Part shown: one piece after another, positions 1 to 64,000 of the stretch
How the letters are laid out: every line of letters begins with the position of its first letter
Numbering within the stretch: the first letter of the stretch is position 1
NCBI GenBank assembly: GCA_029561145.1
Contig: JAKQJM010000034.1
Location: 37,033 to 101,032, forward strand
DNA: 64,000 bases
Reading direction: 5' to 3'
From: Pseudomonadota bacterium
Lineage (GTDB): Bacteria; Pseudomonadota; Gammaproteobacteria; Xanthomonadales; Rhodanobacteraceae
The notes under the pieces: model-generated
What the model was told of the DNA's origin: nothing
Seen by the model: only the letters and a program-made list of their open reading frames with translations
Database searches by the model: none
Made by a program: the position numbers and the translations under genes

Positions 1-441
1 TCCGACAATGTCGACTGGCTGATCTGGCTCGATGGGCCCGCACCCGAGGCACTGACGCCGTGGATCACGCGCGGCGGGCGCGTGCTGCAGGTCGCGACCG
101 CGCCGGACGTCGGCGAAATCGTCTGGCGGGATGAGGACGGCGCGCCGATTGCCGGTGACCGTCGTATCGGCTCGGGTCACCTCGTCAGCCTGCTGCGACC
201 GTTGTCGCCGGGCGAGCTGCCAGGCCTGCTCGATGCCGATTTTCCTGGGCGCCTGCGGGCCTTGTTCGAAGACAAGCCGCCGCCACCGACGCTCGCGCCT
301 GCCGGCAGCGCGCAGCCACTGCACGTCGAGCGGCAGCGCCAACCGTCGCAAACCAGCCTGATCGCCTTGCTCGGACTGCTTGCAGCGGTCCTTTTCCTGA
401 TCGAGCGGCTCCTCGCCACGCGTCGGCGGAGCGCGCCATGA
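1..441 (+). CDS. C-terminal part of a BatA-like membrane protein (partial)
   Basis: The reading frame is open from the first base of the window, so the start lies upstream; the ORF track begins only at an internal GTG. The 146 visible residues end in a hydrophobic segment (about residues 117-138, LIALLGLLAAVLFLIERLLA) followed by a basic tail, which places the end of the protein in the inner membrane. This is the usual C-terminal arrangement of BatA/TIGR02226-like proteins found in MoxR-DUF58-BatA gene clusters. The stop overlaps the next start (ATGA), so the three genes here are probably translated together. The family assignment rests on architecture and context only; no catalytic motif is visible. 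Confidence 0.6.
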   Translation, partial: SDNVDWLIWLDGPAPEALTPWITRGGRVLQVATAPDVGEIVWRDEDGAPIAGDRRIGSGHLVSLLRPLSPGELPGLLDADFPGRLRALFEDKPPPPTLAPAGSAQPLHVERQRQPSQTSLIALLGLLAAVLFLIERLLATRRRSAP

Positions 442-2585
442 GTCATCCGGCGATCGGTCGGTTGCAGGGCAGGCTGCGGCGGCGCTGGATCGCGCAGTTC
501 GCCCTGTCGACCCTGCCGCTGCTGATCGCGCTTTTCGCGCTGGTTTCGCGGATCGCGACAGCGCAGGTCGCCATCGCGTTCGCCGGTATCGCGGCGGTCA
601 TCCTGGTCGTGTTCGCGAGTCGCCACCTGCGTGCGATCACGCCCGGCATGATCGTGCGCAGGCTCGATGCCGGCACGGTCACGCTCGAAGACAGCGCCGA
701 TCTGCTGCTGCGCACGCCCGACGATCTCGATGGCCTGGCCCACTTGCAGCGTGAGCGAGTCGCGGCTCGGCTTGATCTCGCCGCGCTGCCCGAACTGCGC
801 GATCCCTGGCCATGGCGACGCATCCTGATCGGTGTGCTGCTGGCGATCGCGACTGCGGTGATTCCGCTCCCCACGAAGAACCCGCCGGCCACACAGCCTC
901 CAGCGACAGTCGCCACAGGCGCAGACGCAAATAAGATCGAGCAGACGACCCTGGTTTCCGCCCGCCTAGACATCAAGGCGCCGGGCTACACCGGGCTGCC
1001 GGAGCGTGTCGAGGCCGTACTCGACACCCAACTCGCCGAAGGATCGGTCGCACGCTGGCAGTTGCGCCTCGATCCGCCACCCGGCGCGGTGAGCCTGCGC
1101 TTCCTCGATGGTTCGCTGCTTGCGCTGAAGGAGGATGCCGGGACCTGGCAGGGCGAACGCCGCATTGATGCGTCGATGCTCTATCGCCTTGAAGTCGAGG
1201 GTGCTGCGCCGCTCGCCGACGATCGTCTGCATCGCCTCGACGTGATCGTCGATCTCGCGCCGGAGATACGCGTCAACGCGCCGGACAAGACCCTGAGCGT
1301 GCTCGACAGCGACCAGAAATCGTGGTCGCTCGACTTCGAGGTCAGCGATGACTATGGCGTCGTCGATGCGCAGCTCGCGATGACCCTGGCCCAGGGCAGT
1401 GGCGAGCAGGTCACGGTCAGCGAGCGCAGCCTGCGCCTGCAAGCCGATGCGGGTGGCGATCCGCGCCAGCGACGTTATCGTCGTCGACTTGATCTCGCCG
1501 AGCTGGGCTTCGTCGCCGGCGACGACCTGATCGTGCGCCTGCTCGTCCATGACAATCGCAGGCCCGCCGCAAACCTGTCACGCAGTCCGAGTTACATCCT
1601 GCGCTGGCCTGCCGACAACGCGGTCGCGAGCGAAGGCGTCGATGGCATCGTGCAGAAGGTGCTGCCGGCGTATTTCCGCAGCCAGCGCCAGATCATCATC
1701 GACACCGAGGCGCTGATCGCCGAACGCCCACTCCCGGCTGCCGAAAAGTTCCTCGCGCGTTCGGATTCGATTGGCGTCGACCAGAAGATCCTGCGCCTGC
1801 GTTACGGCCAGTTCCTCGGCGAGGAATTCGAATCGGGTGATCGTGGCAAGCCGCCGGCAAAGCAGGACAAGGGTGAACACGATGAGCACGCGTCGCAGCA
1901 GGACGCATTGACCTCGGAACACGATCACGAGGTTGCCGGCGGGGGCGCGCCGGTGTTCGGCAGCGCGACCGACGTGTTGAGCGAATACGGACACACCCAT
2001 GACCACGCCGAGGCAGCGACCCTGCTCGATCCCGAGACAAGGAAGATCCTCAAGGCCGCACTGGCGGAAATGTGGCAGGCGGAGCTGCATCTTCGCCAGG
2101 CGGACCCGACCGCCGCCTTGCCCTACGAAAATCGCGCGCTGCTCCTGATCAAGCAGGTCCAGCAATCGACACGCATCTATCTTGCCCGGGTCGGGCTCGA
2201 ACTGCCGCCGGTCGATGAGAGTCGCCGCCTCTCCGGTGAACGCAAGGATCTGCGCGATCCACGCGGACCGCTCCGCGCGGCGAGCCTTGAGCATGCCCCG
2301 ATTGGCGAGGTCTACCAGGCCTTGCTCGCTGGCGCGCCCGCCGATCTCGGATCGTTCGAGACCTGGTTGCGTGCGCATGACAAGAACATTCCCGATGCGC
2401 TCGGCGTGCTTGCGGCGATCGATGTCCTGCGTCGTGATCCGGATTGCGCCGGATGTCGCGAGCGCCTGCTCGACGTGTTGTGGCCCCTCGTGCCGACACC
2501 ACCGGCCGCAGTGCGCATGCGCGCGCGTCCCGACGAGATCGGCCGGCACTACCTCGATGCATTGGGCAAGGAGGGGCGACCATGA
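438..2585 (+). CDS. Large membrane-anchored protein, DUF4175-like
   Basis: This 715-residue protein has two hydrophobic segments near residues 18-65 and a third near 128-145, then a long soluble, presumably periplasmic, domain. Elements such as 'APGYTGLP' and 'VSDDYGVVDAQL' resemble TIGR02302/DUF4175 proteins, which sit in MoxR/BatA clusters. A His/Asp/Glu-rich stretch lies at about residues 478-525 (GEHDEHA, EHDHE, GHTHDHAE), followed by a helical region with many Leu and Gln. It overlaps both neighbours by 4 nt, so it belongs to the operon 1-4294. Its function is unknown; these clusters have been linked to envelope stress and aerotolerance, which is only an association. Confidence 0.6.
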   Translation: MSHPAIGRLQGRLRRRWIAQFALSTLPLLIALFALVSRIATAQVAIAFAGIAAVILVVFASRHLRAITPGMIVRRLDAGTVTLEDSADLLLRTPDDLDGLAHLQRERVAARLDLAALPELRDPWPWRRILIGVLLAIATAVIPLPTKNPPATQPPATVATGADANKIEQTTLVSARLDIKAPGYTGLPERVEAVLDTQLAEGSVARWQLRLDPPPGAVSLRFLDGSLLALKEDAGTWQGERRIDASMLYRLEVEGAAPLADDRLHRLDVIVDLAPEIRVNAPDKTLSVLDSDQKSWSLDFEVSDDYGVVDAQLAMTLAQGSGEQVTVSERSLRLQADAGGDPRQRRYRRRLDLAELGFVAGDDLIVRLLVHDNRRPAANLSRSPSYILRWPADNAVASEGVDGIVQKVLPAYFRSQRQIIIDTEALIAERPLPAAEKFLARSDSIGVDQKILRLRYGQFLGEEFESGDRGKPPAKQDKGEHDEHASQQDALTSEHDHEVAGGGAPVFGSATDVLSEYGHTHDHAEAATLLDPETRKILKAALAEMWQAELHLRQADPTAALPYENRALLLIKQVQQSTRIYLARVGLELPPVDESRRLSGERKDLRDPRGPLRAASLEHAPIGEVYQALLAGAPADLGSFETWLRAHDKNIPDALGVLAAIDVLRRDPDCAGCRERLLDVLWPLVPTPPAAVRMRARPDEIGRHYLDALGKEGRP

Positions 2586-4294
2586 CGCTCGCACTGGCCA
2601 CCATGCTCGTGCTCGCGCTGGCCGCCATGCTCGGCACGTGGCGCGTGATCACGGGGCGGCAGCGCTGGCGCTGGCCGCGCATGCTTGGCCAATGGCTGAT
2701 GGCAGGCCTGCTTTTCCTGCTGCTGTTCCCGCCGACCATTCCGCACAGCGCACAGACGATGCGCGTGCTGACGCCCGGTTCGAGCGATGTGCAGATCCAC
2801 GCGCCGAAACCCGGCGTGATCGGCGTGGTGCTGCCGGGTGTCGTTGCAAATTCGCCGATGTTCGAATCCGTGCCCGACCTCGCCACCGCATTGCGCCGCC
2901 ATCCGCGGGTCAATCGATTGGAGATCGTCGGCGACGGCCTGCCCGCACGCGATCGCGAATCGGTATCGGACCTTGCGCTGGATTTCGAACGAGGGCCCGA
3001 TCCTGTCGGCATCATCGGACTGGATGTGCCCTACGACGTGGGTGCCGGCACGTGGTGGTCGCTGCGCGGCAAAGTCGCTGGCGTGCCCGGCGCGCGACTT
3101 GAGCTGCGCGATCGCTCCGGTGCGGTCGTGTCGACAGCCAGCATGGATCCACAGGGCCTGTTCCGCTTTTCGATCCTGGCCAGATCGGCGGGCGAAGCCG
3201 TGTATCGGCTGCGCCTGCTCGGCGCCGGTGATGCCATGATCGAGGACGTGCCGATCGCCACGCGTGTGCGGAAAGGAGAGTCGTTGCGCAGCATCGTCGT
3301 GGCCGGAGCGCCCGACGCCGAACTCAAGTACTTGCGTCGCTGGGCGATCGATGCCGGTCATGCGTTCTCGACCCGGATCGCGTTGAGTCCGGGCATCGAA
3401 CAGCAACAGGATGTCGTGACGCTCGATGCGAAGAGCCTGTCCGAAGCCGACCTGCTGATCGTCGATGAACGCTCATGGGCCGGGTTTTCCCGATCGACCA
3501 AGGCATTGATCGGCGATGCCGTCGCGAATGGCCTCGGACTGATCCTGCGCGTGACCGGCGCGCTGCCGAAAGGCGTCGCTTCGGATTGGGCGGGTTTCGG
3601 ATTCAAATCCAGCGTTGCGGACACCGCGCAATCCGTGACCATCGCCAATGAATTCGGCAACGGCGCAGGCGAGGCGAGCCTTTCCCGCGTACCGCTGCGG
3701 ATCGACGCCGACGACGCGGTTGTCCTGCTGTCGGCGACCGACGGCAGTCCACTCGCGCTGTGGCGGGCCGTGGGACAAGGGCGCGTGGCGCTGTGGATGC
3801 CGGTTGACACCTATCGCATCCAGCTTGGCGGAGACAGTGCCCGTCACGGCTCGCTCTGGAGCCGCCTGTTTTCGACGGCGGCGCGAGCGCATGCCGAACG
3901 CGCGCCCGGATTGCCGCACGACGCGCGCGTCGGCCAGCGCAGCGTGATCTGCGGGCTCTCCGCTCCGGCTGCGATCGAGCATGGCGCGCAGCCGCGCGTC
4001 GAACTGTCGATCGTTCCCGGGGCATCCGGTTGCGCAGCGTGGTGGCCATCCGCTGCGGGATGGCAGTACCTGTCCGATGCCCGTGGTCGATGGCCCATCC
4101 ACGTTCTTGCCGAGGATGAGGCAGTGAACGTCCTGCGTGCGCAGAATCGCGACGCCACCGCAGAGCTCGTAGGCAACTCCGCGTCGGAGCGCGAACCGCG
4201 AGCCGACATGCCGCGCTGGCCGCTGTTCCTGCTCTGGCTCGCGATCAGCGCGCTGTTCTGGTGGATCGAACGCCGTTCGGCCAGCGCTTCCTGA
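2582..4294 (+). CDS. Membrane protein of the BatA/DUF4175 cluster, function unknown
   Basis: The track lists a longer frame from 2444, but the ATG at 2582 overlaps the previous stop (ATGA) and is preceded by GGAGGGG, so the product is taken as 570 residues. Two transmembrane segments occur in the first 60 residues. A large extracytoplasmic region follows, with a stretch resembling a carboxypeptidase-regulatory or Ig-like fold around residues 160-230. A final membrane helix (FLLWLAISALFWWIER) ends in a basic tail. This layout matches the third membrane component of BatA-type loci. No catalytic residues were recognised. It ends 6 nt before the convergent EamA gene. Confidence 0.55.
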   Translation: MTLALATMLVLALAAMLGTWRVITGRQRWRWPRMLGQWLMAGLLFLLLFPPTIPHSAQTMRVLTPGSSDVQIHAPKPGVIGVVLPGVVANSPMFESVPDLATALRRHPRVNRLEIVGDGLPARDRESVSDLALDFERGPDPVGIIGLDVPYDVGAGTWWSLRGKVAGVPGARLELRDRSGAVVSTASMDPQGLFRFSILARSAGEAVYRLRLLGAGDAMIEDVPIATRVRKGESLRSIVVAGAPDAELKYLRRWAIDAGHAFSTRIALSPGIEQQQDVVTLDAKSLSEADLLIVDERSWAGFSRSTKALIGDAVANGLGLILRVTGALPKGVASDWAGFGFKSSVADTAQSVTIANEFGNGAGEASLSRVPLRIDADDAVVLLSATDGSPLALWRAVGQGRVALWMPVDTYRIQLGGDSARHGSLWSRLFSTAARAHAERAPGLPHDARVGQRSVICGLSAPAAIEHGAQPRVELSIVPGASGCAAWWPSAAGWQYLSDARGRWPIHVLAEDEAVNVLRAQNRDATAELVGNSASEREPRADMPRWPLFLLWLAISALFWWIERRSASAS

Positions 4295-4300
4295 TCAGTT

Positions 4301-5224
4301 TCAGGCCTGTGGATCGGCCTTGCCGATGCCGGCGACGAGGTTGTGCTCCCGCGCCATGCGCGATTCGCGTCGCGCGATATACAAGCTCGCACCAATCACG
4401 ATCGCTGCACCGATCGCGGTGTAACGATCGATCGTTTCATCGAACAGCAGCCAGGCGAGCATGCCGACCACGAGGAACTGCAGATAGCTCAAGGGCGCCA
4501 GCGCCGAGGCTTCGGCCATCCTGAGGGCGCGCGTCCAGCAGTAGTGACCACTGGTGCCGAGCGCACCCGAGAGGATCAGCCAGGGCCAGATGTCCGCATC
4601 GGGCCAGCGCCAGACCGTCAACGCGGCAGGCAGGCTCAGCGGTACCCAGAGCAGGGTGGTCAGCAGCACGATGCGATCGGGTGGATCGGTGCGCGACAGG
4701 TACTTGATGCTGATCGTGACCATGCCGCTGATGGCCGCTGCGAGCAGGGCTATCAGTGTGGCCGAACTGAAATCCGCGGCGGTCGGACGGACGATCACGA
4801 TGACGCCGATGAACCCTGCTATCACGGCGCTCCAGCGCCGCATGCGGACGATCTCGCCGAGCACGAGCACCGCACCGATCGTCACGAACAACGGGGTCGA
4901 GTAGGAGAGGGCGACCGCCTGGGCCAGCGGCAGATGCACGAGCGCCCAGAACCCGCAGACCATCGACACGGTGCCGGCCGCACAGCGCACCAGATAGAAG
5001 CCGAGCCGCCGCGTGCGCAGGATCTCGATGCCGTGGACGCGCAACAGGGGCAGGGCGAAAAGCGCACCGAAAAAACAGCGGAAGAAGGCGATCTCGAACG
5101 GATGCTGCTGCTTCGATGCGAAGCGGATCGCCACAGCCATCATGCCGAACAGGGTGGCGCTTCCGGCCATCAGCAATGCGGCGCGCGGCGGAAGCGCGGA
5201 CGGCACGCTGATCGGGCTGTTCAT
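4301..5224 (-). CDS. EamA/RhaT-family (DMT) permease
   Basis: This 307-residue inner-membrane protein has about ten hydrophobic helices and two EamA repeats, typical of drug/metabolite transporter superfamily exporters. The first repeat includes 'FFRCFFGALFALPLL' and 'PLAQAVALSYSTPLFV'; the second includes 'APLSYLQFLVVGMLAW'. The ORF track extends the frame to 5707, but the upstream part is basic and low-complexity and overlaps kdsB on the other strand. The start is placed at 5224 (MNSPIS...). An alternative ATG at 5257 (MPDRPE) has a reasonable AGGGG upstream and would add 11 residues. The substrate cannot be told from sequence. It is divergent from kdsB and shares the short region 5225-5331. 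Confidence 0.85.
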   Translation of the reverse strand: MNSPISVPSALPPRAALLMAGSATLFGMMAVAIRFASKQQHPFEIAFFRCFFGALFALPLLRVHGIEILRTRRLGFYLVRCAAGTVSMVCGFWALVHLPLAQAVALSYSTPLFVTIGAVLVLGEIVRMRRWSAVIAGFIGVIVIVRPTAADFSSATLIALLAAAISGMVTISIKYLSRTDPPDRIVLLTTLLWVPLSLPAALTVWRWPDADIWPWLILSGALGTSGHYCWTRALRMAEASALAPLSYLQFLVVGMLAWLLFDETIDRYTAIGAAIVIGASLYIARRESRMAREHNLVAGIGKADPQA

Positions 5225-5331
5225 TGCAGAAGGGGGCACCTCTGGGCGGTCGGGCATTGTACATCGTGCCCCTGTATTCACCGGATCGACTCGATTAGTC
5301 TGATGGACTGTGTTCAGGCGGAATCTGCTGC

Positions 5332-6111
5332 ATGACCTCCGATCCCGATTTTGTCGTCGCGATTCCGGCCCGGCATGGTTCGACCCGCCTGCCGGGCAAG
5401 CCGTTGCTGCCGCTCGCCGGTGTGCCGATGATCGTGCATGTGGCCCTTCGTGCCTTGCGCGCCGGTGCGCGCGAAGTTGTCGTTGCGACGGATGACCAGC
5501 GCATCGTCGACGCGCTGGAAGGCAGTGGCGTCGCGGTATGCCTGACCCGCTCCGACCATGCCTCGGGTTCCGATCGCCTGGCCGAAGTCGTCGGTCTGCG
5601 CGCCTGGCCCGAAGACTGCATCGTGGTGAACCTGCAAGGCGACGAGCCACTCGCCCCGGCGAGCGGCATCCGCGCGGTGGCAATGGCCCTGGCAGCCAGT
5701 CCGGCACCGATGGCGACGCTGGCCACCCCGCTGCTGTCCACCGAGGAACTGTTCGATCCGAACTGCGTCAAGCTCGTGCGCAGGCTCGACGGCCATGCGC
5801 TCTATTTCAGCCGTGCCCCCGTGCCGTGGGCACGCGATGCGCTTGCGGTGGATCGGCAGCGGCTGCCGCCGGATACCTCGTTCCTTCGCCATGTCGGCAT
5901 CTATGCCTACCGGGCGGGGTTCCTTGCCCAGCTCGCCAGGTTGCCGCGTACGCCGCTCGAAGTCGCCGAGTCGCTCGAACAATTGCGAGCGCTCGAACAC
6001 GGTCATGACATCGCCGTCGCGATCGCGCCCGAGCCCTTTCCTGCAGGTGTCGATACGCCAGCGGACCTGGTTCGCGTCAAACGGATCCTGGCGGCAAGCG
6101 CCGACCGGTGA
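5332..6111 (+). CDS. kdsB: 3-deoxy-manno-octulosonate cytidylyltransferase
   Basis: This cytoplasmic enzyme activates Kdo with CTP to give CMP-Kdo for lipid A-core synthesis. The 259-residue product has the family's usual length. The N-terminal nucleotide-binding signature 'AIPARHGSTRLPGKPL' spans residues 10-25. Further conserved blocks are 'VVNLQGDEPL' (metal/CTP binding), 'YFSRAPVPW', 'HVGIYAYR' and 'ESLEQLRALE' near the end. The stop overlaps the GTG start of the phosphatase gene that follows, so the two are probably cotranscribed. The gene stands apart from msbA-lpxK, which is found at 37.8-40.6 kb in this window. Confidence 0.96.
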   Translation: MTSDPDFVVAIPARHGSTRLPGKPLLPLAGVPMIVHVALRALRAGAREVVVATDDQRIVDALEGSGVAVCLTRSDHASGSDRLAEVVGLRAWPEDCIVVNLQGDEPLAPASGIRAVAMALAASPAPMATLATPLLSTEELFDPNCVKLVRRLDGHALYFSRAPVPWARDALAVDRQRLPPDTSFLRHVGIYAYRAGFLAQLARLPRTPLEVAESLEQLRALEHGHDIAVAIAPEPFPAGVDTPADLVRVKRILAASADR

Positions 6112-6566
6112 GGATGTTGTTCGTGTGCATGGGCAATATCTGTCGATCGCCGACGGTCGAAGCGGTCGCGCGGGTCGAGTTCGCGCGTGCCGGCCTCGAC
6201 ATTGAAGTCGCTTCGGCAGGTACCGAGGGTTTCCACGTCGGCAACCCCGCCGATCGTCGTTCGATCGCGATGGCCGAGGCGAATGGCTATCCGCTCGGCG
6301 CGCATCGGGCGCGCCAGGTCTGCGCCGCGGATTTCTCGCGTTTCGATCACCTGCTGGTCATGGATCGGACCAACGAAGCGACCTTGTTGCGCCGGACTCC
6401 AGCGGAAGCACGACAGCGTGTGGCGCTGTTTCTTCCGTTCGTCGGAATTTCCGAACCTGTCGAACTGCCCGATCCGTATTACGGTCGAACCCGTGACTTC
6501 CAGCTTGCCCTCGACCTGGCTCGCGATGGCATCATGGCGTTCACCCGGCGTTTTGTCGGGTCATAA
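6108..6566 (+). CDS. Low-molecular-weight protein-tyrosine phosphatase
   Basis: The phosphate-binding loop CX5R(S) is at the extreme N terminus (C-MGNIC-RSP), and the general-acid loop 'LPDPYYG' is near residue 122, both hallmarks of the LMW-PTP family. The product is 152 residues from the GTG at 6108, which overlaps the kdsB stop, or 150 from the ATG at 6114; the ATG is equally plausible. Members act in the cytoplasm on phosphotyrosine, often on tyrosine kinases that control polysaccharide export. No such kinase gene is in the window, so the substrate is unknown. Confidence 0.9.
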   Translation: MRMLFVCMGNICRSPTVEAVARVEFARAGLDIEVASAGTEGFHVGNPADRRSIAMAEANGYPLGAHRARQVCAADFSRFDHLLVMDRTNEATLLRRTPAEARQRVALFLPFVGISEPVELPDPYYGRTRDFQLALDLARDGIMAFTRRFVGS

Positions 6567-6632
6567 TCGTCTCCGTCCGGCGGAACATGTAGGGCCGGCC
6601 GATACAGGACCTGGATCGCAAGAGGGAATCGG

Positions 6633-8057
6633 ATGGACTCGCGTTCGCCAGCGCCGGAGTTTCCGGCAGGACTCGATTGGGTCAACGTCAGTGAGGCACC
6701 GATGCTTTCGGGCCTGCGCGGGCGCGTCGTTCTGATCTGGTTCTGGAGCTACGACAACGTCCACTGCTGGAATCTGCTGCCCGATCTCGCCTACCTCGAG
6801 AGTCGCTATCACGACGGCTTGACCGTGATCGGCATCCACACCCCGAAATATCCGCACCAGCATGAATCCGGTGCCGTGCTCAAGGCGGTCAACCGCCTGC
6901 AGATCCGTCATCCGGTCGCGAACGACAAGGATTTCGCGCTGTGGCAGCACTACGCAATCGATGCCTGGCCCAGCGCGGTCCTGATCGATGCAGAAGGCCA
7001 GATTGCCGCCGTGGTCCCGGGTGAGGGACGCCGCCAGGATCTCGTCGAGCAGATCGGTCACCTGCTCGATGAAGCAGCCGAACGCGACCTGCGTGAGTAC
7101 GATGCGGCAACGCCCGCCGCGCGACCGGAGCCGCGCCTGCCCCTGCTGTTTCCGGGCAAGCTGCTCGCCACCGACACGCTGCTGTATGTCGCCGACAGCG
7201 GCCACCACCGCGTGCTCGAGTGCAATCACGATGGCCGCATCCTGCGCCAGTTCGGTTCGGCCGATCCGGGCTACTGGAACGGGCGCAATGAGGAATGCGG
7301 TTTTCGCGACCCGCAGGGTCTCGCCCTGCGCGACGATTTTCTCTTCGTCGCCGATCGCGGCAATCATGCGGTTCGTCGCATCCGCCTCTACGGCGGCGAC
7401 GTCGAAACGGTGCTCGGTACGGGCGAACCCGGTCGACTGCGCCCGCATGCTGCGATAGCCACGGAAACGCCGATCGGCAATCCGACCGGGCTAGCCGTGA
7501 TTGCCGACAAGCTCTATGTCACATCGGCCAGCCAGAACCAGATCTGGGAACTCGATCTGGGCAGGGGGCGTGTCGGCATGCTTGCCGGAACCGGGAAATT
7601 CGAGCTGCAGGACGGGCTTTCGCTCGAGGCGAGCTTTGCCCAGCCCAGCGGCATCGCACCGAGTGGGCTGCAGTTGCTGGTCGTCGATTCGGCATCATCG
7701 GCCGTGCGCCTGGTGCGCCTCAACGATGGTCGCGTGACCACCCTCGTCGGCACCGGTCTTTACGAATTCGGTGATGCCCCCGGCACGCGCGAGACGGCGC
7801 GACTGCAGAATCCGCTCGACATCGCGATGGACCCGCGCGGCATCATCTTCGTCGCCGACAGCTACAACGGCAAGATCAAGGCATTGAGCCTCAAGAGCGG
7901 AGCCGTGCGTGCCCTCAATCTCAACTACCGCCTGGTCGAGCCGGGCGGACTGTCGATCGCCGCCGGCGCGCTCTGGATCGCCAATACCAATGTGCACGAG
8001 GTCGTCCGCATCGATCTTTCGAGCGGCGTCGGCAAGCGCGTACCGATCGGCGAATAG
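6633..8057 (+). CDS. Thioredoxin-like/NHL-repeat protein (NHLRC2-like)
   Basis: This is a two-domain protein of 474 residues. Residues about 10-150 form a thioredoxin-like fold (VVLIWFWSYDNVHCWNLLPDL, VIGIHTPKYPHQ). Residues about 175-470 carry six NHL-type blades, each with a core like 'LYVADSGHHRVLE', 'LFVADRGNHAVRRI', 'LLVVDSASSAVRLV' or 'IFVADSYNGKIKAL'. The order Trx then six-bladed propeller is that of NHLRC2. The CXXC active site is reduced to a single cysteine (VHCW), so a classical disulfide reductase role is doubtful. There is no signal peptide, so it is probably cytoplasmic. A purine-rich AGAGGGAA precedes the ATG. The biological role is unknown. Confidence 0.82.
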   Translation: MDSRSPAPEFPAGLDWVNVSEAPMLSGLRGRVVLIWFWSYDNVHCWNLLPDLAYLESRYHDGLTVIGIHTPKYPHQHESGAVLKAVNRLQIRHPVANDKDFALWQHYAIDAWPSAVLIDAEGQIAAVVPGEGRRQDLVEQIGHLLDEAAERDLREYDAATPAARPEPRLPLLFPGKLLATDTLLYVADSGHHRVLECNHDGRILRQFGSADPGYWNGRNEECGFRDPQGLALRDDFLFVADRGNHAVRRIRLYGGDVETVLGTGEPGRLRPHAAIATETPIGNPTGLAVIADKLYVTSASQNQIWELDLGRGRVGMLAGTGKFELQDGLSLEASFAQPSGIAPSGLQLLVVDSASSAVRLVRLNDGRVTTLVGTGLYEFGDAPGTRETARLQNPLDIAMDPRGIIFVADSYNGKIKALSLKSGAVRALNLNYRLVEPGGLSIAAGALWIANTNVHEVVRIDLSSGVGKRVPIGE

Positions 8058-8138
8058 ACGCGCTGCCTCCAAGGGTTCGGAATTCATCGGCGGACACGAC
8101 GGTTCCCGATTTCCGGTTTCCACGCCACAATCGAAACC

Positions 8139-9956
8139 ATGCAGGATGATCCCCCGTTCGATGGCAAGGCGTTTGTCGCCAACCTGAGCAGTGCGCCCGG
8201 CGTCTATCGCATGCTCAGCGTGGCCGGCGACCTGCTCTATGTCGGCAAGGCCGGCAACCTCCGCAAGCGGGTCGGCAGCTATTTCCTGAAGCCGACTCTG
8301 CAGCCGCGCATCGCCGCGATGGTCGCGCAGATCGCGCGGATCGAGATCACGCTGACGCGCACCGAAGCCGAAGCCCTGCTGCTCGAAGCGCAACTGATCA
8401 AGAACCTGCGTCCGCGCTACAACATCCTGCTTCGCGACGACAAGAGTTATCCGTACATCCACCTGACGCCCGGCGACTATCCGCGGCTGGCCTTTCATCG
8501 GGGTGCCCGCAATGGCGGTGGTCGCTACTTCGGCCCCTATCCGAGCGCGATTTCGGTACGCGAGACGCTCAGCCTGCTGCAAAAGCTCTTCCGCATCCGC
8601 AATTGCGACGACAGTTATTTCAAGAACCGTTCGCGTCCCTGCCTGCAGCATCAGATCGGCCGGTGCAGCGCGCCTTGCGTCGATTTCATTTCGGCCGTGG
8701 ACTACCAGGCCAGCGTACGTCACGCCGCGATGTTCCTCGAAGGCAAGAGCAATGCCCTGCTCGACGAACTGATCGCGCAGATGGAGCAGGCCAGCGTGAA
8801 CCTCGATTTCGAGCGTGCGGCGCTGATGCGCGACCGCATCGCTGCCGTGAAGAAAGTGCAGGCCCGGCATTACGTGCATGGGGCGGGGCGCGACATGGAC
8901 ATCCTCGCCTGCTCGATCGCCAACGGCATCGCCTGCGTCAGCGTGATGTTCTTCCGCGAAGGCAACAGTCTCGGTTCGCGCGATTTCTATCCGCGCCTTG
9001 GCCTGGACGACGATGAATCCGCCGTGATCGGTTCCTTCCTCGGCCAGTACTACCTCGAACGACCGGTACCGGTCGAACTGATCCTGAGCCATGCTCCCGA
9101 GGGAATCGATGTTCTCACCGAAGCCTTGAGCGAACATGCCGGGCACAAGGTCGAACTGAAGACCTCGGTACGAGCCGACCGGGCGCGTTTCCTCGAGATG
9201 GCCGTGACCAACGCGGCTGCAGCGCTGGCCGCGCGACTGGCCAGCCGCCAGACCCTGCTCAAGCGATTCGAGGCCCTGCGTGACCTGCTCGGGCTCGACG
9301 AACTGCCGCAACGCATCGAGTGCTTCGACATCAGCCACACGATGGGCGAGGCGACCGTCGCCTCCTGCGTCGTGTTCGGCCCGGAAGGACCCGAGAAATC
9401 ACAATACCGCCGCTTCAACATCACCGGCATCACCGGTGGTGACGATTACGCGGCGATGCATCAGGCGCTTGAACGTCGCTATCGACGCATCCAGGCCGGC
9501 GAGGGGCGATTGCCCGATATCCTGCTCATCGATGGCGGGCTCGGCCAGGTGCGCCAGGCGATCGACGTGCTCGCAACGCTGGGCGTCGAGGGCGTGCGGG
9601 TGGTCGGGGTGGCCAAGGGCGAAGCGCGCAAGGCCGGGCACGAAAGCTTGATCCTCGGCGATTCCGGCCGCAGTTTGTGGCCAGGACCACAATCTCCAGC
9701 GTCGCACCTGATCCAGTCCGTGCGTGACGAGGCACATCGATTTGCCATCACGGGCCACCGCGGACGCCGCGAAAAGGCCCGCGAAGCCTCCAGCCTCGAG
9801 GAGGTGGCCGGCGTCGGCGCCAAGCGCAGGTCCGCCCTGTTACGCCAGTTTGGCGGGCTGGCCGGCGTCACGAGGGCAGGGGTCGAGGAACTCATGCAGG
9901 TCGACGGGATCAATCGTGGGCTTGCCGAACGCATCTACGCCGCACTCCACGGGTAA
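8139..9956 (+). CDS. uvrC: Excinuclease ABC subunit C
   Basis: UvrC makes both incisions around a DNA lesion during nucleotide excision repair with UvrA and UvrB. The 605-residue product has the expected domains: GIY-YIG nuclease at residues 15-95 (GVYRM, LLYVGKAGNLRKRV), a cysteine cluster (CLQHQIGRCSAPC), a UVR motif near 205-240, the RNase H-like C-terminal nuclease (ECFDISHTMGEATV; DILLIDGGLGQ) and helix-hairpin-helix repeats at 550-605 (VAGVGAKRRSALLRQFGG). pgsA follows after 10 nt, giving the conserved order uvrC-pgsA-glyW-cysT-leuZ also known from E. coli. Confidence 0.98.
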   Translation: MQDDPPFDGKAFVANLSSAPGVYRMLSVAGDLLYVGKAGNLRKRVGSYFLKPTLQPRIAAMVAQIARIEITLTRTEAEALLLEAQLIKNLRPRYNILLRDDKSYPYIHLTPGDYPRLAFHRGARNGGGRYFGPYPSAISVRETLSLLQKLFRIRNCDDSYFKNRSRPCLQHQIGRCSAPCVDFISAVDYQASVRHAAMFLEGKSNALLDELIAQMEQASVNLDFERAALMRDRIAAVKKVQARHYVHGAGRDMDILACSIANGIACVSVMFFREGNSLGSRDFYPRLGLDDDESAVIGSFLGQYYLERPVPVELILSHAPEGIDVLTEALSEHAGHKVELKTSVRADRARFLEMAVTNAAAALAARLASRQTLLKRFEALRDLLGLDELPQRIECFDISHTMGEATVASCVVFGPEGPEKSQYRRFNITGITGGDDYAAMHQALERRYRRIQAGEGRLPDILLIDGGLGQVRQAIDVLATLGVEGVRVVGVAKGEARKAGHESLILGDSGRSLWPGPQSPASHLIQSVRDEAHRFAITGHRGRREKAREASSLEEVAGVGAKRRSALLRQFGGLAGVTRAGVEELMQVDGINRGLAERIYAALHG

Positions 9957-9966
9957 ACTCCAGTCA

Positions 9967-10557
9967 ATGCACCTGACCCTTCCGACCATCCTCACCCTGT
10001 TCCGCATCGTCCTTTTGCCGGTGATCGTCATCGTTTTCTACCTGCCGGAATATTTCCCGACGACGCGTAGCTGGTCCAATCTCGCCGCCGCTGGCATCTT
10101 CATCACTGCCGGCATCACCGACTGGCTCGATGGCTGGATCGCGCGCCGCTACAACATGAGTTCGGCCTTCGGTGCCTTTCTCGACCCGGTCGCCGACAAG
10201 CTCATGGTCGCCGTGGCCCTGTTCCTGATCGTCCAGCAGAACCCGAGTGCACTGATGGCCGTCGCCAGTGCCGTCATCGTCGGCCGCGAAATCAGCATCT
10301 CGGCCCTGCGTGAGTGGATGGCCGAGCTCGGCCAGCGCGCTGCGGTCGGTGTCGCCTGGATCGGCAAGTTCAAGACCGTGATGCAGATCGTAGCGATCGT
10401 GGTCTGCCTGCATCAGCGCGATCTGCCCGAGCTGCGCCTGTACCGGATCGGCGAAGGCCTGCTCGTCGTCGCGGCCGTGCTGACGATCTGGTCAGCCTTC
10501 GTCTATGTGCGCGCGGCCTGGCCGATCATGCGCGATGCCGACAGCGGAAAAATCTGA
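9967..10557 (+). CDS. pgsA: CDP-diacylglycerol-glycerol-3-phosphate 3-phosphatidyltransferase
   Basis: This inner-membrane enzyme makes phosphatidylglycerol phosphate, the committed step to phosphatidylglycerol and cardiolipin. The ATG at 9967 gives 196 residues, the usual size; the longer ORF in the track runs back into uvrC. The CDP-alcohol phosphotransferase signature DGX2ARX8GX3DX3D is present in 'DGWIARRYNMSSAFG' followed by 'AFLDPVADK'. Several hydrophobic helices are evident (LTLFRIVLLPVIVIVFYL at the N terminus). The neighbours uvrC upstream and tRNA-Gly downstream support the call. Confidence 0.97.
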   Translation: MHLTLPTILTLFRIVLLPVIVIVFYLPEYFPTTRSWSNLAAAGIFITAGITDWLDGWIARRYNMSSAFGAFLDPVADKLMVAVALFLIVQQNPSALMAVASAVIVGREISISALREWMAELGQRAAVGVAWIGKFKTVMQIVAIVVCLHQRDLPELRLYRIGEGLLVVAAVLTIWSAFVYVRAAWPIMRDADSGKI

Positions 10558-10619
10558 GGATTTGCATGCGACCGGTCGCCGCAGCGACGCGTAATCGCCA
10601 TCAATTCGGGCGAGACGGG

Positions 10620-10647
10620 TTGACACCTGCGGTGCATTCCGTAATAT
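10620..10647 (+). promoter_or_regulatory. Sigma70-type promoter of the tRNA operon
   Basis: A perfect -35 TTGACA (10620-10625) and a near-consensus -10 TAATAT (10642-10647) are separated by 16 nt. A GC-rich discriminator (GCGCGTCCC) lies between the -10 box and the tRNA-Gly gene at 10659. The GC-rich discriminator is typical of stringently controlled stable-RNA promoters. Confidence 0.85.
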
Positions 10648-10658
10648 GCGCGTCCCAC

Positions 10659-10734
10659 GCGGGAATAGCTCAGTTGGTAGAGCGCAACCTTGCCAAGGTT
10701 GAGGTCGCGAGTTCGAGCCTCGTTTCCCGCTCCA
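10659..10734 (+). tRNA. glyW: tRNA-Gly (anticodon GCC)
   Basis: The 76-nt gene folds fully. The acceptor stem GCGGGAA pairs with TTCCCGC, the anticodon stem is CAACC/GGTTG with loop TTGCCAA (anticodon GCC), and the T loop is TTCGAGC. CCA is encoded. It is the first gene of the glyW-cysT-leuZ array downstream of pgsA. Confidence 0.97.
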
Positions 10735-10813
10735 GTTTGTGCATGACGATCCGGCTTCCAGCAGCGTCGTCGTGAAGATCCACAAGGTCGCAACGCTTGC
10801 ACCGACGGATCAG

Positions 10814-10844
10814 AAACCTCGGCGACCCCGGGGTTTTGTTTTTT
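10814..10844 (+). terminator. Rho-independent terminator between glyW and cysT
   Basis: A 9-bp stem, AAACCTCGG with CCGGGGTTT (one T-G wobble) and loop CGACC, runs directly into TTTTGTTTTTT. It should end transcripts from the glyW promoter before cysT. The homology between the two cysT copies begins right after this T tract. Confidence 0.8.
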
Positions 10845-10875
10845 GATGACGACGCAACCCGGTCGCCATCCCACC

Positions 10876-10949
10876 GGCCTGGTGGCAGAGTGGTCATGCA
10901 GCGGCCTGCAAAGCCGCGTACGCCGGTTCGATTCCGACCCAGGCCTCCA
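10876..10949 (+). tRNA. cysT: tRNA-Cys (anticodon GCA), intact copy
   Basis: The 74-nt gene has acceptor stem GGCCTGG/CCAGGCC, conserved U8 and A14, anticodon stem GCGGC/GCCGC with loop CTGCAAA (anticodon GCA), T loop TTCGATT and an encoded CCA. It lies just after a strong terminator. No clear promoter is visible in the 31 nt between them, so it may depend on read-through. Confidence 0.96.
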
Positions 10950-11011
10950 TCCCTTCCGCAATACCGCGAAACGCTGGTCGCTGACCGCGCCATCGGGCAT
11001 CCTGCGCGCTG

Positions 11012-11023
11012 GCCCGGATGGCG
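11012..11023 (+). pseudogene. 5' remnant of leuZ (12 nt)
   Basis: GCCCGGATGGCG is identical to the first 12 nt of the intact leuZ at 12092 and follows the same 74-nt spacer. The sequence then departs abruptly into cargo (CAATGAGC...). It marks the left junction of the toxin-antitoxin insertion. Confidence 0.85.
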
Positions 11024-11067
11024 CAATGAGCAATCCGCAATATCGTCGAATTGCGCCGCTTTGGGGC

Positions 11068-11086
11068 GTACGGTAATATTCCGTAC
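11068..11086. promoter_or_regulatory. Palindromic operator of the RHH/GNAT toxin-antitoxin operon
   Basis: The 19-bp sequence GTACGGTAATATTCCGTAC has perfect 6-bp arms (GTACGG/CCGTAC) around an AT-rich centre. It ends 20 nt before the antitoxin ATG and probably overlaps the promoter. DUF1778 antitoxins autoregulate by binding such palindromes. Confidence 0.7.
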
Positions 11087-11106
11087 AGAAGGAAAGGAGA
11101 TGAGCC

Positions 11107-11370
11107 ATGACGGCAGCCGCCCGACTCGACCTGCGCCTGAGCGCGACAGACAAGGACCGCATTGCCCGTGCCGCCGACCTGCGCGGTGTGCCGGTGTCTG
11201 CGTTCGTGCGCGATGCGATATTGCGTGAGGCAGAGAACGTGATGACGGCGGAACTGTCCGTTACGTTGTCTCCGGCAGAGTCGCGCCGTTTTCTCGCAGC
11301 GCTGGACAAGCCATTCAAGCCCAATGCAAAGCTGAAGAAGGCCATGGATCGCGGTCTGGTGGCGCGCTGA
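11107..11370 (+). CDS. DUF1778 ribbon-helix-helix antitoxin (TacA-like)
   Basis: This 87-residue protein is the probable antitoxin of a type II toxin-antitoxin pair. Its N-terminal half is a ribbon-helix-helix DNA-binding domain (RLDLRLSATDKDRIARAAD, then GVPVSAFVRDAILREAE). Its C-terminal half (SPAESRRFLAALDKPFKPN) is the typical DUF1778 tail that wraps the GNAT toxin. The start is secured by AAGGAG 8 nt upstream of the ATG. The toxin gene follows after 3 nt. It lies between two copies of cysT, inside the tRNA operon. Its operator is the palindrome at 11068. Confidence 0.88.
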   Translation: MTAAARLDLRLSATDKDRIARAADLRGVPVSAFVRDAILREAENVMTAELSVTLSPAESRRFLAALDKPFKPNAKLKKAMDRGLVAR

Positions 11371-11373
11371 GCC

Positions 11374-11862
11374 GTGCTGGTCATATGCCGGCTGGATGGC
11401 CGGCTCCACGATCGTGAAGGCTTCGATTGTGGCGAGCCTTCGCTGAACCATTATCTGCACACGCTCGCCACCCAGCATCTTCGCACCGGCATTGCCGCCA
11501 CCCACGTACTGGCCGATGACAAAGCACCCTCTTGCATCTTCGGCTACTACTCGATGGCCGCCGCCCAGATCTCATTGGACGAACTTTCGGTTTCTGACCG
11601 GCGTCGCTTGCCGCGTTATCCGGTTCCCGCCGCACGACTCGCCCGGCTTGCCGTGTCGGTGCAACAGCAAGGTCACGGCCTGGGCGAGGCCCTGCTCCAG
11701 GACGCGGTAACGCGTTGCCTCAACCTGCGCGAGGAGCTCGGCATCCATGCTCTGCTGGTGGACGCGCTGAATGAACGCGCCGCAAGGTTCTACCGCCAAT
11801 ACGGATTCCGCAGTTGCGCAACCAGCGCCATGACGCTGTATCTGCCACTCGGCCGCGGCTGA
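11374..11862 (+). CDS. GNAT acetyltransferase toxin (TacT-like)
   Basis: This 162-residue GNAT-fold protein is paired with a DUF1778 antitoxin. The acetyl-CoA-binding motif R/QXXGXG is seen in 'VQQQGHGLGEALL' (about residues 90-102). The C-terminal 'ARFYRQYGFR' has the tyrosine used as general acid in TacT/AtaT toxins. Characterised homologues acetylate the amino group of charged tRNAs (Gly-tRNA for TacT) and stop translation. The start is a GTG 3 nt after the antitoxin stop. Its place between glyW/cysT and leuZ is notable given that target class. Which tRNA it modifies here is not known. Confidence 0.88.
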   Translation: MLVICRLDGRLHDREGFDCGEPSLNHYLHTLATQHLRTGIAATHVLADDKAPSCIFGYYSMAAAQISLDELSVSDRRRLPRYPVPAARLARLAVSVQQQGHGLGEALLQDAVTRCLNLREELGIHALLVDALNERAARFYRQYGFRSCATSAMTLYLPLGRG

Positions 11863-11923
11863 ATGGGCTGTGTATTGTCGAGAAGTACGCGGTAGCCAGG
11901 ATGCAAGAGTTGTCGCACCAGAC

Positions 11924-12103
11924 TTGATGATGATGCTTTGAGCGCTCCATCCCGCCGGCCTGGCGGCAGTGTGGTCATGCAGCGGCCTGCAAAGCCGCGT
12001 ACGCCGGTTCGATTCCGACCCAGCCTCCATCCCTTCCGCAATACCGCGAAACGCTGGTCGCTGACCGCGCCATCGGGCATCCTGCGCGCTGGCCCGGATG
12101 GCG
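11924..12103. repeat. Direct repeat, copy B: degenerate cysT, spacer and start of leuZ
   Basis: This is the second copy of 10843-11023. The last 74 nt (12030-12103) are identical to copy A and run into the complete leuZ. The tRNA-Cys part has decayed, and the 33 nt before it are only about 70% alike. Confidence 0.93.
11957..12029 (+). pseudogene. Degenerate tRNA-Cys (pseudo-tRNA)
   Basis: Relative to the intact copy, the invariant U8 is C and the invariant A14 is T, which removes the U8-A14 tertiary pair. One G is deleted from the 3' acceptor strand (CCAGCC instead of CCAGGCC), so the 7-bp acceptor stem cannot form properly. The anticodon arm and T arm are unchanged. It is probably not a working tRNA. 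Confidence 0.85.
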
Positions 12104-12178
12104 AAACTGGTATACGCAAGGGACTTAAAATCCCTCGGCCGCAAGGCCATGCGGGTTCGACCCCCGCTCCGGGCACCA
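12092..12178 (+). tRNA. leuZ: tRNA-Leu (anticodon TAA)
   Basis: The 87-nt class II tRNA has acceptor stem GCCCGGA/TCCGGGC, anticodon stem AGGGA/TCCCT with loop CTTAAAA (anticodon TAA), a long variable arm (GGCCGCAAGGCC), T arm GCGGG/CCCGC and an encoded CCA. It is the third gene of the ancestral glyW-cysT-leuZ array, now about 1.1 kb from the working cysT. Its 3' part is the left attachment repeat of the island that follows. Confidence 0.97.
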
Positions 12179-12180
12179 AT
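12126..12180. repeat. Left attachment repeat (attL-like) within leuZ
   Basis: This 55-bp sequence is repeated at 17641-17695 with two mismatches; the last 46 bp are identical. It starts exactly at the first anticodon base and ends 2 nt past the CCA. That is the usual core of tRNA-directed site-specific integration with an anticodon-loop crossover. Confidence 0.92.
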
Positions 12181-12320
12181 AAAACCCTGGTGTTTCGTCG
12201 AAGCATCGACTGCAGCCTCCTATGCCGACGACCGGCCTACCTGAATGGGATGCCCGGAGGCTACTGAGAAGCACGTCTGCTTGGGCGCGCACTGTGTTGC
12301 CACAGAACCGCTCACTCAGT

Positions 12321-12336
12321 AGTATTGAATCATACT
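12321..12336. promoter_or_regulatory. Candidate ParD operator
   Basis: The inverted repeat AGTAT-TGAATC-ATACT lies 17 nt upstream of the parD ATG, just before the ribosome-binding site GGAGG at 12342. ParD-type antitoxins repress their own operon through such sites. Confidence 0.5.
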
Positions 12337-12353
12337 GATACGGAGGCTTCGCC

Positions 12354-12638
12354 ATGCGTTCCACCCAACAATTCAGCATCACCCTGCCACACGAGTTGGC
12401 GGACGCGGTGAAAGCCAAAGTGGCCGGCGGCGAGTACGCGACCGAAAGCGAAGTGATCCGCGAAGGCTTGCGCGCGTTGATGGCCAAGGATCGCGCCGTC
12501 GAGGCGTGGTTGCGCGAGCAGGTTGTCCCTGCGGCGTTGGAATTGGAGGCCAATCCGTCGAGGGCGCTGACGCCAGCGCAGGTTCGCGCGCACTTGGCGC
12601 AGCGGCGACAGGCGCGCGATCGCGCGGGCAAAGCGTGA
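12354..12638 (+). CDS. parD: ParD-family antitoxin
   Basis: This 94-residue protein has an N-terminal ribbon-helix-helix DNA-binding fold (QQFSITLPHELADAVKAKV, then YATESEVIREGLRAL), which is the ParD/CC2985 signature. A charged helical C terminus follows that should bind the toxin. GGAGG is 7 nt upstream of the ATG. The stop overlaps the toxin's GTG start (GTGA), giving translational coupling. It is the first gene inside the leuZ island and may stabilise it. Confidence 0.9.
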   Translation: MRSTQQFSITLPHELADAVKAKVAGGEYATESEVIREGLRALMAKDRAVEAWLREQVVPAALELEANPSRALTPAQVRAHLAQRRQARDRAGKA

Positions 12639-12955
12639 GCTACACGGTTCACTTTGTACCGGAAGCCCAAGACCAGCTCGATGCCATCGAAGATTACATC
12701 GCACTCGCCAGCGGACATCCCGGCACGGCGGCGAATTTCGTCGATGGCATCGTGGCCTACTGCGAGAGCTTCGAGACCTTCCCCGAGCGCGGTACGCGGC
12801 GCGACGACTTGTTGCCCGGTCTGCGGATGACAAGCTATCGCAAGAGCACCATGCTCGCGTTCCGGGTAGACACTGACGCCCAAGTCATCGCCATCATCGG
12901 CGTGTTCCACGGCGGGCAAGACTACGAAGCCGCCATGAGCGAGCCGGAACAGTGA
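12635..12955 (+). CDS. parE: ParE/RelE-superfamily toxin
   Basis: The GTG at 12635 gives 106 residues; the track's longer frame from 12506 runs through parD. The sequence has the ParE-like pattern: 'VHFVPEAQDQLDAIEDYI' at the start, a central 'YCESFETFPERGTRRDDL', and the terminal strands 'MLAFRVDTDAQVIAIIGVFHGGQDYE'. Characterised ParE proteins poison DNA gyrase, while RelE relatives cut mRNA. The parD partner argues for ParE, but the target here is not proven. Confidence 0.9.
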   Translation: MSYTVHFVPEAQDQLDAIEDYIALASGHPGTAANFVDGIVAYCESFETFPERGTRRDDLLPGLRMTSYRKSTMLAFRVDTDAQVIAIIGVFHGGQDYEAAMSEPEQ

Positions 12956-13071
12956 ATTGGAAACGTGCCGTTTGGCATCGACGTGTACGGGCCAGCGGGC
13001 CTCGCTCGGCAAGACTGGGGGGAATGACTCTTGGAAACTGATCCGTACCGTCTGACAAGGATCGTCCTCGC

Positions 13072-14784
13072 ATGCCTGTATTGAACTGGATCGGCAAGGA
13101 TGCCGTAGCCCGACACGATGCCGAAGTTCCGTTTCGCCTGCTGCATGACGTGCCGGAGTTGGCCTGCGGCGATGCCGACAGCGGCAACCTGATCGTGGAA
13201 GGCGACAACCTGCTGGCGCTCAAGGCGCTGTTGCCGCACTACGGCGGCCAGGTGAAGTGCATCTACATCGACCCGCCGTACAACACCGGGCAGGATGAAC
13301 GCGACGACGAAGGCAAGCGCAACGGCTGGGTCTACAACGACAACGTGAACAGTCCGCAGATGCGCGAGTGGCTGGGCAAGGTGGTTGGTCCGGAGGCTGA
13401 AGACCTGACTCGCCACGACAAGTGGCTGTGCATGATGTACCCACGCCTGAAGCTGTTGAAGCGGTTTCTGCGGGACGACGGAGTGATCTTTGCCAGCATC
13501 GACGATATCGAACTGGCCAGCCTGCGTCTGCTGTTCGACGAGATTTTCGGCGTCGTCAATCGCGTGGGAACCATCGTCTGGAAGAACGCCACGGACAACA
13601 ACCCCACGCAGATCGCCAGTGAGCACGAGTACGTGCTGTGCTACGCGCGCGACAAGAGCAAGCTTCCGAAGGAGTGGAAATCCACCAGCCTCGCGGTCAA
13701 GACGAAGTTGCTCGACATGGGTGAGCAGTTCGTCCGCGACCACGCTGACCAGGAACAGCGGCAGGTCGCGTACACGAAGTGGTTTCGGAAGAACAAGGAC
13801 CAACTCTGGCCGTTCGACAGATACAAATTCATCGATGAAGATGGCGTTTATACCGGCAGCCAAAGCGTGCACAACCCAGGTAAGGAAGGCTATCGCTACG
13901 ACGTGATCCATCCAACGACGGGCCAGCCCTGTCAGCAGCCGATGATGGGTTACCGCTTCCCCGAGGAAACCATGCGCCGCCTGCTCGACGAGGGACGCAT
14001 CCTGTTCGGCGAGAACGAAACCAAGCTGATCGAACTGAAGGTGTACGCCAAGGACTATCGCGCCAAGCTTTCCAGCTTGTTCGAACTGGATGGGCGCATC
14101 GGTACCAACGAGATCAAGGCGATCTTCCCCGAGAGCAAGCGTCCGTTCGACTTTCCCAAACCGATTGAGCTGATCGAGGAGCTATTGAGCTTCACCACCA
14201 GCGACGACGACATCGTGATGGACTCGTTTGCTGGGTCGGGCACCACGGGCCAAGCGGTGCTTTCGCTGAACAAGGCAGATGGTCAGCGTCGGCGTTTCGT
14301 ACTGACGGAAATGAAATCGAGCATCGCGCGCGAGATCACCGCCGAGCGCGTGCGCCGCGTTTCCGAAGGCTACTCGCGAGGGCGTGCGCGCATCCCCGGC
14401 CTCGGCGGCGGTTTCCACTACGCCACCGTGGGCAAGTCGCTGTTCGCTGCCAACGGGCATATCAATCCCGAAGTGACCTTCGCCGAGATGGCGCGCTTCG
14501 TGTGGTTCATGGAGACGGGCACGCCGCTGGCATCGAAGCGACCTTCGTCGCCCTTGCTTGGGGTGCATGAAGGTCGTGCGGTGTACCTGCTGTACAACGG
14601 CATCCTCAAGGACAAGTCCACCGGTGGCGGCAATACCTTGACGTCGCCGTTGCTGGCCGAGTTGCCGCCGCACGAGGGGCCGAAGACGGTCTATGGCACG
14701 CGCTGCCTGATCCGCCCGGAGCGCCTGCGCGGTTTGCGGCTTGCGTTCAAGCAGTTGCCATACGAACTGAAGGTGGCGCGATGA
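13072..14784 (+). CDS. mod: Type III restriction-modification methyltransferase (Mod)
   Basis: This 570-residue adenine-N6 methyltransferase recognises the target site for the type III complex. Motif IV, 'YIDPPYNTG', is at about residue 66. The AdoMet motif I, 'DSFAGSGTTGQAVL', is at about residue 385. This order (DPPY before FXGXG) is the beta class typical of Mod proteins. The variable middle, about residues 170-330, should be the target-recognition region. The stop overlaps the res start (ATGA). No repeat tract that would suggest phase variation is seen. Confidence 0.95.
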   Translation: MPVLNWIGKDAVARHDAEVPFRLLHDVPELACGDADSGNLIVEGDNLLALKALLPHYGGQVKCIYIDPPYNTGQDERDDEGKRNGWVYNDNVNSPQMREWLGKVVGPEAEDLTRHDKWLCMMYPRLKLLKRFLRDDGVIFASIDDIELASLRLLFDEIFGVVNRVGTIVWKNATDNNPTQIASEHEYVLCYARDKSKLPKEWKSTSLAVKTKLLDMGEQFVRDHADQEQRQVAYTKWFRKNKDQLWPFDRYKFIDEDGVYTGSQSVHNPGKEGYRYDVIHPTTGQPCQQPMMGYRFPEETMRRLLDEGRILFGENETKLIELKVYAKDYRAKLSSLFELDGRIGTNEIKAIFPESKRPFDFPKPIELIEELLSFTTSDDDIVMDSFAGSGTTGQAVLSLNKADGQRRRFVLTEMKSSIAREITAERVRRVSEGYSRGRARIPGLGGGFHYATVGKSLFAANGHINPEVTFAEMARFVWFMETGTPLASKRPSSPLLGVHEGRAVYLLYNGILKDKSTGGGNTLTSPLLAELPPHEGPKTVYGTRCLIRPERLRGLRLAFKQLPYELKVAR

Positions 14785-17441
14785 GTCTCGACCACACCTG
14801 CCCCGAGAACGCGCGCCTGAAGGTTTATCAGTGCCAGGCGCTGGATGCGTTCGAGGCCTTTTTGCGTCGTTATCGCGACGACGGCGCGATACGAGCCTAC
14901 GAGGCCTGCGCGCGTGCGCATTTCGGATTGGGTGTGCCCTATCGCATGCCGCAGCCGTTCGCGGAAGGCGACATTCCTTGCGTCTGCCTGCGTATCCCCA
15001 CCGGCGGTGGCAAGACGCTGATGGCGGGCCACGCGATTCGCCGCGTCAACGATGCACTGCTGGGCGTGGAGTATTCGCTCACCGTGTGGCTGGTGCCGAC
15101 CGACGCCATCCGTGAACAGACGCTGCGTGCGTTGAAGACCACCGGCAACCTGCTGCACGATTCGTTGAGTGAAAAGCTTGGTTTGTTCAATGTGCTGACG
15201 CTGGACGAAGCGCTGAACCTGCAACCCGCCACACTCGACAGCGCCAACGTCATCGTCGTGGCGACCATGCAGTCATTCAAGCAGGAGGACACCGGGCGTT
15301 TGGCGGTGTACAAGCAGAATGGCCAGTTGATGGCGAATTTCAGCAGCATGCCTGGCGCCGAAGCGGGCGGTCACTCCCTGGTGGATCTGCTGCGTCAGCG
15401 CCGTCCGTTCGTAATCGTGGACGAGGCGCACAATCAGGGCACGCAACTCGCGTTCGATACCTTGGCGCGGCTTGACCCCTGTGCCGTGCTGGAACTGACC
15501 GCCACGCCGGATCGCAGCTACCAGCCGTCCAACGTGCTGTTCTCGGTATCGGCAGCGACCTTGCAGGCCGAGGACATGATCAAGTTGCCGGTGGAGCTGG
15601 CTGCACATGGCTCATGGCAGGTGACATTGCGCGAAGCGATCAATTGCCTGGAAGGCTTGCAGACCGAGGCCGACGCCGAGCAAGCCGCGACCGGTGAATA
15701 CCTGCGCCCGATCATGCTGCTGCAGGCCGAGCGGCGCAGCGAAGGACAGGAGACCTTCACTGCCGAGCGGGTGAAACAGGCACTGATCGACGATTTCAAT
15801 GTGCCGGGCAAGGCCATCGCTATTTCTACCGGCACGCTGGACGAGTTGGGCGATACCGACGTTTCCACACCGGATTGCCCGCTGCGCTTCATCATTACCG
15901 TGGACAAACTGCGCGAGGGTTGGGATTGCCCGTTTGCTTACGTGCTGGTGAGCTTTCGTGCCACCAGTACCAGCACGGCGCTGGAACAGATTCTTGGTCG
16001 CGTGCTGCGCATGCCGCGCGCCCAGCGCAAGCAACGTGAAGCCTTGAACAAGGCCTATGCGTTCGCGGTATCGCCACGCATCGTGGAAGTGGCCGAAGCC
16101 CTGCGCGATGGCCTCGTGCATGCCGGCTTCGAGCGCCAGGACGTGAACGATTTGATTCGCGCGGAGCACGGCGAACAAGGCACGAACGACCTGCTGCGGC
16201 AGCGCGACTGCGTGACCGTGCCGCTGCCGCAGGTGGACGACCAGGTGGAGTTGCCTGACCTCTCCGCATTGCCGGAGGCCACGCGCAAGCGCTTCGAGAA
16301 AACGCTGGAAGTGTCACCCGAGACCGGCAGCATGACCTTGCGAGGCGATTGGAGCCGCCCCGGTGACCAGAAGGCGCTGAAGGAAGCATTCCAGTCGCCA
16401 CAAGCCGTCCAGATAGTCGGGCAGGCCATTGCCCTGCTTGCCGCACCGGTGCCCTGGCAGCCCACGCCATCGGAGCGCGGCGAGAGCTTTGCGATACCAA
16501 TGCTGGCGTGGACACAGGGCGATTTGCTGCTGGAGGCGGGTGATGCGCCGCTGCTTGAGTCGGCATGGAACCCCAAGGATGCTTCCGTGGAGCTTCCTGA
16601 TGCGGCTTTTCCGAAGGACCTGGAAGCTGTACAGCGCGCCCGCTTGGCAATCACCGACGCAGGCAAGCTGAGTTACGACACCGGCGAAAAGCTGGATGTT
16701 CAAATGCACTTGTTCGTGCGCGAGCCGGCCAGCGACGAAAGCCTGTTGTGGTGGCTGGAACGACAGTTGCGCGATGACGGCATGATGCCGGAAGACTTGG
16801 CCGCATGGTTGTCGGGCGCACTGGGCTATCTCAAATCGCAGCGCGGCTTTACCACGGACGAGTTGGCATACCGCAAGTTCCGCTTGCGCGAGGCGCTGGC
16901 GGAACACCTGAAGAAGGCCCGGCGCAGTGCTGCCCAACAGGGATTCTTCGCCTTGTTGGGTGACGAGCCACAACTGAGCGCAGATGATCGTCTGCAGCGG
17001 GTTTTCAGCACGGGCCGCTACGCCTGGGACTCTCAATACAACGGTTTCGTCACCCTCAACCGGCACTTCTTTCCGCAGATCGGCAACCTCAAGTCCTCGG
17101 GCGAAGAGTTCAAGTGCGCCGAGTTCATTGCCAACGCGATGGACGGCGTTCGCGACTGGATTCGCAACGTGGAGCGCAAGCCGGGATCGTTCTCGCTGCC
17201 CACGTCGAGCGATCGTTTCTATCCCGACTTCGTGATACGGCTGGCCAACGGTGGAATCATCGCGGCGGAGTACAAGGGCGACCACCTTGCCAGCGGCAAG
17301 GACAGCGACGAAAAGAAACGGATCGGTGAGCTGTGGGAACGTCGTAGCGGTGGACGTTGCGCGTTCGCGTGGGTGGAGTTGCAGAACTGGGTGACACTGA
17401 AAGAGGCTGCCTTGCGCTGCAAAGGTTCACCCGCTCACTGA
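14781..17441 (+). CDS. res: Type III restriction endonuclease/translocase (Res)
   Basis: This 886-residue superfamily 2 helicase-nuclease forms the restricting complex with Mod. Walker A 'IPTGGGKTLMAGHAI' lies near residue 72, DEAH box 'VIVDEAHNQG' near 213, and motif VI-like 'EQILGRVLRMPRAQ' near 403. The C-terminal PD-(D/E)XK nuclease appears intact: 'FYPDFVIRLANGG', then 'AAEYKGDHLASG' near residue 830, giving D and E-X-K. No frameshift is visible, so the system looks functional. It starts inside the mod stop codon. Confidence 0.95.
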   Translation: MSLDHTCPENARLKVYQCQALDAFEAFLRRYRDDGAIRAYEACARAHFGLGVPYRMPQPFAEGDIPCVCLRIPTGGGKTLMAGHAIRRVNDALLGVEYSLTVWLVPTDAIREQTLRALKTTGNLLHDSLSEKLGLFNVLTLDEALNLQPATLDSANVIVVATMQSFKQEDTGRLAVYKQNGQLMANFSSMPGAEAGGHSLVDLLRQRRPFVIVDEAHNQGTQLAFDTLARLDPCAVLELTATPDRSYQPSNVLFSVSAATLQAEDMIKLPVELAAHGSWQVTLREAINCLEGLQTEADAEQAATGEYLRPIMLLQAERRSEGQETFTAERVKQALIDDFNVPGKAIAISTGTLDELGDTDVSTPDCPLRFIITVDKLREGWDCPFAYVLVSFRATSTSTALEQILGRVLRMPRAQRKQREALNKAYAFAVSPRIVEVAEALRDGLVHAGFERQDVNDLIRAEHGEQGTNDLLRQRDCVTVPLPQVDDQVELPDLSALPEATRKRFEKTLEVSPETGSMTLRGDWSRPGDQKALKEAFQSPQAVQIVGQAIALLAAPVPWQPTPSERGESFAIPMLAWTQGDLLLEAGDAPLLESAWNPKDASVELPDAAFPKDLEAVQRARLAITDAGKLSYDTGEKLDVQMHLFVREPASDESLLWWLERQLRDDGMMPEDLAAWLSGALGYLKSQRGFTTDELAYRKFRLREALAEHLKKARRSAAQQGFFALLGDEPQLSADDRLQRVFSTGRYAWDSQYNGFVTLNRHFFPQIGNLKSSGEEFKCAEFIANAMDGVRDWIRNVERKPGSFSLPTSSDRFYPDFVIRLANGGIIAAEYKGDHLASGKDSDEKKRIGELWERRSGGRCAFAWVELQNWVTLKEAALRCKGSPAH

Positions 17442-17640
17442 GTGTCGGCATGGATGCTTGCTGCCAGACGTGTCGACAGCTTCGGGCGCATGGCGGAGGC
17501 GTAACAGCGGTATACAGAGGTCAGCTAGAGCACCTTTCGCAAAACTTCGCTGAGCTGCTGATAGTAGAATTGTCTTGTCTTCTTCAAGTGTCGCCAGATT
17601 ATGCAAGGCAATCAGTAAATTGTTCATTTTAAGACAAACG
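17442..17640. other. AT-rich right edge of the island, no gene seen
   Basis: This 199-nt stretch between res and the right repeat has no convincing ORF and is visibly richer in A and T than its surroundings towards the right end. It contains TTGTCTT twice in overlap (17570-17581), with the inverse AAGACAA at 17631-17637 next to the repeat. The reading frames called here in the track lack support. Confidence 0.5.
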
Positions 17641-17695
17641 TAAAATCTTTCGGCCGCAAGGCCATGCGGGTTCGACCCCCGCTCCGGGCACCAAT
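17641..17695. repeat. Right attachment repeat (attR-like), 3' fragment of leuZ
   Basis: Fifty-five base pairs match leuZ from the anticodon to just past the CCA (12126-12180), with CC changed to TT at two adjacent positions in the anticodon stem. The 5' half of the tRNA is missing, so this is a tRNA fragment and not a gene. Confidence 0.92.
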
Positions 17696-18054
17696 TCGAA
17701 AACGTGAGAAACGGCAGCCCCGACTCAGCCGTTGGATTTGAAGGCAGGAAAATCCAACCTCACCTTGGTTCTTCAAATTCCCAGGCGCCAGAGCACAACT
17801 CTGATCAGCATTCCGGCGATCTGATGTGCACGCAGAAAATTTCGCATGCGCCAGTGCGACTCATTGATAGACCGCCTTGGCGAAAGAACTCCCGGTCTCC
17901 CGCATTTGTTAAGAAAGTGTACTGCATGAACGCAATCGCTCAGGTTCAAGTGACGTTGCAATGGCTTCGTACAACCTCCCAACCGTGGGAGCGGATCAGA
18001 TGCCTTCGCTCTCCAGCCATTGCTTCAAACGCCATCTCACCTGGGAGACGTGCC
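17696..18054. other. Intergenic region right of the island, with a hairpin
   Basis: No convincing gene is seen. A perfect 9-bp inverted repeat, GTTGGATTT (17731-17739) and AAATCCAAC (17750-17758), has a 10-nt loop and lacks a T tract. It is presumably the ancestral 3' flank of leuZ and could serve as processing or termination structure. The ORF called from 17704 has no recognisable start signal or family. Confidence 0.45.
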
Positions 18055-18315
18055 ATGAGTTGGAGCCGAAATGCATCCGATTTTTCGCGTATTGGATTGA
18101 GCGCACTGGAGGGGGCCAATGCGATCGGCGCGAATGACCTGATTCCTCTCGATCAGCCGATGAGCGAGGAACAGCTCAGGCAGCGGGCGAAGCTCATCGG
18201 GACCATTCTCGAGATGCGCAAGCGCGTGCAGACGCTTCGTGATCGCGCGGATGCACTGAACGGAGCGCTCGAATCGTTCAGGGATCGCCAGGATCAAATC
18301 CAGCGTCGCGCCTGA
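18055..18315 (+). CDS. Small helical protein, function unknown
   Basis: The 86-residue product starts at an ATG preceded by GGGAG, 9 nt upstream; the longer frame from 17704 is not believed. The first 35 residues are low in complexity. The second half (SEEQLRQRAKLIGTILEMRK, then VQTLRDRADALNGALESFRD) is a charged amphipathic helix that could form a coiled coil. There is no signal peptide or membrane segment. It stands alone to the right of the leuZ island. No family was recognised. Confidence 0.5.
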   Translation: MSWSRNASDFSRIGLSALEGANAIGANDLIPLDQPMSEEQLRQRAKLIGTILEMRKRVQTLRDRADALNGALESFRDRQDQIQRRA

Positions 18316-18513
18316 TTGCTCATTCGTACGACGATGCGCGGACTTTCGCGGAGCGGTGATTCAACAGGCTCGGCAGCCTGACGCACCGTAATCCGTGTGG
18401 CTGCTGGCGTGGAGCACTGCTCGCTTCGTGCAGGCCGCTGCAGTGGCATTGCATTGATTCGTTCGGAGCCGGCTCAAGCGGAAGCGTCGATGCATCGAGT
18501 CGATCGCGATCGA

Positions 18514-18897
18514 TCAGCGATAGTCGCGGTGGCAGCTGTCGCAGGCTCCCTTGATCCGGGTCAGCATGTCAGTGCGCTGCGGGCAGGCACTTGCGGCGGC
18601 GGCCTTGGTGATTCGTTGCATGTCTTCCACATACAGATGGAATACCCGGTCGGGTGTGCCATCGCCGGGCATCGCGGTTTCGATGTCGTTTGCGAGCAGG
18701 GCGAGCTTCGTCAGATCCGGGTCATTGTCGATGCAGGGCGATTGGCTGGCGCTGCGGTTGGCCTGCTTGAGTGCGTGCTGCATGACCACCATCAGTCCCT
18801 TCGGATAGGCACTGCGCTTGGCCAGGACATTGCCGGCCATCGATGCGCATACCGCACCGATCAGCAGGCCGAGGATCAGGCAAATCAGATAGCGCAT
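18514..18897 (-). CDS. Small membrane-anchored c-type cytochrome
   Basis: The ATG at 18897 gives 127 residues. An N-terminal hydrophobic segment (LICLILGLLIGAVCASMAG) serves as signal or anchor. The only heme-binding motif, CDSCH (residues 119-123), lies at the extreme C terminus, the position seen in class II cytochromes (c'/c556), whose four-helix bundle precedes the heme site. The length fits that class. Two more cysteines (SPCID, SACPQ) lie in the helical domain. It is probably periplasmic, but its redox partner is unknown. It is divergent from tcdA. Confidence 0.75.
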   Translation of the reverse strand: MRYLICLILGLLIGAVCASMAGNVLAKRSAYPKGLMVVMQHALKQANRSASQSPCIDNDPDLTKLALLANDIETAMPGDGTPDRVFHLYVEDMQRITKAAAASACPQRTDMLTRIKGACDSCHRDYR

Positions 18898-19024
18898 GTT
18901 CGAACTCCGGGAAGCAGCCGGGAATGGTAGCGAGTTCGAGGCGAACAGGTGGATGGCGATAGGTCGCAGCGAGCGGGCTGACGCGCTGCGGTCGCGAAAG
19001 CCACGTGCTAACCTCCCGCGCCGC

Positions 19025-19846
19025 ATGAATACGATCTCTCCAGCGCCACCCCCCGTCGATGAACGCTTTCGCGGGCTCGATCGCCTGTATGGCGTCGGAA
19101 GTGGGGCACGCCTGGCGCAGGCGCACGTATGCGTGGTCGGGGTCGGCGGTGTCGGCTCGTGGGTAGTCGAGGCACTGGCACGCAGCGCGATCGGGCATCT
19201 GACCGTGATCGACGCGGATGATGTCTGCGTCAGTAATACCAATCGCCAGTTGCATGCGCTCGACGGGCAGTACGGACGCGCGAAGGTCGATGTGATGGCC
19301 GAGCGTGCGCAGGCGATCAATCCCGCGATCAGGGTTGATCGATTTGCCGAATTCCTGACGCCGTCGAGTATCGAACGCCTGCTTGATCGCGGCTACGACC
19401 TGGTCATCGACTGTTGCGATGCGTTCCGGGTCAAGGTCGAGATGATTGCCTGGTGCCGACGCCGGAAATTGCCCTTGATCGTCAGCGGATCGGCAGGCGG
19501 CCGGATCGATCCGACCCTCGTGCGCGTGCGCGATCTCTCGCGTACCGAACACGATGCGATGCTCGCCCTGATCCGCAAGAAGCTGCGTGAGGAGTTCCGC
19601 TTTCCGCGCGGACCGAAGCGCTACTTTGGCGTGCAGGCGGTCTACTCGCTCGAGAACGTGCGCTATCCGCAAGCCGACGGCAGCGTTTGCGGACAGCGCC
19701 CGGAGGCAGGAGAGGGCGGGCTCAAGCTCGATTGCGGATCAGGACTCGGTGCTGCGACGCATGTCACCGCGACCTTCGCGTTTGCTGCCGTAGCCAGCGG
19801 AATCCAGAAGTTGCTGGCCGAGCGGAAGGGCCCCGCGTCGGCCTGA
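19025..19846 (+). CDS. tcdA: tRNA threonylcarbamoyladenosine dehydratase
   Basis: This ThiF/E1-like enzyme uses ATP to cyclise t6A37 of tRNAs to ct6A. The ATG at 19025 gives 273 residues, the usual length, beginning with the typical 'RFRGLDRLYGVGSGARL'. The nucleotide-binding loop 'VVGVGGVGSWVVEALAR' and the adenylation region 'VIDADDVCVSNTNRQLHA' are intact. 'DCCDAFRVKV' and 'SGSAGGRIDPT' are further TcdA features. It is monocistronic as far as can be seen. Confidence 0.93.
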   Translation: MNTISPAPPPVDERFRGLDRLYGVGSGARLAQAHVCVVGVGGVGSWVVEALARSAIGHLTVIDADDVCVSNTNRQLHALDGQYGRAKVDVMAERAQAINPAIRVDRFAEFLTPSSIERLLDRGYDLVIDCCDAFRVKVEMIAWCRRRKLPLIVSGSAGGRIDPTLVRVRDLSRTEHDAMLALIRKKLREEFRFPRGPKRYFGVQAVYSLENVRYPQADGSVCGQRPEAGEGGLKLDCGSGLGAATHVTATFAFAAVASGIQKLLAERKGPASA

Positions 19847-19911
19847 TCGCGAAGCGGCCTCACGGCCTTCGCGATCCATGTCGTCGAACACGCTGGACAT
19901 CCGTCCGATCC

Positions 19912-21621
19912 CTACTGCCGCTCGAAGCAACCGAGATCGCGCGGAGTGTTGACATCGACAACCCATGGCAAATCGACATTTCGCGGTTTCAAGTTTAGGT
20001 CAAACAGGTTGAATCCGTCGTTCCACTCCCGATCCAGCGCGGGCGAATCGGGGGCGAGCTGGAAATCGTGATTGAGCGGATCGACAAATCGCGGATCGTT
20101 CTGTTCGACGAGCGGAAATCCCGACAGGCCGTCTGCATTGCGGACCATCAGCGTGAACGCCGAGGTTTGCGCCGTGATGTTTTCGAGCAGCGCTGCGTCA
20201 TCGGTGAAAATCGAACCGTGCAGATAGATCGCATTCTGCCCGGTGATCAGGGCGGCATGGACCTCGTTTTGCGTGACGGTCGCGGATTCGATGTAGATCG
20301 AGCCGAACCCCTGGGCGTCCACGAGGTTTTTCTCCAGCGCATTTCCCTCGATCAACGCGTTCTTGAAGTGGATTTCCTGTGCCCAGTCCGTTTGCATGTC
20401 GGAGATGTTCTGCACCAGGTTGTAGCCGGCATTGCTTCGCAAACTGGAATTCCAGAAGCGGGCGAATCCCGCCGCGCCCTTGCCCTGGTTGCGGATCGAG
20501 ACCAGTGCTCCAGGGCGCAACGCGCCTTTGCTGTCTCTCGCCTCGTTCTCGCTGAACACATTGCACGAGATCGCCACGTTGCAGTATGCGAACGATCCGC
20601 CACCGACGGGAGGCGCGCTGGCCGAGACGTGGATTCCCCCGAATACCGGGGTGGAATCTTCCGCGCGGATATCCACGGCGGCGAATCCGCCTTCCTCGCT
20701 TGCATGATTCCGGTAGGCCGTGATGCCGCTGGCGTTGAACGCGGCAGAGGTATTCGGCCTGTCATTGAAAACATGGACGCCTCCGCCAATGCGCGCGGAA
20801 TTGTCGGCGAATGCGGCTGGATCGAGACCAGGACTCGTCTCGAACATTTCCATGGCGCCACCATCGATGGCAAGGCCGCCGCCATTGTTTCCGGCGACGT
20901 TCTTGAAGAATCCGCTGCGGTTTTTCCCGTTGCGATTGAACAGGACAGCATCGCGCCCCATCCAGACGCCACCGCCATTGTTGAACGCATGATTGCGCTC
21001 GACCAGCAATCCGGACACGGTGCCATTCGCGTATCGCGCAAACATTCCGCCGCCGTTACCGCTTGCGATGTTCCGATCCAGGACCAGGCGTTCCGCCGTG
21101 ACCCGGATGGTATTGAGATCACTGCCGACTATTGCCAGCCCGCCGCCGTTGTGCGCCGTGTTGCGCGAAATGCGCACGTCCTTCAACTCCACACGGGTCG
21201 CCGCTTGAATGACATTGACTCCACCGCCCGTGGAATCCTCTCCGGGAAGTACCGCCCCTTCGATCTGCAGATTAACGAGAACCAATGCGCCCGCACTGGC
21301 TTCGATCACCGATCTCGGTCCGCCGCTACCGTCGAGCACGGTCGGCGGACCCAGTGGATTGGCGCTGGCGCAGTTGGGGTAGCCTCCGCGGATGGCCAGC
21401 GTATCCGTGTCGGTCTTCGTGATCGCAATGTGGTCGAAGACCATGTTGTTGGCCAGGCGGACTTCATCGTCCTGTGCGTTGGTGTTCGTGATCGCTAGGG
21501 CTGCCTGCAGCGAGTGGACATGGCAGGCAGGATCAGCTCCCACGGTGATCGTTGCTGCCTGCAGTTCCGCCTGCACGAGTGCGATCGCTGCCGTGACGAG
21601 AATCAAACGGATGGATTTCAT
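19912..21621 (-). CDS. Secreted right-handed beta-helix repeat protein
   Basis: The ATG at 21621 (GAGGTG upstream) gives 569 residues with a clear signal peptide (MKSIRLILVTAAIALVQAELQAA). The mature protein contains many imperfect rungs such as 'VLDRNIASGNGGGMFARYAN', 'NHAFNNGGGVWM', 'NVAGNNGGGLAID' and 'SARIGGGVHVF', the N-X-A-x-x-x-GGG pattern of parallel beta-helix (polymorphic outer-membrane-protein-like) proteins. The ending 'RDLGCFERQ' is common in Xanthomonadales proteins of this kind. There is no autotransporter barrel or catalytic motif. Probably exported; role unknown. Confidence 0.75.
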   Translation of the reverse strand: MKSIRLILVTAAIALVQAELQAATITVGADPACHVHSLQAALAITNTNAQDDEVRLANNMVFDHIAITKTDTDTLAIRGGYPNCASANPLGPPTVLDGSGGPRSVIEASAGALVLVNLQIEGAVLPGEDSTGGGVNVIQAATRVELKDVRISRNTAHNGGGLAIVGSDLNTIRVTAERLVLDRNIASGNGGGMFARYANGTVSGLLVERNHAFNNGGGVWMGRDAVLFNRNGKNRSGFFKNVAGNNGGGLAIDGGAMEMFETSPGLDPAAFADNSARIGGGVHVFNDRPNTSAAFNASGITAYRNHASEEGGFAAVDIRAEDSTPVFGGIHVSASAPPVGGGSFAYCNVAISCNVFSENEARDSKGALRPGALVSIRNQGKGAAGFARFWNSSLRSNAGYNLVQNISDMQTDWAQEIHFKNALIEGNALEKNLVDAQGFGSIYIESATVTQNEVHAALITGQNAIYLHGSIFTDDAALLENITAQTSAFTLMVRNADGLSGFPLVEQNDPRFVDPLNHDFQLAPDSPALDREWNDGFNLFDLNLKPRNVDLPWVVDVNTPRDLGCFERQ

Positions 21622-22026
21622 CGAACACCTCGAAAGTGATGTCTGTCGAACCGCACTTGAGACGCCACAAGTGCAGGCTTCCTTTTTTTTGTTAATGGGC
21701 CCGACATCGGCGGCGTTGATCGGTCGTCCTCGATTTCGCGGCTCTGGCTGGGTTTCTGCCGGGCTTGAAGAACTCGACGCGATTCGATGCCGGAATCCGC
21801 CATCGGAACGATTTTTCGAGGCCACCGGGTTTCCTCGAGCGTTCCGCCTGCCGCCAATTCATTGCCGTCCTGGCCAGGCTATTCGTCGCGAACCAAGGGA
21901 GGGGAAGGGAAGGGTGGCGGATCGTGCGGACGAGCAATGCCCGACGGAAGGCCGCATCGTTCCATCAGCCCGCTTCCGAATCGGCTTCCGACGGTTCTTC
22001 AGATCCGGATCAAGCGCGCCGGTCGG
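21622..22026. other. Intergenic region with a 5'-leader hairpin
   Basis: This is the upstream region of the beta-helix gene (minus strand) and the downstream region of tatD. A perfect 7-bp inverted repeat, GCACTTG/CAAGTGC (21653-21659 and 21668-21674), lies 31 nt upstream of the beta-helix start. On the plus strand it is followed by a run of eight T (about 21683-21690). No ORF is convincing. Confidence 0.5.
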
Positions 22027-22800
22027 TCAGGGCGGTGGCAGACGGAACAGTCGTCGTGCGTTGTCACTGGTGATCGAGGCGATCTGGTCTTCACTCTCAC
22101 CGCGCAATCCGGCTACCGCGCGCAACACCTCGACGAGCAGGGCAGGTTCGTTTCGTTGCCCCTGGTGACCGTGCAATGGCTGATCCGGAGAATCGGTTTC
22201 GAGCAGGAGGTATTCCAGCGGCATGCGAGCGACGATTCCGCGCAGGCGTTGCGCACGCGGATAGGTCACCGGCCCGCTAATGCCGAGCGAGAATCCGAGT
22301 TTCCAGAACGCCTCTGCCTGCTGTTCGCTGCCCGAGAAGCTGTGCACGACGCCGCGCAGCGGGCCGAGCTTGCGAAAACAGGCGGCCACTTCGTCGAACG
22401 CCCGTCGTGCATGCACGATGACGGGCAGGTCGTGTTCGCGCGCCAGTTCAAGCTGGCGATTGAAAAAGCGAAGTTGCGCATCGCGATCGAGACCTTCGAC
22501 ATGGAAGTCGAGACCGCATTCGCCAACCGCACAGGGACGCTCGGACCGGATCAGTTCATCGAGCCGATCGAGATGATCGACGCGATGTTCGGCGAGGTAC
22601 ATCGGATGCAGGCCGTAAGCCGGAAACAATCCCGCCTGTGCGGCACAGAGGTCACGCAACGCGTTCCAGTTCGATGCGGCAACGGCGGGCAGGATCTGCC
22701 GGGTCACACCCGCGCGGTGAGCGCGCTCGATGACAGCGGCGCGGTCGGCATCAAACGCGTCGGCATCCAGGTGGGAATGGCTGTCGACCAGCGCGACCAT
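22027..22800 (-). CDS. tatD: TatD-family metal-dependent hydrolase/DNase
   Basis: The 257-residue product has all TatD metal sites: 'VDSHSHLDADAF' at the N terminus, 'VGECGLDFH' near residue 92, 'VIVHARRAFDE' near 128, 'VHSFSGS' near 152 and 'LETDSPDQP' near 202. The family's 3'-5' exonuclease activity acts on DNA in the cytoplasm. The start at 22800 is 7 nt after the mgtE stop, so the two genes are probably cotranscribed. The longer frame in the track would overlap mgtE. Confidence 0.93.
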   Translation of the reverse strand: MVALVDSHSHLDADAFDADRAAVIERAHRAGVTRQILPAVAASNWNALRDLCAAQAGLFPAYGLHPMYLAEHRVDHLDRLDELIRSERPCAVGECGLDFHVEGLDRDAQLRFFNRQLELAREHDLPVIVHARRAFDEVAACFRKLGPLRGVVHSFSGSEQQAEAFWKLGFSLGISGPVTYPRAQRLRGIVARMPLEYLLLETDSPDQPLHGHQGQRNEPALLVEVLRAVAGLRGESEDQIASITSDNARRLFRLPPP

Positions 22801-22807
22801 CGCGGAA

Positions 22808-24010
22808 CTATCGGGCGACCAGCCAGGCGGCGAGGCCGAGGAACATCGCAAGGCTGACGATATCGGTCGCCTTGGTCAGGAAGATGCTCGATGCCGTCGC
22901 GGGATCGGCACCGATACGCTTGAGTATCTGGGGAACGCCTGCGCCGACGATGCCTGCGATCGCGCAACTGCCCGCCATCGCGACCCAGGTGATCACGGCA
23001 AGAACGAGTGCATCGGGATTCCCCTGGTGCCAGGCCAGCGCATACATCGCGAGGCCGCCGAGCAGGCCGGTCAGCGAGCCGTTGATGAGGCCAAGCCATG
23101 CTTCCTTCAACGTCAACCGCCAGCCCTGTCCCGGCTTGAGTTCACCGAACGTCATGCCGCGCAACGTGACCGCGAGCGCCTGGCAACCGGTGTTGTTGCA
23201 CTGGTCGGACAGGACCGGCAGGAAAACCGCGAGCAGGACAATCTGGTTGATCGTGCCCTGGAACGCGCCGACCACCGAAGCGGTAATGAAAGTCGCGAGC
23301 AGATTCAGCTGCAACCAGGGGTGGCGAAAACGCAGGCTGCGCGACCACGACGTGCTCAGGCGCTCTTCCTTTTCGACACCGACCATCGATCCGGCCTGAG
23401 CACTGATCTCGAATGCCTGCTCTTCGAACAACACCGAACCTCGAACGACGCCGATCAGATGCCCCTCGCTGTCACAGACCGGGTAGACCGGATAGTGGCG
23501 GCGAACGACCTCGCGCATCGCATCGACCACGTCGGTTTCGGGCCTCAGCGCAAACGGATGCGAAACCATGATTTCTTCGAGGCGCTGATCGGGGCGCGCG
23601 AAAACCATTTCACGGAACGTGACGACACCGACCAGGCGAGCGGAGGAATCGACTACGAAGACGTAGGTGATCAGGGTTCGCGAAGCAACCGGCCGCAATC
23701 GCTCAAGTACATCGGCGACCTGCGCATCGGCTTCGAAAGATTCGGGTGCAGGTTCGGCCAGGCGTCCAACCGAGCCCTCGGGCCAGTTGCGGCTGGCGAG
23801 CCAATGATCGGTTGTGTTGCGTCCGGCAGCCATCGTGATGCGGCTGCGCCGCTCGGGTCCGAATCGATCGAGCACGGCAAATGCGCGTCCCGGTCCGATC
23901 GCCTGGAGCAGATTGATGATCGTGTGATCCGGCAGGTCAGCCAGACGATTGGCGGCGGCCACTGCGTCCAGATTCCGCAATTCGTCGAGTAACGATGCGT
24001 GGTCTTGCAT
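22808..24010 (-). CDS. mgtE: MgtE-family magnesium transporter
   Basis: This 400-residue protein has an N-terminal helical MgtE domain (residues 1-115), two CBS domains (about 125-240; 'TYVFVVDSSARLVGVVTFRE' and 'VYPVCDSEGHLIGVVRGS') and a five-helix membrane domain from about residue 265. These are the gating and pore parts of known MgtE channels. The conserved loop after the second helix reads 'LSDQCNNTGCQALAV', with NNTGCQ where relatives have GNXGXQ. It is somewhat shorter than the usual 450 residues. tatD follows on the same strand. Confidence 0.9.
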   Translation of the reverse strand: MQDHASLLDELRNLDAVAAANRLADLPDHTIINLLQAIGPGRAFAVLDRFGPERRSRITMAAGRNTTDHWLASRNWPEGSVGRLAEPAPESFEADAQVADVLERLRPVASRTLITYVFVVDSSARLVGVVTFREMVFARPDQRLEEIMVSHPFALRPETDVVDAMREVVRRHYPVYPVCDSEGHLIGVVRGSVLFEEQAFEISAQAGSMVGVEKEERLSTSWSRSLRFRHPWLQLNLLATFITASVVGAFQGTINQIVLLAVFLPVLSDQCNNTGCQALAVTLRGMTFGELKPGQGWRLTLKEAWLGLINGSLTGLLGGLAMYALAWHQGNPDALVLAVITWVAMAGSCAIAGIVGAGVPQILKRIGADPATASSIFLTKATDIVSLAMFLGLAAWLVAR

Positions 24011-24208
24011 GGGAGGTCTTTCCAGGGAAAGGCGATGCTAACCGATGCGCATTGGTCGCGGTAGGACAGGCATGCCGTGCGCCCGCGAACACGTGAACGG
24101 GCGATTCAGTCCGTCGACAGCAGGTTCTGCCCGGGTTCATCGAGCGACAGCCAATCTTGCGCGGGCGTTCCGGTTTCGCGGGCGCAATTGAGTAGCGAGG
24201 AAAACAGC

Positions 24209-24658
24209 ATGTTGAATCGGATTTTGCTGGCAAGTGCGACGGCGATCCTGGTCGCGTCATTCTCGATCGCACAACCGGTCCAGGCACGTGGTTACGAGTC
24301 ACGCGGATACCAGCGTGGCTGCGACAATTGTGGGCGCGTCATCCGGGTCGAGTCGATCGGCCAACGCCGCAACCACCTCGGCGGCGGCACCGTGCTCGGT
24401 GCGATCGTCGGCGGAGCACTCGGCAACCAGGTCGGCAAGGGTGATGGACGCAAGGCCGCAACGATAGCCGGTGCGCTGGCGGGTGGAGCAGTCGGCCACG
24501 ATATCGAGAAGAACAACCGCAGATCGCGGAGCTACTATCGCATCGTGGTGGACATGGATCATGGGCGCATCCGCACGTATGAGCAGGACGAAGACTATCG
24601 TCTGCGACGTGGAGATCGCGTCTACATCGACAATGGATACGTCGTACCGGCTCGCTGA
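24209..24658 (+). CDS. Glycine-zipper 2TM-domain envelope protein
   Basis: The ATG at 24209, preceded by GAGG, gives 149 residues with a signal peptide (LLASATAILVASFSIAQPVQA). A glycine-zipper 2TM domain follows (VLGAIVGGALGNQVGKG, then AATIAGALAGGAVGHDIE, about residues 63-100). The C-terminal domain is basic and tyrosine-rich (YYRIVVDMDHGRIRTYEQ). This is the SlyB/surface-antigen type of envelope protein. The mature N terminus has CDNC but no lipobox. A strong bidirectional terminator follows. Confidence 0.82.
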   Translation: MLNRILLASATAILVASFSIAQPVQARGYESRGYQRGCDNCGRVIRVESIGQRRNHLGGGTVLGAIVGGALGNQVGKGDGRKAATIAGALAGGAVGHDIEKNNRRSRSYYRIVVDMDHGRIRTYEQDEDYRLRRGDRVYIDNGYVVPAR

Positions 24659-24680
24659 TCGCAGCTGGATGTCACGCAGA

Positions 24681-24709
24681 AAAAAAGCCGGCGAAAGCCG
24701 GCTTTTTTT
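24681..24709. terminator. Bidirectional Rho-independent terminator
   Basis: AAAAAAGCCGGC and GCCGGCTTTTTTT form a perfect stem with a GAAA tetraloop. The A and T runs allow termination on both strands, between the convergent glycine-zipper and cell-wall hydrolase genes. Confidence 0.95.
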
Positions 24710-24724
24710 CAATAGACTGCCCCT

Positions 24725-25162
24725 TCAGTTGACTCGATAGAAACTGTGCGCGCCGATCACGGCCAGGGGTTGTCCTTTCATCCAGGCGGGCGAAGCATGT
24801 TCTTCGGCAACGAAATGATCGGCATTCGGCACGACGAATTCGCGCTTGGCTACCGGCAAGTCCCACATCTGCAGCGCATGGTCCGCGATCTTCCACGCGC
24901 TGTCCCATGCGACCGGGTTGCGCAGAAGGTAATTCTTGTTTGTTGTGGAAATGGCGAACTGCATGCGTGAGCTGACAACTTCACATATGTCGTCACCCCA
25001 GCGGCCGTCTTCGCGGCGACGCATGGCGACTTCCGCAACGGCGGCCTGGCCGAGCTGGGTCTCGCTGCGCGCCTCCAGATAAACCATGGCGGCCAGACAC
25101 GTGCGATCGGCTTCTTGCTGAGGCAGGACCGAGGCCAGCCAAAGTAACCATGCCAATTTCAT
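24725..25162 (-). CDS. SleB-like cell wall hydrolase
   Basis: The ATG at 25162 (AGGAG upstream) gives 145 residues. After a short hydrophobic leader (MKLAWLLWLASVLP) comes the hydrolase_2/SleB pattern: 'CLAAMVYLEARSETQLGQAAVAEVAMRR', with the catalytic-type glutamate, then 'ICEVVSSRMQFAIS' and a C-terminal 'HFVAEEHASPAWMKG'. Family members cut peptidoglycan as lytic transglycosylases. The leader suggests a periplasmic location. It ends 15 nt after the shared terminator. Confidence 0.82.
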   Translation of the reverse strand: MKLAWLLWLASVLPQQEADRTCLAAMVYLEARSETQLGQAAVAEVAMRRREDGRWGDDICEVVSSRMQFAISTTNKNYLLRNPVAWDSAWKIADHALQMWDLPVAKREFVVPNADHFVAEEHASPAWMKGQPLAVIGAHSFYRVN

Positions 25163-25701
25163 TGTGAGCGTTCTCCTGCTGGGAATCAGGCTTCGGAGAT
25201 GCGGGTCGACTTCTGTTTCGAGTCGATCACTGCGCCTCGTCTTCCTGGTGTGTCCGACAAGAACCATCCGACACTGCAAACCGCCACATGGTTTCATCGC
25301 GCACCGGCAAGATGCGAAAAGTCCGAGCAGCGGCGTTGGATTTGATTCAACCTGCGCGCTTCAATGCGGCGTCTGGTTGGGGATCCGGCGTCTGCCTGTC
25401 TCGGCAGTCGCGCTGTCCCTGGTTTTCGTAAGCCTTCTCAATGACGATCGAACAGCAAGCTGAACATCTGTACATGAAAGCATCTGGCGGGAAATGACAC
25501 CGCCATTCATACGACTCGGCGCGGAGATTACTTGCTTGCGATCCTGTTGTCACTCAAAAATTGCAACGCGGATGAATGAGCCATTCAGGTTGACGGGCGC
25601 AAATCACTCGTTCGATTATCACGCATAATATACGTTGATAGAATAGAACTATTCTCTTTGCACTTCCAGGCGCGAGTCTGCGATGTCCGCTTGCGCGCTG
25701 A
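25163..25701. other. Non-coding stretch of about 540 bp
   Basis: The region lies downstream of the PhnD-like gene and upstream of the SleB-like gene, both on the minus strand. It should contain the promoter of the latter. No convincing ORF was found. The only structure seen is AGAATAG-AA-CTATTCT (25640-25655), a perfect 7-bp AT-rich inverted repeat just past the PhnD-like stop. It may be a weak terminator. The part near 25540-25660 is AT-richer than its surroundings. Confidence 0.45.
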
Positions 25702-26532
25702 CTATTTGTAGCCGTAGAAGCCGCTGAGCATCTGCTGATCGCCGGCATAATCCTTTGCCGTCGCGGGAACCAGTTTGGTGATGCCGAGCTCAAGCAGCAG
25801 CTCAGCCAGCTCGGGAGCGCCATCCGCGTTGAGCAGGGCATCACGCACCTTGTTGCGGAGTTCTTCAGGCACGTTCGGCGCGGCAAGAATTGCCGGACCT
25901 GAAAATTCACGCGAAGTGAATATCGTGGCCAGGCCCGGGTTTCCGTAGGTCTCGAGCATCCATGTGGGGAAGATGGTCGCTTCCGCTTCTCCGCCATTGA
26001 GGATATCGAGGCTGTCGCGCCAGGACGCAGCGCCCGATTTGATCTCCGGTTGCTGGACGGGGTCCGAGAAGATCTGCATGAGCAAGGCATATCCGAGGCT
26101 CGGTGCCGGCATCGTCGAAATGCGCGATCCAAGCAGGTCACGCGGCGACTTGCCCTCGAAGTCGGCATTTGCAAGCAAGGTGTATGACGTTGCCTGCGCC
26201 CTGCGCACCAGCGGCACGAACTGGGAATGCTGGATGCGGTAGTCGGCGAACTGTGCTTCGTCGTACGAAAAATCGGTGACGTCCGGCTTGAGTATGTCGC
26301 GCCAGTAGGTCGAGTAATTGGCGGCGGAAACCAGAACGAATTTCTCGCCCGTGGTCTTGCTCAGGTACTCGAGCAGCGGCTTGTAGATTTCCGCGGCGGC
26401 GGCCGGCGTATAGGTGGGTTCCGGCATGAACCGGTACTCGGCGGCGTGCAGCGGACTCGCCAGAACGACTGCAGCCGCAATCAGGGCGCATGCCCTGCGG
26501 CGCATTTGTGTGGATATCGTTGGTCTGCTCAT
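25702..26532 (-). CDS. Orphan PhnD-like periplasmic solute-binding protein
   Basis: This 276-residue protein has a signal peptide (ACALIAAAVVLASPLHAAE). A type 2 periplasmic-binding fold follows of the PhnD/SsuA kind: 'YKPLLEYLSKTTGEKFVLV', 'VTDFSYDEAQFADYRI', 'KSPRDLLGSRISTM', then 'GEAEATIFPTWMLE'. Homologues bind phosphate, phosphonate or phosphite for ABC import. No permease or ATPase gene is adjacent, so it is either served by a distant transporter or acts as a sensor. Its ligand is unknown. Confidence 0.8.
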   Translation of the reverse strand: MSRPTISTQMRRRACALIAAAVVLASPLHAAEYRFMPEPTYTPAAAAEIYKPLLEYLSKTTGEKFVLVSAANYSTYWRDILKPDVTDFSYDEAQFADYRIQHSQFVPLVRRAQATSYTLLANADFEGKSPRDLLGSRISTMPAPSLGYALLMQIFSDPVQQPEIKSGAASWRDSLDILNGGEAEATIFPTWMLETYGNPGLATIFTSREFSGPAILAAPNVPEELRNKVRDALLNADGAPELAELLLELGITKLVPATAKDYAGDQQMLSGFYGYK

Positions 26533-26583
26533 GCGATCGTTTCCTCTGTCGTCACGTGGTCATGCAAGTGCCATACCATCTTG

Positions 26584-27450
26584 TCAGCCCGGGTTCGGCG
26601 CACCCATACGCTCAACCACGACCGGATCTCCGCAGGCCAACGCCAATCCTGCGCCGCGCGGGCAGTCGATGGGAACTATCGCAAGGGCTTGACAGGTTCT
26701 GGAATCCAGACGTGCGGCGTAAAGAATTGTTCCGGACATGGCGCCTGAAGCGGGCACATGCAGCGTTTCACCCGACGCCGGAATACGTTCACTCTCGATC
26801 CTGACCAGCGCGCTGCTGCGCTTGTTGCCGCCGCGAAAGTGCAGGCGCGCGACGATTTCCTGCCCCGGATAGCAGCCTTTGTTGAGGCTGATCGCACCGA
26901 GTCGATCAAGACCCAGCGCGGCTGCCGTGAATTCCGCGCTGGCTGCGTCGTCTATCCACGGCAATCCTGCTTCGATGTCGGCAAGCCGCCACGCGTTGAG
27001 CGCGGCGGGGTCGATCGAGTCGCTGTCTGTCAACGGCCGCAGAACGGCGCGGCGACTGCTGGCGCCAGTCAGTTGCAGGCTCCAGCCACTGTCGGCCTTG
27101 AGCAACTGGCCGGGCGCCGATTGCGCAGGAGCGCCCTCAAGCAACGCGAAGTCCTCGCACGCAGTCAACACGACCTTCGAGCGAAACACGAAACGCGAGA
27201 GCTGTCCGGCAATTTCGGTGGAACGTCCGTATGGCAACCAGGCCAGCAGACGCTCGGCATCCGGGCGGAGCAGGGCGAATACATTGCGCACGCGACCCTG
27301 CGCATCGAGCCAGGCACTCCATTGCCAGTTCGACTCGCCCAGCGAGCTGACATCGCTGCTGAACTGGGCATTCGCGAATGCGAGCGAATCCTTGCCGGAA
27401 ATCTCGAGAATCTGGGCGTGATCGAGCAGGCTGGGCACGTCGGAATGCAT
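26584..27450 (-). CDS. ygfZ: Folate-binding YgfZ/Iba57-like protein
   Basis: The 288-residue product carries the family motif 'NKGCYPGQEIVARLH' near residue 197, with the cysteine needed for function. The N-terminal 'ILEISGKDSLAFANAQFSSD' resembles the GcvT fold. YgfZ uses tetrahydrofolate and helps make or repair certain Fe-S proteins and tRNA-modifying enzymes. It is divergent from the sdh operon, whose SdhB subunit holds three Fe-S clusters. That neighbourhood is suggestive but not proof of a functional link. Confidence 0.92.
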   Translation of the reverse strand: MHSDVPSLLDHAQILEISGKDSLAFANAQFSSDVSSLGESNWQWSAWLDAQGRVRNVFALLRPDAERLLAWLPYGRSTEIAGQLSRFVFRSKVVLTACEDFALLEGAPAQSAPGQLLKADSGWSLQLTGASSRRAVLRPLTDSDSIDPAALNAWRLADIEAGLPWIDDAASAEFTAAALGLDRLGAISLNKGCYPGQEIVARLHFRGGNKRSSALVRIESERIPASGETLHVPASGAMSGTILYAARLDSRTCQALAIVPIDCPRGAGLALACGDPVVVERMGAPNPG

Positions 27451-27514
27451 GGATCAAATGGCGCGGAACACCACCATGCGTCCTAATCTTCGGCAACGCA
27501 AGCGCAACCGCGGG

Positions 27515-27543
27515 TTGTCAGAATCCGCCACGGGCATTAAGAT
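27515..27543 (+). promoter_or_regulatory. Candidate sigma70 promoter of the sdh operon
   Basis: TTGTCA (27515-27520) and TAAGAT (27538-27543) are 17 nt apart. The -10 box lies only 3 nt before the GTG at 27547. If the promoter is real, transcription would begin near 27550 and the first gene would start at the ATG at 27562. Confidence 0.5.
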
Positions 27544-27546
27544 TTT

Positions 27547-27732
27547 GTGGCTGACCAGCCCATGTCGAAGCCCATTCCCGACCCCGAATTCGTGCCGCCG
27601 CCGTCCGCCCAATCCGAGCGGGACGACGCGGCGTGCGCTCCGGAGCAATCAACGGAAATCGGCGGACGCGTCGGTCCGGATCCCACGCGCTACGGCGATT
27701 GGGAGAAAAACGGTCGCTGCATCGATTTCTAG
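27547..27732 (+). CDS. DUF1674 protein, SDHAF4-like complex II assembly factor
   Basis: This small protein of 61 residues (56 if the ATG at 27562 is used) is proline-rich at the N terminus and ends in the family signature 'EIGGRVGPDPTRYGDWEKNG' with terminal 'CIDF'. SDHAF4 binds the flavinated SdhA subunit and promotes its assembly with SdhB. Its position 49 nt before sdhC fits that role. The start is uncertain: the GTG has no clear ribosome-binding site, and a promoter -10 box lies just before it. Confidence 0.85.
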   Translation: MADQPMSKPIPDPEFVPPPSAQSERDDAACAPEQSTEIGGRVGPDPTRYGDWEKNGRCIDF

Positions 27733-27781
27733 ACAGTGTCCCGATTGTCGGGCCGCCAGCCAAACGTACAAGGCCAGCCAC

Positions 27782-28177
27782 ATGCCTCCAACTGTCCGCC
27801 CGTTGTCTCCACACCTCCAGGTGTATCGCTGGCAGATCCAGATGGCCACCTCGATCCTGCATCGGGCTACCGGCGTGATCCTGTTCATCGGCAGCCTGCT
27901 GATCGCGGCAGCCTTGCTCGCGCTTGCGAGCGGAGCGGAAGCCTGGTCGTGCGTGACCGGGCTCGCCGGATCCTGGTTCGGCCTGACCGTGCTGTTCGGC
28001 TGGACCTGGGCGCTCGCCTACCACTGGCTCAATGGCATCCGCCACCTGCTGCAGGATGCGGGCTGGGGATTCTCGATCGCGAGCTTCGTCGCCAACGGCT
28101 GGATCTCGGTGATCGGAAGTTTCGTGCTGACCGGACTCGTCTGGACGTGGGTCTATTGCTGCGGGGGAATCGCATGA
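27782..28177 (+). CDS. sdhC: Succinate dehydrogenase cytochrome b556 subunit
   Basis: The ATG at 27782 gives 131 residues with three membrane helices. '[20 protein letters not shown]' and 'LHRATGV' are the conserved N-terminal quinone-site region. '[15 protein letters not shown]' carries the heme b histidine ligand. It anchors complex II in the inner membrane and takes part in ubiquinone reduction. The stop overlaps the sdhD start (ATGA). Confidence 0.95.
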
Positions 28178-28566
28178 GCCATTTCGATCCGTTGCGCAAC
28201 CCGATCAAGAACGCCCGTGGCCTCGGTTCGGCCAAGGAGGGCGTCCATCATTTCATCGTCCAGCGCATCACCGCGCTCGCCTTGCTGGTCCTGGCGGTCT
28301 ATTTCGTCGTCCTGATCGTGAGTCTGGCCGGTGCGGACTACGCGACGGCGCGTGCCGCGGTCGCGCATCCGTGCAACGCGGTCCTGCTGGTCGCCTTCCT
28401 CGTCGCGATGTTCTGGCATGGCCAGCTCGGCATGCAGGTCGTGATCGAGGATTACGTGCACACGCCATGGCTGGCGATGAGCTGCCAGCTCGCCGTACGC
28501 GTGGCCTGTGCTTTTGCTGCCCTGGCGAGCGTTTTCGCTGTGGTCCGAATCGCCTTGGGGGCTTGA
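28174..28566 (+). CDS. sdhD: Succinate dehydrogenase hydrophobic membrane anchor subunit
   Basis: The ATG at 28174 gives 130 residues with three membrane helices. '[20 protein letters not shown]' begins the first, and '[16 protein letters not shown]' carries the family's heme/quinone-site residues. It forms the membrane anchor with SdhC. Its stop is 2 nt before the sdhA ATG. Confidence 0.95.
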
Positions 28567-28568
28567 GC

Positions 28569-30359
28569 ATGTCTGCGTACACGATCCAGGAACATGAATA
28601 CGACATGGTTGTCGTCGGCGCCGGTGGTGCCGGGCTGCGTGCGACCTTCGGCCTCGCTGCCAAGGGCTTGAAGACGGTCTGCATCACCAAGGTCTTTCCG
28701 ACGCGATCGCACACGGTGGCGGCGCAGGGCGGAATTTCAGCAGCGCTCGGCAACATGGGAGAGGACGACTGGCGCTATCACTTTTTCGACACGATCAAGG
28801 GTTCCGACTGGCTCGGCGACCAGGATGCGATCGAATACATGTGCAAGGAGGCCCCGGCCGCGATTATCGAGCTGGAACACTACGGTGTGCCGTTCTCGCG
28901 TACCGAGGACGGCAAGATCTACCAGCGCCCGTTCGGCGGCATGACCACCCGGTACGGCGAAGGCCCGGCGGCGCAGCGCACTTGTGCAGCGGCGGACCGG
29001 ACCGGGCATGCCATGCTGCACACGCTGTATCAGCAGTCGCTGGCCCACGACGCGCGCTTCATGATCGAATATTTCGCCCTGGACCTGATCTGGGACGATG
29101 AAGGCGTCTGCCGTGGCGTGCTCGCCCTCGACATGGCCGAAGGCACCCTGCATCTGTTCCGCGGCCATGGTGTCGTTCTCGCCACCGGCGGATACGGTCG
29201 CGCCTACTTCAGCGCCACATCCGCACACACCTGCACGGGAGACGGCGGCGGTCTCGTGCTGCGTTCCGGCCTGGCCCTGCAGGACATGGAGTTCGTGCAG
29301 TTCCATCCGACCGGCATCTACGGTGCCGGCTGCCTGATCACCGAAGGTGTGCGCGGCGAAGGCGGCATCCTGCGCAATTCCAGTGGTGAGCGCTTCATGG
29401 AGCGCTATGCGCCGCACTACAAGGATCTTGCTTCGCGCGACGTGGTCAGCCGATCGATGACGATCGAGATCCGCGAAGGCCGGGGCGTCGGCGCCGAGAA
29501 GGATCACATCCTCCTCGACCTGACCCACCTCGGCCCCGAAGTGATCCACGAGAAGCTGCCGGGCATCGCCGAAAGCGCGCGCATCTTCGCCAACGTCGAT
29601 GTGACAAGGCAGCCGATCCCCGTGCTGCCCACCGTCCACTACAACATGGGTGGCATCCCGACCAACTACCACGGCGAAGTCGTGCAGAAGGTCGGCGAAA
29701 ACCCGGATCAGGTCGTTCAGGGCCTGTATGCGATCGGCGAAGCCGCCTGCGTGTCGGTACATGGAGCGAACCGGCTCGGCTCCAATTCGCTGCTCGACCT
29801 CGTCGTGTTCGGTCGGGCCGCGGCCAACCGCTGTGCGCAGACGATCAAGCCGGGCGCCAGCCACAAGGTTCTGCCGGCTTCGGCCTGCGACAAGGCGCTG
29901 GCCAATCTCGACAAGCTGCGCAACGCCAATGGCGCCTCACCGACCGCCGAAATCCGCCTCAACATGCAACGCACGATGCAATCCGACGCCGCCGTATTCC
30001 GCACCTCGAAGACCTTGAGCGAAGGTTGCGAGAAGATGGCGAAGATCTTCACGAGCTTCGAGGACGTCAAGGTCAGCGATCGCTCGCTGGTCTGGAATTC
30101 CGACCTGATCGAGACCTACGAGTTGCAGAACCTGTTGTACAACGCGGTGGCGACGATCACCTCGGCCGAGCAGCGCAAGGAAAGTCGTGGCGCTCACGCG
30201 CATGAGGATTTCCCCGATCGCGACGACGCCAACTGGCAGAAGCACACCCTGGTCAAGGTAGATGGGAAAGGCGCCTCGAGCTTCGATTTCCGACCGGTGC
30301 ACATGTACACGCTCAGCGACGATGTGGGCGTGGTGCCACCGAAGAAGCGGGTGTACTGA
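28569..30359 (+). CDS. sdhA: Succinate dehydrogenase flavoprotein subunit
   Basis: The ATG at 28569 gives 596 residues, normal for SdhA. FAD binding is shown by '[16 protein letters not shown]' at residues 14-29, and covalent flavin attachment by '[10 protein letters not shown]' with His48. The substrate site includes '[16 protein letters not shown]' and '[17 protein letters not shown]'. It oxidises succinate to fumarate on the cytoplasmic face. Unusually, sdhB does not follow directly: a small membrane protein gene lies between. Confidence 0.98.
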
Positions 30360-30418
30360 GTGCGGAGTTCGGGAATGGGGGATTGGAAACAGGGATTTGT
30401 GACTGACAGGAGAGAGCG

Positions 30419-30643
30419 ATGAGTGGAACGTTCGGACTCGGCTATTTCATCTGGATCGCACTGGTCATTGGCGCAGGGATGGTTTTCCGTCGCTGGTATC
30501 GCGGCAGCCAGCAGCGCAGTGAGCTGGTGTTCTGGGTCCTGTTCTTCCTGCTCTGTCCTCCGCTTGCGGTCATTGTCTATTTGATGCTCAAGATGCCGCG
30601 GATCACGGTTACGGTTCGCACGGAGAACCCGAGTCATGGCTGA
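30419..30643 (+). CDS. Small two-helix membrane protein inside the sdh operon
   Basis: The 74-residue product has two hydrophobic helices ([16 protein letters not shown] and [20 protein letters not shown]) joined by a basic loop ([10 protein letters not shown]). It starts 59 nt after sdhA, behind a good AGGAGAG, and overlaps the sdhB start by 8 nt. Most sdh operons have sdhA and sdhB adjacent, so this gene is an intruder. It could be a complex II accessory protein or an unrelated insertion. No family was recognised. It is not in the usual size range of SdhC/SdhD. Confidence 0.65.
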
Positions 30644-31418
30644 GTTTGCACTTCCTAAAAACTCGAAGGTCCAGCAGGGCAAGCGGTTTCCGGCCAAGCC
30701 CGGCGCGAAGAACGTGCGCGAGTTCCGCGTCTATCGGTGGAATCCCGATGACGGCGAAAATCCGCGCATCGACACCTACGAAGTCGATCTGGCGACCTGC
30801 GGACCGATGGTCCTCGACGCCCTGATCAAGATCAAGAACGAGATCGATCCGACCCTGACCTTCCGCCGTTCCTGTCGCGAAGGCATCTGCGGCTCGTGTG
30901 CGATGAACATCGACGGTACCAATACGCTGGCCTGCACCAAGGCGATCGAGGATTGCTCGAAGGGTGATGTACCGATCTACCCTCTGCCGCACATGTCGGT
31001 GGTCAAGGACCTGGTTCCGGACCTGACCCATTTCTACGCGCAGTACGCTTCGATCAAGCCCTGGTTGCGCACGCAAAGCGCGCCACCGCCGAAGGAACGC
31101 CTGCAATCGAAGGCAGATCGCGCCAGGCTCGATGGCCTCTACGAATGCATCCTCTGCGCGTGCTGCTCGACGAGCTGCCCGAGTTACTGGTGGAACGGCG
31201 ATCGCTATCTCGGCCCGGCGATCCTGCTGCAGGCCTATCGCTGGATCGTCGACAGCCGCGACGAGGATACCGGCGAGCGTCTCGACGCACTCGAGGATCC
31301 GTTCCGGCTGTACCGTTGCCACACGATCATGAACTGCACGCGGACCTGCCCGAAAGGCCTCAATCCGGCTAAGGCGATCGCCGAGATCAAGAAGCTCATG
31401 GTCGAGCGTCGCAGCTGA
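30636..31418 (+). CDS. sdhB: Succinate dehydrogenase iron-sulfur subunit
   Basis: The 260-residue protein holds all cluster ligands. The [2Fe-2S] site is in 'CREGICGSC' near residue 85 with a later 'TLAC'. The [4Fe-4S] and [3Fe-4S] sites are in '[16 protein letters not shown]' and '[14 protein letters not shown]'. It passes electrons from SdhA to the quinone site. The start overlaps the end of the small membrane protein gene, implying coupled translation. Confidence 0.98.
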
Positions 31419-31439
31419 GACAGCGCGCCGGCGTTGCCG

Positions 31440-31685
31440 ATGGATGCCGACTACAAGCGTTTGCGCTGGCGTTGCCGCCGTGGCACGCGTGAACTCGACC
31501 AGTTGCTGGGCTGGTGGCTGGAAAATCGTTACACCGATGCACCTGGCGAACTCCGCACTGGCTTCGCCGCGCTGCTCGAACAGCAGGATCCGCAATTGTG
31601 GGATTGGCTGGTCGGGCTCGGTGCCCCGGCAGATGCCGTCCAGGCCGGCGTGATCGATGAAATCCGCGCCCAACATCGCGTTTGA
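31440..31685 (+). CDS. sdhE: FAD assembly factor SdhE
   Basis: The 81-residue protein matches SdhE/Sdh5 in size. Its motif 'RRGTRELDQLLGWWLE' corresponds to the conserved RGXXE element that contacts the SdhA flavin site. It promotes covalent attachment of FAD to SdhA. The ATG at 31440 is preferred to the TTG at 31434 used by the track. It overlaps ygfX by 29 nt. Confidence 0.92.
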   Translation: MDADYKRLRWRCRRGTRELDQLLGWWLENRYTDAPGELRTGFAALLEQQDPQLWDWLVGLGAPADAVQAGVIDEIRAQHRV

Positions 31686-32094
31686 CTATCGTCCTTGCCG
31701 AGGCATCGCGATCGCCCTTTGCGGCGTGACCCTGCTCGCAGCGATCGCCGCGGTGCTCAGCGGCCTGGATCCACTGGCCAAGCTGCTGATCGCCGGCATC
31801 GCGGTTGCCTCGGGCGCAGCGGCCTTGCACCGCCATCTCGCCGCGAAGACGGTCCGCATCGCGCATGGCGCCGGCGGCTGGGTACTGGTCGATCGCGAGG
31901 CGACCGAGACTCCGGTTGCCTTGATCGATCACGTTGGTCGCGGGGTCCTGCTCGTGCTCGGATTCCGCGATGAAGGCGGACAGACGCAGCGCTTCGTGCT
32001 GACCCCGACGAACTGCGCGACCGATCTGCGCAGGCGCCTGATCCTCACCCTGGCAGCAGGCCCCCGGCGACGTCCGCCTATCGCCGGGAAGTGA
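31657..32094 (+). CDS. YgfX-like membrane protein
   Basis: The 145-residue protein begins with a positively charged segment and two close hydrophobic helices (GIAIALCGVTLLAAIAAVL and LAKLLIAGIAVASGAAAL). A soluble beta-rich domain follows (GWVLVDREATETPVALI, LLVLGFRDEGGQ) and ends in a basic tail. This architecture and its position directly after sdhE match YgfX (CptA), the inner-membrane partner encoded next to sdhE in E. coli. Sequence identity to that family looks low, so the call leans on context. Confidence 0.7.
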   Translation: MKSAPNIAFDYRPCRGIAIALCGVTLLAAIAAVLSGLDPLAKLLIAGIAVASGAAALHRHLAAKTVRIAHGAGGWVLVDREATETPVALIDHVGRGVLLVLGFRDEGGQTQRFVLTPTNCATDLRRRLILTLAAGPRRRPPIAGK

Positions 32095-32202
32095 CGGTCG
32101 CGCCTTGCCCGGACCCCGTCGCTTCCGGCACTCTTCGCGTTCCGCGCTGTCTCCATGGGTTGCACCGGTTGTTGCGGTGCCCAACAAGGATCGTATTCCG
32201 GC

Positions 32203-33444
32203 ATGTTCCGACCGCTCGAACTCTTCATTGGCCTGCGTTACACGCGCGCCAAGCGTCGCAATCACTTCATCTCGTTCATTTCGCTGGTGTCGATCCTCGG
32301 CATCGCGGTTGGCGTGACTGCACTGATCACGGTCATTTCGGTCATGAACGGATTCGACAAGGAGTTGAAGGACCGCATTCTCGGCATGGTCGCCCATGCC
32401 ACGGTGGAAGGTGTCGATGAGAGCGTGCGCGAGTGGCCGGAGGCGCTCAAGCGCGCCGAGAGCAATCCGCATGTGCTGGGTGCCGCGCCGTACGTCGAGC
32501 GCGAAGCGATGCTGCAGGGCGAGCGCGTGTCGGGCTCGATCGTGCGCGGCGTCTTGCCGGAACTCGAACCGAGGGTTTCCGAAATCGATCGCAAGATGGT
32601 CGACGGACATCTGCAGGATCTCACCCCGGGCAGCTTCAATATCGTGCTAGGTCGAGAGCTGGCGATGAAACTCGGCGTCGGTGTCGGCGATTTCGCGACC
32701 GTGATCACCCCCGAGGTCAGCACATCGCCGGTCGGCGTGCAGCCGCGTTTCAAGCGCTTCAAGGTCAGCGGGATCTTCGAGATCGGCATGCAGGAGTATG
32801 ACGGCGCCCTTGCGGTCGTGCACATGAAGGACGCGGAAACCCTGTACCGGCTCGATGGTCCGAGCGGCATCCGCCTGCGCCTCGACGACATGTTCCTGGC
32901 CTACTCGGTGGCGCGCGACCTGTCCGGCCAGTTGGGCCAGGCGTATCGGGTGTCGGACTGGATGCAGGGGCACAGCAACTTCTTCAAGGCCATTGCGATG
33001 GAGAAGAAGGTGATGTTCCTGATCCTGTCGCTGATCGTCGCGGTCGCCGCATTCAACCTTGTCTCGACCCTGGTCATGCTGGTCACCGACAAGCAGGCCG
33101 ATATCGCGATCCTGCGCACGCTCGGACAGACCCCGCGCAGCATCATGGGAGTGTTCATGGTGCAGGGCGTGCTGGTCGGCACGCTCGGCATCGTCCTCGG
33201 CGTCGGATTCGGCGTCATGCTTTCGCTGAATCTTTCGTCGCTGGTGCGCTGGATCGAGCAGACTTTCGGGGTTTCGTTCCTCTCGGCCGACGTCTACTAC
33301 ATCAGCGAACTGCCCTCGGATCTGCAGTGGGGCGATGTCGGCTGGATCACGGTGACTGCGTTCCTGTTCTGCATCTTTGCCACGCTTTATCCGGCCTGGC
33401 GCGCCGCACGCATCGAACCGGCGGCGGCCCTGCGCCATGAATGA
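32203..33444 (+). CDS. lolC: Lipoprotein-releasing ABC transporter permease (LolC/E type)
   Basis: The ATG at 32203 gives 413 residues. The first helix is preceded by the typical '[20 protein letters not shown]' and includes '[15 protein letters not shown]'. A periplasmic MacB-like domain is followed by three C-terminal helices, with '[19 protein letters not shown]' as coupling region. The protein extracts lipoproteins from the inner membrane for LolA. Only one permease gene precedes lolD, so the complex may be a homodimer (LolF-like) unless a second gene lies elsewhere. Confidence 0.93.
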
Positions 33445-34174
33445 GTCGAACATGAAATCCGCAACCGCGAATAGCGCAGATGTCGTCCTGCGGGCGACCA
33501 AGGTGGCCAAGATCTACAAGGAAGGCGAGCTGCGCACGGATGTCCTGCACGAGGTCAGCTTCAGCGTGAAGCGCGGCGAGACGGTATCGATCGTCGGCGC
33601 ATCGGGCACCGGCAAGAGCACCCTGCTGCACATCCTCGGCGGTCTCGACACGGCAACCGGCGGCGAAGTCGAAGTCGAGGGCCAGACCATGTCGCGCCTT
33701 TCCGATCGCGCACGCGGCCAACTGCGCAACCGCTCGCTCGGTTTCATCTACCAGTTCCACCATCTGTTGCCCGAGTTCACTGCACTGGAAAACGTCTGCA
33801 TGCCGTTGCTGATACGCGGCACATCGATCGCGAAAGCACGCACGCTGGCGACCGAATTGCTCGAACGGGTCGGACTCGCCGCACGCGTTGCCCACAAGCC
33901 AGGCGAGCTGAGTGGTGGCGAGCGCCAGCGCGCGGCGGTGGCACGAGCCCTGGTCACCCGGCCGGCCTGCGTGCTCGGTGACGAGCCGACCGGCAATCTC
34001 GACGAAGCCAACGCCGCCCAGGTCTATGAAATGATGCTCGAACTCAATCGCGAGATCGGCACTGCGCTGGTGCTGGTCACGCATGACCGCGGACTTGCCG
34101 CACGCATGGATCGCATGCTCGAATTGCGTGGCGGCAGCCTGCACGAACTCGACCGGAAGTCCGCCACCTACTGA
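33437..34174 (+). CDS. lolD: Lipoprotein-releasing ABC transporter ATP-binding protein
   Basis: The 245-residue ATPase of the Lol exporter shows Walker A '[14 protein letters not shown]', a Q-loop '[17 protein letters not shown]' typical of LolD, the ABC signature '[15 protein letters not shown]', Walker B '[12 protein letters not shown]' and the switch histidine 'LVTHDRGLA'. The ATG at 33437 overlaps the lolC end by 8 nt; an ATG at 33452 is also possible and would remove five residues. It works on the cytoplasmic face with the preceding permease. Confidence 0.95.
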
Positions 34175-34248
34175 TCCGAACGGTATTTACGGGCCGGATC
34201 GATAGCGACAAGGAGCTGTTCGGATCGTTTCCAGGAAGGATCGATGGC

Positions 34249-36630
34249 ATGGCGGCAACGGATTCGGCGATTCGGAGCACCCACGGAGCGCCTTCCCGGC
34301 TGGGCTTGCCGCGACTGACGCCTGTCCGCGTGGTCGCATTGCTGGCCGCTGCGGTTGTCGTACAGACCCTGCCTGCCTTGCCGCCTCACTGGCTGGCCGT
34401 CGCAGTCACGGTGCTCGCGCTAATCCTGTTGTTCGTGCGCAGGACCAGCCGTGTACCAGTCTGGTTTGCGCTCGGTCTTGGCCTCACCCTGCTGCGCGCG
34501 CATGGCGCGCTCGAGACGCGCCTGCCGACCGATCTGCACGGCCGCGATTTCGACCTCATCGGCGTGATACGGGGATTGCCGGATGTTGCCGGTCGCAGCG
34601 CGCGCTTCGAATTCGATATCGAGTCCGCCTCACTCGACCATGCCGCCGTCGATCTGAACGGCTTGGCGCGCCTCAACTGGTATGACCACGCCCCCGAGCT
34701 GGCGCCGTGTTCGCGCTGGTCACTCAGGGCACGCTTGCGCCCGCCGCGCGGGCTGGTCAACCCAGGCGGGCAGGACAGCGAGCGCGGTGCGGTGCAGCGC
34801 GCCGTGGTCGCGGTCGGCTATGTGCGCGAAGCCACGCAAAACGCGGCCATCGGGATCGCGAGTGGAGTTTGCGTCGATGGCTGGCGTCGGGCGATCGCCG
34901 CTGCGATCTCGCGTCGATTCGGCGTCCACCCGTCGGCCGGTCTGTTGCGTGCGCTGGCGGTAGGCGACCAGCAGGGCATCGGCGACCCCGAATGGCAGGT
35001 ATTGCGTGCGACCGGCATCAGTCACCTGATCGCGATTTCGGGGTTGCATGTCGGCATGTTTGCCGCGTTCGGTGCCTTGCTCGCTCGCCTGCTATGGAAG
35101 TCCTTCCCTCGACTGACCCTTCGCGTTCCGGGACCCTTGCTCGAAGCGCCCGCCGCGATGCTGTGTGCCTTCGGCTACGGCCTGCTGGCCGGAATGGGTG
35201 TGCCGACCGTCCGCACCTTGCTGATGATCGCGATCGCCTTGCTGGCCCGCTATTCGCGGCGCGCCAGCTCGGTCGCGCAGGCATTGGCGCTTGCCGCGGC
35301 GATCATCGTGCTATGGGATCCGCTGGCAGTACTCTCGGCCGGTTTCTGGTTGTCGTTCGCCGGCGTGGCCATCCTTCTTTTCGTGACAAGACCCGCCGGA
35401 GTCGCGCATGTCGTGTGGCGGGAAATGCCCCGACTGCAGCTCGTGCTGAGCCTGGCCCTGCTGCCCGTGACGGTGTGGTTCTTCGGACAAGGCTCGTTGA
35501 TCGGGCCGGTGGCAAACCTGATCGCCGTGCCGTGGGTGAGCTTCCTCGTCGTGCCGTTCACGGTCGCAGGTGGCCTGCTGGTCGTGGACCTGCCGGGCAT
35601 AGGCGGACCCTTGCTGGATCTGGCGGACCTGCTGTTGAGGATCCTGTGGCCGATCATGCAGTGGCTGTCGGCCTTGCCATCGGCACAGGTCTACTTCGCA
35701 TCGGCATCGCCCTGGGCTTTCGCACTGGCCGTGACCGGCATTGCCTGGTGCCTGATGCCGCGTGGCGTATCTGCGCGTCCGATGGGCTTGCTGCTGTGTC
35801 TGCCGCTGCTCGTGCCGGCACAGCAGAGGCCTGCTGCCGGCGAATTCGAAGCATGGCTGTTCGACGTGGGGCAGGGCCTCTCGATCCTCGTGAGGACCCG
35901 GGAACACGCACTGCTGTACGACACCGGGCCGCGCTATCCGAGCGGATATGACATCGGCGATGCCGTGGTCACTCCATCGCTTCGTGCGCTCGGAATGGCC
36001 AGCCTCGATCGAATGATCCTCAGTCATGGCGACAACGACCATGCCGGAGGCGCTGCTGCCGTCCACCTGGCATTTCCACAGGCGACGATCAGCAGCGGTG
36101 AGCCGGAACGGCTTGCATTGCCCGCGGCGAGGTGTCGTGAAGGCGAATCCTGGGCGTGGGACGGCGTCACGATGCGCGTCGTGGCGGCTGCGCAAGGCGA
36201 CGCGCCGAGCAGCAATGATCGTTCGTGCGTCGTTCTCATCGAAGGTATATCGGGCAGCCTGTTGCTGACCGGCGACGCCACGTCGGAAGTCGAATCCTCG
36301 ATCACGAAGGCGATCGGCAGGGCCACCGAGCCGCTGGTCCTCGTGGTTGGGCATCACGGCAGCAGGACGGCAACATCGGCTGCTTTCCTCGATGCGCTTT
36401 CACCACAACTCGCCCTCGTCTCGGCCGGTTACCGGAATCACTTTGGCCACCCGCACGGCGAGGTCGTCGAGCGATTCGCGCGGCGATCCATACCACTGTT
36501 CAATACGGCGGATGCTGGGTATCTTCACCTGACGCTTTCCGCTGGCAAGCTGCGGGTCGAGCAGGGCCGTGCAGCACGAGCCGCCTGGTGGCGGTCCGGT
36601 TCGCGGCATCCGGACGCAGGCGAACCCTGA
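34249..36630 (+). CDS. comEC: DNA internalization competence protein ComEC/Rec2
   Basis: The 793-residue inner-membrane channel imports transforming DNA as a single strand. The N-terminal helices are followed by a soluble DUF4131-like region. The competence domain starts near residue 220, with 'GLLRALAVGDQQGI' and 'ATGISHLIAISGLHVGMFAA'. A C-terminal metallo-beta-lactamase-like domain (about 535-780) has 'DVGQGLSILVRT', 'LSHGDNDHAGGA', 'LLTGDAT' and 'VVGHHGSRTATS'. The metal-site histidines are intact, as expected for an active nuclease. comEC next to msbA-lpxK is also the E. coli arrangement (ycaI). Confidence 0.95.
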   Translation: MAATDSAIRSTHGAPSRLGLPRLTPVRVVALLAAAVVVQTLPALPPHWLAVAVTVLALILLFVRRTSRVPVWFALGLGLTLLRAHGALETRLPTDLHGRDFDLIGVIRGLPDVAGRSARFEFDIESASLDHAAVDLNGLARLNWYDHAPELAPCSRWSLRARLRPPRGLVNPGGQDSERGAVQRAVVAVGYVREATQNAAIGIASGVCVDGWRRAIAAAISRRFGVHPSAGLLRALAVGDQQGIGDPEWQVLRATGISHLIAISGLHVGMFAAFGALLARLLWKSFPRLTLRVPGPLLEAPAAMLCAFGYGLLAGMGVPTVRTLLMIAIALLARYSRRASSVAQALALAAAIIVLWDPLAVLSAGFWLSFAGVAILLFVTRPAGVAHVVWREMPRLQLVLSLALLPVTVWFFGQGSLIGPVANLIAVPWVSFLVVPFTVAGGLLVVDLPGIGGPLLDLADLLLRILWPIMQWLSALPSAQVYFASASPWAFALAVTGIAWCLMPRGVSARPMGLLLCLPLLVPAQQRPAAGEFEAWLFDVGQGLSILVRTREHALLYDTGPRYPSGYDIGDAVVTPSLRALGMASLDRMILSHGDNDHAGGAAAVHLAFPQATISSGEPERLALPAARCREGESWAWDGVTMRVVAAAQGDAPSSNDRSCVVLIEGISGSLLLTGDATSEVESSITKAIGRATEPLVLVVGHHGSRTATSAAFLDALSPQLALVSAGYRNHFGHPHGEVVERFARRSIPLFNTADAGYLHLTLSAGKLRVEQGRAARAAWWRSGSRHPDAGEP

Positions 36631-36647
36631 GGCCAGCTTGCCCGCGC

Positions 36648-36656
36648 TGCTATGAT
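36648..36656 (+). promoter_or_regulatory. Possible extended -10 promoter for exbB
   Basis: TGC-TATGAT matches an extended -10 element (TGNTATAAT). It lies in the 92-nt gap between comEC and exbB. No good -35 box is present, as is often the case with extended -10 promoters. Confidence 0.4.
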
Positions 36657-36722
36657 CGCCCGGCCGTGCGCTGATGCCTGGGCGCTCACGACCTTACCTG
36701 GAGTCTCAAGGAGTGTTTCCAA

Positions 36723-37352
36723 GTGCTTGAAATTCTTATTGCTGGCGGCTGGGCGATGGTGCCGATCCTGATTTCCTCGGCCGTCGCGCTCGCCATCATC
36801 CTCGAACGCTTCTGGACCTTGCGGCGCAAGGCCGTGATACCCCCCGAACTGGGTCAGCAGGTGATGACCTGGGCGCGCTCGCGAAAGCTTGACCCGAAGC
36901 ATATCGATGCCCTGCGCGAAACCTCGCCACTTGGCGAACTGCTGGCAGCAGCCCTCGTCGTGCGCCATCGTCCGCGCGAGATCATCAAGGAGCGTGTCGA
37001 GGACACCGGTCGCCATGTCGTCCACCAGCTCGAGCGTTTTCTCAACACCCTCGGCACGATCGCGCTGATTTCGCCCTTGCTCGGCCTGCTTGGCACGGTG
37101 TTCGGCATGATCAGCATGTTCTTCGCGGTCATGGTCAGCGGCGTGGGCGATCCACTGAAGATGGCCGGCGGTATTGGCGAGGCCCTGGTTTGCACGGCCA
37201 GCGGGCTCTGCGTCGCGATTCCCGCGTATTTCTTCCATCGCTATTTCCGCGGCCGCGTCAACGAGCTCGTGATCGACATGGAAAAGCAGGTCATCGCGCT
37301 GACCGACGAATTGAGTCTCGCCTCCGATACTCCGGCACGGACGGCAGGCTGA
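36723..37352 (+). CDS. exbB: MotA/TolQ/ExbB proton channel protein
   Basis: The GTG at 36723, preceded by AAGGAG at 9 nt, gives 209 residues. The first helix begins 'GGWAMVPILISSAVALAIILERF'. The conserved proton-channel core is 'TLGTIALISPLLGLLGTVFGMI' and 'GIGEALVCTASGLCVAIPAYFF'. With the ExbD protein encoded 4 nt downstream it forms an energy-coupling complex that drives TonB- or Tol-like transport across the periplasm. Its neighbours msbA and lpxK are common companions in Xanthomonadales. Confidence 0.92.
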   Translation: MLEILIAGGWAMVPILISSAVALAIILERFWTLRRKAVIPPELGQQVMTWARSRKLDPKHIDALRETSPLGELLAAALVVRHRPREIIKERVEDTGRHVVHQLERFLNTLGTIALISPLLGLLGTVFGMISMFFAVMVSGVGDPLKMAGGIGEALVCTASGLCVAIPAYFFHRYFRGRVNELVIDMEKQVIALTDELSLASDTPARTAG

Positions 37353-37356
37353 CCTC

Positions 37357-37788
37357 ATGCGCATTGCTTCCGGACGACGCGAAGAGGATTTCGAGATCAA
37401 CGTGATCTCGTTGATCGACGTCATGCTGACCTTGCTGATGTTCTTCGTCATGACGACGACCTTTGTCCAGCATTCGAGCATGAAGGTGACCTTGCCCGAA
37501 GCGTCGACAACCGAGCAGTCGCGCGATGAGCAGAACCTGACCGTGCTGATCGACGCCGACGGGCGCTTCTACATCGACAACAACGAGGTCCTCAATCCCG
37601 CAGTCGACACGCTCAAGGAAGCGATCACGCGGATTGCCGGCGACGACCGCACGCGTGCCGTGGTCCTGCGCGCGGATGCCAAGACCCAGCATCAGGCCGT
37701 GATCACGGCCATGGATGCGCTCGGCCAGCTTGGTTTCGAGCGGCTCAGTCTCGCGACCACGCCAAGCAAGGCAGCCAGCGGCAAGTGA
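37357..37788 (+). CDS. exbD: Biopolymer transport protein ExbD/TolR family
   Basis: The 143-residue protein has a cytoplasmic N terminus (RREEDFEINVISLIDVMLTL), where the aspartate in 'LIDVML' is the proton-path residue. One membrane helix (LTLLMFFVMTTTF) follows, then a periplasmic domain that includes 'NLTVLIDADGRFYIDNNE' and 'VVLRADAKTQHQAVITAMDA'. It partners with the preceding ExbB. Confidence 0.93.
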   Translation: MRIASGRREEDFEINVISLIDVMLTLLMFFVMTTTFVQHSSMKVTLPEASTTEQSRDEQNLTVLIDADGRFYIDNNEVLNPAVDTLKEAITRIAGDDRTRAVVLRADAKTQHQAVITAMDALGQLGFERLSLATTPSKAASGK

Positions 37789-37828
37789 ACCTGCCGGCAC
37801 GCCTGCGCGACCGGTCGGTGGCTTGATC

Positions 37829-39592
37829 GTGGCGGTCAGCGCCTTCGCGACCTACCGACGCCTGCTTGGCTATGCCGCGCGCTATCGCCTGTGGGCGATG
37901 GCTGGCGTGTTCGGCATGGTCTTCGATGCGGCAGTCGCTGCGGTGTTCACCGCGATGATCCGGCCGATGCTCGATGATCTTTTCATCAGCCGCAATGCGG
38001 TTGCGATCTTCTGGATGCCGTTCATCATCGTCGGCCTGTTCATCGTGCGCGGTGCGGCGACCTATCTGGCCGATTACGGTCTTGCCCGGATCGGACGCGA
38101 CGTCGTCGAGACCCTGCGTGGCGAAGTGTTTTCGCGCTATCTCGTGCTGCCGGCACCGCACTTCGATCGCGAGGCCTCGGGACAGATGATTTCGCGCCTG
38201 ACCTATACCGTCGAGCAGGTCGCCCAGGCCAGCACGAACGCGGTCAAGGTCGTCATCCTCGACAGCCTGACCGTGATCGGACTGCTCGGCGTGATGCTCT
38301 ACCAGAGCGCGGCACTGACCCTGATGTTGTTCGTCATGGCACCGTTGATCGCCGCTGTCGCATGGATCGTCGGCAGGCGCTACCGGCGGATCAGCGGCAA
38401 GATCCAGCATTCGGTCGGATCGGTCACCGGCATCGTCGACGAAGCGGTCAGCGGCCAGCGCGAAGTCAAGGTCTATCTCGGCCAGGCCGCCGAGCGCGCG
38501 CGCTTTGCCGAGGTCAATGAGCGCAACCGCTCGCTCAACCTGAAGATCGCATCAACCAATGCGCTGTCGACCTCGATCGTGCAGATCGTCGCCGCCTGCG
38601 CACTTGCCCTGGTCATATTTTTTGCGACGCGACCGGCGATGCTGCAGACGATGAGTCCCGGCACCTTCATGTCGCTGATAACAGCCATGCTGATGATGCT
38701 GCCGTCGCTCAAGCGCCTGACGACAGTGCAGGCGATGATGCAACGTGGCGTGGCGGCAGCCGAGGATCTGTTCCGGGTCATCGATACGCCCGGTGAGTCC
38801 GATAGCGGCCATTTCCAGGTCGCGCGTTGTCGCGGCGAAATCGAGCTGCGCGAAGTGACACTGCGTTATCCGGGACAGACGTCACCTGCGCTCGACGGCA
38901 TCAACCTGCATTGCCCGCCTGGAACAGTGACCGCCCTGGTCGGGCGCTCGGGCAGCGGCAAATCGACATTGGCCAGCCTCGTTCCGCGCTTCTACGAACC
39001 CGATTCGGGCAGCATCCTGCTCGACGGCGTACCGCTTGCGGCCTGGCGACTCGACAGCCTGCGTGGCCAGATCGCCTGGGTTGGTCAACAGATCGTGCTG
39101 TTCAACGACACGATTGCGCGCAACATTGCCTACGGTGCGCTCGGTGGTGCTTCGCGCGCTGCGATCGAGGAGGCCGCGCAGGCAGCCAATGCGATGGAAT
39201 TCATCTGTCGCCTGCCCGAAGGGCTGGACAGCCCGGCGGGCGAGGGTGGAGCGTTGCTGTCGGGCGGCCAGCGCCAACGCATCGCGATCGCGCGCGCCTT
39301 GCTCAAGAATGCGCCCTTGCTGATCCTCGATGAAGCAACCAGCGCGCTCGATACCGAATCCGAACGCCTGATCCAGGATGCGCTCAAGCGTTTGCTGCGC
39401 GATCGCACGGTACTCGTCATCGCCCATCGTCTGTCCACGATCGAGCACGCCGACCAGATCGTCGTGCTCGATGGCGGACGCATCGTCGAGCGCGGCACGC
39501 ATCACGAACTGCTCGCGCGCGACGGACACTATGCCGCCCTGCATCGCGTGCAGTTTGGCGACGATGAGAAGCCCGCCGCAGATCCGACATGA
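37829..39592 (+). CDS. msbA: Lipid A export ATP-binding/permease protein MsbA
   Basis: The ABC half-transporter flips lipid A-core across the inner membrane. The track frame starts at 37715 inside exbD; the GTG at 37829 gives 587 residues, close to the usual length. A TTG at 37823 is an alternative. The six-helix membrane domain contains 'PMLDDLFI' and 'EAVSGQREVKVYLGQ'. The ATPase part has Walker A 'LVGRSGSGKSTLASL', signature 'LSGGQRQRIAIARAL' and Walker B 'PLLILDEATSALD'. The stop overlaps lpxK (ATGA). Confidence 0.94.
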   Translation: MAVSAFATYRRLLGYAARYRLWAMAGVFGMVFDAAVAAVFTAMIRPMLDDLFISRNAVAIFWMPFIIVGLFIVRGAATYLADYGLARIGRDVVETLRGEVFSRYLVLPAPHFDREASGQMISRLTYTVEQVAQASTNAVKVVILDSLTVIGLLGVMLYQSAALTLMLFVMAPLIAAVAWIVGRRYRRISGKIQHSVGSVTGIVDEAVSGQREVKVYLGQAAERARFAEVNERNRSLNLKIASTNALSTSIVQIVAACALALVIFFATRPAMLQTMSPGTFMSLITAMLMMLPSLKRLTTVQAMMQRGVAAAEDLFRVIDTPGESDSGHFQVARCRGEIELREVTLRYPGQTSPALDGINLHCPPGTVTALVGRSGSGKSTLASLVPRFYEPDSGSILLDGVPLAAWRLDSLRGQIAWVGQQIVLFNDTIARNIAYGALGGASRAAIEEAAQAANAMEFICRLPEGLDSPAGEGGALLSGGQRQRIAIARALLKNAPLLILDEATSALDTESERLIQDALKRLLRDRTVLVIAHRLSTIEHADQIVVLDGGRIVERGTHHELLARDGHYAALHRVQFGDDEKPAADPT

Positions 39593-40563
39593 AGCAGGCC
39601 GACGTCGACCGCATCTGGTATGGCGGCGAACCGGCGCCACTCTGGATGCGCCTGCTGGTGCCGGTCTATCGGCTGCTCAATGCCGCGATGCGTCTCAGTT
39701 GGCGCATCGGCGTGCGCGCGCCGGAACGACTTCCCGTGCCGGTCATCGTGATCGGCAACATCACTACGGGCGGTACCGGCAAGACGCCCCTGGTGCTTGC
39801 CCTGATCGAAGCGCTGAAACATCGCGGCTGGCATCCCGGCGTGGTCAGTCGAGGCTACGGCGGAACAGAAGCCGGTCCGATCCTGCTCGACGATGCGGCG
39901 GATCCGCGCAGGGTCGGCGACGAACCGGCCCTGATCCGGCGCCGCAGCGGTGTGCCGGTGGCGATCGGTCGTCGTCGCGTCGCTGCGGCAAGAAGGCTGC
40001 TCGACGCGAAAGTCGATGTGATCCTTGCCGACGACGGCCTGCAGAATCCATCACTCGCGCGCGATATCGAGATCTGCGTGGTCGATGGCCAGCGTCGTCT
40101 CGGCAACGGACGGCTGCTGCCGGCCGGCCCGCTGCGGGAATCGGCTGAGCGCCTGAAGCAGGTCGATTTCGTCGTGTGCAATGGCGGCCAGGTCGCCGAA
40201 GGCGAGATCCTGATGCACCTGTCCGGAGCCGAGGCGGTGCGACTGGATGGCGCGGGCCCGTCCCGGCCGTTGTCCGCATTCACGGGGCAACCGGTTCACG
40301 CAGTCGCCGCGATCGGCAATCCGCAGCGCTACTTCGAGAGTCTTCGCCGAGCCGGTATCGAGGTCATCGAGCACGCCTTCACCGACCACCACGCGCTGGA
40401 GGCGGCGGATCTCGATTTCGCCGATGAACTGCCGATCCTGATGACCGAAAAGGATGCCGTGAAGTGTGATTCATTCGCGACATCGCGTTGCTGGCAGGTC
40501 CCGGTCACCGCGCAGCTACCGGATTTTTTTCTCGACGCCGTGGACGCCCGTCTTCGCCGATAG
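39589..40563 (+). CDS. lpxK: Tetraacyldisaccharide 4'-kinase
   Basis: LpxK phosphorylates the lipid A disaccharide at position 4'. The 324-residue protein starts with a membrane-proximal helix (RLLVPVYRLLNAAMRLSWRI). The P-loop is 'VIVIGNITTGGTGKTPLVLA' near residue 50. 'PGVVSRGYGG', 'VDVILADDGLQNPSLARDI' and 'HHALEAADLDF' are further family blocks. It is coupled to msbA by a 4-nt overlap, as in most gammaproteobacteria. Confidence 0.96.
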   Translation: MKQADVDRIWYGGEPAPLWMRLLVPVYRLLNAAMRLSWRIGVRAPERLPVPVIVIGNITTGGTGKTPLVLALIEALKHRGWHPGVVSRGYGGTEAGPILLDDAADPRRVGDEPALIRRRSGVPVAIGRRRVAAARRLLDAKVDVILADDGLQNPSLARDIEICVVDGQRRLGNGRLLPAGPLRESAERLKQVDFVVCNGGQVAEGEILMHLSGAEAVRLDGAGPSRPLSAFTGQPVHAVAAIGNPQRYFESLRRAGIEVIEHAFTDHHALEAADLDFADELPILMTEKDAVKCDSFATSRCWQVPVTAQLPDFFLDAVDARLRR

Positions 40564-40614
40564 CGTGTTGTCCGCGGGACCTCGCATCCGGTGTCGCCGG
40601 TCAAATGCAACCCT

Positions 40615-41358
40615 TCAGCGATCCTTGACCGGCGGTGGCATGGCGCCGAGCCGGACGATGCGATCCATGCGCTGTTGATTGCGGATGATCCTCAGCGTGA
40701 CTGGTTTGCCTGCCTCGGCACCGAGCATTTCCTGGAACTGCCTGCGATCGACGACGACCGTACCGTTCAGGCCGATCACGTAGTCGCCCGAGATCAAGTT
40801 GGCTTGCGATGCGGGGGTGTTGCCAACCACGGAGCCGATCCGCACGCCGCCGTCGAGCTGCAGGGTCTCGCGCTCGGTGGCGGTCAGATTGCGGAATGTG
40901 GCGCCGAACAGCAGCTTGAATCGCACGTAGTAGGCAGCAAGGAACTGCTCGGGTGACCCTGACCGCTCGTCCTCGCGATAGTGACGGTACAACCAGACCT
41001 GGTCGGCGCCGATGCGTTGCCCGAGCTCGATCGCATCCCGCACCGAATCCTCGTCCGCTTGCGCATAACGCCCGTTGCCGATACGAACGTAGCCTTTCGA
41101 TGCGAGCTCGCGCTGATCGCCGCGTTCATTCTTGCCTTCGATCACGCCAGGATTCGGCGGAGCGGCCTCGGCACGCAGCGCATCGATGTATTCGGGGCCG
41201 CGTTCAATGGTCGCTTCGTAGTGCGTGTCCACGCCGACCTGCGGTTCTTCTGCGGGCAGCTCGACCGGTTGCTCGGTGCGCGTGGCCACCGAACCGCAAC
41301 CGCCGAGGAGGCCCAGTATCACCACCACACCGGTCAGGCGCGTCAGGAAAGTCATCAT
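40615..41358 (-). CDS. Putative PDZ-domain lipoprotein
   Basis: The ATG at 41358 gives 247 residues. The N-terminal signal ends in a lipobox-like 'LGLLGGC' (Cys21), so the protein is probably lipidated. A middle region (EDSVRDAIELGQRIGADQVW) is helical and may bind partners. The C-terminal part is PDZ-like: 'GVRIGSVVGNTPASQANLIS', 'GDYVIGLNGTVVVDRRQF', 'KPVTLRIIRNQQ'. There is no protease domain. It is likely a periplasm-facing adaptor, but its partner is unknown. It is convergent with lpxK and divergent from the EamA gene. Confidence 0.75.
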   Translation of the reverse strand: MMTFLTRLTGVVVILGLLGGCGSVATRTEQPVELPAEEPQVGVDTHYEATIERGPEYIDALRAEAAPPNPGVIEGKNERGDQRELASKGYVRIGNGRYAQADEDSVRDAIELGQRIGADQVWLYRHYREDERSGSPEQFLAAYYVRFKLLFGATFRNLTATERETLQLDGGVRIGSVVGNTPASQANLISGDYVIGLNGTVVVDRRQFQEMLGAEAGKPVTLRIIRNQQRMDRIVRLGAMPPPVKDR

Positions 41359-41449
41359 CGGGGCAGCATAGCGCCAATACCGGGCAGGTGGCGCGCGTCG
41401 CTTCGCGAAATCGCTTGCTTGTCGGTCGGTCCTTGTCGAGTATCCAGCG

Positions 41450-42319
41450 ATGACGACGCCGCAATCGACCCATCTGCGAGGGATCGCGTTCATGCTCGGC
41501 GCGGTCGCCGCGTTCTCGCTGATGGATGTCTGCCTCAAACTGCTCTCCCCGCATTACCCGGCCATGCAGGTGGCCGCCTTGCGCGGCTTGACGTCGGTGC
41601 CGCTGGTCCTGCTCTGGATCGCATTCAGCGGTGGATTCCGGCAGATCCTGACGCGGCGCTGGCGCCTGCATCTGCTGCGCGGGCTGCTCGCGGTGCTGAT
41701 GTTGTCGTCATTCTCGTTCGCCTTGCGCGACCTGCCGCTGGCTGAAGCCTATTCACTGTTCTTCGTCGCTCCACTGATGGTCACCGCGCTCGCTGTGCCG
41801 CTGCTCGGCGAGCGCGTCGGTTGGCGGCGCTGGATCGCGATCGGCGTCGGGCTTGGCGGGGTACTGATCGTGCTGCGGCCCGATGCGGCGCGCATGGCCA
41901 GTCTCGGCAGCATCGCCGTGCTGGTTGCCGCGGCGGCCTACTCGCTGTCGGCAATCACCGTGCGCGCGCTCGGCAAGACCGACTCGACCCAGAGCATGGT
42001 GTTCTGGATGATCAGCCTGCTGACCGTGTTCGCGGTCGCAGCGGCGTGGAACGACTGGGTCGCCGTGCGTTTCGAGCATTGGTCGATCCTGATGGTGCTG
42101 TCGATCAGCGGCGCGCTTGGCCAGTACGCGGTCACCGAGGCGTTCAAGCATGGCGATGTCTCGATCATTGCCCCGTTCGACTATACCGCCCTGATCTGGG
42201 GCGTGCTTTTCGATTGGCTGATCTGGCACACGCTGCCCGATCGGATGATGGTGATGGGTGCCACGATCATCATTGCCAGCGGCGTCTACCTGATCCGTCG
42301 CGGGAACACGCCGCACTGA
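41450..42319 (+). CDS. EamA/RhaT-family (DMT) permease
   Basis: This 289-residue protein has ten predicted helices in two EamA repeats. The first is recognisable by 'KLLSPHYPAMQVAALRGLTS' and 'PLAEAYSLFFVAPLMVTALA'; the second contains 'ALGQYAVTEAFKHGDVSIIA' and 'IIIASGVYLIRRG'. Such proteins export metabolites through the inner membrane. It is distinct from the EamA protein at 4301-5224 in sequence and neighbours. Substrate unknown. Confidence 0.88.
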   Translation: MTTPQSTHLRGIAFMLGAVAAFSLMDVCLKLLSPHYPAMQVAALRGLTSVPLVLLWIAFSGGFRQILTRRWRLHLLRGLLAVLMLSSFSFALRDLPLAEAYSLFFVAPLMVTALAVPLLGERVGWRRWIAIGVGLGGVLIVLRPDAARMASLGSIAVLVAAAAYSLSAITVRALGKTDSTQSMVFWMISLLTVFAVAAAWNDWVAVRFEHWSILMVLSISGALGQYAVTEAFKHGDVSIIAPFDYTALIWGVLFDWLIWHTLPDRMMVMGATIIIASGVYLIRRGNTPH

Positions 42320-42472
42320 GGTGTCGGTACTTCGGCCGCTCGAATCGGGTGATTTTCCTGAACGCCACAAACACCACTGACGAGCAGTTTATTTTGCGTG
42401 CATGCGCGAACGGGCAAGGTGAATCCGGCTGGGCTGCGTCGCAGTCCCGGCAACTCACCAGGAGATCACGCA

Positions 42473-42670
42473 ATGAACGAAGATCGCATCCAGGGCAAGT
42501 GGAAACAACTCAAGGGCAGCATCCAGGAGAAGTGGGGCAAGCTCACAAACGATGATCTCGATGTCGCCGAAGGCAACACCGAATATCTGGCCGGCAAGAT
42601 CCAGGAACGCTATGGCATGGCCAAGGATGATGCGAAGAACGCGGCAAAGGAGTTTGAACGCTCACTTTGA
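42473..42670 (+). CDS. CsbD-family stress protein
   Basis: The 65-residue acidic protein has the CsbD pattern: '[20 protein letters not shown]' at the N terminus, then '[20 protein letters not shown]'. AGGAG is 9 nt upstream of the ATG. CsbD proteins are induced by general stress in many bacteria, but their molecular function is unknown. A strong hairpin terminator follows 20 nt after the stop, so the gene is monocistronic. Confidence 0.92.
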
Positions 42671-42690
42671 TGCCGGCGAAGTCCCGGCCG

Positions 42691-42720
42691 CATCAAACCC
42701 CGAGGAATCGGGGTTTGATG
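42691..42720. terminator. Strong hairpin terminator after the CsbD gene
   Basis: CATCAAACCCCGA and TCGGGGTTTGATG form a perfect 13-bp stem with a GGAA loop. The GGGGTTTG arm resembles an intrinsic terminator, although the T run is short. Confidence 0.8.
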
Positions 42721-42971
42721 CTTGATGCGGGCGGGCCCATGCACGCGACCAAGCCGGTTCCTGCGTGCCGCCATGGCGGAAACAGCTCAGGCAGGAATCG
42801 ATTGGACGACGATCGCAGGACCGCGGCGCCTTCAAGTCCGCCTGCATGCCCGATCACGAATCCACGGATGCGGCGATCGAGCCGCTCGTATTCGCGCACC
42901 CGACCTGCGCGCATCGCTACACCCGGGCCGGCATCCATCGGATCAGCTACCCGAACCCGTCGCTGCCTTGA
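42721..42971. other. Short intergenic region, no gene supported
   Basis: This 251-nt stretch lies between the CsbD terminator and the end of the flavoprotein gene on the minus strand. A small plus-strand frame from 42846 (MPDHESTDAAIE..., 41 residues) ends at 42971 and lacks a clear ribosome-binding site. It is not accepted as a gene. Confidence 0.4.
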
Positions 42972-44597
42972 TCAGGCAGACCTGCCCACCGACTTGCCGA
43001 TCGAACGCGCAACCGCTTCGGCTACACGTATTCCATCGACTGCTGCGGACAGGATGCCTCCCGCGTAACCGGCGCCTTCGCCAGCAGGAAACAGGCCAAC
43101 GGTGTTGAGGCTCTGCAGATCATCGTCGTTGCGCTTGATGCGTATCGGCGAGGAGGTGCGGGTCTCCACGGCGGTCAGCAGCGCATCGTGCTGGTTGAAG
43201 CCGCGGATCTGCCTGTCAAATGCCGGGATCGCTTCGCGCATCGCCTCCAGGGCAAAGCCGGGCAGGGTGGATGACAGGTCGCACAGGTGCATGCCGGGCC
43301 GGTAGGAAGGCAGGACGCTGCCGAAACTGCTTGATGCCCGACCCTTGACGAAGTCTCCAACCAGTTGGCCGGGCGCATCGTAGTTCGATCCGCCGAGGAC
43401 GAAGGCACGCTCCTCCCAGTGACGCTGGAAGGCGATGCCGGCCAGCGGGTCGCCGGGGTAGTCCTGCGGCGTGATGCCGACAACGATGGCGCTGTTCGCA
43501 TTGCGTTCATCGCGCGAATACTGGCTCATGCCATTCGTTACCAGCCGCCCCGGTTCCGATGCCGCAGCGACGACGGTTCCGCCCGGGCACATGCAGAAGC
43601 TGTACACCGCGCGTCCATTGCGCGCGTGGTGGACGAGCTTGTAGTCCGCAGCACCGAGCTGCGCATGGCCGGCACTCGGTCCGTAACGGGCGCGGTCGAT
43701 CAGTGACTGCGCATGCTCGATGCGGCATCCGATCGAGAACGGTTTGGCTTCGACGTACACGCCGCGCGCATGCAGCATCTCGAAGGTGTCGCGCGCGCTG
43801 TGGCCGATCGCGAGGATCACGTGATCCGCGCGGACCTCGTTGCCGTTGGCAAGCACGACGCCACGCACGCGACCGCTCTCGATCAGGAGATCGTCGACCT
43901 TGCTCGAGAAGCGGAACTCACCGCCCAGGCTCTCGATGCTCGCACGCATGTGCTCGACCATCTTGACCAGCCGGAACGTGCCGATATGGGGTTTGCTAAG
44001 GATGAGGATTTCCTCGGGCGCGCCGGCCTTGACGAATTCGGTCAGCACTTTCCGTCCATAGTGGTGAGGATCCTTGATCTGGCTGTACAGCTTGCCGTCC
44101 GAGAACGTGCCGGCACCGCCTTCGCCGAACTGCACATTCGATTCGGGATCGAGCACGCTCTTGCGCCAGAATCCCCAGGTATCGCGGGTGCGTTCGCGCA
44201 CGGCCTTGCCGCGCTCGAGAATCAGCGGGCGCAGTCCCATTTGCGCGAGCACGAGGGCAGCGAGGATTCCGCAGGGTCCGGTTCCGATCACGACGGGGCG
44301 CGGCGTCGAAGGCGGCAACGTCGCGTTGCGCAGGACGAACTTGTACGTCGTATCCGGCGTCGGGATCAGGTGCGGATCCTTCGCGAACCGCTCGAGCAGA
44401 TGGTCGTCACGCGTCGTGCGGATATCGACTGTATAGATGAACTGGATCGCCGACTTGCGACGCGCATCGACGCCACGGCGGAAGATCGCGACCTCGACCA
44501 GTTCACCCGGCGCCAGGCCGAGCCGGGCAGCGATTGCCGCCGGCAGTTCTTCGGCAGCATGGTCAAGTGGCAGTTTGAGTTCAGTCAGTCGCAACAT
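42972..44597 (-). CDS. FAD-dependent dehydrogenase (COG2509 type)
   Basis: The ATG at 44597 gives 541 residues. A small N-terminal ferredoxin-like domain (MLRLTELKLPLDHAAEELPA to about residue 85) precedes the FAD-binding site 'PVVIGTGPCGILAALVLAQM' near residue 100. Other conserved blocks are 'NVQFGEGGAGTFSDGKLYSQ', 'HVILAIGHSARDTFEML' and a C-terminal 'LFPAGEGAGYAGGILSAAVD'. This is the widespread but uncharacterised family of FAD-dependent proteins. The next flavoprotein gene lies 20 nt upstream on the same strand, so the two form an operon. Confidence 0.88.
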   Translation of the reverse strand: MLRLTELKLPLDHAAEELPAAIAARLGLAPGELVEVAIFRRGVDARRKSAIQFIYTVDIRTTRDDHLLERFAKDPHLIPTPDTTYKFVLRNATLPPSTPRPVVIGTGPCGILAALVLAQMGLRPLILERGKAVRERTRDTWGFWRKSVLDPESNVQFGEGGAGTFSDGKLYSQIKDPHHYGRKVLTEFVKAGAPEEILILSKPHIGTFRLVKMVEHMRASIESLGGEFRFSSKVDDLLIESGRVRGVVLANGNEVRADHVILAIGHSARDTFEMLHARGVYVEAKPFSIGCRIEHAQSLIDRARYGPSAGHAQLGAADYKLVHHARNGRAVYSFCMCPGGTVVAAASEPGRLVTNGMSQYSRDERNANSAIVVGITPQDYPGDPLAGIAFQRHWEERAFVLGGSNYDAPGQLVGDFVKGRASSSFGSVLPSYRPGMHLCDLSSTLPGFALEAMREAIPAFDRQIRGFNQHDALLTAVETRTSSPIRIKRNDDDLQSLNTVGLFPAGEGAGYAGGILSAAVDGIRVAEAVARSIGKSVGRSA

Positions 44598-44617
44598 GAG
44601 GACATCATCAGCGGGAA

Positions 44618-45799
44618 TCAGGCGGCGCTTCCGGCGGCGTGGCCCGAAGCCCAGGCCCACTGGAAATTGTAGCCGCCCAGATGACCGGTCACATCGACCA
44701 CTTCACCGATGAAGTAGAGACCGTCGACCTTTCTTGATTGCATCGTGCTCGATGAGAGCTGATCGGTATCGACACCGCCCAGTGTGACTTCCGCCGTGCG
44801 GTAGCCCTCGGTGCCGCTCGCGACAATCGGCCATGCGCACAGCGCGGCGGCAACCCTGCGCAACTCGGACTCGCGGTACTGGCGCATCGGCTTGCTGCCC
44901 AGCTGGATCTCGCAGAGTCTTTGCGCGAGACGACGCGGCAGCACATCACCAAGCACGGTCCTGAACTCGGCCGCGGGTCGCGATCGCTGCTGCTCAACAA
45001 AGAAATCGACGACATCCGTGTCCGGCAGGAGATCGATCAGCAATTCGTCGCCGGGCTGCCAGTACGAGGAAATCTGCAGGATCGCCGGACCGCTGAGGCC
45101 GCGATGGGTGATCAGCATGTCGGCCTTGAACTGCATGTCCTTGCATGAGCTGACGACGGGCAGGGCGACGCCGCTCAGGTCCTGCAATCGCTCCTGATGC
45201 TTGCCGCTCAAGGTCAGCGGGACGAGACCGGCGCGGGTCGGCAATACCTCGTGGCCGAATTGGCGGGCGAGCTCGTAGCCGAATCCGCTCGCGCCCATGC
45301 TTGGAATCGACAGGCCGCCGGTGGCGACGACCAGGGCGGCGCAATCGATCGATCCGGATCCGGTATCGAGGCGAAATCCGCCGCCGACTGCACGCACCCG
45401 ATCGACGCTGCAGCTCGTTTCGATACGGACGCCCGCGCTTGCGCATTCGTCGAGCAGCATGCGCACGATCTGCTTCGACGAGGTATCGCAGAACAGCTGG
45501 CCAAGCTCCTTCTCGTGCCAGGCGATGCCATGCGCGTCGACCATCGCAATGAAGCTCGCCGGCGTGTAGCGGGCCAGCGCCGACTTGCAGTAGTGCGGAT
45601 TGGTGGAGAGGAAATTGGCCGGCGTCGTTCCGGTATTGGTGAAATTGCAGCGCCCTCCGCCCGACATGAGGATTTTCTTGCCGACACGATTGGCGTGCTC
45701 GATGACGCGAACCCGCTTGCCGCGCCTGCCCGCGGTCAGCGCGCACATCAGCCCGGCCGCACCGCCGCCGATGATCGCGACATCGACACTTTCCGACAT
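44618..45799 (-). CDS. HI0933/YhiN-family flavoprotein
   Basis: This 393-residue FAD-binding protein has the Rossmann site 'VAIIGGGAAGLMCALTAGRR' at residues 7-26 and the family signature 'ILMSGGGRCNFTNT' near residue 44. The ending 'IGEVVDVTGHLGGYNFQWAW' is diagnostic of HI0933-like proteins. The BaiN subgroup reduces bile-acid derivatives, but most members have no known substrate. It is followed by the COG2509 flavoprotein and preceded after 4 nt by yaeQ. Confidence 0.92.
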   Translation of the reverse strand: MSESVDVAIIGGGAAGLMCALTAGRRGKRVRVIEHANRVGKKILMSGGGRCNFTNTGTTPANFLSTNPHYCKSALARYTPASFIAMVDAHGIAWHEKELGQLFCDTSSKQIVRMLLDECASAGVRIETSCSVDRVRAVGGGFRLDTGSGSIDCAALVVATGGLSIPSMGASGFGYELARQFGHEVLPTRAGLVPLTLSGKHQERLQDLSGVALPVVSSCKDMQFKADMLITHRGLSGPAILQISSYWQPGDELLIDLLPDTDVVDFFVEQQRSRPAAEFRTVLGDVLPRRLAQRLCEIQLGSKPMRQYRESELRRVAAALCAWPIVASGTEGYRTAEVTLGGVDTDQLSSSTMQSRKVDGLYFIGEVVDVTGHLGGYNFQWAWASGHAAGSAA

Positions 45800-45803
45800 T
45801 GCT

Positions 45804-46361
45804 TCAGCGCCCGGCCGACTCGGAAGTCATGCGCGGCTGCGGATCGATACCGATCACCGTCTCGCCGCTGATTATCTGCACATGGCCATCCTGGATCAGG
45901 CACTGCAGACGCAAGCCGCGCTCGGCCAGTGCTGCGAGCGCATCGACGGCACCGACCGCTATGTCGATCACGCTGAGATTTCTTGAACGCTTGAGGTCGC
46001 TGGCGGATTTGTCCCACCAGATGTCGGCACCGCGTCCACCGTAGTTGATGACGATGACCTGGCCGGCTCGTCCACAGGCCTTGCGGATCCGCGCAGGATC
46101 GGGATGACCCAGGTCGATCCACTGGGCGATGTCGCCATTGCGCTCCTTGCGCCACAGATCCGGTTCGTCGTCGACACTGAGACCCTTGCCGAACTCGAGG
46201 CGTTCATCCGCGTACAACGCGAATGCAAGCACGCGCACCATCATGCGTTCGTCGGTTTCAGACGGGTGGCGGGCAAGCGTCAGGGCATGGGTCGCGTAGT
46301 AATGCCGATCCATGTCACTGATCTGCAGCTCGATCTTGTAGATGGTGGCATTGATCGCCAT
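45804..46361 (-). CDS. yaeQ: YaeQ-family protein
   Basis: The ATG at 46361 gives 185 residues, the usual YaeQ length. The family pattern is clear: 'TIYKIELQISDMDRHYYATH' at the N terminus, 'HPSETDERMMVRVLAFALYA' and 'WIDLGHPDPARIRKACGRA'. YaeQ has a PD-(D/E)XK-like fold; its biological role is not settled. The stop lies 4 nt before the flavoprotein start. The gene is divergent from copL, with 118 nt between. Confidence 0.93.
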   Translation of the reverse strand: MAINATIYKIELQISDMDRHYYATHALTLARHPSETDERMMVRVLAFALYADERLEFGKGLSVDDEPDLWRKERNGDIAQWIDLGHPDPARIRKACGRAGQVIVINYGGRGADIWWDKSASDLKRSRNLSVIDIAVGAVDALAALAERGLRLQCLIQDGHVQIISGETVIGIDPQPRMTSESAGR

Positions 46362-46479
46362 GCGCGGACCTGGTCGGGCAAAACCGCGATTGTAGGGCCT
46401 GCGAACCCGAAAACAGGAAAGGATCGGTGCAACGCCCGGTCGGGCGCGGCTTGAAAACTTTTTTCGCGACGAGCAGTCT

Positions 46480-46899
46480 ATGCGCGTGCCTGTACTCCTG
46501 GATCCCTCGTTGCTGCGTACTGCCGCCCGATGCCTGCTCGCCCTCACGCTGTGCCTCAACGGTTTCAGCACGCTGCCATCCTTGGCGGATTCCGCCGTTG
46601 CGGCCACTGATTCCGTTGTCGCCGGTGACATGGTGCCCTGTCATGTGGGCGCAGCCGACGGCGTCGCGGACGCAAGCATCGAAATGGGCACGCAAGCCGG
46701 GAAACAGACCCGAGGCAAGAGCGATTCGTCCTGTTGCGCGAATGGCCACTGTGCTTGTGGCTGCATCGTTCCAGCCATACTGAGCGTGTCACTGCTGCCG
46801 CTCATGCCACATGCCGTTTCGCGCCCGTTGTCGACGAGTGGCGATGCGGACTTTCCGCTGGCTCGACGCAGCGTGCTTCAGCGTCCCCCAATCGCCTGA
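46480..46899 (+). CDS. copL: CopL-family metal-binding regulatory protein
   Basis: The 139-residue protein has an N-terminal signal-like hydrophobic segment (LLALTLCLNGFSTLPSLA). A cysteine-rich centre follows ('SCCANGHCACGC', residues 84-95), as in CopL of Xanthomonas. 'MVPCHVG' adds another potential ligand set. In Xanthomonas, copL precedes copAB and is needed for copper-induced expression. Here it precedes a TolC-like protein and a multicopper oxidase, which fits copper response. How CopL senses metal is not settled. Confidence 0.8.
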   Translation: MRVPVLLDPSLLRTAARCLLALTLCLNGFSTLPSLADSAVAATDSVVAGDMVPCHVGAADGVADASIEMGTQAGKQTRGKSDSSCCANGHCACGCIVPAILSVSLLPLMPHAVSRPLSTSGDADFPLARRSVLQRPPIA

Positions 46900-47012
46900 C
46901 TCCGGGTTGACGAGCCGCGCTCTCGTCGATGCGGCGCGCCTTCGGGCACGCCTTGCAGTCCTTGCTTGCCGTTGATCGGGACGCGTCACGCGTCTGCAGG
47001 TCGCGACGGTCC

Positions 47013-48743
47013 ATGAGAATCGAAATGAATCGAGTGCTACTACGGCTGCCTTTGGCGGCTCTTATGCTCATCCTGGCGAGTTGCGTGTCGGTCTCGCGCC
47101 GGGAAGGCGCCGAACACGTCCAGTCGCTGGTCGAGGCGCGTGTCGCAAATACCCGCTTGTGGAAAGGCGACAACGCATCAGCGGCCATTGACGCGCGGCT
47201 CGCGGAGCTCATCGCCACGCCACTGACGGTCGAGTCCGCCCGCCAGATCGCGGTGATGAGGAATCCGCAGATCGTCGCGGAATATGCTCGCCTCGGGATC
47301 GCCCAGGCTGACGTGGTCGACGCCAGTCGAATCGCAAACCCGAGTTTCGGTGGCTCGGCGCTCAGGGACGGTGGTCCGGCAAAAATCACGATGAGTCTGA
47401 GTCTGCCGCTTGCCGACCTGCTCCTGCTGCCTTCGAGGCGCCGGTTCGCCGAAGCCGGGTACGTCCGTGCCCAGCAGCTCATCGCCGCGCAGTTGATCAC
47501 GCTCGCCTCCGATATCAGCCAGGCCTGGTACGAAGCCGCCGGAGCGCAACAGGTAGCGGCCATGCGCGACGCGGTTTCGCGGGCTGCCGCGGCTTCGGCC
47601 GAACTCGCCAGGCGCTACCACGAAGCGGGAAACATCAGCGCGCTCGAATTCGAGCTGGAACAGGCTGCCGCGAGTCAGGCACGCCTTGCCTCGGCGGCAG
47701 CCAGGGCCGAATCGGTGCGCGCACGCCTTGCCCTCAACAGCCGGATGGGACTCTCGGGTGCGATGGCATCAAACTGGACGCTGGACGTTCCGCTGGCGGC
47801 GCCGGCAAGCGATGAGGAGGGTCTTGAAACCCTGCAGTCACTCGCGCGGGAGAATCGCCTGGATCTGCTCGCTGCGCACCGCCAGGTCGACCTGCTCGAA
47901 GATGTCGTCGATACGGTAAAGCGTTGGCGCCTGATCGGAAACATCGATGTCGGTGTCGAACGCGAACGGGAGTCCGATGGAGCACGACTGACCGGCCCAA
48001 CCCTGTCGCTCGCCGTGCCGTTGTTCAACCAGGGCCAGGCGGCAGTTGCCCGTGCGGAAGCGCAACTTGAAGTCGCCCGCGGCGATCTTGCCCTGCTCGA
48101 ACTGCAGATCGACAACGAGGTCCGGCTCGGCAAGGAACGCGTCTCTGCGATGCGCGACATCGCCGAGGATTATCGCGTGGCACTCGTCCCGCAACGCGAG
48201 GCCATCGTCAGATACCAGGCCGAGCGCAACAACTACATGCTGATCGGCGCCTTTGAACTCCTGCGCTCCAGACAGCAGGAGTTCGACGCCTACGAGGGCT
48301 ATCTGGATGCCGTGCGCGACTACTGGGTGGCCCGGAACGAACTGAGCAAGGCGATAGGCACGAGTTTGCCAAGCGATGCATCGGTCAAGGCCAGGGTGAT
48401 CGGTGTCGATGCAATCCTCGCGCCGCCCGTCGATCCCGGCATGCAGCACGGACAGCACGGCGAGACCATGCCAGAGGCCGCGCACGACGACCACTCCGGC
48501 CACGACATGTCGAAAATGACGCCGACGACGCCCGCGGCAGTACCCGCACCGCATCGAACCGGGCCCTCGTCGAACCCGGATCTCCCACCGCGCGACACCG
48601 GCAACGTGGATTCCGCTGAACCCGTCACGGATCCGCCGCAGGACATCAAGGCCATCGACCACCACGGTCATGAAGGACACGAACCGATGCCGACACCCAG
48701 CCCTGCGCAAACAGGAAACGAAAAGCCCGGAGAACTTCCATGA
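47013..48743 (+). CDS. TolC-family outer-membrane efflux lipoprotein with His-rich tail
   Basis: The ATG at 47013 gives 576 residues (an ATG at 47025 is an alternative). The signal ends in a lipobox (LILASC). Two TolC-type repeats follow, with long helices ('EFELEQAAASQARLASAAAR', 'AVARAEAQLEVARGDLALLE') and strand segments such as 'TLSLAVPLFNQGQ'. The last 100 residues are rich in His, Met and Asp (HGQHGE, HDDHSGHDMS, HHGHEGHE), suggesting metal binding. It lies between copL and the multicopper oxidase. No inner-membrane pump or adaptor gene is adjacent. Confidence 0.83.
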   Translation: MRIEMNRVLLRLPLAALMLILASCVSVSRREGAEHVQSLVEARVANTRLWKGDNASAAIDARLAELIATPLTVESARQIAVMRNPQIVAEYARLGIAQADVVDASRIANPSFGGSALRDGGPAKITMSLSLPLADLLLLPSRRRFAEAGYVRAQQLIAAQLITLASDISQAWYEAAGAQQVAAMRDAVSRAAAASAELARRYHEAGNISALEFELEQAAASQARLASAAARAESVRARLALNSRMGLSGAMASNWTLDVPLAAPASDEEGLETLQSLARENRLDLLAAHRQVDLLEDVVDTVKRWRLIGNIDVGVERERESDGARLTGPTLSLAVPLFNQGQAAVARAEAQLEVARGDLALLELQIDNEVRLGKERVSAMRDIAEDYRVALVPQREAIVRYQAERNNYMLIGAFELLRSRQQEFDAYEGYLDAVRDYWVARNELSKAIGTSLPSDASVKARVIGVDAILAPPVDPGMQHGQHGETMPEAAHDDHSGHDMSKMTPTTPAAVPAPHRTGPSSNPDLPPRDTGNVDSAEPVTDPPQDIKAIDHHGHEGHEPMPTPSPAQTGNEKPGELP

Positions 48744-48822
48744 ACCTGCTTCACCTGCCGCGCGCGCGCGCTGCCTGGTTTTCCCTCATCACGGAGTCAA
48801 AGCATGCACGAGGTGCAGCATG
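48740..48822 (+). CDS. Possible 27-residue coupling ORF between efflux and oxidase genes
   Basis: This frame begins in the stop of the TolC-like gene (ATGA at 48740) and ends in the start of the oxidase gene (ATGA at 48820). It reads MNLLHLPRARAAWFSLITES followed by KHARGAA. Both junctions are 4-nt overlaps, so ribosomes could pass through it to the oxidase start. It is not in the ORF track. It could equally be chance. Confidence 0.35.
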
Positions 48823-50220
48823 ACCAGCCGACGCGATCTCCTGCAGCTGATGAGTATTGGCGGTGCCGGATTGCTGGCTGGCACGAGCCGGCCGGTCTCG
48901 GCCCAGCACGCGGATCATGCGCTCGATGCGGTCACGAATGCGGAGGCGAAGCCGGCATCGGCAGGCCGCACGGGTCAGGGCTATCGACCGGTGCGCACCT
49001 TGAACGGCTGGACCCTGCCGTTCCGCATGAACAACGGCGTCAAGGAATTCCACCTGGTCGCCGAGGAAATCGACCATGAGTTCGCGCCGGGATCACGCGC
49101 CAAATGCTGGGGCTACAACGGCACGACACCGGGGCCGACCCTTGAGGCCGTCGAAGGCGACCGCGTGCGCATCTTCGTGACGAACCGACTGGCCGAAGGC
49201 ACCTCGGTCCATTGGCACGGCATCGACTTGCCGAATGGCCTTGATGGCGTCAGCGGATTGAACCAGACGCCGATCGCGCCAGGCGAAACCTATGCCTACG
49301 AGTTCACCCTCAAGCAGCACGGCACGCACATGTATCACCCGCATGCCGATGAAATGACCCAGATGGCCTTCGGCATGATGGGCATGTTCATCATCCATCC
49401 GCAGGCTGGCGAAGAACTGGCCATCGATCGCGACTATTGCTTCATGCTGCACAACTGGGCGCTGCATCCGGGCACCTATCGTCCCGATCCCAGCATCATG
49501 CTCGATTTCGATTTGTGGACCTTCAACTCGAAATCATTTCCGGCCATCGAACACCTCGTGATGCGCACCGGTGAGCGCATGCGTATGCGCATCGGCAACC
49601 TGTCGATGTGGAATCACCCGATCCACCTGCACAGCAATCCTTTCTGGGTGACCGGTTCCGACGGCGGGCGCTGGCCGCGATCGCAATGGCGACGCGAAGT
49701 GACGGAAATCGTCGGCGTGGGACAGATGCGCGATATCGAGTTCGTCGCGACCGAGCCTGGCGATTGGGCCTTGCACTGCCACATGGCGCACCACACGATG
49801 GGCCCGATGGGGCATGGCATTCCGAATCCGGTCGGCGTGGACCCTTCCGGTGTCGAGAACGAGATCCGCAAGCTGCTGCCAGGCTACATGGCGATGGGGA
49901 AGAACGGCATGACCGAACATGCCGCGCATGTCGCGATGGGCATGAAGGGACCAGCCAACACCCTGCCGATGATGGATGGCCAGGGTCAGTTCGGAAACAT
50001 CCACATGGGTGGCATGTTCACCGTCGTGAAGGTGCGCGACGACCTCGCTGCCGATGACTATCGCGATACGGGCTGGTATCGGCATCCACCTGACAAGATG
50101 GCGCGGCGGGTAAGCACGGATCCGGATTTCGGCACGCCGCATCGCCGATCGACTGGCGTCAAGGTCGAGCTGCCGCGCGCTGGAGTCGAGCCGCTGGCTA
50201 GGCCCGCCGATCGCTCGTGA
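48820..50220 (+). CDS. Multicopper oxidase (copper-resistance type)
   Basis: The ATG at 48820 gives 466 residues. A twin-arginine signal (TSRRDLLQLMSIGGAGLLAG) sends the folded protein to the periplasm. All four copper motifs are present: 'SVHWHGIDLPNG', 'GTHMYHPHADE', 'HPIHLHSNPFWV' and 'ALHCHMAHHTMGPMGHG', covering type 1 and the trinuclear centre. The C-terminal part is Met-rich (HMGGMFTVV, MAMGKNGM). It probably oxidises Cu(I) in the periplasm, like CopA/CueO, but is shorter than typical CopA. Its last 23 nt overlap the convergent aquaporin gene. Confidence 0.92.
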   Translation: MTSRRDLLQLMSIGGAGLLAGTSRPVSAQHADHALDAVTNAEAKPASAGRTGQGYRPVRTLNGWTLPFRMNNGVKEFHLVAEEIDHEFAPGSRAKCWGYNGTTPGPTLEAVEGDRVRIFVTNRLAEGTSVHWHGIDLPNGLDGVSGLNQTPIAPGETYAYEFTLKQHGTHMYHPHADEMTQMAFGMMGMFIIHPQAGEELAIDRDYCFMLHNWALHPGTYRPDPSIMLDFDLWTFNSKSFPAIEHLVMRTGERMRMRIGNLSMWNHPIHLHSNPFWVTGSDGGRWPRSQWRREVTEIVGVGQMRDIEFVATEPGDWALHCHMAHHTMGPMGHGIPNPVGVDPSGVENEIRKLLPGYMAMGKNGMTEHAAHVAMGMKGPANTLPMMDGQGQFGNIHMGGMFTVVKVRDDLAADDYRDTGWYRHPPDKMARRVSTDPDFGTPHRRSTGVKVELPRAGVEPLARPADRS

Positions 50221-50905
50221 GTTGCCGGTCAATTCGTTCGCTATCCGTCAACGCGGGCACCAGCAGGCCCGTCACGAAGCAAGCGAAGCCAGCGCCCAGC
50301 AGTTGTGCGACAACGAACCCGCCGACGTCCTGCGGCCGAATACCGGCGAACGTCTGCGTCAGTGCGCGCGCCAGTGTTACCGCCGGATTCGCGAACGATG
50401 TGCTCGCGGTGAACCAGTACGCAGCGAAGACATACGCGGCGACGAGCAGCGGAACGGCCTTGGGCCTCAACCGCGCGCCGAGACGGATCGTCAGCAACAG
50501 GCCAAAGCTCGCGACTCCCTCGCTGATCCATTGCGATACGCCCGCGCGCTCATGTGTGCCCGGCTGAAACAGCGGAAGGTCGAACATCGCGTGAGCGAGC
50601 ATTACGCCGGCGATTGCACCCGAGACCTGCGCGCCGATATAGGCGAGTGTGTCCCGGCTTTCCAGATCGCCGTGAACACGCGCCGCGAGCGTGACTGCCG
50701 GATTGAAATGAGCGCCGGAGACCGGGCCCAGCACGGCAATGAGGACATACAGGATCGCCGCCGTGGCGCCTGCGTTGGCCAGCAGGGCGACGCCATCGTT
50801 TCCTTGCGACAGGCTGACGCCCATGATCCCTGAACCGACCACGCAGGCCAGCAGCAGGGCCGTGCCGATGAATTCGGCGAAGATCCTGTTCGTCAGCGGC
50901 ATCAA
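50198..50905 (-). CDS. MIP-family aquaglyceroporin in an arsenic operon
   Basis: The 235-residue channel has six helices and both NPA boxes (HFNPAVTLAAR near residue 65, SFANPAVTLARA near 173). It is the last gene of the arsR-arsI-arsC-arsC operon and overlaps arsC by 4 nt. In Sinorhizobium meliloti, an aquaglyceroporin (AqpS) in an ars operon lets arsenite formed by ArsC leave the cell by diffusion. No ArsB or Acr3 pump is present here, so the same role is likely. Substrate is inferred from context. Confidence 0.85.
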   Translation of the reverse strand: MMPLTNRIFAEFIGTALLLACVVGSGIMGVSLSQGNDGVALLANAGATAAILYVLIAVLGPVSGAHFNPAVTLAARVHGDLESRDTLAYIGAQVSGAIAGVMLAHAMFDLPLFQPGTHERAGVSQWISEGVASFGLLLTIRLGARLRPKAVPLLVAAYVFAAYWFTASTSFANPAVTLARALTQTFAGIRPQDVGGFVVAQLLGAGFACFVTGLLVPALTDSERIDRQLTSDRRA

Positions 50906-51294
50906 AGCGTCGCCAGCAGATTTCTTACCCGGAGCGAGATCTCATCGCGGACTGCACGATAACCCTCGTCATCCATGTGTCTGGGATCAGGCAATCCCCA
51001 ATCTTCACGGTGCTTCGCCGACACCCATGGGCACGCATCGCCGCAGCCCATCGTGACCACGGCATCGAATTCGCCGACGACGTCATCGAGTGACTTGGAG
51101 CCGTGCTTGCCGAGGTCGTAACCGAGCTCAGCCATGAAGCGGACAGCCTTGGGATTGATCACGCCGGACGGTTTCGATCCGGCGCTCAACGCTTCGATCC
51201 CGGCGCCGCCATGGATGCGCGCGAACGCCTCGGCCATCTGGCTGCGATTGGCGTTTTCCACGCACACGAAAAGAACACGTTTCCTGGAAGTCAT
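50902..51294 (-). CDS. arsC: Arsenate reductase, LMW-phosphatase type (second copy)
   Basis: The 130-residue protein has the phosphatase-like loop 'FVCVENANRSQMAEAF' (CX5R at residues 11-17) and a second cysteine pair 'MGCGDACPW' near residue 82, which should pass electrons to thioredoxin. 'LPDPRHMDDEG' is the acid loop. The enzyme reduces arsenate to arsenite. It differs clearly from the neighbouring ArsC in sequence and spacing of cysteines. The gene overlaps the aquaporin start and lies 7 nt after the first arsC. Confidence 0.88.
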   Translation of the reverse strand: MTSRKRVLFVCVENANRSQMAEAFARIHGGAGIEALSAGSKPSGVINPKAVRFMAELGYDLGKHGSKSLDDVVGEFDAVVTMGCGDACPWVSAKHREDWGLPDPRHMDDEGYRAVRDEISLRVRNLLATL

Positions 51295-51301
51295 GGGTCA
51301 C

Positions 51302-51787
51302 TCAACGCTCGTTGGCAATCAGGCGCAGTTGCTGCTCTCGGGCGAGATGATCGAGCCGGTCCAGGCGCAACGCGCACAGCAGTTCGATTCGACGGCGAAG
51401 GACCAGCCAGACATCCTTGAATGCCTGCCTGTCGTCGGGTGTAAGCGCGGGATCGGGTACGCCCCAATGCGCCATCGCGGGGTGGCCCGGCCAGACAGGA
51501 CAAACCTCGCCAGCAGCGTCGTCGCAGACCGTGATGATGAAATCCATGACTGGCGCATTCGGGGCAGCGAACTCATCCCAGCTCTTGGTTCTGAGCGAAC
51601 TCGGATTGATGCCCAGACTGGCGATAAGCTCGGCCGCGAGCGGCTGCACTGCGGGCGAGGGATGACTGCCAGCGCTGTAGCCACGGATGCGTCCCTTGCT
51701 TAGCGCTGTGATCAACGCCTCGGCCATCTGGCTGCGGGCAGAATTTCCGGTGCACAGGAAAAATGCGTTGTAGGTGCGTTCGCTCAT
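51302..51787 (-). CDS. arsC: Arsenate reductase ArsC (first copy)
   Basis: The ATG at 51787 gives 161 residues; the longer frame from 51823 would overlap the previous gene. The active-site loop is 'FLCTGNSARSQMAEALI'. 'GYSAGSHPSPAVQPLAAELI', 'FIITVCDDAAGEVCPVWPG' and 'HWGVPDP' match thioredoxin- or glutaredoxin-coupled ArsC proteins of the LMW-phosphatase fold. The product reduces As(V) to As(III) in the cytoplasm. It is the third gene of the tight arsR-led operon. Confidence 0.9.
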   Translation of the reverse strand: MSERTYNAFFLCTGNSARSQMAEALITALSKGRIRGYSAGSHPSPAVQPLAAELIASLGINPSSLRTKSWDEFAAPNAPVMDFIITVCDDAAGEVCPVWPGHPAMAHWGVPDPALTPDDRQAFKDVWLVLRRRIELLCALRLDRLDHLAREQQLRLIANER

Positions 51788-51795
51788 GATATGGC

Positions 51796-52281
51796 TCAGC
51801 GACAATCCGACTTCGGGCAGCACGACGGGCTTTGCTCGGGCACGGACATCACTTGCGACGCGCCGGGTGTGCAGGCACTGCCGTCAGTGGCGCAGGGCGC
51901 ATCCCCGCCGTGATAGGTGGTCGCACTATCCAGCGTGTGAAAGGTTTCCCAGCGTGTGCCTTGCGGGTCTTCGGTCCATAGCTTGTCGGAACGGGCGTAG
52001 CAGCAAACCGTGGCGTCCTCGGGGATGACGCTGCCACCCGCGGCGTCCAATCGACGCCCGAGATCGGCGAGTTCTTCACGGCTGTCGACCTGGATTCCCA
52101 GGTGGTCGATTCCCGGCGCGCGGCCCACGGTGGAGATCGCGAAGTTGACTCGCGGATCTTCCATCATCCACTTGGCGTAGTCGGGCTTGAGGACAGTCGG
52201 TGGGGATGCGAACAGTTCGGAATAGAAGCGGATGCTGGCGGTGAGATCGGCCACATTGAGGTGTACGTGGAAGCGGTTCAT
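51796..52281 (-). CDS. arsI: ArsI/CadI-family VOC metalloprotein
   Basis: The ATG at 52281 overlaps the arsR stop (ATGA) and gives 161 residues. The vicinal oxygen chelate fold has candidate metal ligands His5 (FHVHLNVADL), His60 (GIDHLGIQV) and the glutamate in 'RWETFHTL'. A vicinal pair Cys93-Cys94 in 'ATVCCYARSDKLWTEDPQG' matches the substrate-binding pair of ArsI C-As lyases. The C-terminal tail adds CCPKSDC. Characterised ArsI splits methylarsenite to arsenite. CadI relatives have less clear roles. Confidence 0.85.
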   Translation of the reverse strand: MNRFHVHLNVADLTASIRFYSELFASPPTVLKPDYAKWMMEDPRVNFAISTVGRAPGIDHLGIQVDSREELADLGRRLDAAGGSVIPEDATVCCYARSDKLWTEDPQGTRWETFHTLDSATTYHGGDAPCATDGSACTPGASQVMSVPEQSPSCCPKSDCR

Positions 52282-52619
52282 GGCGTGGTTCCTGATTTGC
52301 GAGGTGCGCAAAGAGCGACGGGATCACAACTTGCAACTCCAGCGCAGCAGTTTTCGGTGAGATACGCGATCAGGGTGTTCATCTGCAGGTAATTTGCACG
52401 AACACGAATGACCCGGCCTTCGCGCTGGTCGTGGACCAGCGACGCCGCACGCAGGACGTTGAGATGCGCAGTCAACGTAGCGGCCGGCAGGTCGAGGAGC
52501 TCGCGAAGTTCACCCACAGGCAGCCCGCCGGGGCCGACCTGGACAAGCTGGCGGAAGGCCGCCAGCCTCGTTTCGTGACTGAGGGCATTGAGGACCAAAA
52601 CTGCTGACTGACCGTTCAT
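52278..52619 (-). CDS. arsR: ArsR-family arsenical-responsive repressor
   Basis: The ATG at 52619 gives 113 residues with the winged helix-turn-helix (ALSHETRLAAFRQLV, then LDLPAATLTAHLNVLRAA). The usual CXC sensor in the DNA-binding helix is absent. Instead Cys91, Cys92 and Cys98 lie in 'ENCCAGVASC' near the C terminus. That spacing equals the As(III) site Cys95/96/102 of Acidithiobacillus ferrooxidans ArsR. It heads the operon and presumably represses it until arsenite binds. Confidence 0.92.
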   Translation of the reverse strand: MNGQSAVLVLNALSHETRLAAFRQLVQVGPGGLPVGELRELLDLPAATLTAHLNVLRAASLVHDQREGRVIRVRANYLQMNTLIAYLTENCCAGVASCDPVALCAPRKSGTTP

Positions 52620-52760
52620 TGTTCGATTGTTCCGGTATTTACGAAATATGTCAATGACCCAGCCCCGGCGTCGATGACCGACAACCTCCTTCGAGCTTAT
52701 GAATGAGGCTCTTCGTTCGCGAGAGCGGATCAACCCACAATCACTGGGCCATCGATGGAC

Positions 52761-54176
52761 TTACGTTGCTTGCTGACCCTCAGCGACGGAGGGCAAACCG
52801 AGGAACTCGCGTACCGGCGCAATCCGGCGCAGGATCAGGCGTTCGACCAGCCAGACCGTGATCATCGACAATCCAAGCAGGGGCAACACGGTGCCGAGCA
52901 AGGTCATCAGGACGAAGAATCCGATCGCGAATCGCGTGGATTCCTGCGCAACCGGTGCGCCCAACGTGCCGATGGTTCGACGGCGCCACCACATGACGAC
53001 GGCGCTGATCGACACGAGAATCAGCCCGCTCGTCGTGAACACGCCAAGCGCCTGGTTGAACCAGCCGAACAACTGGCCTTCATGCGCCGCGACGCCATAG
53101 CCGACGATGCGGTCGATCAACGGTCGCGCCGGGAAATCCGTGCGTGACAGTACCTCACCGGTGTCCGCATCGAGGACGAGGTTGCTGCGTCGCGGACGAT
53201 TCTGCGTGTCCGAGCGTGCCGTCCATTGAGGCGCATTGGCCGAGGGCGGGGCGATCCGTACCGGCGGCGGCAGCCGGAGTGCGCCGACATTGACGGCCAT
53301 CCGATCGATTGCACGGTAATCGCTCGCAACGGGGAGCGTGTCGGCCATTGCCATGCCGTGTCCGGCGTGTTCGTTGATCGTCGTGCCGTCATCGTCGGCG
53401 CGTGCCGTGCCTGCATTGCCGGAGCCTGTTGGCCAATCCTGATGAACTGTCGTTTCGCTCGACAATTGACGAGCCTGCTTGAGCAGGTTGCCCCAGGATT
53501 TCGTCCATGGAAGTCCGGACACCAGCAGAAACAGCGCGAACATCGAAACGTGGAAGCCGGTAACCGCGTGCAGGTCCCGCCAGAAAACCCGGCGACCGCC
53601 ATTCAGGCGCGGATAGAGGATTCCGCCGATCCCGGCATTGCGCGGCCACCAGAGGAACAGGCCGCTGATCAACATGACGATGATCCACGAGGCCGCCAGT
53701 TCGACCGTGATCGAACCGCCGTCGCCGAGCATCAGCTCGCCATGCAGGTGGAGGATCACGTTGCTGAAACGGCCTTCGTCATTGACCACGCCAAGGACTT
53801 TCAATGTCTGCGGGTGCACATGGACGCGGAACAATTCCTGTCCCTGGTTGACCAACACGCGCACTGCCGAATGCGCATCAACGGGCAACTCGTAGGCATC
53901 GAGCGTGCCGTGTGGAACGGCTGCCAGGGCGGCCCCGATCTGCGCCGACACGGATGCCGGCGAACCGCTGACTTGCAGGTTGTCATAGCCGCGATCCAGC
54001 CATGCATCGATCTGCGGCTTGAAAAGGTAGATCGTGCCGGTCAGCGACAGCCAAAGCACAAACGGGATGCAGAGCAGCCCTGAATAGAAATGCCAGCGCC
54101 ATACAGTACGCCGCGACGGCCAGCGCCGGCGCAGGGATTCGGATTCGTTGCCGGCCAGCGAAACCGGATCAGTCAT
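52761..54176 (-). CDS. PepSY-domain inner-membrane protein
   Basis: This 471-residue protein has the PepSY_TM layout. A first helix (FYSGLLCIPFVLWLSLTGTI) is followed by a PepSY domain, helices near residues 165-220 ('SWIIVMLISGLFLWWPR', 'DLHAVTGFHVSMFALFLLVS'), a periplasmic loop with a His/Met patch (INEHAGHGMAM), and two or three C-terminal helices. Such proteins often accompany TonB-dependent receptors and may reduce or transport iron or copper at the membrane. The small frame upstream may be the remains of such a receptor. Confidence 0.85.
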   Translation of the reverse strand: MTDPVSLAGNESESLRRRWPSRRTVWRWHFYSGLLCIPFVLWLSLTGTIYLFKPQIDAWLDRGYDNLQVSGSPASVSAQIGAALAAVPHGTLDAYELPVDAHSAVRVLVNQGQELFRVHVHPQTLKVLGVVNDEGRFSNVILHLHGELMLGDGGSITVELAASWIIVMLISGLFLWWPRNAGIGGILYPRLNGGRRVFWRDLHAVTGFHVSMFALFLLVSGLPWTKSWGNLLKQARQLSSETTVHQDWPTGSGNAGTARADDDGTTINEHAGHGMAMADTLPVASDYRAIDRMAVNVGALRLPPPVRIAPPSANAPQWTARSDTQNRPRRSNLVLDADTGEVLSRTDFPARPLIDRIVGYGVAAHEGQLFGWFNQALGVFTTSGLILVSISAVVMWWRRRTIGTLGAPVAQESTRFAIGFFVLMTLLGTVLPLLGLSMITVWLVERLILRRIAPVREFLGLPSVAEGQQAT

Positions 54177-54399
54177 CGCGGGCTCCGGATTGCCGATCGG
54201 CGACCGTCCTGGTGAACCTGTCGAGCTCGTCCATCGTTACGGCGTCGCCTTGCGTGGGTGGGGCAACATACTGAATACAAGCCAGTGGCTGCCAGTACTT
54301 CATGACCGCGCTTATCACCCAGGTCCGCCCGGGATACGGATGATCGCCGTTGTATTCGTCGCTGTTGGGATTTCCTATGCCGAACGAGGCATCCAGCAC
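54169..54399 (-). pseudogene. Small frame, possible C-terminal remnant of a TonB-dependent receptor
   Basis: This 76-residue GTG-started frame overlaps the PepSY gene start by 8 nt. Its first part (GNPNSDEYNGDHPYPGRTWV) resembles the last strands of TonB-dependent receptors, which often end in a PGRT-hydrophobic-Y pattern. The remainder (MKYWQPLACIQYVAPPTQGD) does not. The frame closes at 54421 upstream, so the bulk of a receptor is absent. It might also be an unrelated small gene. Confidence 0.35.
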
Positions 54400-54538
54400 G
54401 GCGCGCTGACCTGTTCGACATCAGCGAAGTCCTCTAAGATCGCGTTGCTGAAAAATCGGGACAGCGCTCAAAGAACCCCATCGCTTGCACGTGCATGACT
54501 GTCGCCACTGCAGGCACAAGTCCATTGGAGAAATCGGT

Positions 54539-54967
54539 TTGCCAAATATCGCATCGTTGCTCAAGGACGAAATAACCCGCCTGTGCCGGAAGGAGTTGCG
54601 CGCGCAGCTCGATCCGGTCAGGAACGCGTCGGCCGGATACCGCAAGGAAATCGCGCAACTCAAGCGGCGCATCGACCAGTTGGAGCGCCAGGGCAGGAAA
54701 CTGCAGAAGCAGGTACCGCCAGCCCAAGGGCAATCCATCGAAGAGGATCGAAAGCTCCGCTTCGTCGCAAAGGGTCTCGTTTCGCTGCGCAAGCGCCTTG
54801 GCTTGTCAATCGAAGCTTTTGCAAAACTCCTGCATGTCAGCCCGCAAAGCATCTACAACTGGCAGACCGGGAAAACGACTCCGCAGAGAGCGCAACTGGA
54901 AAAGCTCGCGTCGATCCGAAGTCTCGGCAAACGCGAAGCGGCGGCGCTCCTGAACGCAGCAGATTGA
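54539..54967 (+). CDS. Helix-turn-helix (XRE-like) regulator with coiled coil
   Basis: A TTG at 54539 behind TTGGAG (8 nt) gives 142 residues; the track starts at a GTG at 54485, adding 18 residues with a CXXC-like 'CRHC'. The N-terminal half contains a coiled coil (YRKEIAQLKRRIDQLERQGR). The C-terminal half has a Cro/CI-type HTH: 'LVSLRKRLGLSIEAFAKLL' and 'VSPQSIYNWQTGKTTPQRAQ'. Proteins of this kind are probable DNA-binding regulators. The target is unknown. Confidence 0.78.
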   Translation: MPNIASLLKDEITRLCRKELRAQLDPVRNASAGYRKEIAQLKRRIDQLERQGRKLQKQVPPAQGQSIEEDRKLRFVAKGLVSLRKRLGLSIEAFAKLLHVSPQSIYNWQTGKTTPQRAQLEKLASIRSLGKREAAALLNAAD

Positions 54968-55012
54968 TGCCGGGATCGGCCGGCACGCCGAGTTGTTCTC
55001 TGTACGCCTGGC

Positions 55013-55585
55013 TCAGTCTTCGCGCGGAAGCACGGTCAGCACGCGTTCGATGAACAGGTGCAGTTCCTTCATGTAGTTGCCGAGGAACTCCGCGGTGGCG
55101 TCATTGCTAACCGTGCCGTCTTCGGCGATCAGGCCGGGACGGAACTGGATGTACGCCTCGGTCGTGTTCATCAGCGGCGAATTGCAGAAGCACAGCACGC
55201 CACGCAACTGCTGCTGGGCGACGGCGGTACCGATCGCACCGGGTGAGGTGCCGATCACACCCGAAGGCTTGCGCGCAAACGAATTCGTGCCCCATGGACG
55301 GCTTGCCCAATCGATCGCATTCTTCAACGCGCCGGGGATCGAGCGGTTGTATTCCGGCGTGACGAAGAGCACCGCGTCGACATCGGCGATCGCCTGCTTG
55401 AATGCACGCGCGACCGCAGGGAAATCAGCGTCGTAGTCGTAGCTGTACAGAGGCAACTCCCTGATCGGGATCTCGACCATTTCCATTCCGGGCGGCGCGA
55501 GGCGCGTGAGCGCCCTGGCCAACAGGCGGTTGATCGAACCCTGGGCGAGACTTCCAACCAGATAGCCAACCTTGTAGGTCTTCAT
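55013..55585 (-). CDS. NAD(P)H-dependent FMN reductase (ChrR/YieF type)
   Basis: The ATG at 55585 gives 190 residues. The flavodoxin-like fold shows 'VGYLVGSLAQGSINRLLARA' as the FMN phosphate loop, 'VLFVTPEYNRSIPGALKNAI' as the family signature and 'KPSGVIGTSPGAIGTAVAQQ' near the flavin ring. Such soluble enzymes reduce quinones, chromate or other acceptors. It is near the ars genes but on its own transcript, and it is not ArsH by sequence. Confidence 0.9.
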   Translation of the reverse strand: MKTYKVGYLVGSLAQGSINRLLARALTRLAPPGMEMVEIPIRELPLYSYDYDADFPAVARAFKQAIADVDAVLFVTPEYNRSIPGALKNAIDWASRPWGTNSFARKPSGVIGTSPGAIGTAVAQQQLRGVLCFCNSPLMNTTEAYIQFRPGLIAEDGTVSNDATAEFLGNYMKELHLFIERVLTVLPRED

Positions 55586-55938
55586 GTCGATTCCTCGGCG
55601 GAGGTGATGGTGTGGCGAACTTCCTTGCCTGATCGAATCGCCGCAACGGAGGATATCGATCCTCGTCGCGTCGAACCCTTCCTCGATCCAACAACCAGAA
55701 ACCATGTCGCGTCCGGGACGGATTTTTCCCGTCACCGCCGGCTTCGATCGCCGCGGGATTCACGGGATCCCCGCATACCTCGGCTTCAACGATTCGCACC
55801 CGGGGACGCAGCCTGATAGCCTTTGATGCCGCGCCAGATTGCGTCATCGTTATTGCGAGCCTGGCACGGCGAATGTGAGTATTTCGTGATGGAGCCGGGT
55901 CGGCATGGTCCGCTCGTTGCGACCCGGATGGAGATGCC
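55586..55938. other. Divergent intergenic region, nothing recognised
   Basis: This 353-nt region lies between the FMN reductase (minus) and the dioxygenase (plus). It should hold both promoters. No convincing ORF, repeat or hairpin was found. The frame listed at 55604-55816 lacks family resemblance and start signals. Confidence 0.45.
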
Positions 55939-56718
55939 ATGAATTCACGCATGCCGACCATCTTCTTCGGACACGGCAATCCGATGAACGCGTTGCAGGA
56001 CAACGAGTGGAGTCGTGGCTGGGCCGCGATCGGCCAGCGCCTGCCACGGCCGCGCGCGGTGCTGTCGGTGTCGGCACACTGGTACCTGCCTGGCATCGCG
56101 GTCACCGCGGCAACCGTGCCACGCACGATCCACGATTTCGGCGGCTTTCCACGCGAGTTGTTCGAGGTGCAGTATCCAGCGCCGGGCGACCTCGACCTGG
56201 TGCGCCGCGTGCGCGACCTGTTGAGCCCGCAGGAGGTACGTGCCGATCTTTCGTGGGGACTGGACCACGGTACGTGGTCGGTATTGCGCCATGTATTTCC
56301 GGCTGCCGACGTGCCGGTGGTGCAACTGTCGATCGACGAGTCGCAGCCCGCCGCTTTCCATTACGCGCTGGGCCGGATGCTGCGGCCACTGCGCGACGAG
56401 GGCATCCTGCTGATCGGCAGTGGCGACGTCGTGCACAACTTGCACACCTACGCCTGGGGTCGCCATCCGGCCGAGCCTTTCGACTGGGCAGTGCGCTTCG
56501 AACAGAAGGCGCGCGAACTGATGCAGGAGGGCAAACATCGGGCCTTGGTCGATTACGAGACTCTGGGCCGCGACGCCGAATTGTCCATACCCACGCCCGA
56601 GCACTACCTTCCACTGCTCTACGTGCTCGGTGCCAGCGACGGGAATGACGCGGTGACGTTCCCGGTCGAAGGCATGGACGGCGGTTCGATCTCGATGCTT
56701 TCGGTGCAGTTCGGCTGA
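55939..56718 (+). CDS. ygiD: DODA-type extradiol aromatic-ring dioxygenase (YgiD-like)
   Basis: The 259-residue LigB-fold protein has its metal histidines in 'IFFGHGNPMNAL' and 'SVSAHWYLPG'. Further conserved sites are 'WGLDHGTWSVLRHVFP' and 'LLIGSGDVVHNLHTY'. The E. coli relative YgiD is a zinc/iron DOPA 4,5-dioxygenase. The natural substrate here is unknown. It stands alone, followed after 162 nt by a universal stress protein. Confidence 0.92.
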   Translation: MNSRMPTIFFGHGNPMNALQDNEWSRGWAAIGQRLPRPRAVLSVSAHWYLPGIAVTAATVPRTIHDFGGFPRELFEVQYPAPGDLDLVRRVRDLLSPQEVRADLSWGLDHGTWSVLRHVFPAADVPVVQLSIDESQPAAFHYALGRMLRPLRDEGILLIGSGDVVHNLHTYAWGRHPAEPFDWAVRFEQKARELMQEGKHRALVDYETLGRDAELSIPTPEHYLPLLYVLGASDGNDAVTFPVEGMDGGSISMLSVQFG

Positions 56719-56880
56719 GCACGTGATCCGCTTGCGGTTCCGGCGTGACAAATCGGATGCCGACAAGCTTCGAGCGTTTGCAGATCTTCGCGCAGACCGC
56801 ACGCCGATCCATTCCGACGTGCCGCTCCCTGTAAGATCGACGGGTCTGCGTGCGAATGCTGCACCCACAAGAGAGGGACC

Positions 56881-57771
56881 ATGACCGAGCGCCTTTTGTC
56901 GGGAGACCCGCCACAGCGACTGCTGTTGGCCATCGATCTCAGCAGCCGCGGCGATCGCGCGTTCGACCGCGCCATCCAATTGGCGCGCGCATGGCGCGCC
57001 GAGCTCCACCTGGTCCATGCAGTCGAGGCTCCACCGCCAGCGATACCGGCTGGCGTCGACAGCGAGGTTTTCCTGCGCCGGTATCCGGACGTCAAGGCGG
57101 AGGCGTTGCGCCGGATCCGTCGCTACGTGGAAACCAGCGAGCTGGCGACCGCGATTCACGTCGAGGACGCTCCTGCCGCAAAGGCGATACTCGCGGTGGC
57201 GGAGCGGGAAGCCTGCGACCTGTTGATACTCGGCGAGTCGCGCGACGGCCTGTCGGGGCTGCTCGAAAGCACCCTCGAGCAAGTGGTGCGGAAGGCGCCG
57301 ATCTCGGTACTGGCAGTGCGCAATCGTCCGCATGCGCCTTATCGATCGCTGCTCGTCGGCACGGACTTCACCGACGAGGCGCAGCAGGCCCTGGTCGTGG
57401 CCGCACGACTGTTTCCCGCGGCCGACATCACGCTGATGCATGCGCACCAGATGGCGTATGCGGGCCTGCTCGAGAATGCCTCGCAATCGTCAGAGTCGGA
57501 AGCGGAACACCGGGCGCGGTTGCGCGCGCATATCGAGGATACCGACCTCACGCCCGAGCGAAAGGGATCCATTCACACACGGGTCGACGTCGGTGCACCC
57601 GCTGCCGTCCTGCAGCGCTACGTCAATGACAGCGGTGCCGATCTGACCGTCATCGGAGCGCATCCACGCGGAATTCTCTTCGACGCCGTGGTCGGAACTT
57701 CGCGATCGATCCTGGGGGCGATCCCGGGTGACGTTCTCGTTGTGCGGGCAATACGACGCGACATCGACTGA
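56881..57771 (+). CDS. Tandem universal stress protein
   Basis: The 296-residue protein has two UspA domains. The first (about 15-140) begins 'RLLLAIDLSSRGDRAFDRAI' and ends 'APISVLAVRN'. The second (about 150-292) begins 'SLLVGTDFTDEAQQALVVAA' and ends 'GDVLVVR'. The ATP-binding motif GX2GX9G(S/T) is recognisable in the second domain ('GAHPRGILFDAVVGTS') but not complete in the first. It precedes the mrp operon by 146 nt. It is probably stress-induced and cytoplasmic. Confidence 0.9.
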   Translation: MTERLLSGDPPQRLLLAIDLSSRGDRAFDRAIQLARAWRAELHLVHAVEAPPPAIPAGVDSEVFLRRYPDVKAEALRRIRRYVETSELATAIHVEDAPAAKAILAVAEREACDLLILGESRDGLSGLLESTLEQVVRKAPISVLAVRNRPHAPYRSLLVGTDFTDEAQQALVVAARLFPAADITLMHAHQMAYAGLLENASQSSESEAEHRARLRAHIEDTDLTPERKGSIHTRVDVGAPAAVLQRYVNDSGADLTVIGAHPRGILFDAVVGTSRSILGAIPGDVLVVRAIRRDID

Positions 57772-57917
57772 CGGGCAGAAACACGAAGGCGCTCGTTCGT
57801 TATTGCACATGAGCCAACTGCGAGCGGTTCGCACATTGGCGTATTCGAGTGTCGCTTCGACCGGGGATCGATGCCGCGTGTACGCATCAACCACTCCGTA
57901 GTTGGTAAAGTGCGGTC

Positions 57918-60833
57918 ATGCCTCTCGTCCTGCTCTTGTGTCTGCCGTTTCTCGGAAGCCTGATCACTGCGCTGCTGCCAACACGGGCTCGCACCGTGCA
58001 TGCCGGCGTGGCGGGCGCGGTTGCCACGGTGGTGGCAGGGTGGTTGATCAGCCTGTTCCCGAGAATTCGCGACGGCGAGGTGATCCGCGAAACGGTTCAA
58101 TGGGTGCCGTCACTCGGTCTCGATCTTGTCCTGCGCATCGACGGTTTCGCCTGGATGTTCGCGGTCGTGGTTACTGTCATCGGCGCGTTGGTGTGCCTGT
58201 ACTCGCGTTATTACATGTCGCCGGACGATCCGGCAGCGCGCTTCTACGCCCTGTTCCTCGCATTCATGGGGGCGATGCTCGGCGTGGTGCTGTCGGGAAA
58301 CCTGCTGCAGCTCGTCGTGTTCTGGGAGCTCACGAGTCTCGTCTCGTTCCTGCTGATCGGCTACTGGCATCACCGCACCGATGCCCAGCGTGGCGCGCGG
58401 ATGGCGTTGATCGTCACCGGGATCGGCGGACTCTGCCTGTTCGTCGGCGTGCTGCTGCTCGGCCAGATCGTCGGCAGCTTCGACTTCGACGTCGTCCTCG
58501 CATCGGGCGCGCAGGTCAAGGCGCACCCGTGGTATCCGCTGACGCTGTGCCTGATCGTGCTCGGCGCACTGACCAAGAGCGCGCAGTTCCCGTTCCACTT
58601 CTGGCTGCCGCGAGCGATGGCCGCGCCGACACCCGTATCCGCCTACCTGCATTCGGCAACGATGGTGAAGGCCGGTGTCTTCCTGCTGGCGCGCTTCTGG
58701 CCGGTCCTGTCCGGCACCGAATGGTGGTTCTGGCTGGTCGGCGGGGCAGGCATCACGACGCTGGTGCTCGGCGCTTATGTTGCGATGTTCGAGAACGACC
58801 TGAAGCGCGTGCTCGCCTATTCGACGATCAGCCATCTTGGCCTGATCACGCTGCTGTTTGGCCTGAACAGTCCACTCGCGGCAGTGGCCGGTGTCTTCCA
58901 CATCATGAACCACGCGACGTTCAAGGCATCGCTGTTCATGGCCGCGGGCATCGTCGATCACGAGACCGGCACCCGCGATATCCGACGCCTGAAGGGTTTG
59001 ATCCACGCGATGCCGGGAACCGGTGCGCTGGCGATGGTGGCCAGCGCCGCGATGGCCGGCGTGCCATTGCTCAATGGATTTCTTTCGAAGGAGATGTTCC
59101 TCGCTGAAACCGTCTTCCTGTCCTCCCACCCGATCGTGGAATGGGCACTGCCGGCGCTGGCTACCCTCGCTTCAGCATTCGCCGTGGTCTATTCGCTGCG
59201 CTTTGGTTACGGCATCTTTTTCGGCGTGCCATCGACCGACTTGCCGCGCACGCCGGAGGAAGCGCCGCGCTGGATGCGCACACCGATCCAGCTCCTCGTG
59301 CTGGTCTGCCTCGCAGTCGGCGTCGCACCAGCCTTGACGGTCGGTCCGGTGCTCGCGGCCGCTGCGCAACCCGTGGTCGGTGGCGTGCTGCCGGTGTACA
59401 GCCTTGCGGTCTGGCACGGCGTCACCTGGCCTTTGCTGATGAGTGTGACGGCCTTGGTCGGTGGCATCCTCGGATACCGTTGGCTGCGCGTTCGCCAGGG
59501 CAGGGGGCGCTATCAGACCACGCCATTGCTGTCGCGCTGGAACGGTCGGCATGCGTTCGAATCGATGCTGCTCGCAGCGACCCGCGCCGCACGCCGCGCA
59601 ATCGAAGTGCTTGGCACGCGACGGCTGCAGCCGCAGTTGTTCATCGTGATCGCCACCGCGATTGCACTGGCCTGGATCGCTGCACGCGGCTTTCCCCTCG
59701 CATGGGGTGATCGGCCGCGCCTGCCGGCCACACAGGCCTTCATGCTGTTGTGGGCAGTCGGGATCGTCTGCGCGGTCGGCGCCGCCGTTTTCGCGAAATA
59801 CCATCGACTCGTTGCGGTCAGCCTGATGGGAGGGGCTGGCCTCGTCACTTGCCTGACATTCGCGTGGTTCTCGGCACCTGATCTGGCCTTGACCCAAGTG
59901 GTCGTGGAGGTGGTGACCACGACCCTTTTCCTGCTCGGCCTGCGCTGGCTGCCGATGCGCCAGCATGACCTGACCCTGCACCTGACCTGGCGTGACTGGT
60001 CGCGCAGGACCCGCGACCTCGTGCTTGCGATCACGGCCGGCAGCGGACTGGCGGTCCTGTCGTTCGCGTTCCTGACGCGCCCGGCTCCGAACAGCATCTC
60101 GCCGTTCTTCCTGAGCAACGCCCTTCCCGGTGGCGGTGGCTCCAATGTCGTCAACGTCATGCTGGTCGACTTCCGTGCGTTCGACACACTGGGTGAGATC
60201 ACCGTGCTCGGCGCCGTCGCATTGAGCGTCTACGCCTTGTTGCGACGCTTCCGGCCGCCACCTGAAAGCGTCGCCCAGCCGCGCCAGCAACAGGCGCTGG
60301 CGGACGGGCAGGCCACCGATCTCGTGAAGCCGGAACGCGCCGGGTCGATTGCAGCGGGATACATGCTGGTGCCAGCCGTGATCTCGCGCTTGCTGATGCC
60401 CGTGGCACTTGTCGTGGCCGCGCATCTGTTCCTGCGCGGACACAATGAACCCGGCGGAGGGTTCACCGCCGGCCTGATCGTGGCCATTGCCCTGCTCATG
60501 CAGTACCTGACATCCGGCACGCGCTGGGTCGAAACCCACGCGAATGTTCGGCCGGCGCGCTGGATCGCCTTCGGCCTGCTCATCGGCGCAATCGCAGGCC
60601 TTGGCGCGCTCGCATTCGGCTATCCGTTCCTGACCAGCCACACCGCACACCTGAGCTTGCCGCTGCTGGGCGATCTGCATGTACCCAGCGCCACCTTGTT
60701 CGACATGGCCGTGCTCGCTGTCGTCGTCGGGTCGACCTTGCTGATTCTCACGGCGCTGGCCCACCAGTCCTTGCGCACCCAGCAAGCGTCAACATCGCCA
60801 TCGCCGGTCATGCGATCCCGGGAGGACGCCTGA
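57918..60833 (+). CDS. mrpA: Mrp-type monovalent cation/H+ antiporter, fused subunits A and B
   Basis: The 971-residue protein has about twenty-five helices. Residues 1-500 are homologous to the proton-pumping NADH dehydrogenase subunit NuoL: 'VFWELTSLVSFLLIGYW', 'TKSAQFPFHFWLPRAMAAPT', 'LKRVLAYSTISHLGLITLLF'. The middle contains 'LTQVVVEVVTTTLFLLGLRW'. The C terminus (from about 800) is subunit B, with 'LFLRGHNEPGGGFTAGLI'. Fusion of A and B is usual for group 2 (pha-type) operons. The complex exports Na+ or K+ in exchange for protons. Confidence 0.94.
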   Translation: MPLVLLLCLPFLGSLITALLPTRARTVHAGVAGAVATVVAGWLISLFPRIRDGEVIRETVQWVPSLGLDLVLRIDGFAWMFAVVVTVIGALVCLYSRYYMSPDDPAARFYALFLAFMGAMLGVVLSGNLLQLVVFWELTSLVSFLLIGYWHHRTDAQRGARMALIVTGIGGLCLFVGVLLLGQIVGSFDFDVVLASGAQVKAHPWYPLTLCLIVLGALTKSAQFPFHFWLPRAMAAPTPVSAYLHSATMVKAGVFLLARFWPVLSGTEWWFWLVGGAGITTLVLGAYVAMFENDLKRVLAYSTISHLGLITLLFGLNSPLAAVAGVFHIMNHATFKASLFMAAGIVDHETGTRDIRRLKGLIHAMPGTGALAMVASAAMAGVPLLNGFLSKEMFLAETVFLSSHPIVEWALPALATLASAFAVVYSLRFGYGIFFGVPSTDLPRTPEEAPRWMRTPIQLLVLVCLAVGVAPALTVGPVLAAAAQPVVGGVLPVYSLAVWHGVTWPLLMSVTALVGGILGYRWLRVRQGRGRYQTTPLLSRWNGRHAFESMLLAATRAARRAIEVLGTRRLQPQLFIVIATAIALAWIAARGFPLAWGDRPRLPATQAFMLLWAVGIVCAVGAAVFAKYHRLVAVSLMGGAGLVTCLTFAWFSAPDLALTQVVVEVVTTTLFLLGLRWLPMRQHDLTLHLTWRDWSRRTRDLVLAITAGSGLAVLSFAFLTRPAPNSISPFFLSNALPGGGGSNVVNVMLVDFRAFDTLGEITVLGAVALSVYALLRRFRPPPESVAQPRQQQALADGQATDLVKPERAGSIAAGYMLVPAVISRLLMPVALVVAAHLFLRGHNEPGGGFTAGLIVAIALLMQYLTSGTRWVETHANVRPARWIAFGLLIGAIAGLGALAFGYPFLTSHTAHLSLPLLGDLHVPSATLFDMAVLAVVVGSTLLILTALAHQSLRTQQASTSPSPVMRSREDA

Positions 60834-61177
60834 TGGAAGTCGTGCTCGCACTCGTCATCGGCGTGCTCGGAGGAGCAGGTGTGTGGTTGATCCTGCGACC
60901 GCGTACGTTCCAGGTGGTCATGGGACTGGTCCTGCTCTCCTACGCAGTGAACCTGTTCATCTTCAGCATGGGCAGCCTCGTCATCGACAGGCCGCCGATC
61001 GTCACGCCTGGACACGCCGCGAGCCTTGAACATTACAGCGATCCGATGCCGCAAGCGCTGGTGCTGACCGCGATCGTGATCGGCTTTGCGACGACCGCGC
61101 TGTTCCTCGTGGTGCTGCTCGCTTCGCGCGGCTTCAGTGGCACCGACCACGTGGATGGAGTACGCGGCGACCCATGA
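60833..61177 (+). CDS. mrpC: Mrp antiporter subunit C
   Basis: The 114-residue protein has three helices and resembles NuoK: 'VLALVIGVLGGAGVWLILRP', 'MGLVLLSYAVNLFIFSMGSL' and 'DPMPQALVLTAIVIGFATTA'. It overlaps the A/B gene by one nucleotide (TGATG) and subunit D by 4 nt. It is part of the membrane core of the antiporter. Confidence 0.94.
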   Translation: MEVVLALVIGVLGGAGVWLILRPRTFQVVMGLVLLSYAVNLFIFSMGSLVIDRPPIVTPGHAASLEHYSDPMPQALVLTAIVIGFATTALFLVVLLASRGFSGTDHVDGVRGDP

Positions 61178-62835
61178 GCGCACTGCTGTCCCTGGCCGTC
61201 CTCCCGGTGGTGTTGCCGCTCGTCGCAACAGCAGCGCTGCTGATCATCGGAGAATCGAGGCGGCGTCTCGGCTCGATTGTCAACATGGCGGCCACGCTGG
61301 CCGGTCTCGTTGTTGCCACTCTCATCCTTTGGCAGGTGGATGCGGCAGGGGAGGCCGGCGCGATCGCCGTCTATCTCACTGCGAACTGGCCGGCGCCGTA
61401 CGGGATCACCGTGGTCGCGGACCGACTGTCGGCCCTGATGTTGGTCATGGCCGGACTCGTCGGCGTGGGCACTGCGCTGTATGCATCCGCGGGCTGGTCG
61501 CGGGCTGGTTCGTACTTCTTTCCCCTGCTGCAGATCCTGCTTATGGGCGTCAATGGTGCTTTCCTGACCGGCGACCTGTTCAACCTGTTCGTGTTTTTCG
61601 AAGTCATGCTGGCGGCGTCCTACGGCTTGCAACTGCACGGGTCGGGCGCACCGCGCGTGCAATCCGGTTTGCACTACATCGCCATCAACCTGCTGGCCTC
61701 ATCGCTGTTCCTGATCGGCCTGGCAGTGATTTACGGCGTCATGGGCAGCCTGTCGATGGCCGATGTCGCCGCCAGGATGCCGCTCGTCGCTGAAAGTGAC
61801 CGCGGACTGCTCCACATCGGGGCGGTCATGCTTGCGATGGCCTTCCTGATCAAGGCGGCGATCTGGCCGCTCAACGCGTGGCTGGTACCTGCTTACACGG
61901 CGAGCAGCGTTCCGGTTGCCGCCTTGTTCGTCGTGATGACCAAGGTCGGGTTGTACGCGATCCTGCGCCTGTGGACCTTGTTGTTCCCGGCCGGGGCGGA
62001 GGTGAGTGCGCAGTTCGGAGCAAGCTTTCTTTTCGCCGGCGGGCTGCTGACGCTGTGCTTCGGCGCGCTCGGCGTGCTGGCCTCGATCCGGCTCGACCGC
62101 ATTGCGGCTTTCTCCGTCATCGTATCGTCCGGCACGCTGCTGGCCGCGTTTGCGGTCGGTTCGATCGAGGTCGGTTCCGCGGCGCTGTTCTACCTCGTCA
62201 ACGCCACCTTGGCGACCAGTGCACTGTTCCTGCTGGTCGAAGTGGTGAAACGCACGCGTTCGGAAACCCAGACGCGGCACCTGGACGCCGAAGCCCTGCC
62301 GGATGAAGACGACAACCTCGACGACAATGCGCTTCCACTCGTGGGTCGCGCCTTTCCGATATCGGTGGCGGGCCTGGCCCTCGCATTTCTTGTCTGCGCA
62401 CTTCTCGTCGCCGGCCTTCCGCCATTGGCGGGGTTTCTGGCCAAGGCAGCGTTGCTGCAAGCCCTCGTGCATCAGCTGCCGGCGACGGAAATGAACCCAT
62501 CCACGATCGGGCCCCAGGGCACGTGGTTGATGATCATCCTGATCGTGAGCTCGGGATTGTTTGCGACCATTTCGCTGGCGCGCGCAGGAATCCGCCACTT
62601 CTGGTTGAAGGGCGGCGTGCTCGCATCGCAACTGAGGGCGGCCGAAGCGGGCGCGGTGCTGCTCCTGCTGCTCGCGAGCCTCGGGCTCGCCGTTTTCGCC
62701 GAACCGGCATTGCGCTACACGCAGGCGACGTCTCGCTATCTTCATGCGCCGCAGCCGTATGTCGATGCCGTGCTCGGCGCCCGGGCGCGGCCAGGTCCGG
62801 CGACACCGGCGATCGATGAGGGTAGCGTGCGATGA
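61174..62835 (+). CDS. mrpD: Mrp antiporter subunit D
   Basis: The 553-residue protein is a second NuoL/M/N-like proton channel with about fourteen helices. Key blocks are 'LTGDLFNLFVFFEVMLAASY', 'MAFLIKAAIWPLNAWLVPAY' (the conserved lysine lies in LIKAA) and 'SSGTLLAAFAVGS'. An acidic linker (DAEALPDEDDNLDD) near residue 370 is not usual in all homologues. It starts in the subunit C stop and overlaps subunit E by 4 nt. Confidence 0.95.
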   Translation: MSALLSLAVLPVVLPLVATAALLIIGESRRRLGSIVNMAATLAGLVVATLILWQVDAAGEAGAIAVYLTANWPAPYGITVVADRLSALMLVMAGLVGVGTALYASAGWSRAGSYFFPLLQILLMGVNGAFLTGDLFNLFVFFEVMLAASYGLQLHGSGAPRVQSGLHYIAINLLASSLFLIGLAVIYGVMGSLSMADVAARMPLVAESDRGLLHIGAVMLAMAFLIKAAIWPLNAWLVPAYTASSVPVAALFVVMTKVGLYAILRLWTLLFPAGAEVSAQFGASFLFAGGLLTLCFGALGVLASIRLDRIAAFSVIVSSGTLLAAFAVGSIEVGSAALFYLVNATLATSALFLLVEVVKRTRSETQTRHLDAEALPDEDDNLDDNALPLVGRAFPISVAGLALAFLVCALLVAGLPPLAGFLAKAALLQALVHQLPATEMNPSTIGPQGTWLMIILIVSSGLFATISLARAGIRHFWLKGGVLASQLRAAEAGAVLLLLLASLGLAVFAEPALRYTQATSRYLHAPQPYVDAVLGARARPGPATPAIDEGSVR

Positions 62836-63332
62836 AGGCGCTGCTCGCCGCTTTGCTGCCATCGCCGGGCCTGTCGATGGTCGTGCTCCTCCTTTGGCTG
62901 GTCCTCGCCCGCACGCCGAGCCTTGCTCAGGCGCTGGTCGGATTGTTCCTTGCGTTCACCGTGCCGCACATCGTCGCAAACCTGCGCGCACCACGCGCGC
63001 AGCTGAGGAAGCCTGGCCGCGCGTTGCGCTTCCTCGCGACGGTGGTGCGCGACGTCGTTGCATCGAACTTCGAGATCGCCTGGGGATTGCTCCGCCGCGG
63101 CTCGCGCCAACCCACTGCGGGCTTCGTGGTCATTTCACTGCAGCTGCGCGATCCCGTCGGACTCGCCGTCCTCGCCATGGTCACGACGATCGTGCCGGGC
63201 ACGGTATGGTCGGAACTCGCCATCGACCGCAGCGCCATGCTGCTCCATGTCTGGGATGTTCCGGATCACGCGGCGTTCGTGGCCCGCTTCAAGGCACGCT
63301 ACGAACAGCCCCTTTGCGAGATATTCGAATGA
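62832..63332 (+). CDS. mrpE: Mrp antiporter subunit E
   Basis: The 166-residue protein has two N-terminal helices and a soluble C-terminal domain. It shows the MnhE pattern: 'VRDVVASNFEIAWGLLRRGS', 'AVLAMVTTIVPGTVWSELAI' and 'LLHVWDVPDH'. It is needed for stable assembly of the antiporter. It overlaps subunits D and F by 4 nt each. Confidence 0.93.
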   Translation: MKALLAALLPSPGLSMVVLLLWLVLARTPSLAQALVGLFLAFTVPHIVANLRAPRAQLRKPGRALRFLATVVRDVVASNFEIAWGLLRRGSRQPTAGFVVISLQLRDPVGLAVLAMVTTIVPGTVWSELAIDRSAMLLHVWDVPDHAAFVARFKARYEQPLCEIFE

Positions 63333-63607
63333 ATGCCTTGCTCGACCACGCGATCACATTCACGCTGGGCTGCTACGCCATCGCCTCGATGCTGGTGCTG
63401 GTGCGCCTGGTCCGCGGCCCGCGCGCTCAGGATCGCGTGTTCGCACTCGATCTTCTCTACCTGCATGCGATGCTCATCGTGCTGGTCACAGGGATCCTGC
63501 ACGAGAGCGAGCACTATTTCGAACTCGCGTTGTTGATCGCGCTCTTCAGCTTCGTCAGTTCGGCGGCGATGGCGAAATTCATCCTGCGCGGCGAGGTGAT
63601 CGAATGA
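63329..63607 (+). CDS. mrpF: Mrp antiporter subunit F
   Basis: The ATG at 63329 overlaps the subunit E stop and gives 92 residues; the long frame in the track is not used. Three helices with 'VRLVRGPRAQDRVFALDLLY' are typical of MnhF, whose loop R-G-P-x-x-x-D-R is conserved. It ends in the start of subunit G. Confidence 0.93.
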   Translation: MNALLDHAITFTLGCYAIASMLVLVRLVRGPRAQDRVFALDLLYLHAMLIVLVTGILHESEHYFELALLIALFSFVSSAAMAKFILRGEVIE

Positions 63608-63978
63608 CTGCTCCGGCGTGGCCCGAAGTCGTGGTCGCGGTGCTGCTCGTGCTGAGCGGAATCTTCGTGCTGCTGTCCGCGTTCGGCTTCCTGCGCCTTC
63701 GCACTTTCTTCCTGCGCATGCATCCGCCGGCCTTGGCCTATACCCTGGGAAGCTGGTGCGTCGCGGGCGCTGGCGCCTTGCATTTTTCGATGCTGCAGGG
63801 ACAAGTCGTGCTGCATCCCTTGTTGATTCCGATCCTCCTCGCCATCACGGTGCCCGTCACCACCGTTCTGCTCGCCCGCGTCGCACTGTTTCGCGACCGC
63901 CTGGGCGGTGTCGAGGGCACGCCACCGTCGTTGAAGGTCACGGCAACGCCCGACACTGCACAGGACCAAAGCGAATAG
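63604..63978 (+). CDS. mrpG: Mrp antiporter subunit G
   Basis: The ATG at 63604 gives 124 residues. Three helices and the family motif 'SAFGFLRLRTFFLRMHPPAL' are present, followed by 'IPILLAITVPVTTVLLARVA'. A short hydrophilic tail ends the protein. This completes the order A/B-C-D-E-F-G; the operon ends just before the window edge. Confidence 0.93.
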   Translation: MTAPAWPEVVVAVLLVLSGIFVLLSAFGFLRLRTFFLRMHPPALAYTLGSWCVAGAGALHFSMLQGQVVLHPLLIPILLAITVPVTTVLLARVALFRDRLGGVEGTPPSLKVTATPDTAQDQSE

Positions 63979-64000
63979 CGGGAATTGCATCCAGCACCCT

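Follow-up and report, generated by a model that had tools for sequence, protein, structure and literature searches.

How can a bacterium dispose of arsenite when its arsenic operon encodes a channel and no pump? The question is raised by five genes in the window, the 64,000-nucleotide stretch of DNA analysed here, which comes from contig JAKQJM010000034.1 of a Rhodanobacteraceae genome (order Xanthomonadales; assembly GCA_029561145.1). An earlier note, made from the sequence alone, described an arsenic operon with an aquaglyceroporin as its only transporter. The reading that we favour, with a probability of roughly 0.8, is that the five genes form an AqpS-type operon for arsenic resistance, repressed by ArsR, in which passive efflux of arsenite replaces the pump.

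Results

Organization of the operon

The gene order arsR-arsI-arsC-arsC-aquaporin had been proposed, with tight packing and no gene for ArsB or Acr3. All five open reading frames were present on the minus strand between positions 50198 and 52619 (Table 1). In the window sequence, arsR and arsI overlap by 4 nucleotides (ATGA), arsI and arsC-a are separated by 8 nucleotides, arsC-a and arsC-b by 7 nucleotides, and arsC-b and aqp overlap by 1 nucleotide (TGATG). Profile searches based on Pfam and on NCBIfam both supported the naming of the five genes, and detected neither ArsB nor Acr3 in the operon. The proposed layout was thus recovered in full. The five tightly joined arsenic genes are no chance arrangement, and a MIP channel is encoded with arsR and arsC in one operon, as is characteristic of AqpS-type loci.

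Table 1. Features of the arsenic operon and of its upstream region (positions in the window).
Feature	Positions	Strand	Length	Assignment
arsR	52278..52619	-	113 aa	ArsR/SmtB repressor, AfArsR type; HTH_20; NF033788 above cut-off
arsI	51796..52281	-	161 aa	C-As lyase; ArsI_CadI_VOC above curated cut-off; NF041414 130.5 bits, cut-off 116
arsC-a	51302..51787	-	161 aa	LMW-type arsenate reductase, pI258-like; PF01451 (LMWPc)
arsC-b	50902..51294	-	130 aa	LMW-type arsenate reductase, second subtype; PF01451 (LMWPc)
aqp	50198..50902	-	234 aa	AqpS-subfamily MIP channel; PF00230
Predicted promoter/ArsR operator	52617..52654	-		TTGACA (-35), then imperfect palindrome TTCGTAAATACCGGAACAATCGAA, ending at the arsR ATG

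The region adjoining aqp is a copper/metal resistance neighbourhood. An open reading frame for a multicopper oxidase (48670-50220, plus strand) converges with aqp, the two overlapping by 23 nucleotides (50198-50220), and is preceded by an open reading frame for an outer-membrane efflux protein (46929-48743, plus strand). Elsewhere in the window (13072-17441), two large neighbouring open reading frames, whose translations were read by eye, resemble a type III restriction-modification pair, one being like a site-specific DNA methyltransferase and the other like a helicase-nuclease.

The channel

The product of aqp contains two NPA motifs (N67 and N172), which varied hardly or not at all across 92 sequences. 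When the protein was aligned with 91 relatives and the AqpZ-like MIP of the same genome, T47, Y162, S169, and V175 fell at the four positions of the selectivity filter. The position of the ar/R arginine was occupied by V in 83 of the 92 sequences, by I in 8, by A in 1, and by R in none. Aquaglyceroporins of the GlpF type have a W/G/F/R filter, which differs from the T/Y/S/V filter of the aligned window protein. Identity was 52-56% to the Sinorhizobium homologues that represented AqpS in the comparison. The AlphaFold model displayed a MIP fold with a mean pLDDT of 93.9, and its top match in the PDB was 7cjs (Aquaporin NIP2-1). The absence of the arginine from the filter and the relatedness to the Sinorhizobium proteins indicate that, on sequence grounds, the channel is a MIP of the AqpS subfamily and not a GlpF-type aquaglyceroporin. 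The initial label of aquaglyceroporin was therefore right as to the MIP family and has to be replaced as to the type. AqpS from S. meliloti reportedly conducts methylated arsenicals.

The second MIP of the genome (L002; G000 contig 119, 8652-9320) was considered as an arsenic channel and discarded, as it is AqpZ-like and has an arginine in its filter. It is the sole MIP besides the AqpS channel, and no GlpF-type channel was seen in the genome. Thus, arsenite may cross the membrane mainly through the AqpS channel, whether inward or outward.

Arsenite exporters in the genome and in the order

The genome (3.6 Mb, 99.4% complete, 149 contigs separated by small gaps) was searched with profiles for ArsB, Acr3, and ArsP, three of a wider set of exporter families that also includes ArsJ and ArsK. 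ArsB (PF02040) gave no match in the whole genome, the ArsB control giving none in its E. coli genome either; Acr3 (TIGR00832) and ArsP likewise gave no match genome-wide. The sensitivity of the searches was adequate, since the same models exceeded 400 bits elsewhere in the order. A broad SBF search returned one Acr3 candidate (G000 contig 13), which proved to be an SBF_like protein (PF13593, 339 bits) and is the only BASS-family match of the genome. For the ArsB, Acr3, and ArsP families, the description of the channel as the only transporter therefore holds for the entire genome. One more ArsC, of the glutaredoxin type, is encoded away from any arsenic operon. ArsM was considered as an internal source of methylarsenite and set aside, since nothing exceeded the NF008823 cut-off; sub-threshold methyltransferase matches also appeared in all 14 control genomes.

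The relationship between channel and pump was then analysed in a sample of 300 genomes of the order, calling the channel at E<1e-50. The channel was present in 38 of them. Acr3 was absent from 34 of these 38 genomes versus 115 of the 262 others, and exceeded its cut-off in 4/38 versus 147/262 (Fisher p=5e-8, computed on related genomes and uncorrected for ancestry). A strong ArsB match was found in 0/38 channel genomes. The rarity of Acr3 in channel genomes indicates a tendency towards mutual exclusion of channel and pump, as would fit a channel that has replaced the arsenite pump. A scan of GTDB revealed at least 563 relatives of the channel, mainly in Proteobacteria among the matches listed.

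ArsI and the two arsenate reductases

In ArsI, the iron ligands (H5, H60, and E112) and the vicinal substrate cysteines (C93-C94) are all kept. The closest structures were 5d4f and 5c4p (E=5e-22), which align over the domain and match at the His and Glu residues and at the vicinal Cys pair. Together with the NF041414 score, these motifs bear out the earlier claim that ArsI is genuine, and window ArsI most likely demethylates methylarsenite, as judged from these conserved residues.

Both ArsC proteins have the CX5R loop and further redox cysteines of the LMW type. ArsC-a contains a C12-X5-R loop, C88, and C96, and aligns with the arsenate reductase 1jl3 including its cysteine pair. ArsC-b contains a C11-X5-R loop, with C84 and C88 in the sequence GCGDACP, and its best structure was an arsenate reductase (3t38, E=6e-25) carrying the motif TMGCGD.CP. 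The two proteins belong to different subtypes and share 33% identity. Each scored under the equivalog cut-off of its NCBIfam model (TIGR02691 being the best model for ArsC-a), so both enzymes are named from their motifs and their context, and the assignment of substrate and electron donor is predicted. The low identity and the scores raise the alternative that one of the two has a phosphatase or another thiol-redox role, the pair not consisting of two arsenate reductases. We consider this unlikely, given that the CX5R loop and the second cysteine pair of each protein align with arsenate reductase structures and that each type adjoins aqpS in other genomes. The tandem had also been regarded as unusual, a view contradicted by at least 15 other aqpS loci with two arsC genes and by a published operon (PMC10138600).

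ArsR and its predicted operator

ArsR contains three cysteines (C91, C92, and C98) within the sequence ENCCAGVASC near its C-terminus, forming the Cys-Cys-X5-Cys arrangement of the AfArsR type. The closest solved structure was an ArsR (6j05, E=4e-16), the alignment spanning LTENCC and the third cysteine. AfArsR, a sensor of As(III) and MAs(III), has this same cysteine site.

The TTGACA hexamer and the palindrome lie within the 35 bp preceding the arsR ATG, and an alignment of the upstream regions of 25 related aqp operons showed them to be conserved. When the window was excluded from the construction of a weight matrix, this site still ranked first among approximately 128,000 positions, with 28 bits (24 on the opposite strand), the next unrelated site reaching 4.4. 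The operator occurs as a single copy in the genome, allowing up to 3 mismatches. A conserved, single-copy palindrome makes the five-gene operon look autoregulated by ArsR, as the sole target detected with that mismatch limit. The earlier note had named, as one observation that would refute its proposal, a pump gene located elsewhere and controlled by this regulator; none was found, the genome having no ArsB, Acr3, or ArsP gene and the operator occurring only once. In the window as in the relatives, the -35/-10 spacing (52617-52654) suggests that transcription starts close to the ATG of arsR, so the arsR mRNA may be leaderless.

Related loci and origin of the operon

The core neighbourhood of aqpS loci is arsR-arsC-aqp, and the order arsR-(arsI)-arsC-aqp is kept in dozens of loci. 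As read from a quick tree, arsI adjoins aqpS in 25 of 108 loci, which are clustered on that tree, with 13 changes of arsI presence or absence, at least 5 of them forced by well-supported branches. Loci that link the two genes recur throughout the order and are also found in Alpha- and Betaproteobacteria, and a Hydrogenophilales MAG (L088) has the order of the window, arsR-arsI-arsC-arsC-aqp. This recurrence, and the publication of pump-less MIP operons (PMC4435449, PMC6205960), speak against the notion of an exceptional arrangement.

The association of arsI with aqp, clustered on the tree, would also be in line with a channel that mainly serves the methylarsenite branch, by import for ArsI or by release, resistance being provided by an unrecognised arsenite efflux route. 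The T/Y/S/V filter, devoid of the ordinary aquaporin arginine, would suit such a role, and methylarsonous acid is conducted by aquaglyceroporins (PMC1440775). However, arsI is absent from 77% of the aqp loci compared, most of which keep arsC beside aqp, and the tendency of the channel to exclude Acr3 genome-wide fits pump replacement. We therefore regard a channel devoted to methylarsenite as improbable, and retain passive arsenite efflux as the preferred function.

Among the congeners sampled, Acr3 was found in 4/5 and a channel of the window type in 0/5; one of them (G266, locus L118) has the operon arsR-arsI-arsC-acr3-arsC. The window proteins are mostly closer to those of other aqp operons (69% identity for ArsR and 61% for ArsC-a with L042) than to those of the congener (48% and 53%, respectively). 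Derivation of the window operon from the acr3 operon of the congener by a swap of the pump is not favoured by these values. With ArsR, ArsC, and the channel all closer to aqp operons than to L118, the window operon was probably gained as one unit. The distribution among congeners might alternatively reflect a degenerate or silent cluster, which was acquired, lost its pump, and ceased to provide useful resistance. This is very improbable: the five open reading frames are intact with preserved motifs, the operator is conserved, intact operons of similar layout occur in many genomes, and the relatedness to other aqp operons does not correspond to a simple pump deletion.

Two features of related loci were recorded in addition. 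The acr3 operon of the congener ends in a single open reading frame joining a glutaredoxin-type ArsC and ArsN2 (L118 3583-4449), a possible fusion protein. In three loci of the order, arsN2 lies between arsI and arsC (L037 5172-5621; L124 4866-5306; L036 between 5066 and 5606).

Discussion

We infer the substrates, the direction of flux, and the phenotype of the operon from the families to which its proteins belong. In the proposed mechanism, As(III) or MAs(III) would bind the cysteines of ArsR, lifting repression at the palindrome that overlaps the promoter. The two ArsCs would reduce cytosolic arsenate to arsenite, and ArsI would convert methylarsenite to arsenite by cleavage. Arsenite would exit down its gradient through the bidirectional, Arg-less AqpS channel, in place of a pump. 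Since a channel cannot protect against arsenite present outside the cell, the operon would be expected to confer resistance to arsenate and methylarsenite, with little or none to external arsenite, a pattern that agrees with the reports on S. meliloti (PMC6205960, PMC9454679).

A further possibility, which we find doubtful and put forward tentatively, is that a methylarsenical-permeable two-way channel and ArsI form one unit in a recurrent operon type, methylarsenite entering the cell, being demethylated, and arsenite draining through the same channel. If this were true, the cell would detoxify its surroundings without a pump. The presence within one order of a similar arsR-arsI-arsC cassette with a passive channel or an active pump provides a natural comparison, making it testable when passive efflux suffices and whether the demethylase depends on the type of exporter. 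AqpS-type operons extend well beyond rhizobia, and arsI is commonly part of them.

Comparison with known systems

In S. meliloti, AqpS takes the place of ArsB and protects the cell from arsenite that forms inside it (Yang et al. 2005, as described in PMC6205960 and PMC9454679). The analogy drawn by the earlier note is sound: both operons associate an AqpS-type channel, instead of ArsB or Acr3, with an arsenate reductase and ArsR, and their logic is closely similar. The rhizobial homologues compared share the Arg-less filter of the window. The two types differ in gene content, since the rhizobial loci compared have the order arsR-arsC(LMW)-aqpS-arsC(grx), usually without arsI and with arsC(grx) after aqpS, whereas the window contains arsI and two LMW-type arsC genes, both upstream of the channel gene.

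A 2015 survey reported 18 MIPs among 685 ars operons, every one as the sole transporter (PMC4435449), and an LMWPc_ArsC-AqpS module has been described in SAR11 (PMC6426599). In these operons, as in the window, the MIP is the only membrane transporter; the window adds ArsI and a second ArsC, glyoxalase being unmentioned in the text of PMC4435449. The closest counterparts in the same order, in Lysobacter sp. cf310 (L036), Dokdonella (L037), and genome G269 (L124), have the order arsR-arsI-arsN2-arsC-aqp. They share with the window the regulator, arsI, arsC-b, and the channel (approximately 64-79% identity) as well as the operator, but carry the acetyltransferase gene arsN2 (NF040501) where the window has arsC-a; this slot is a variable cassette position.

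ArsI and two ArsCs are also found together in a pump-type operon, cluster 1 of P. pseudoalcaligenes (PMC10138600). This cluster and L118 (arsR-arsI-arsC-arsB/acr3-arsC) resemble the window in encoding ArsR, ArsI, and two different ArsCs, and differ from it in that an active pump, ArsB or Acr3, stands where the window has the channel. In the part of the literature searched, we found no description of arsI and aqpS in one operon. Pump-less operons of this kind were first described in 2005. The operon in the window is a well-conserved example of them, notable mainly for arsI, which is a recurrent twist in the gene content of AqpS operons and not a unique one.
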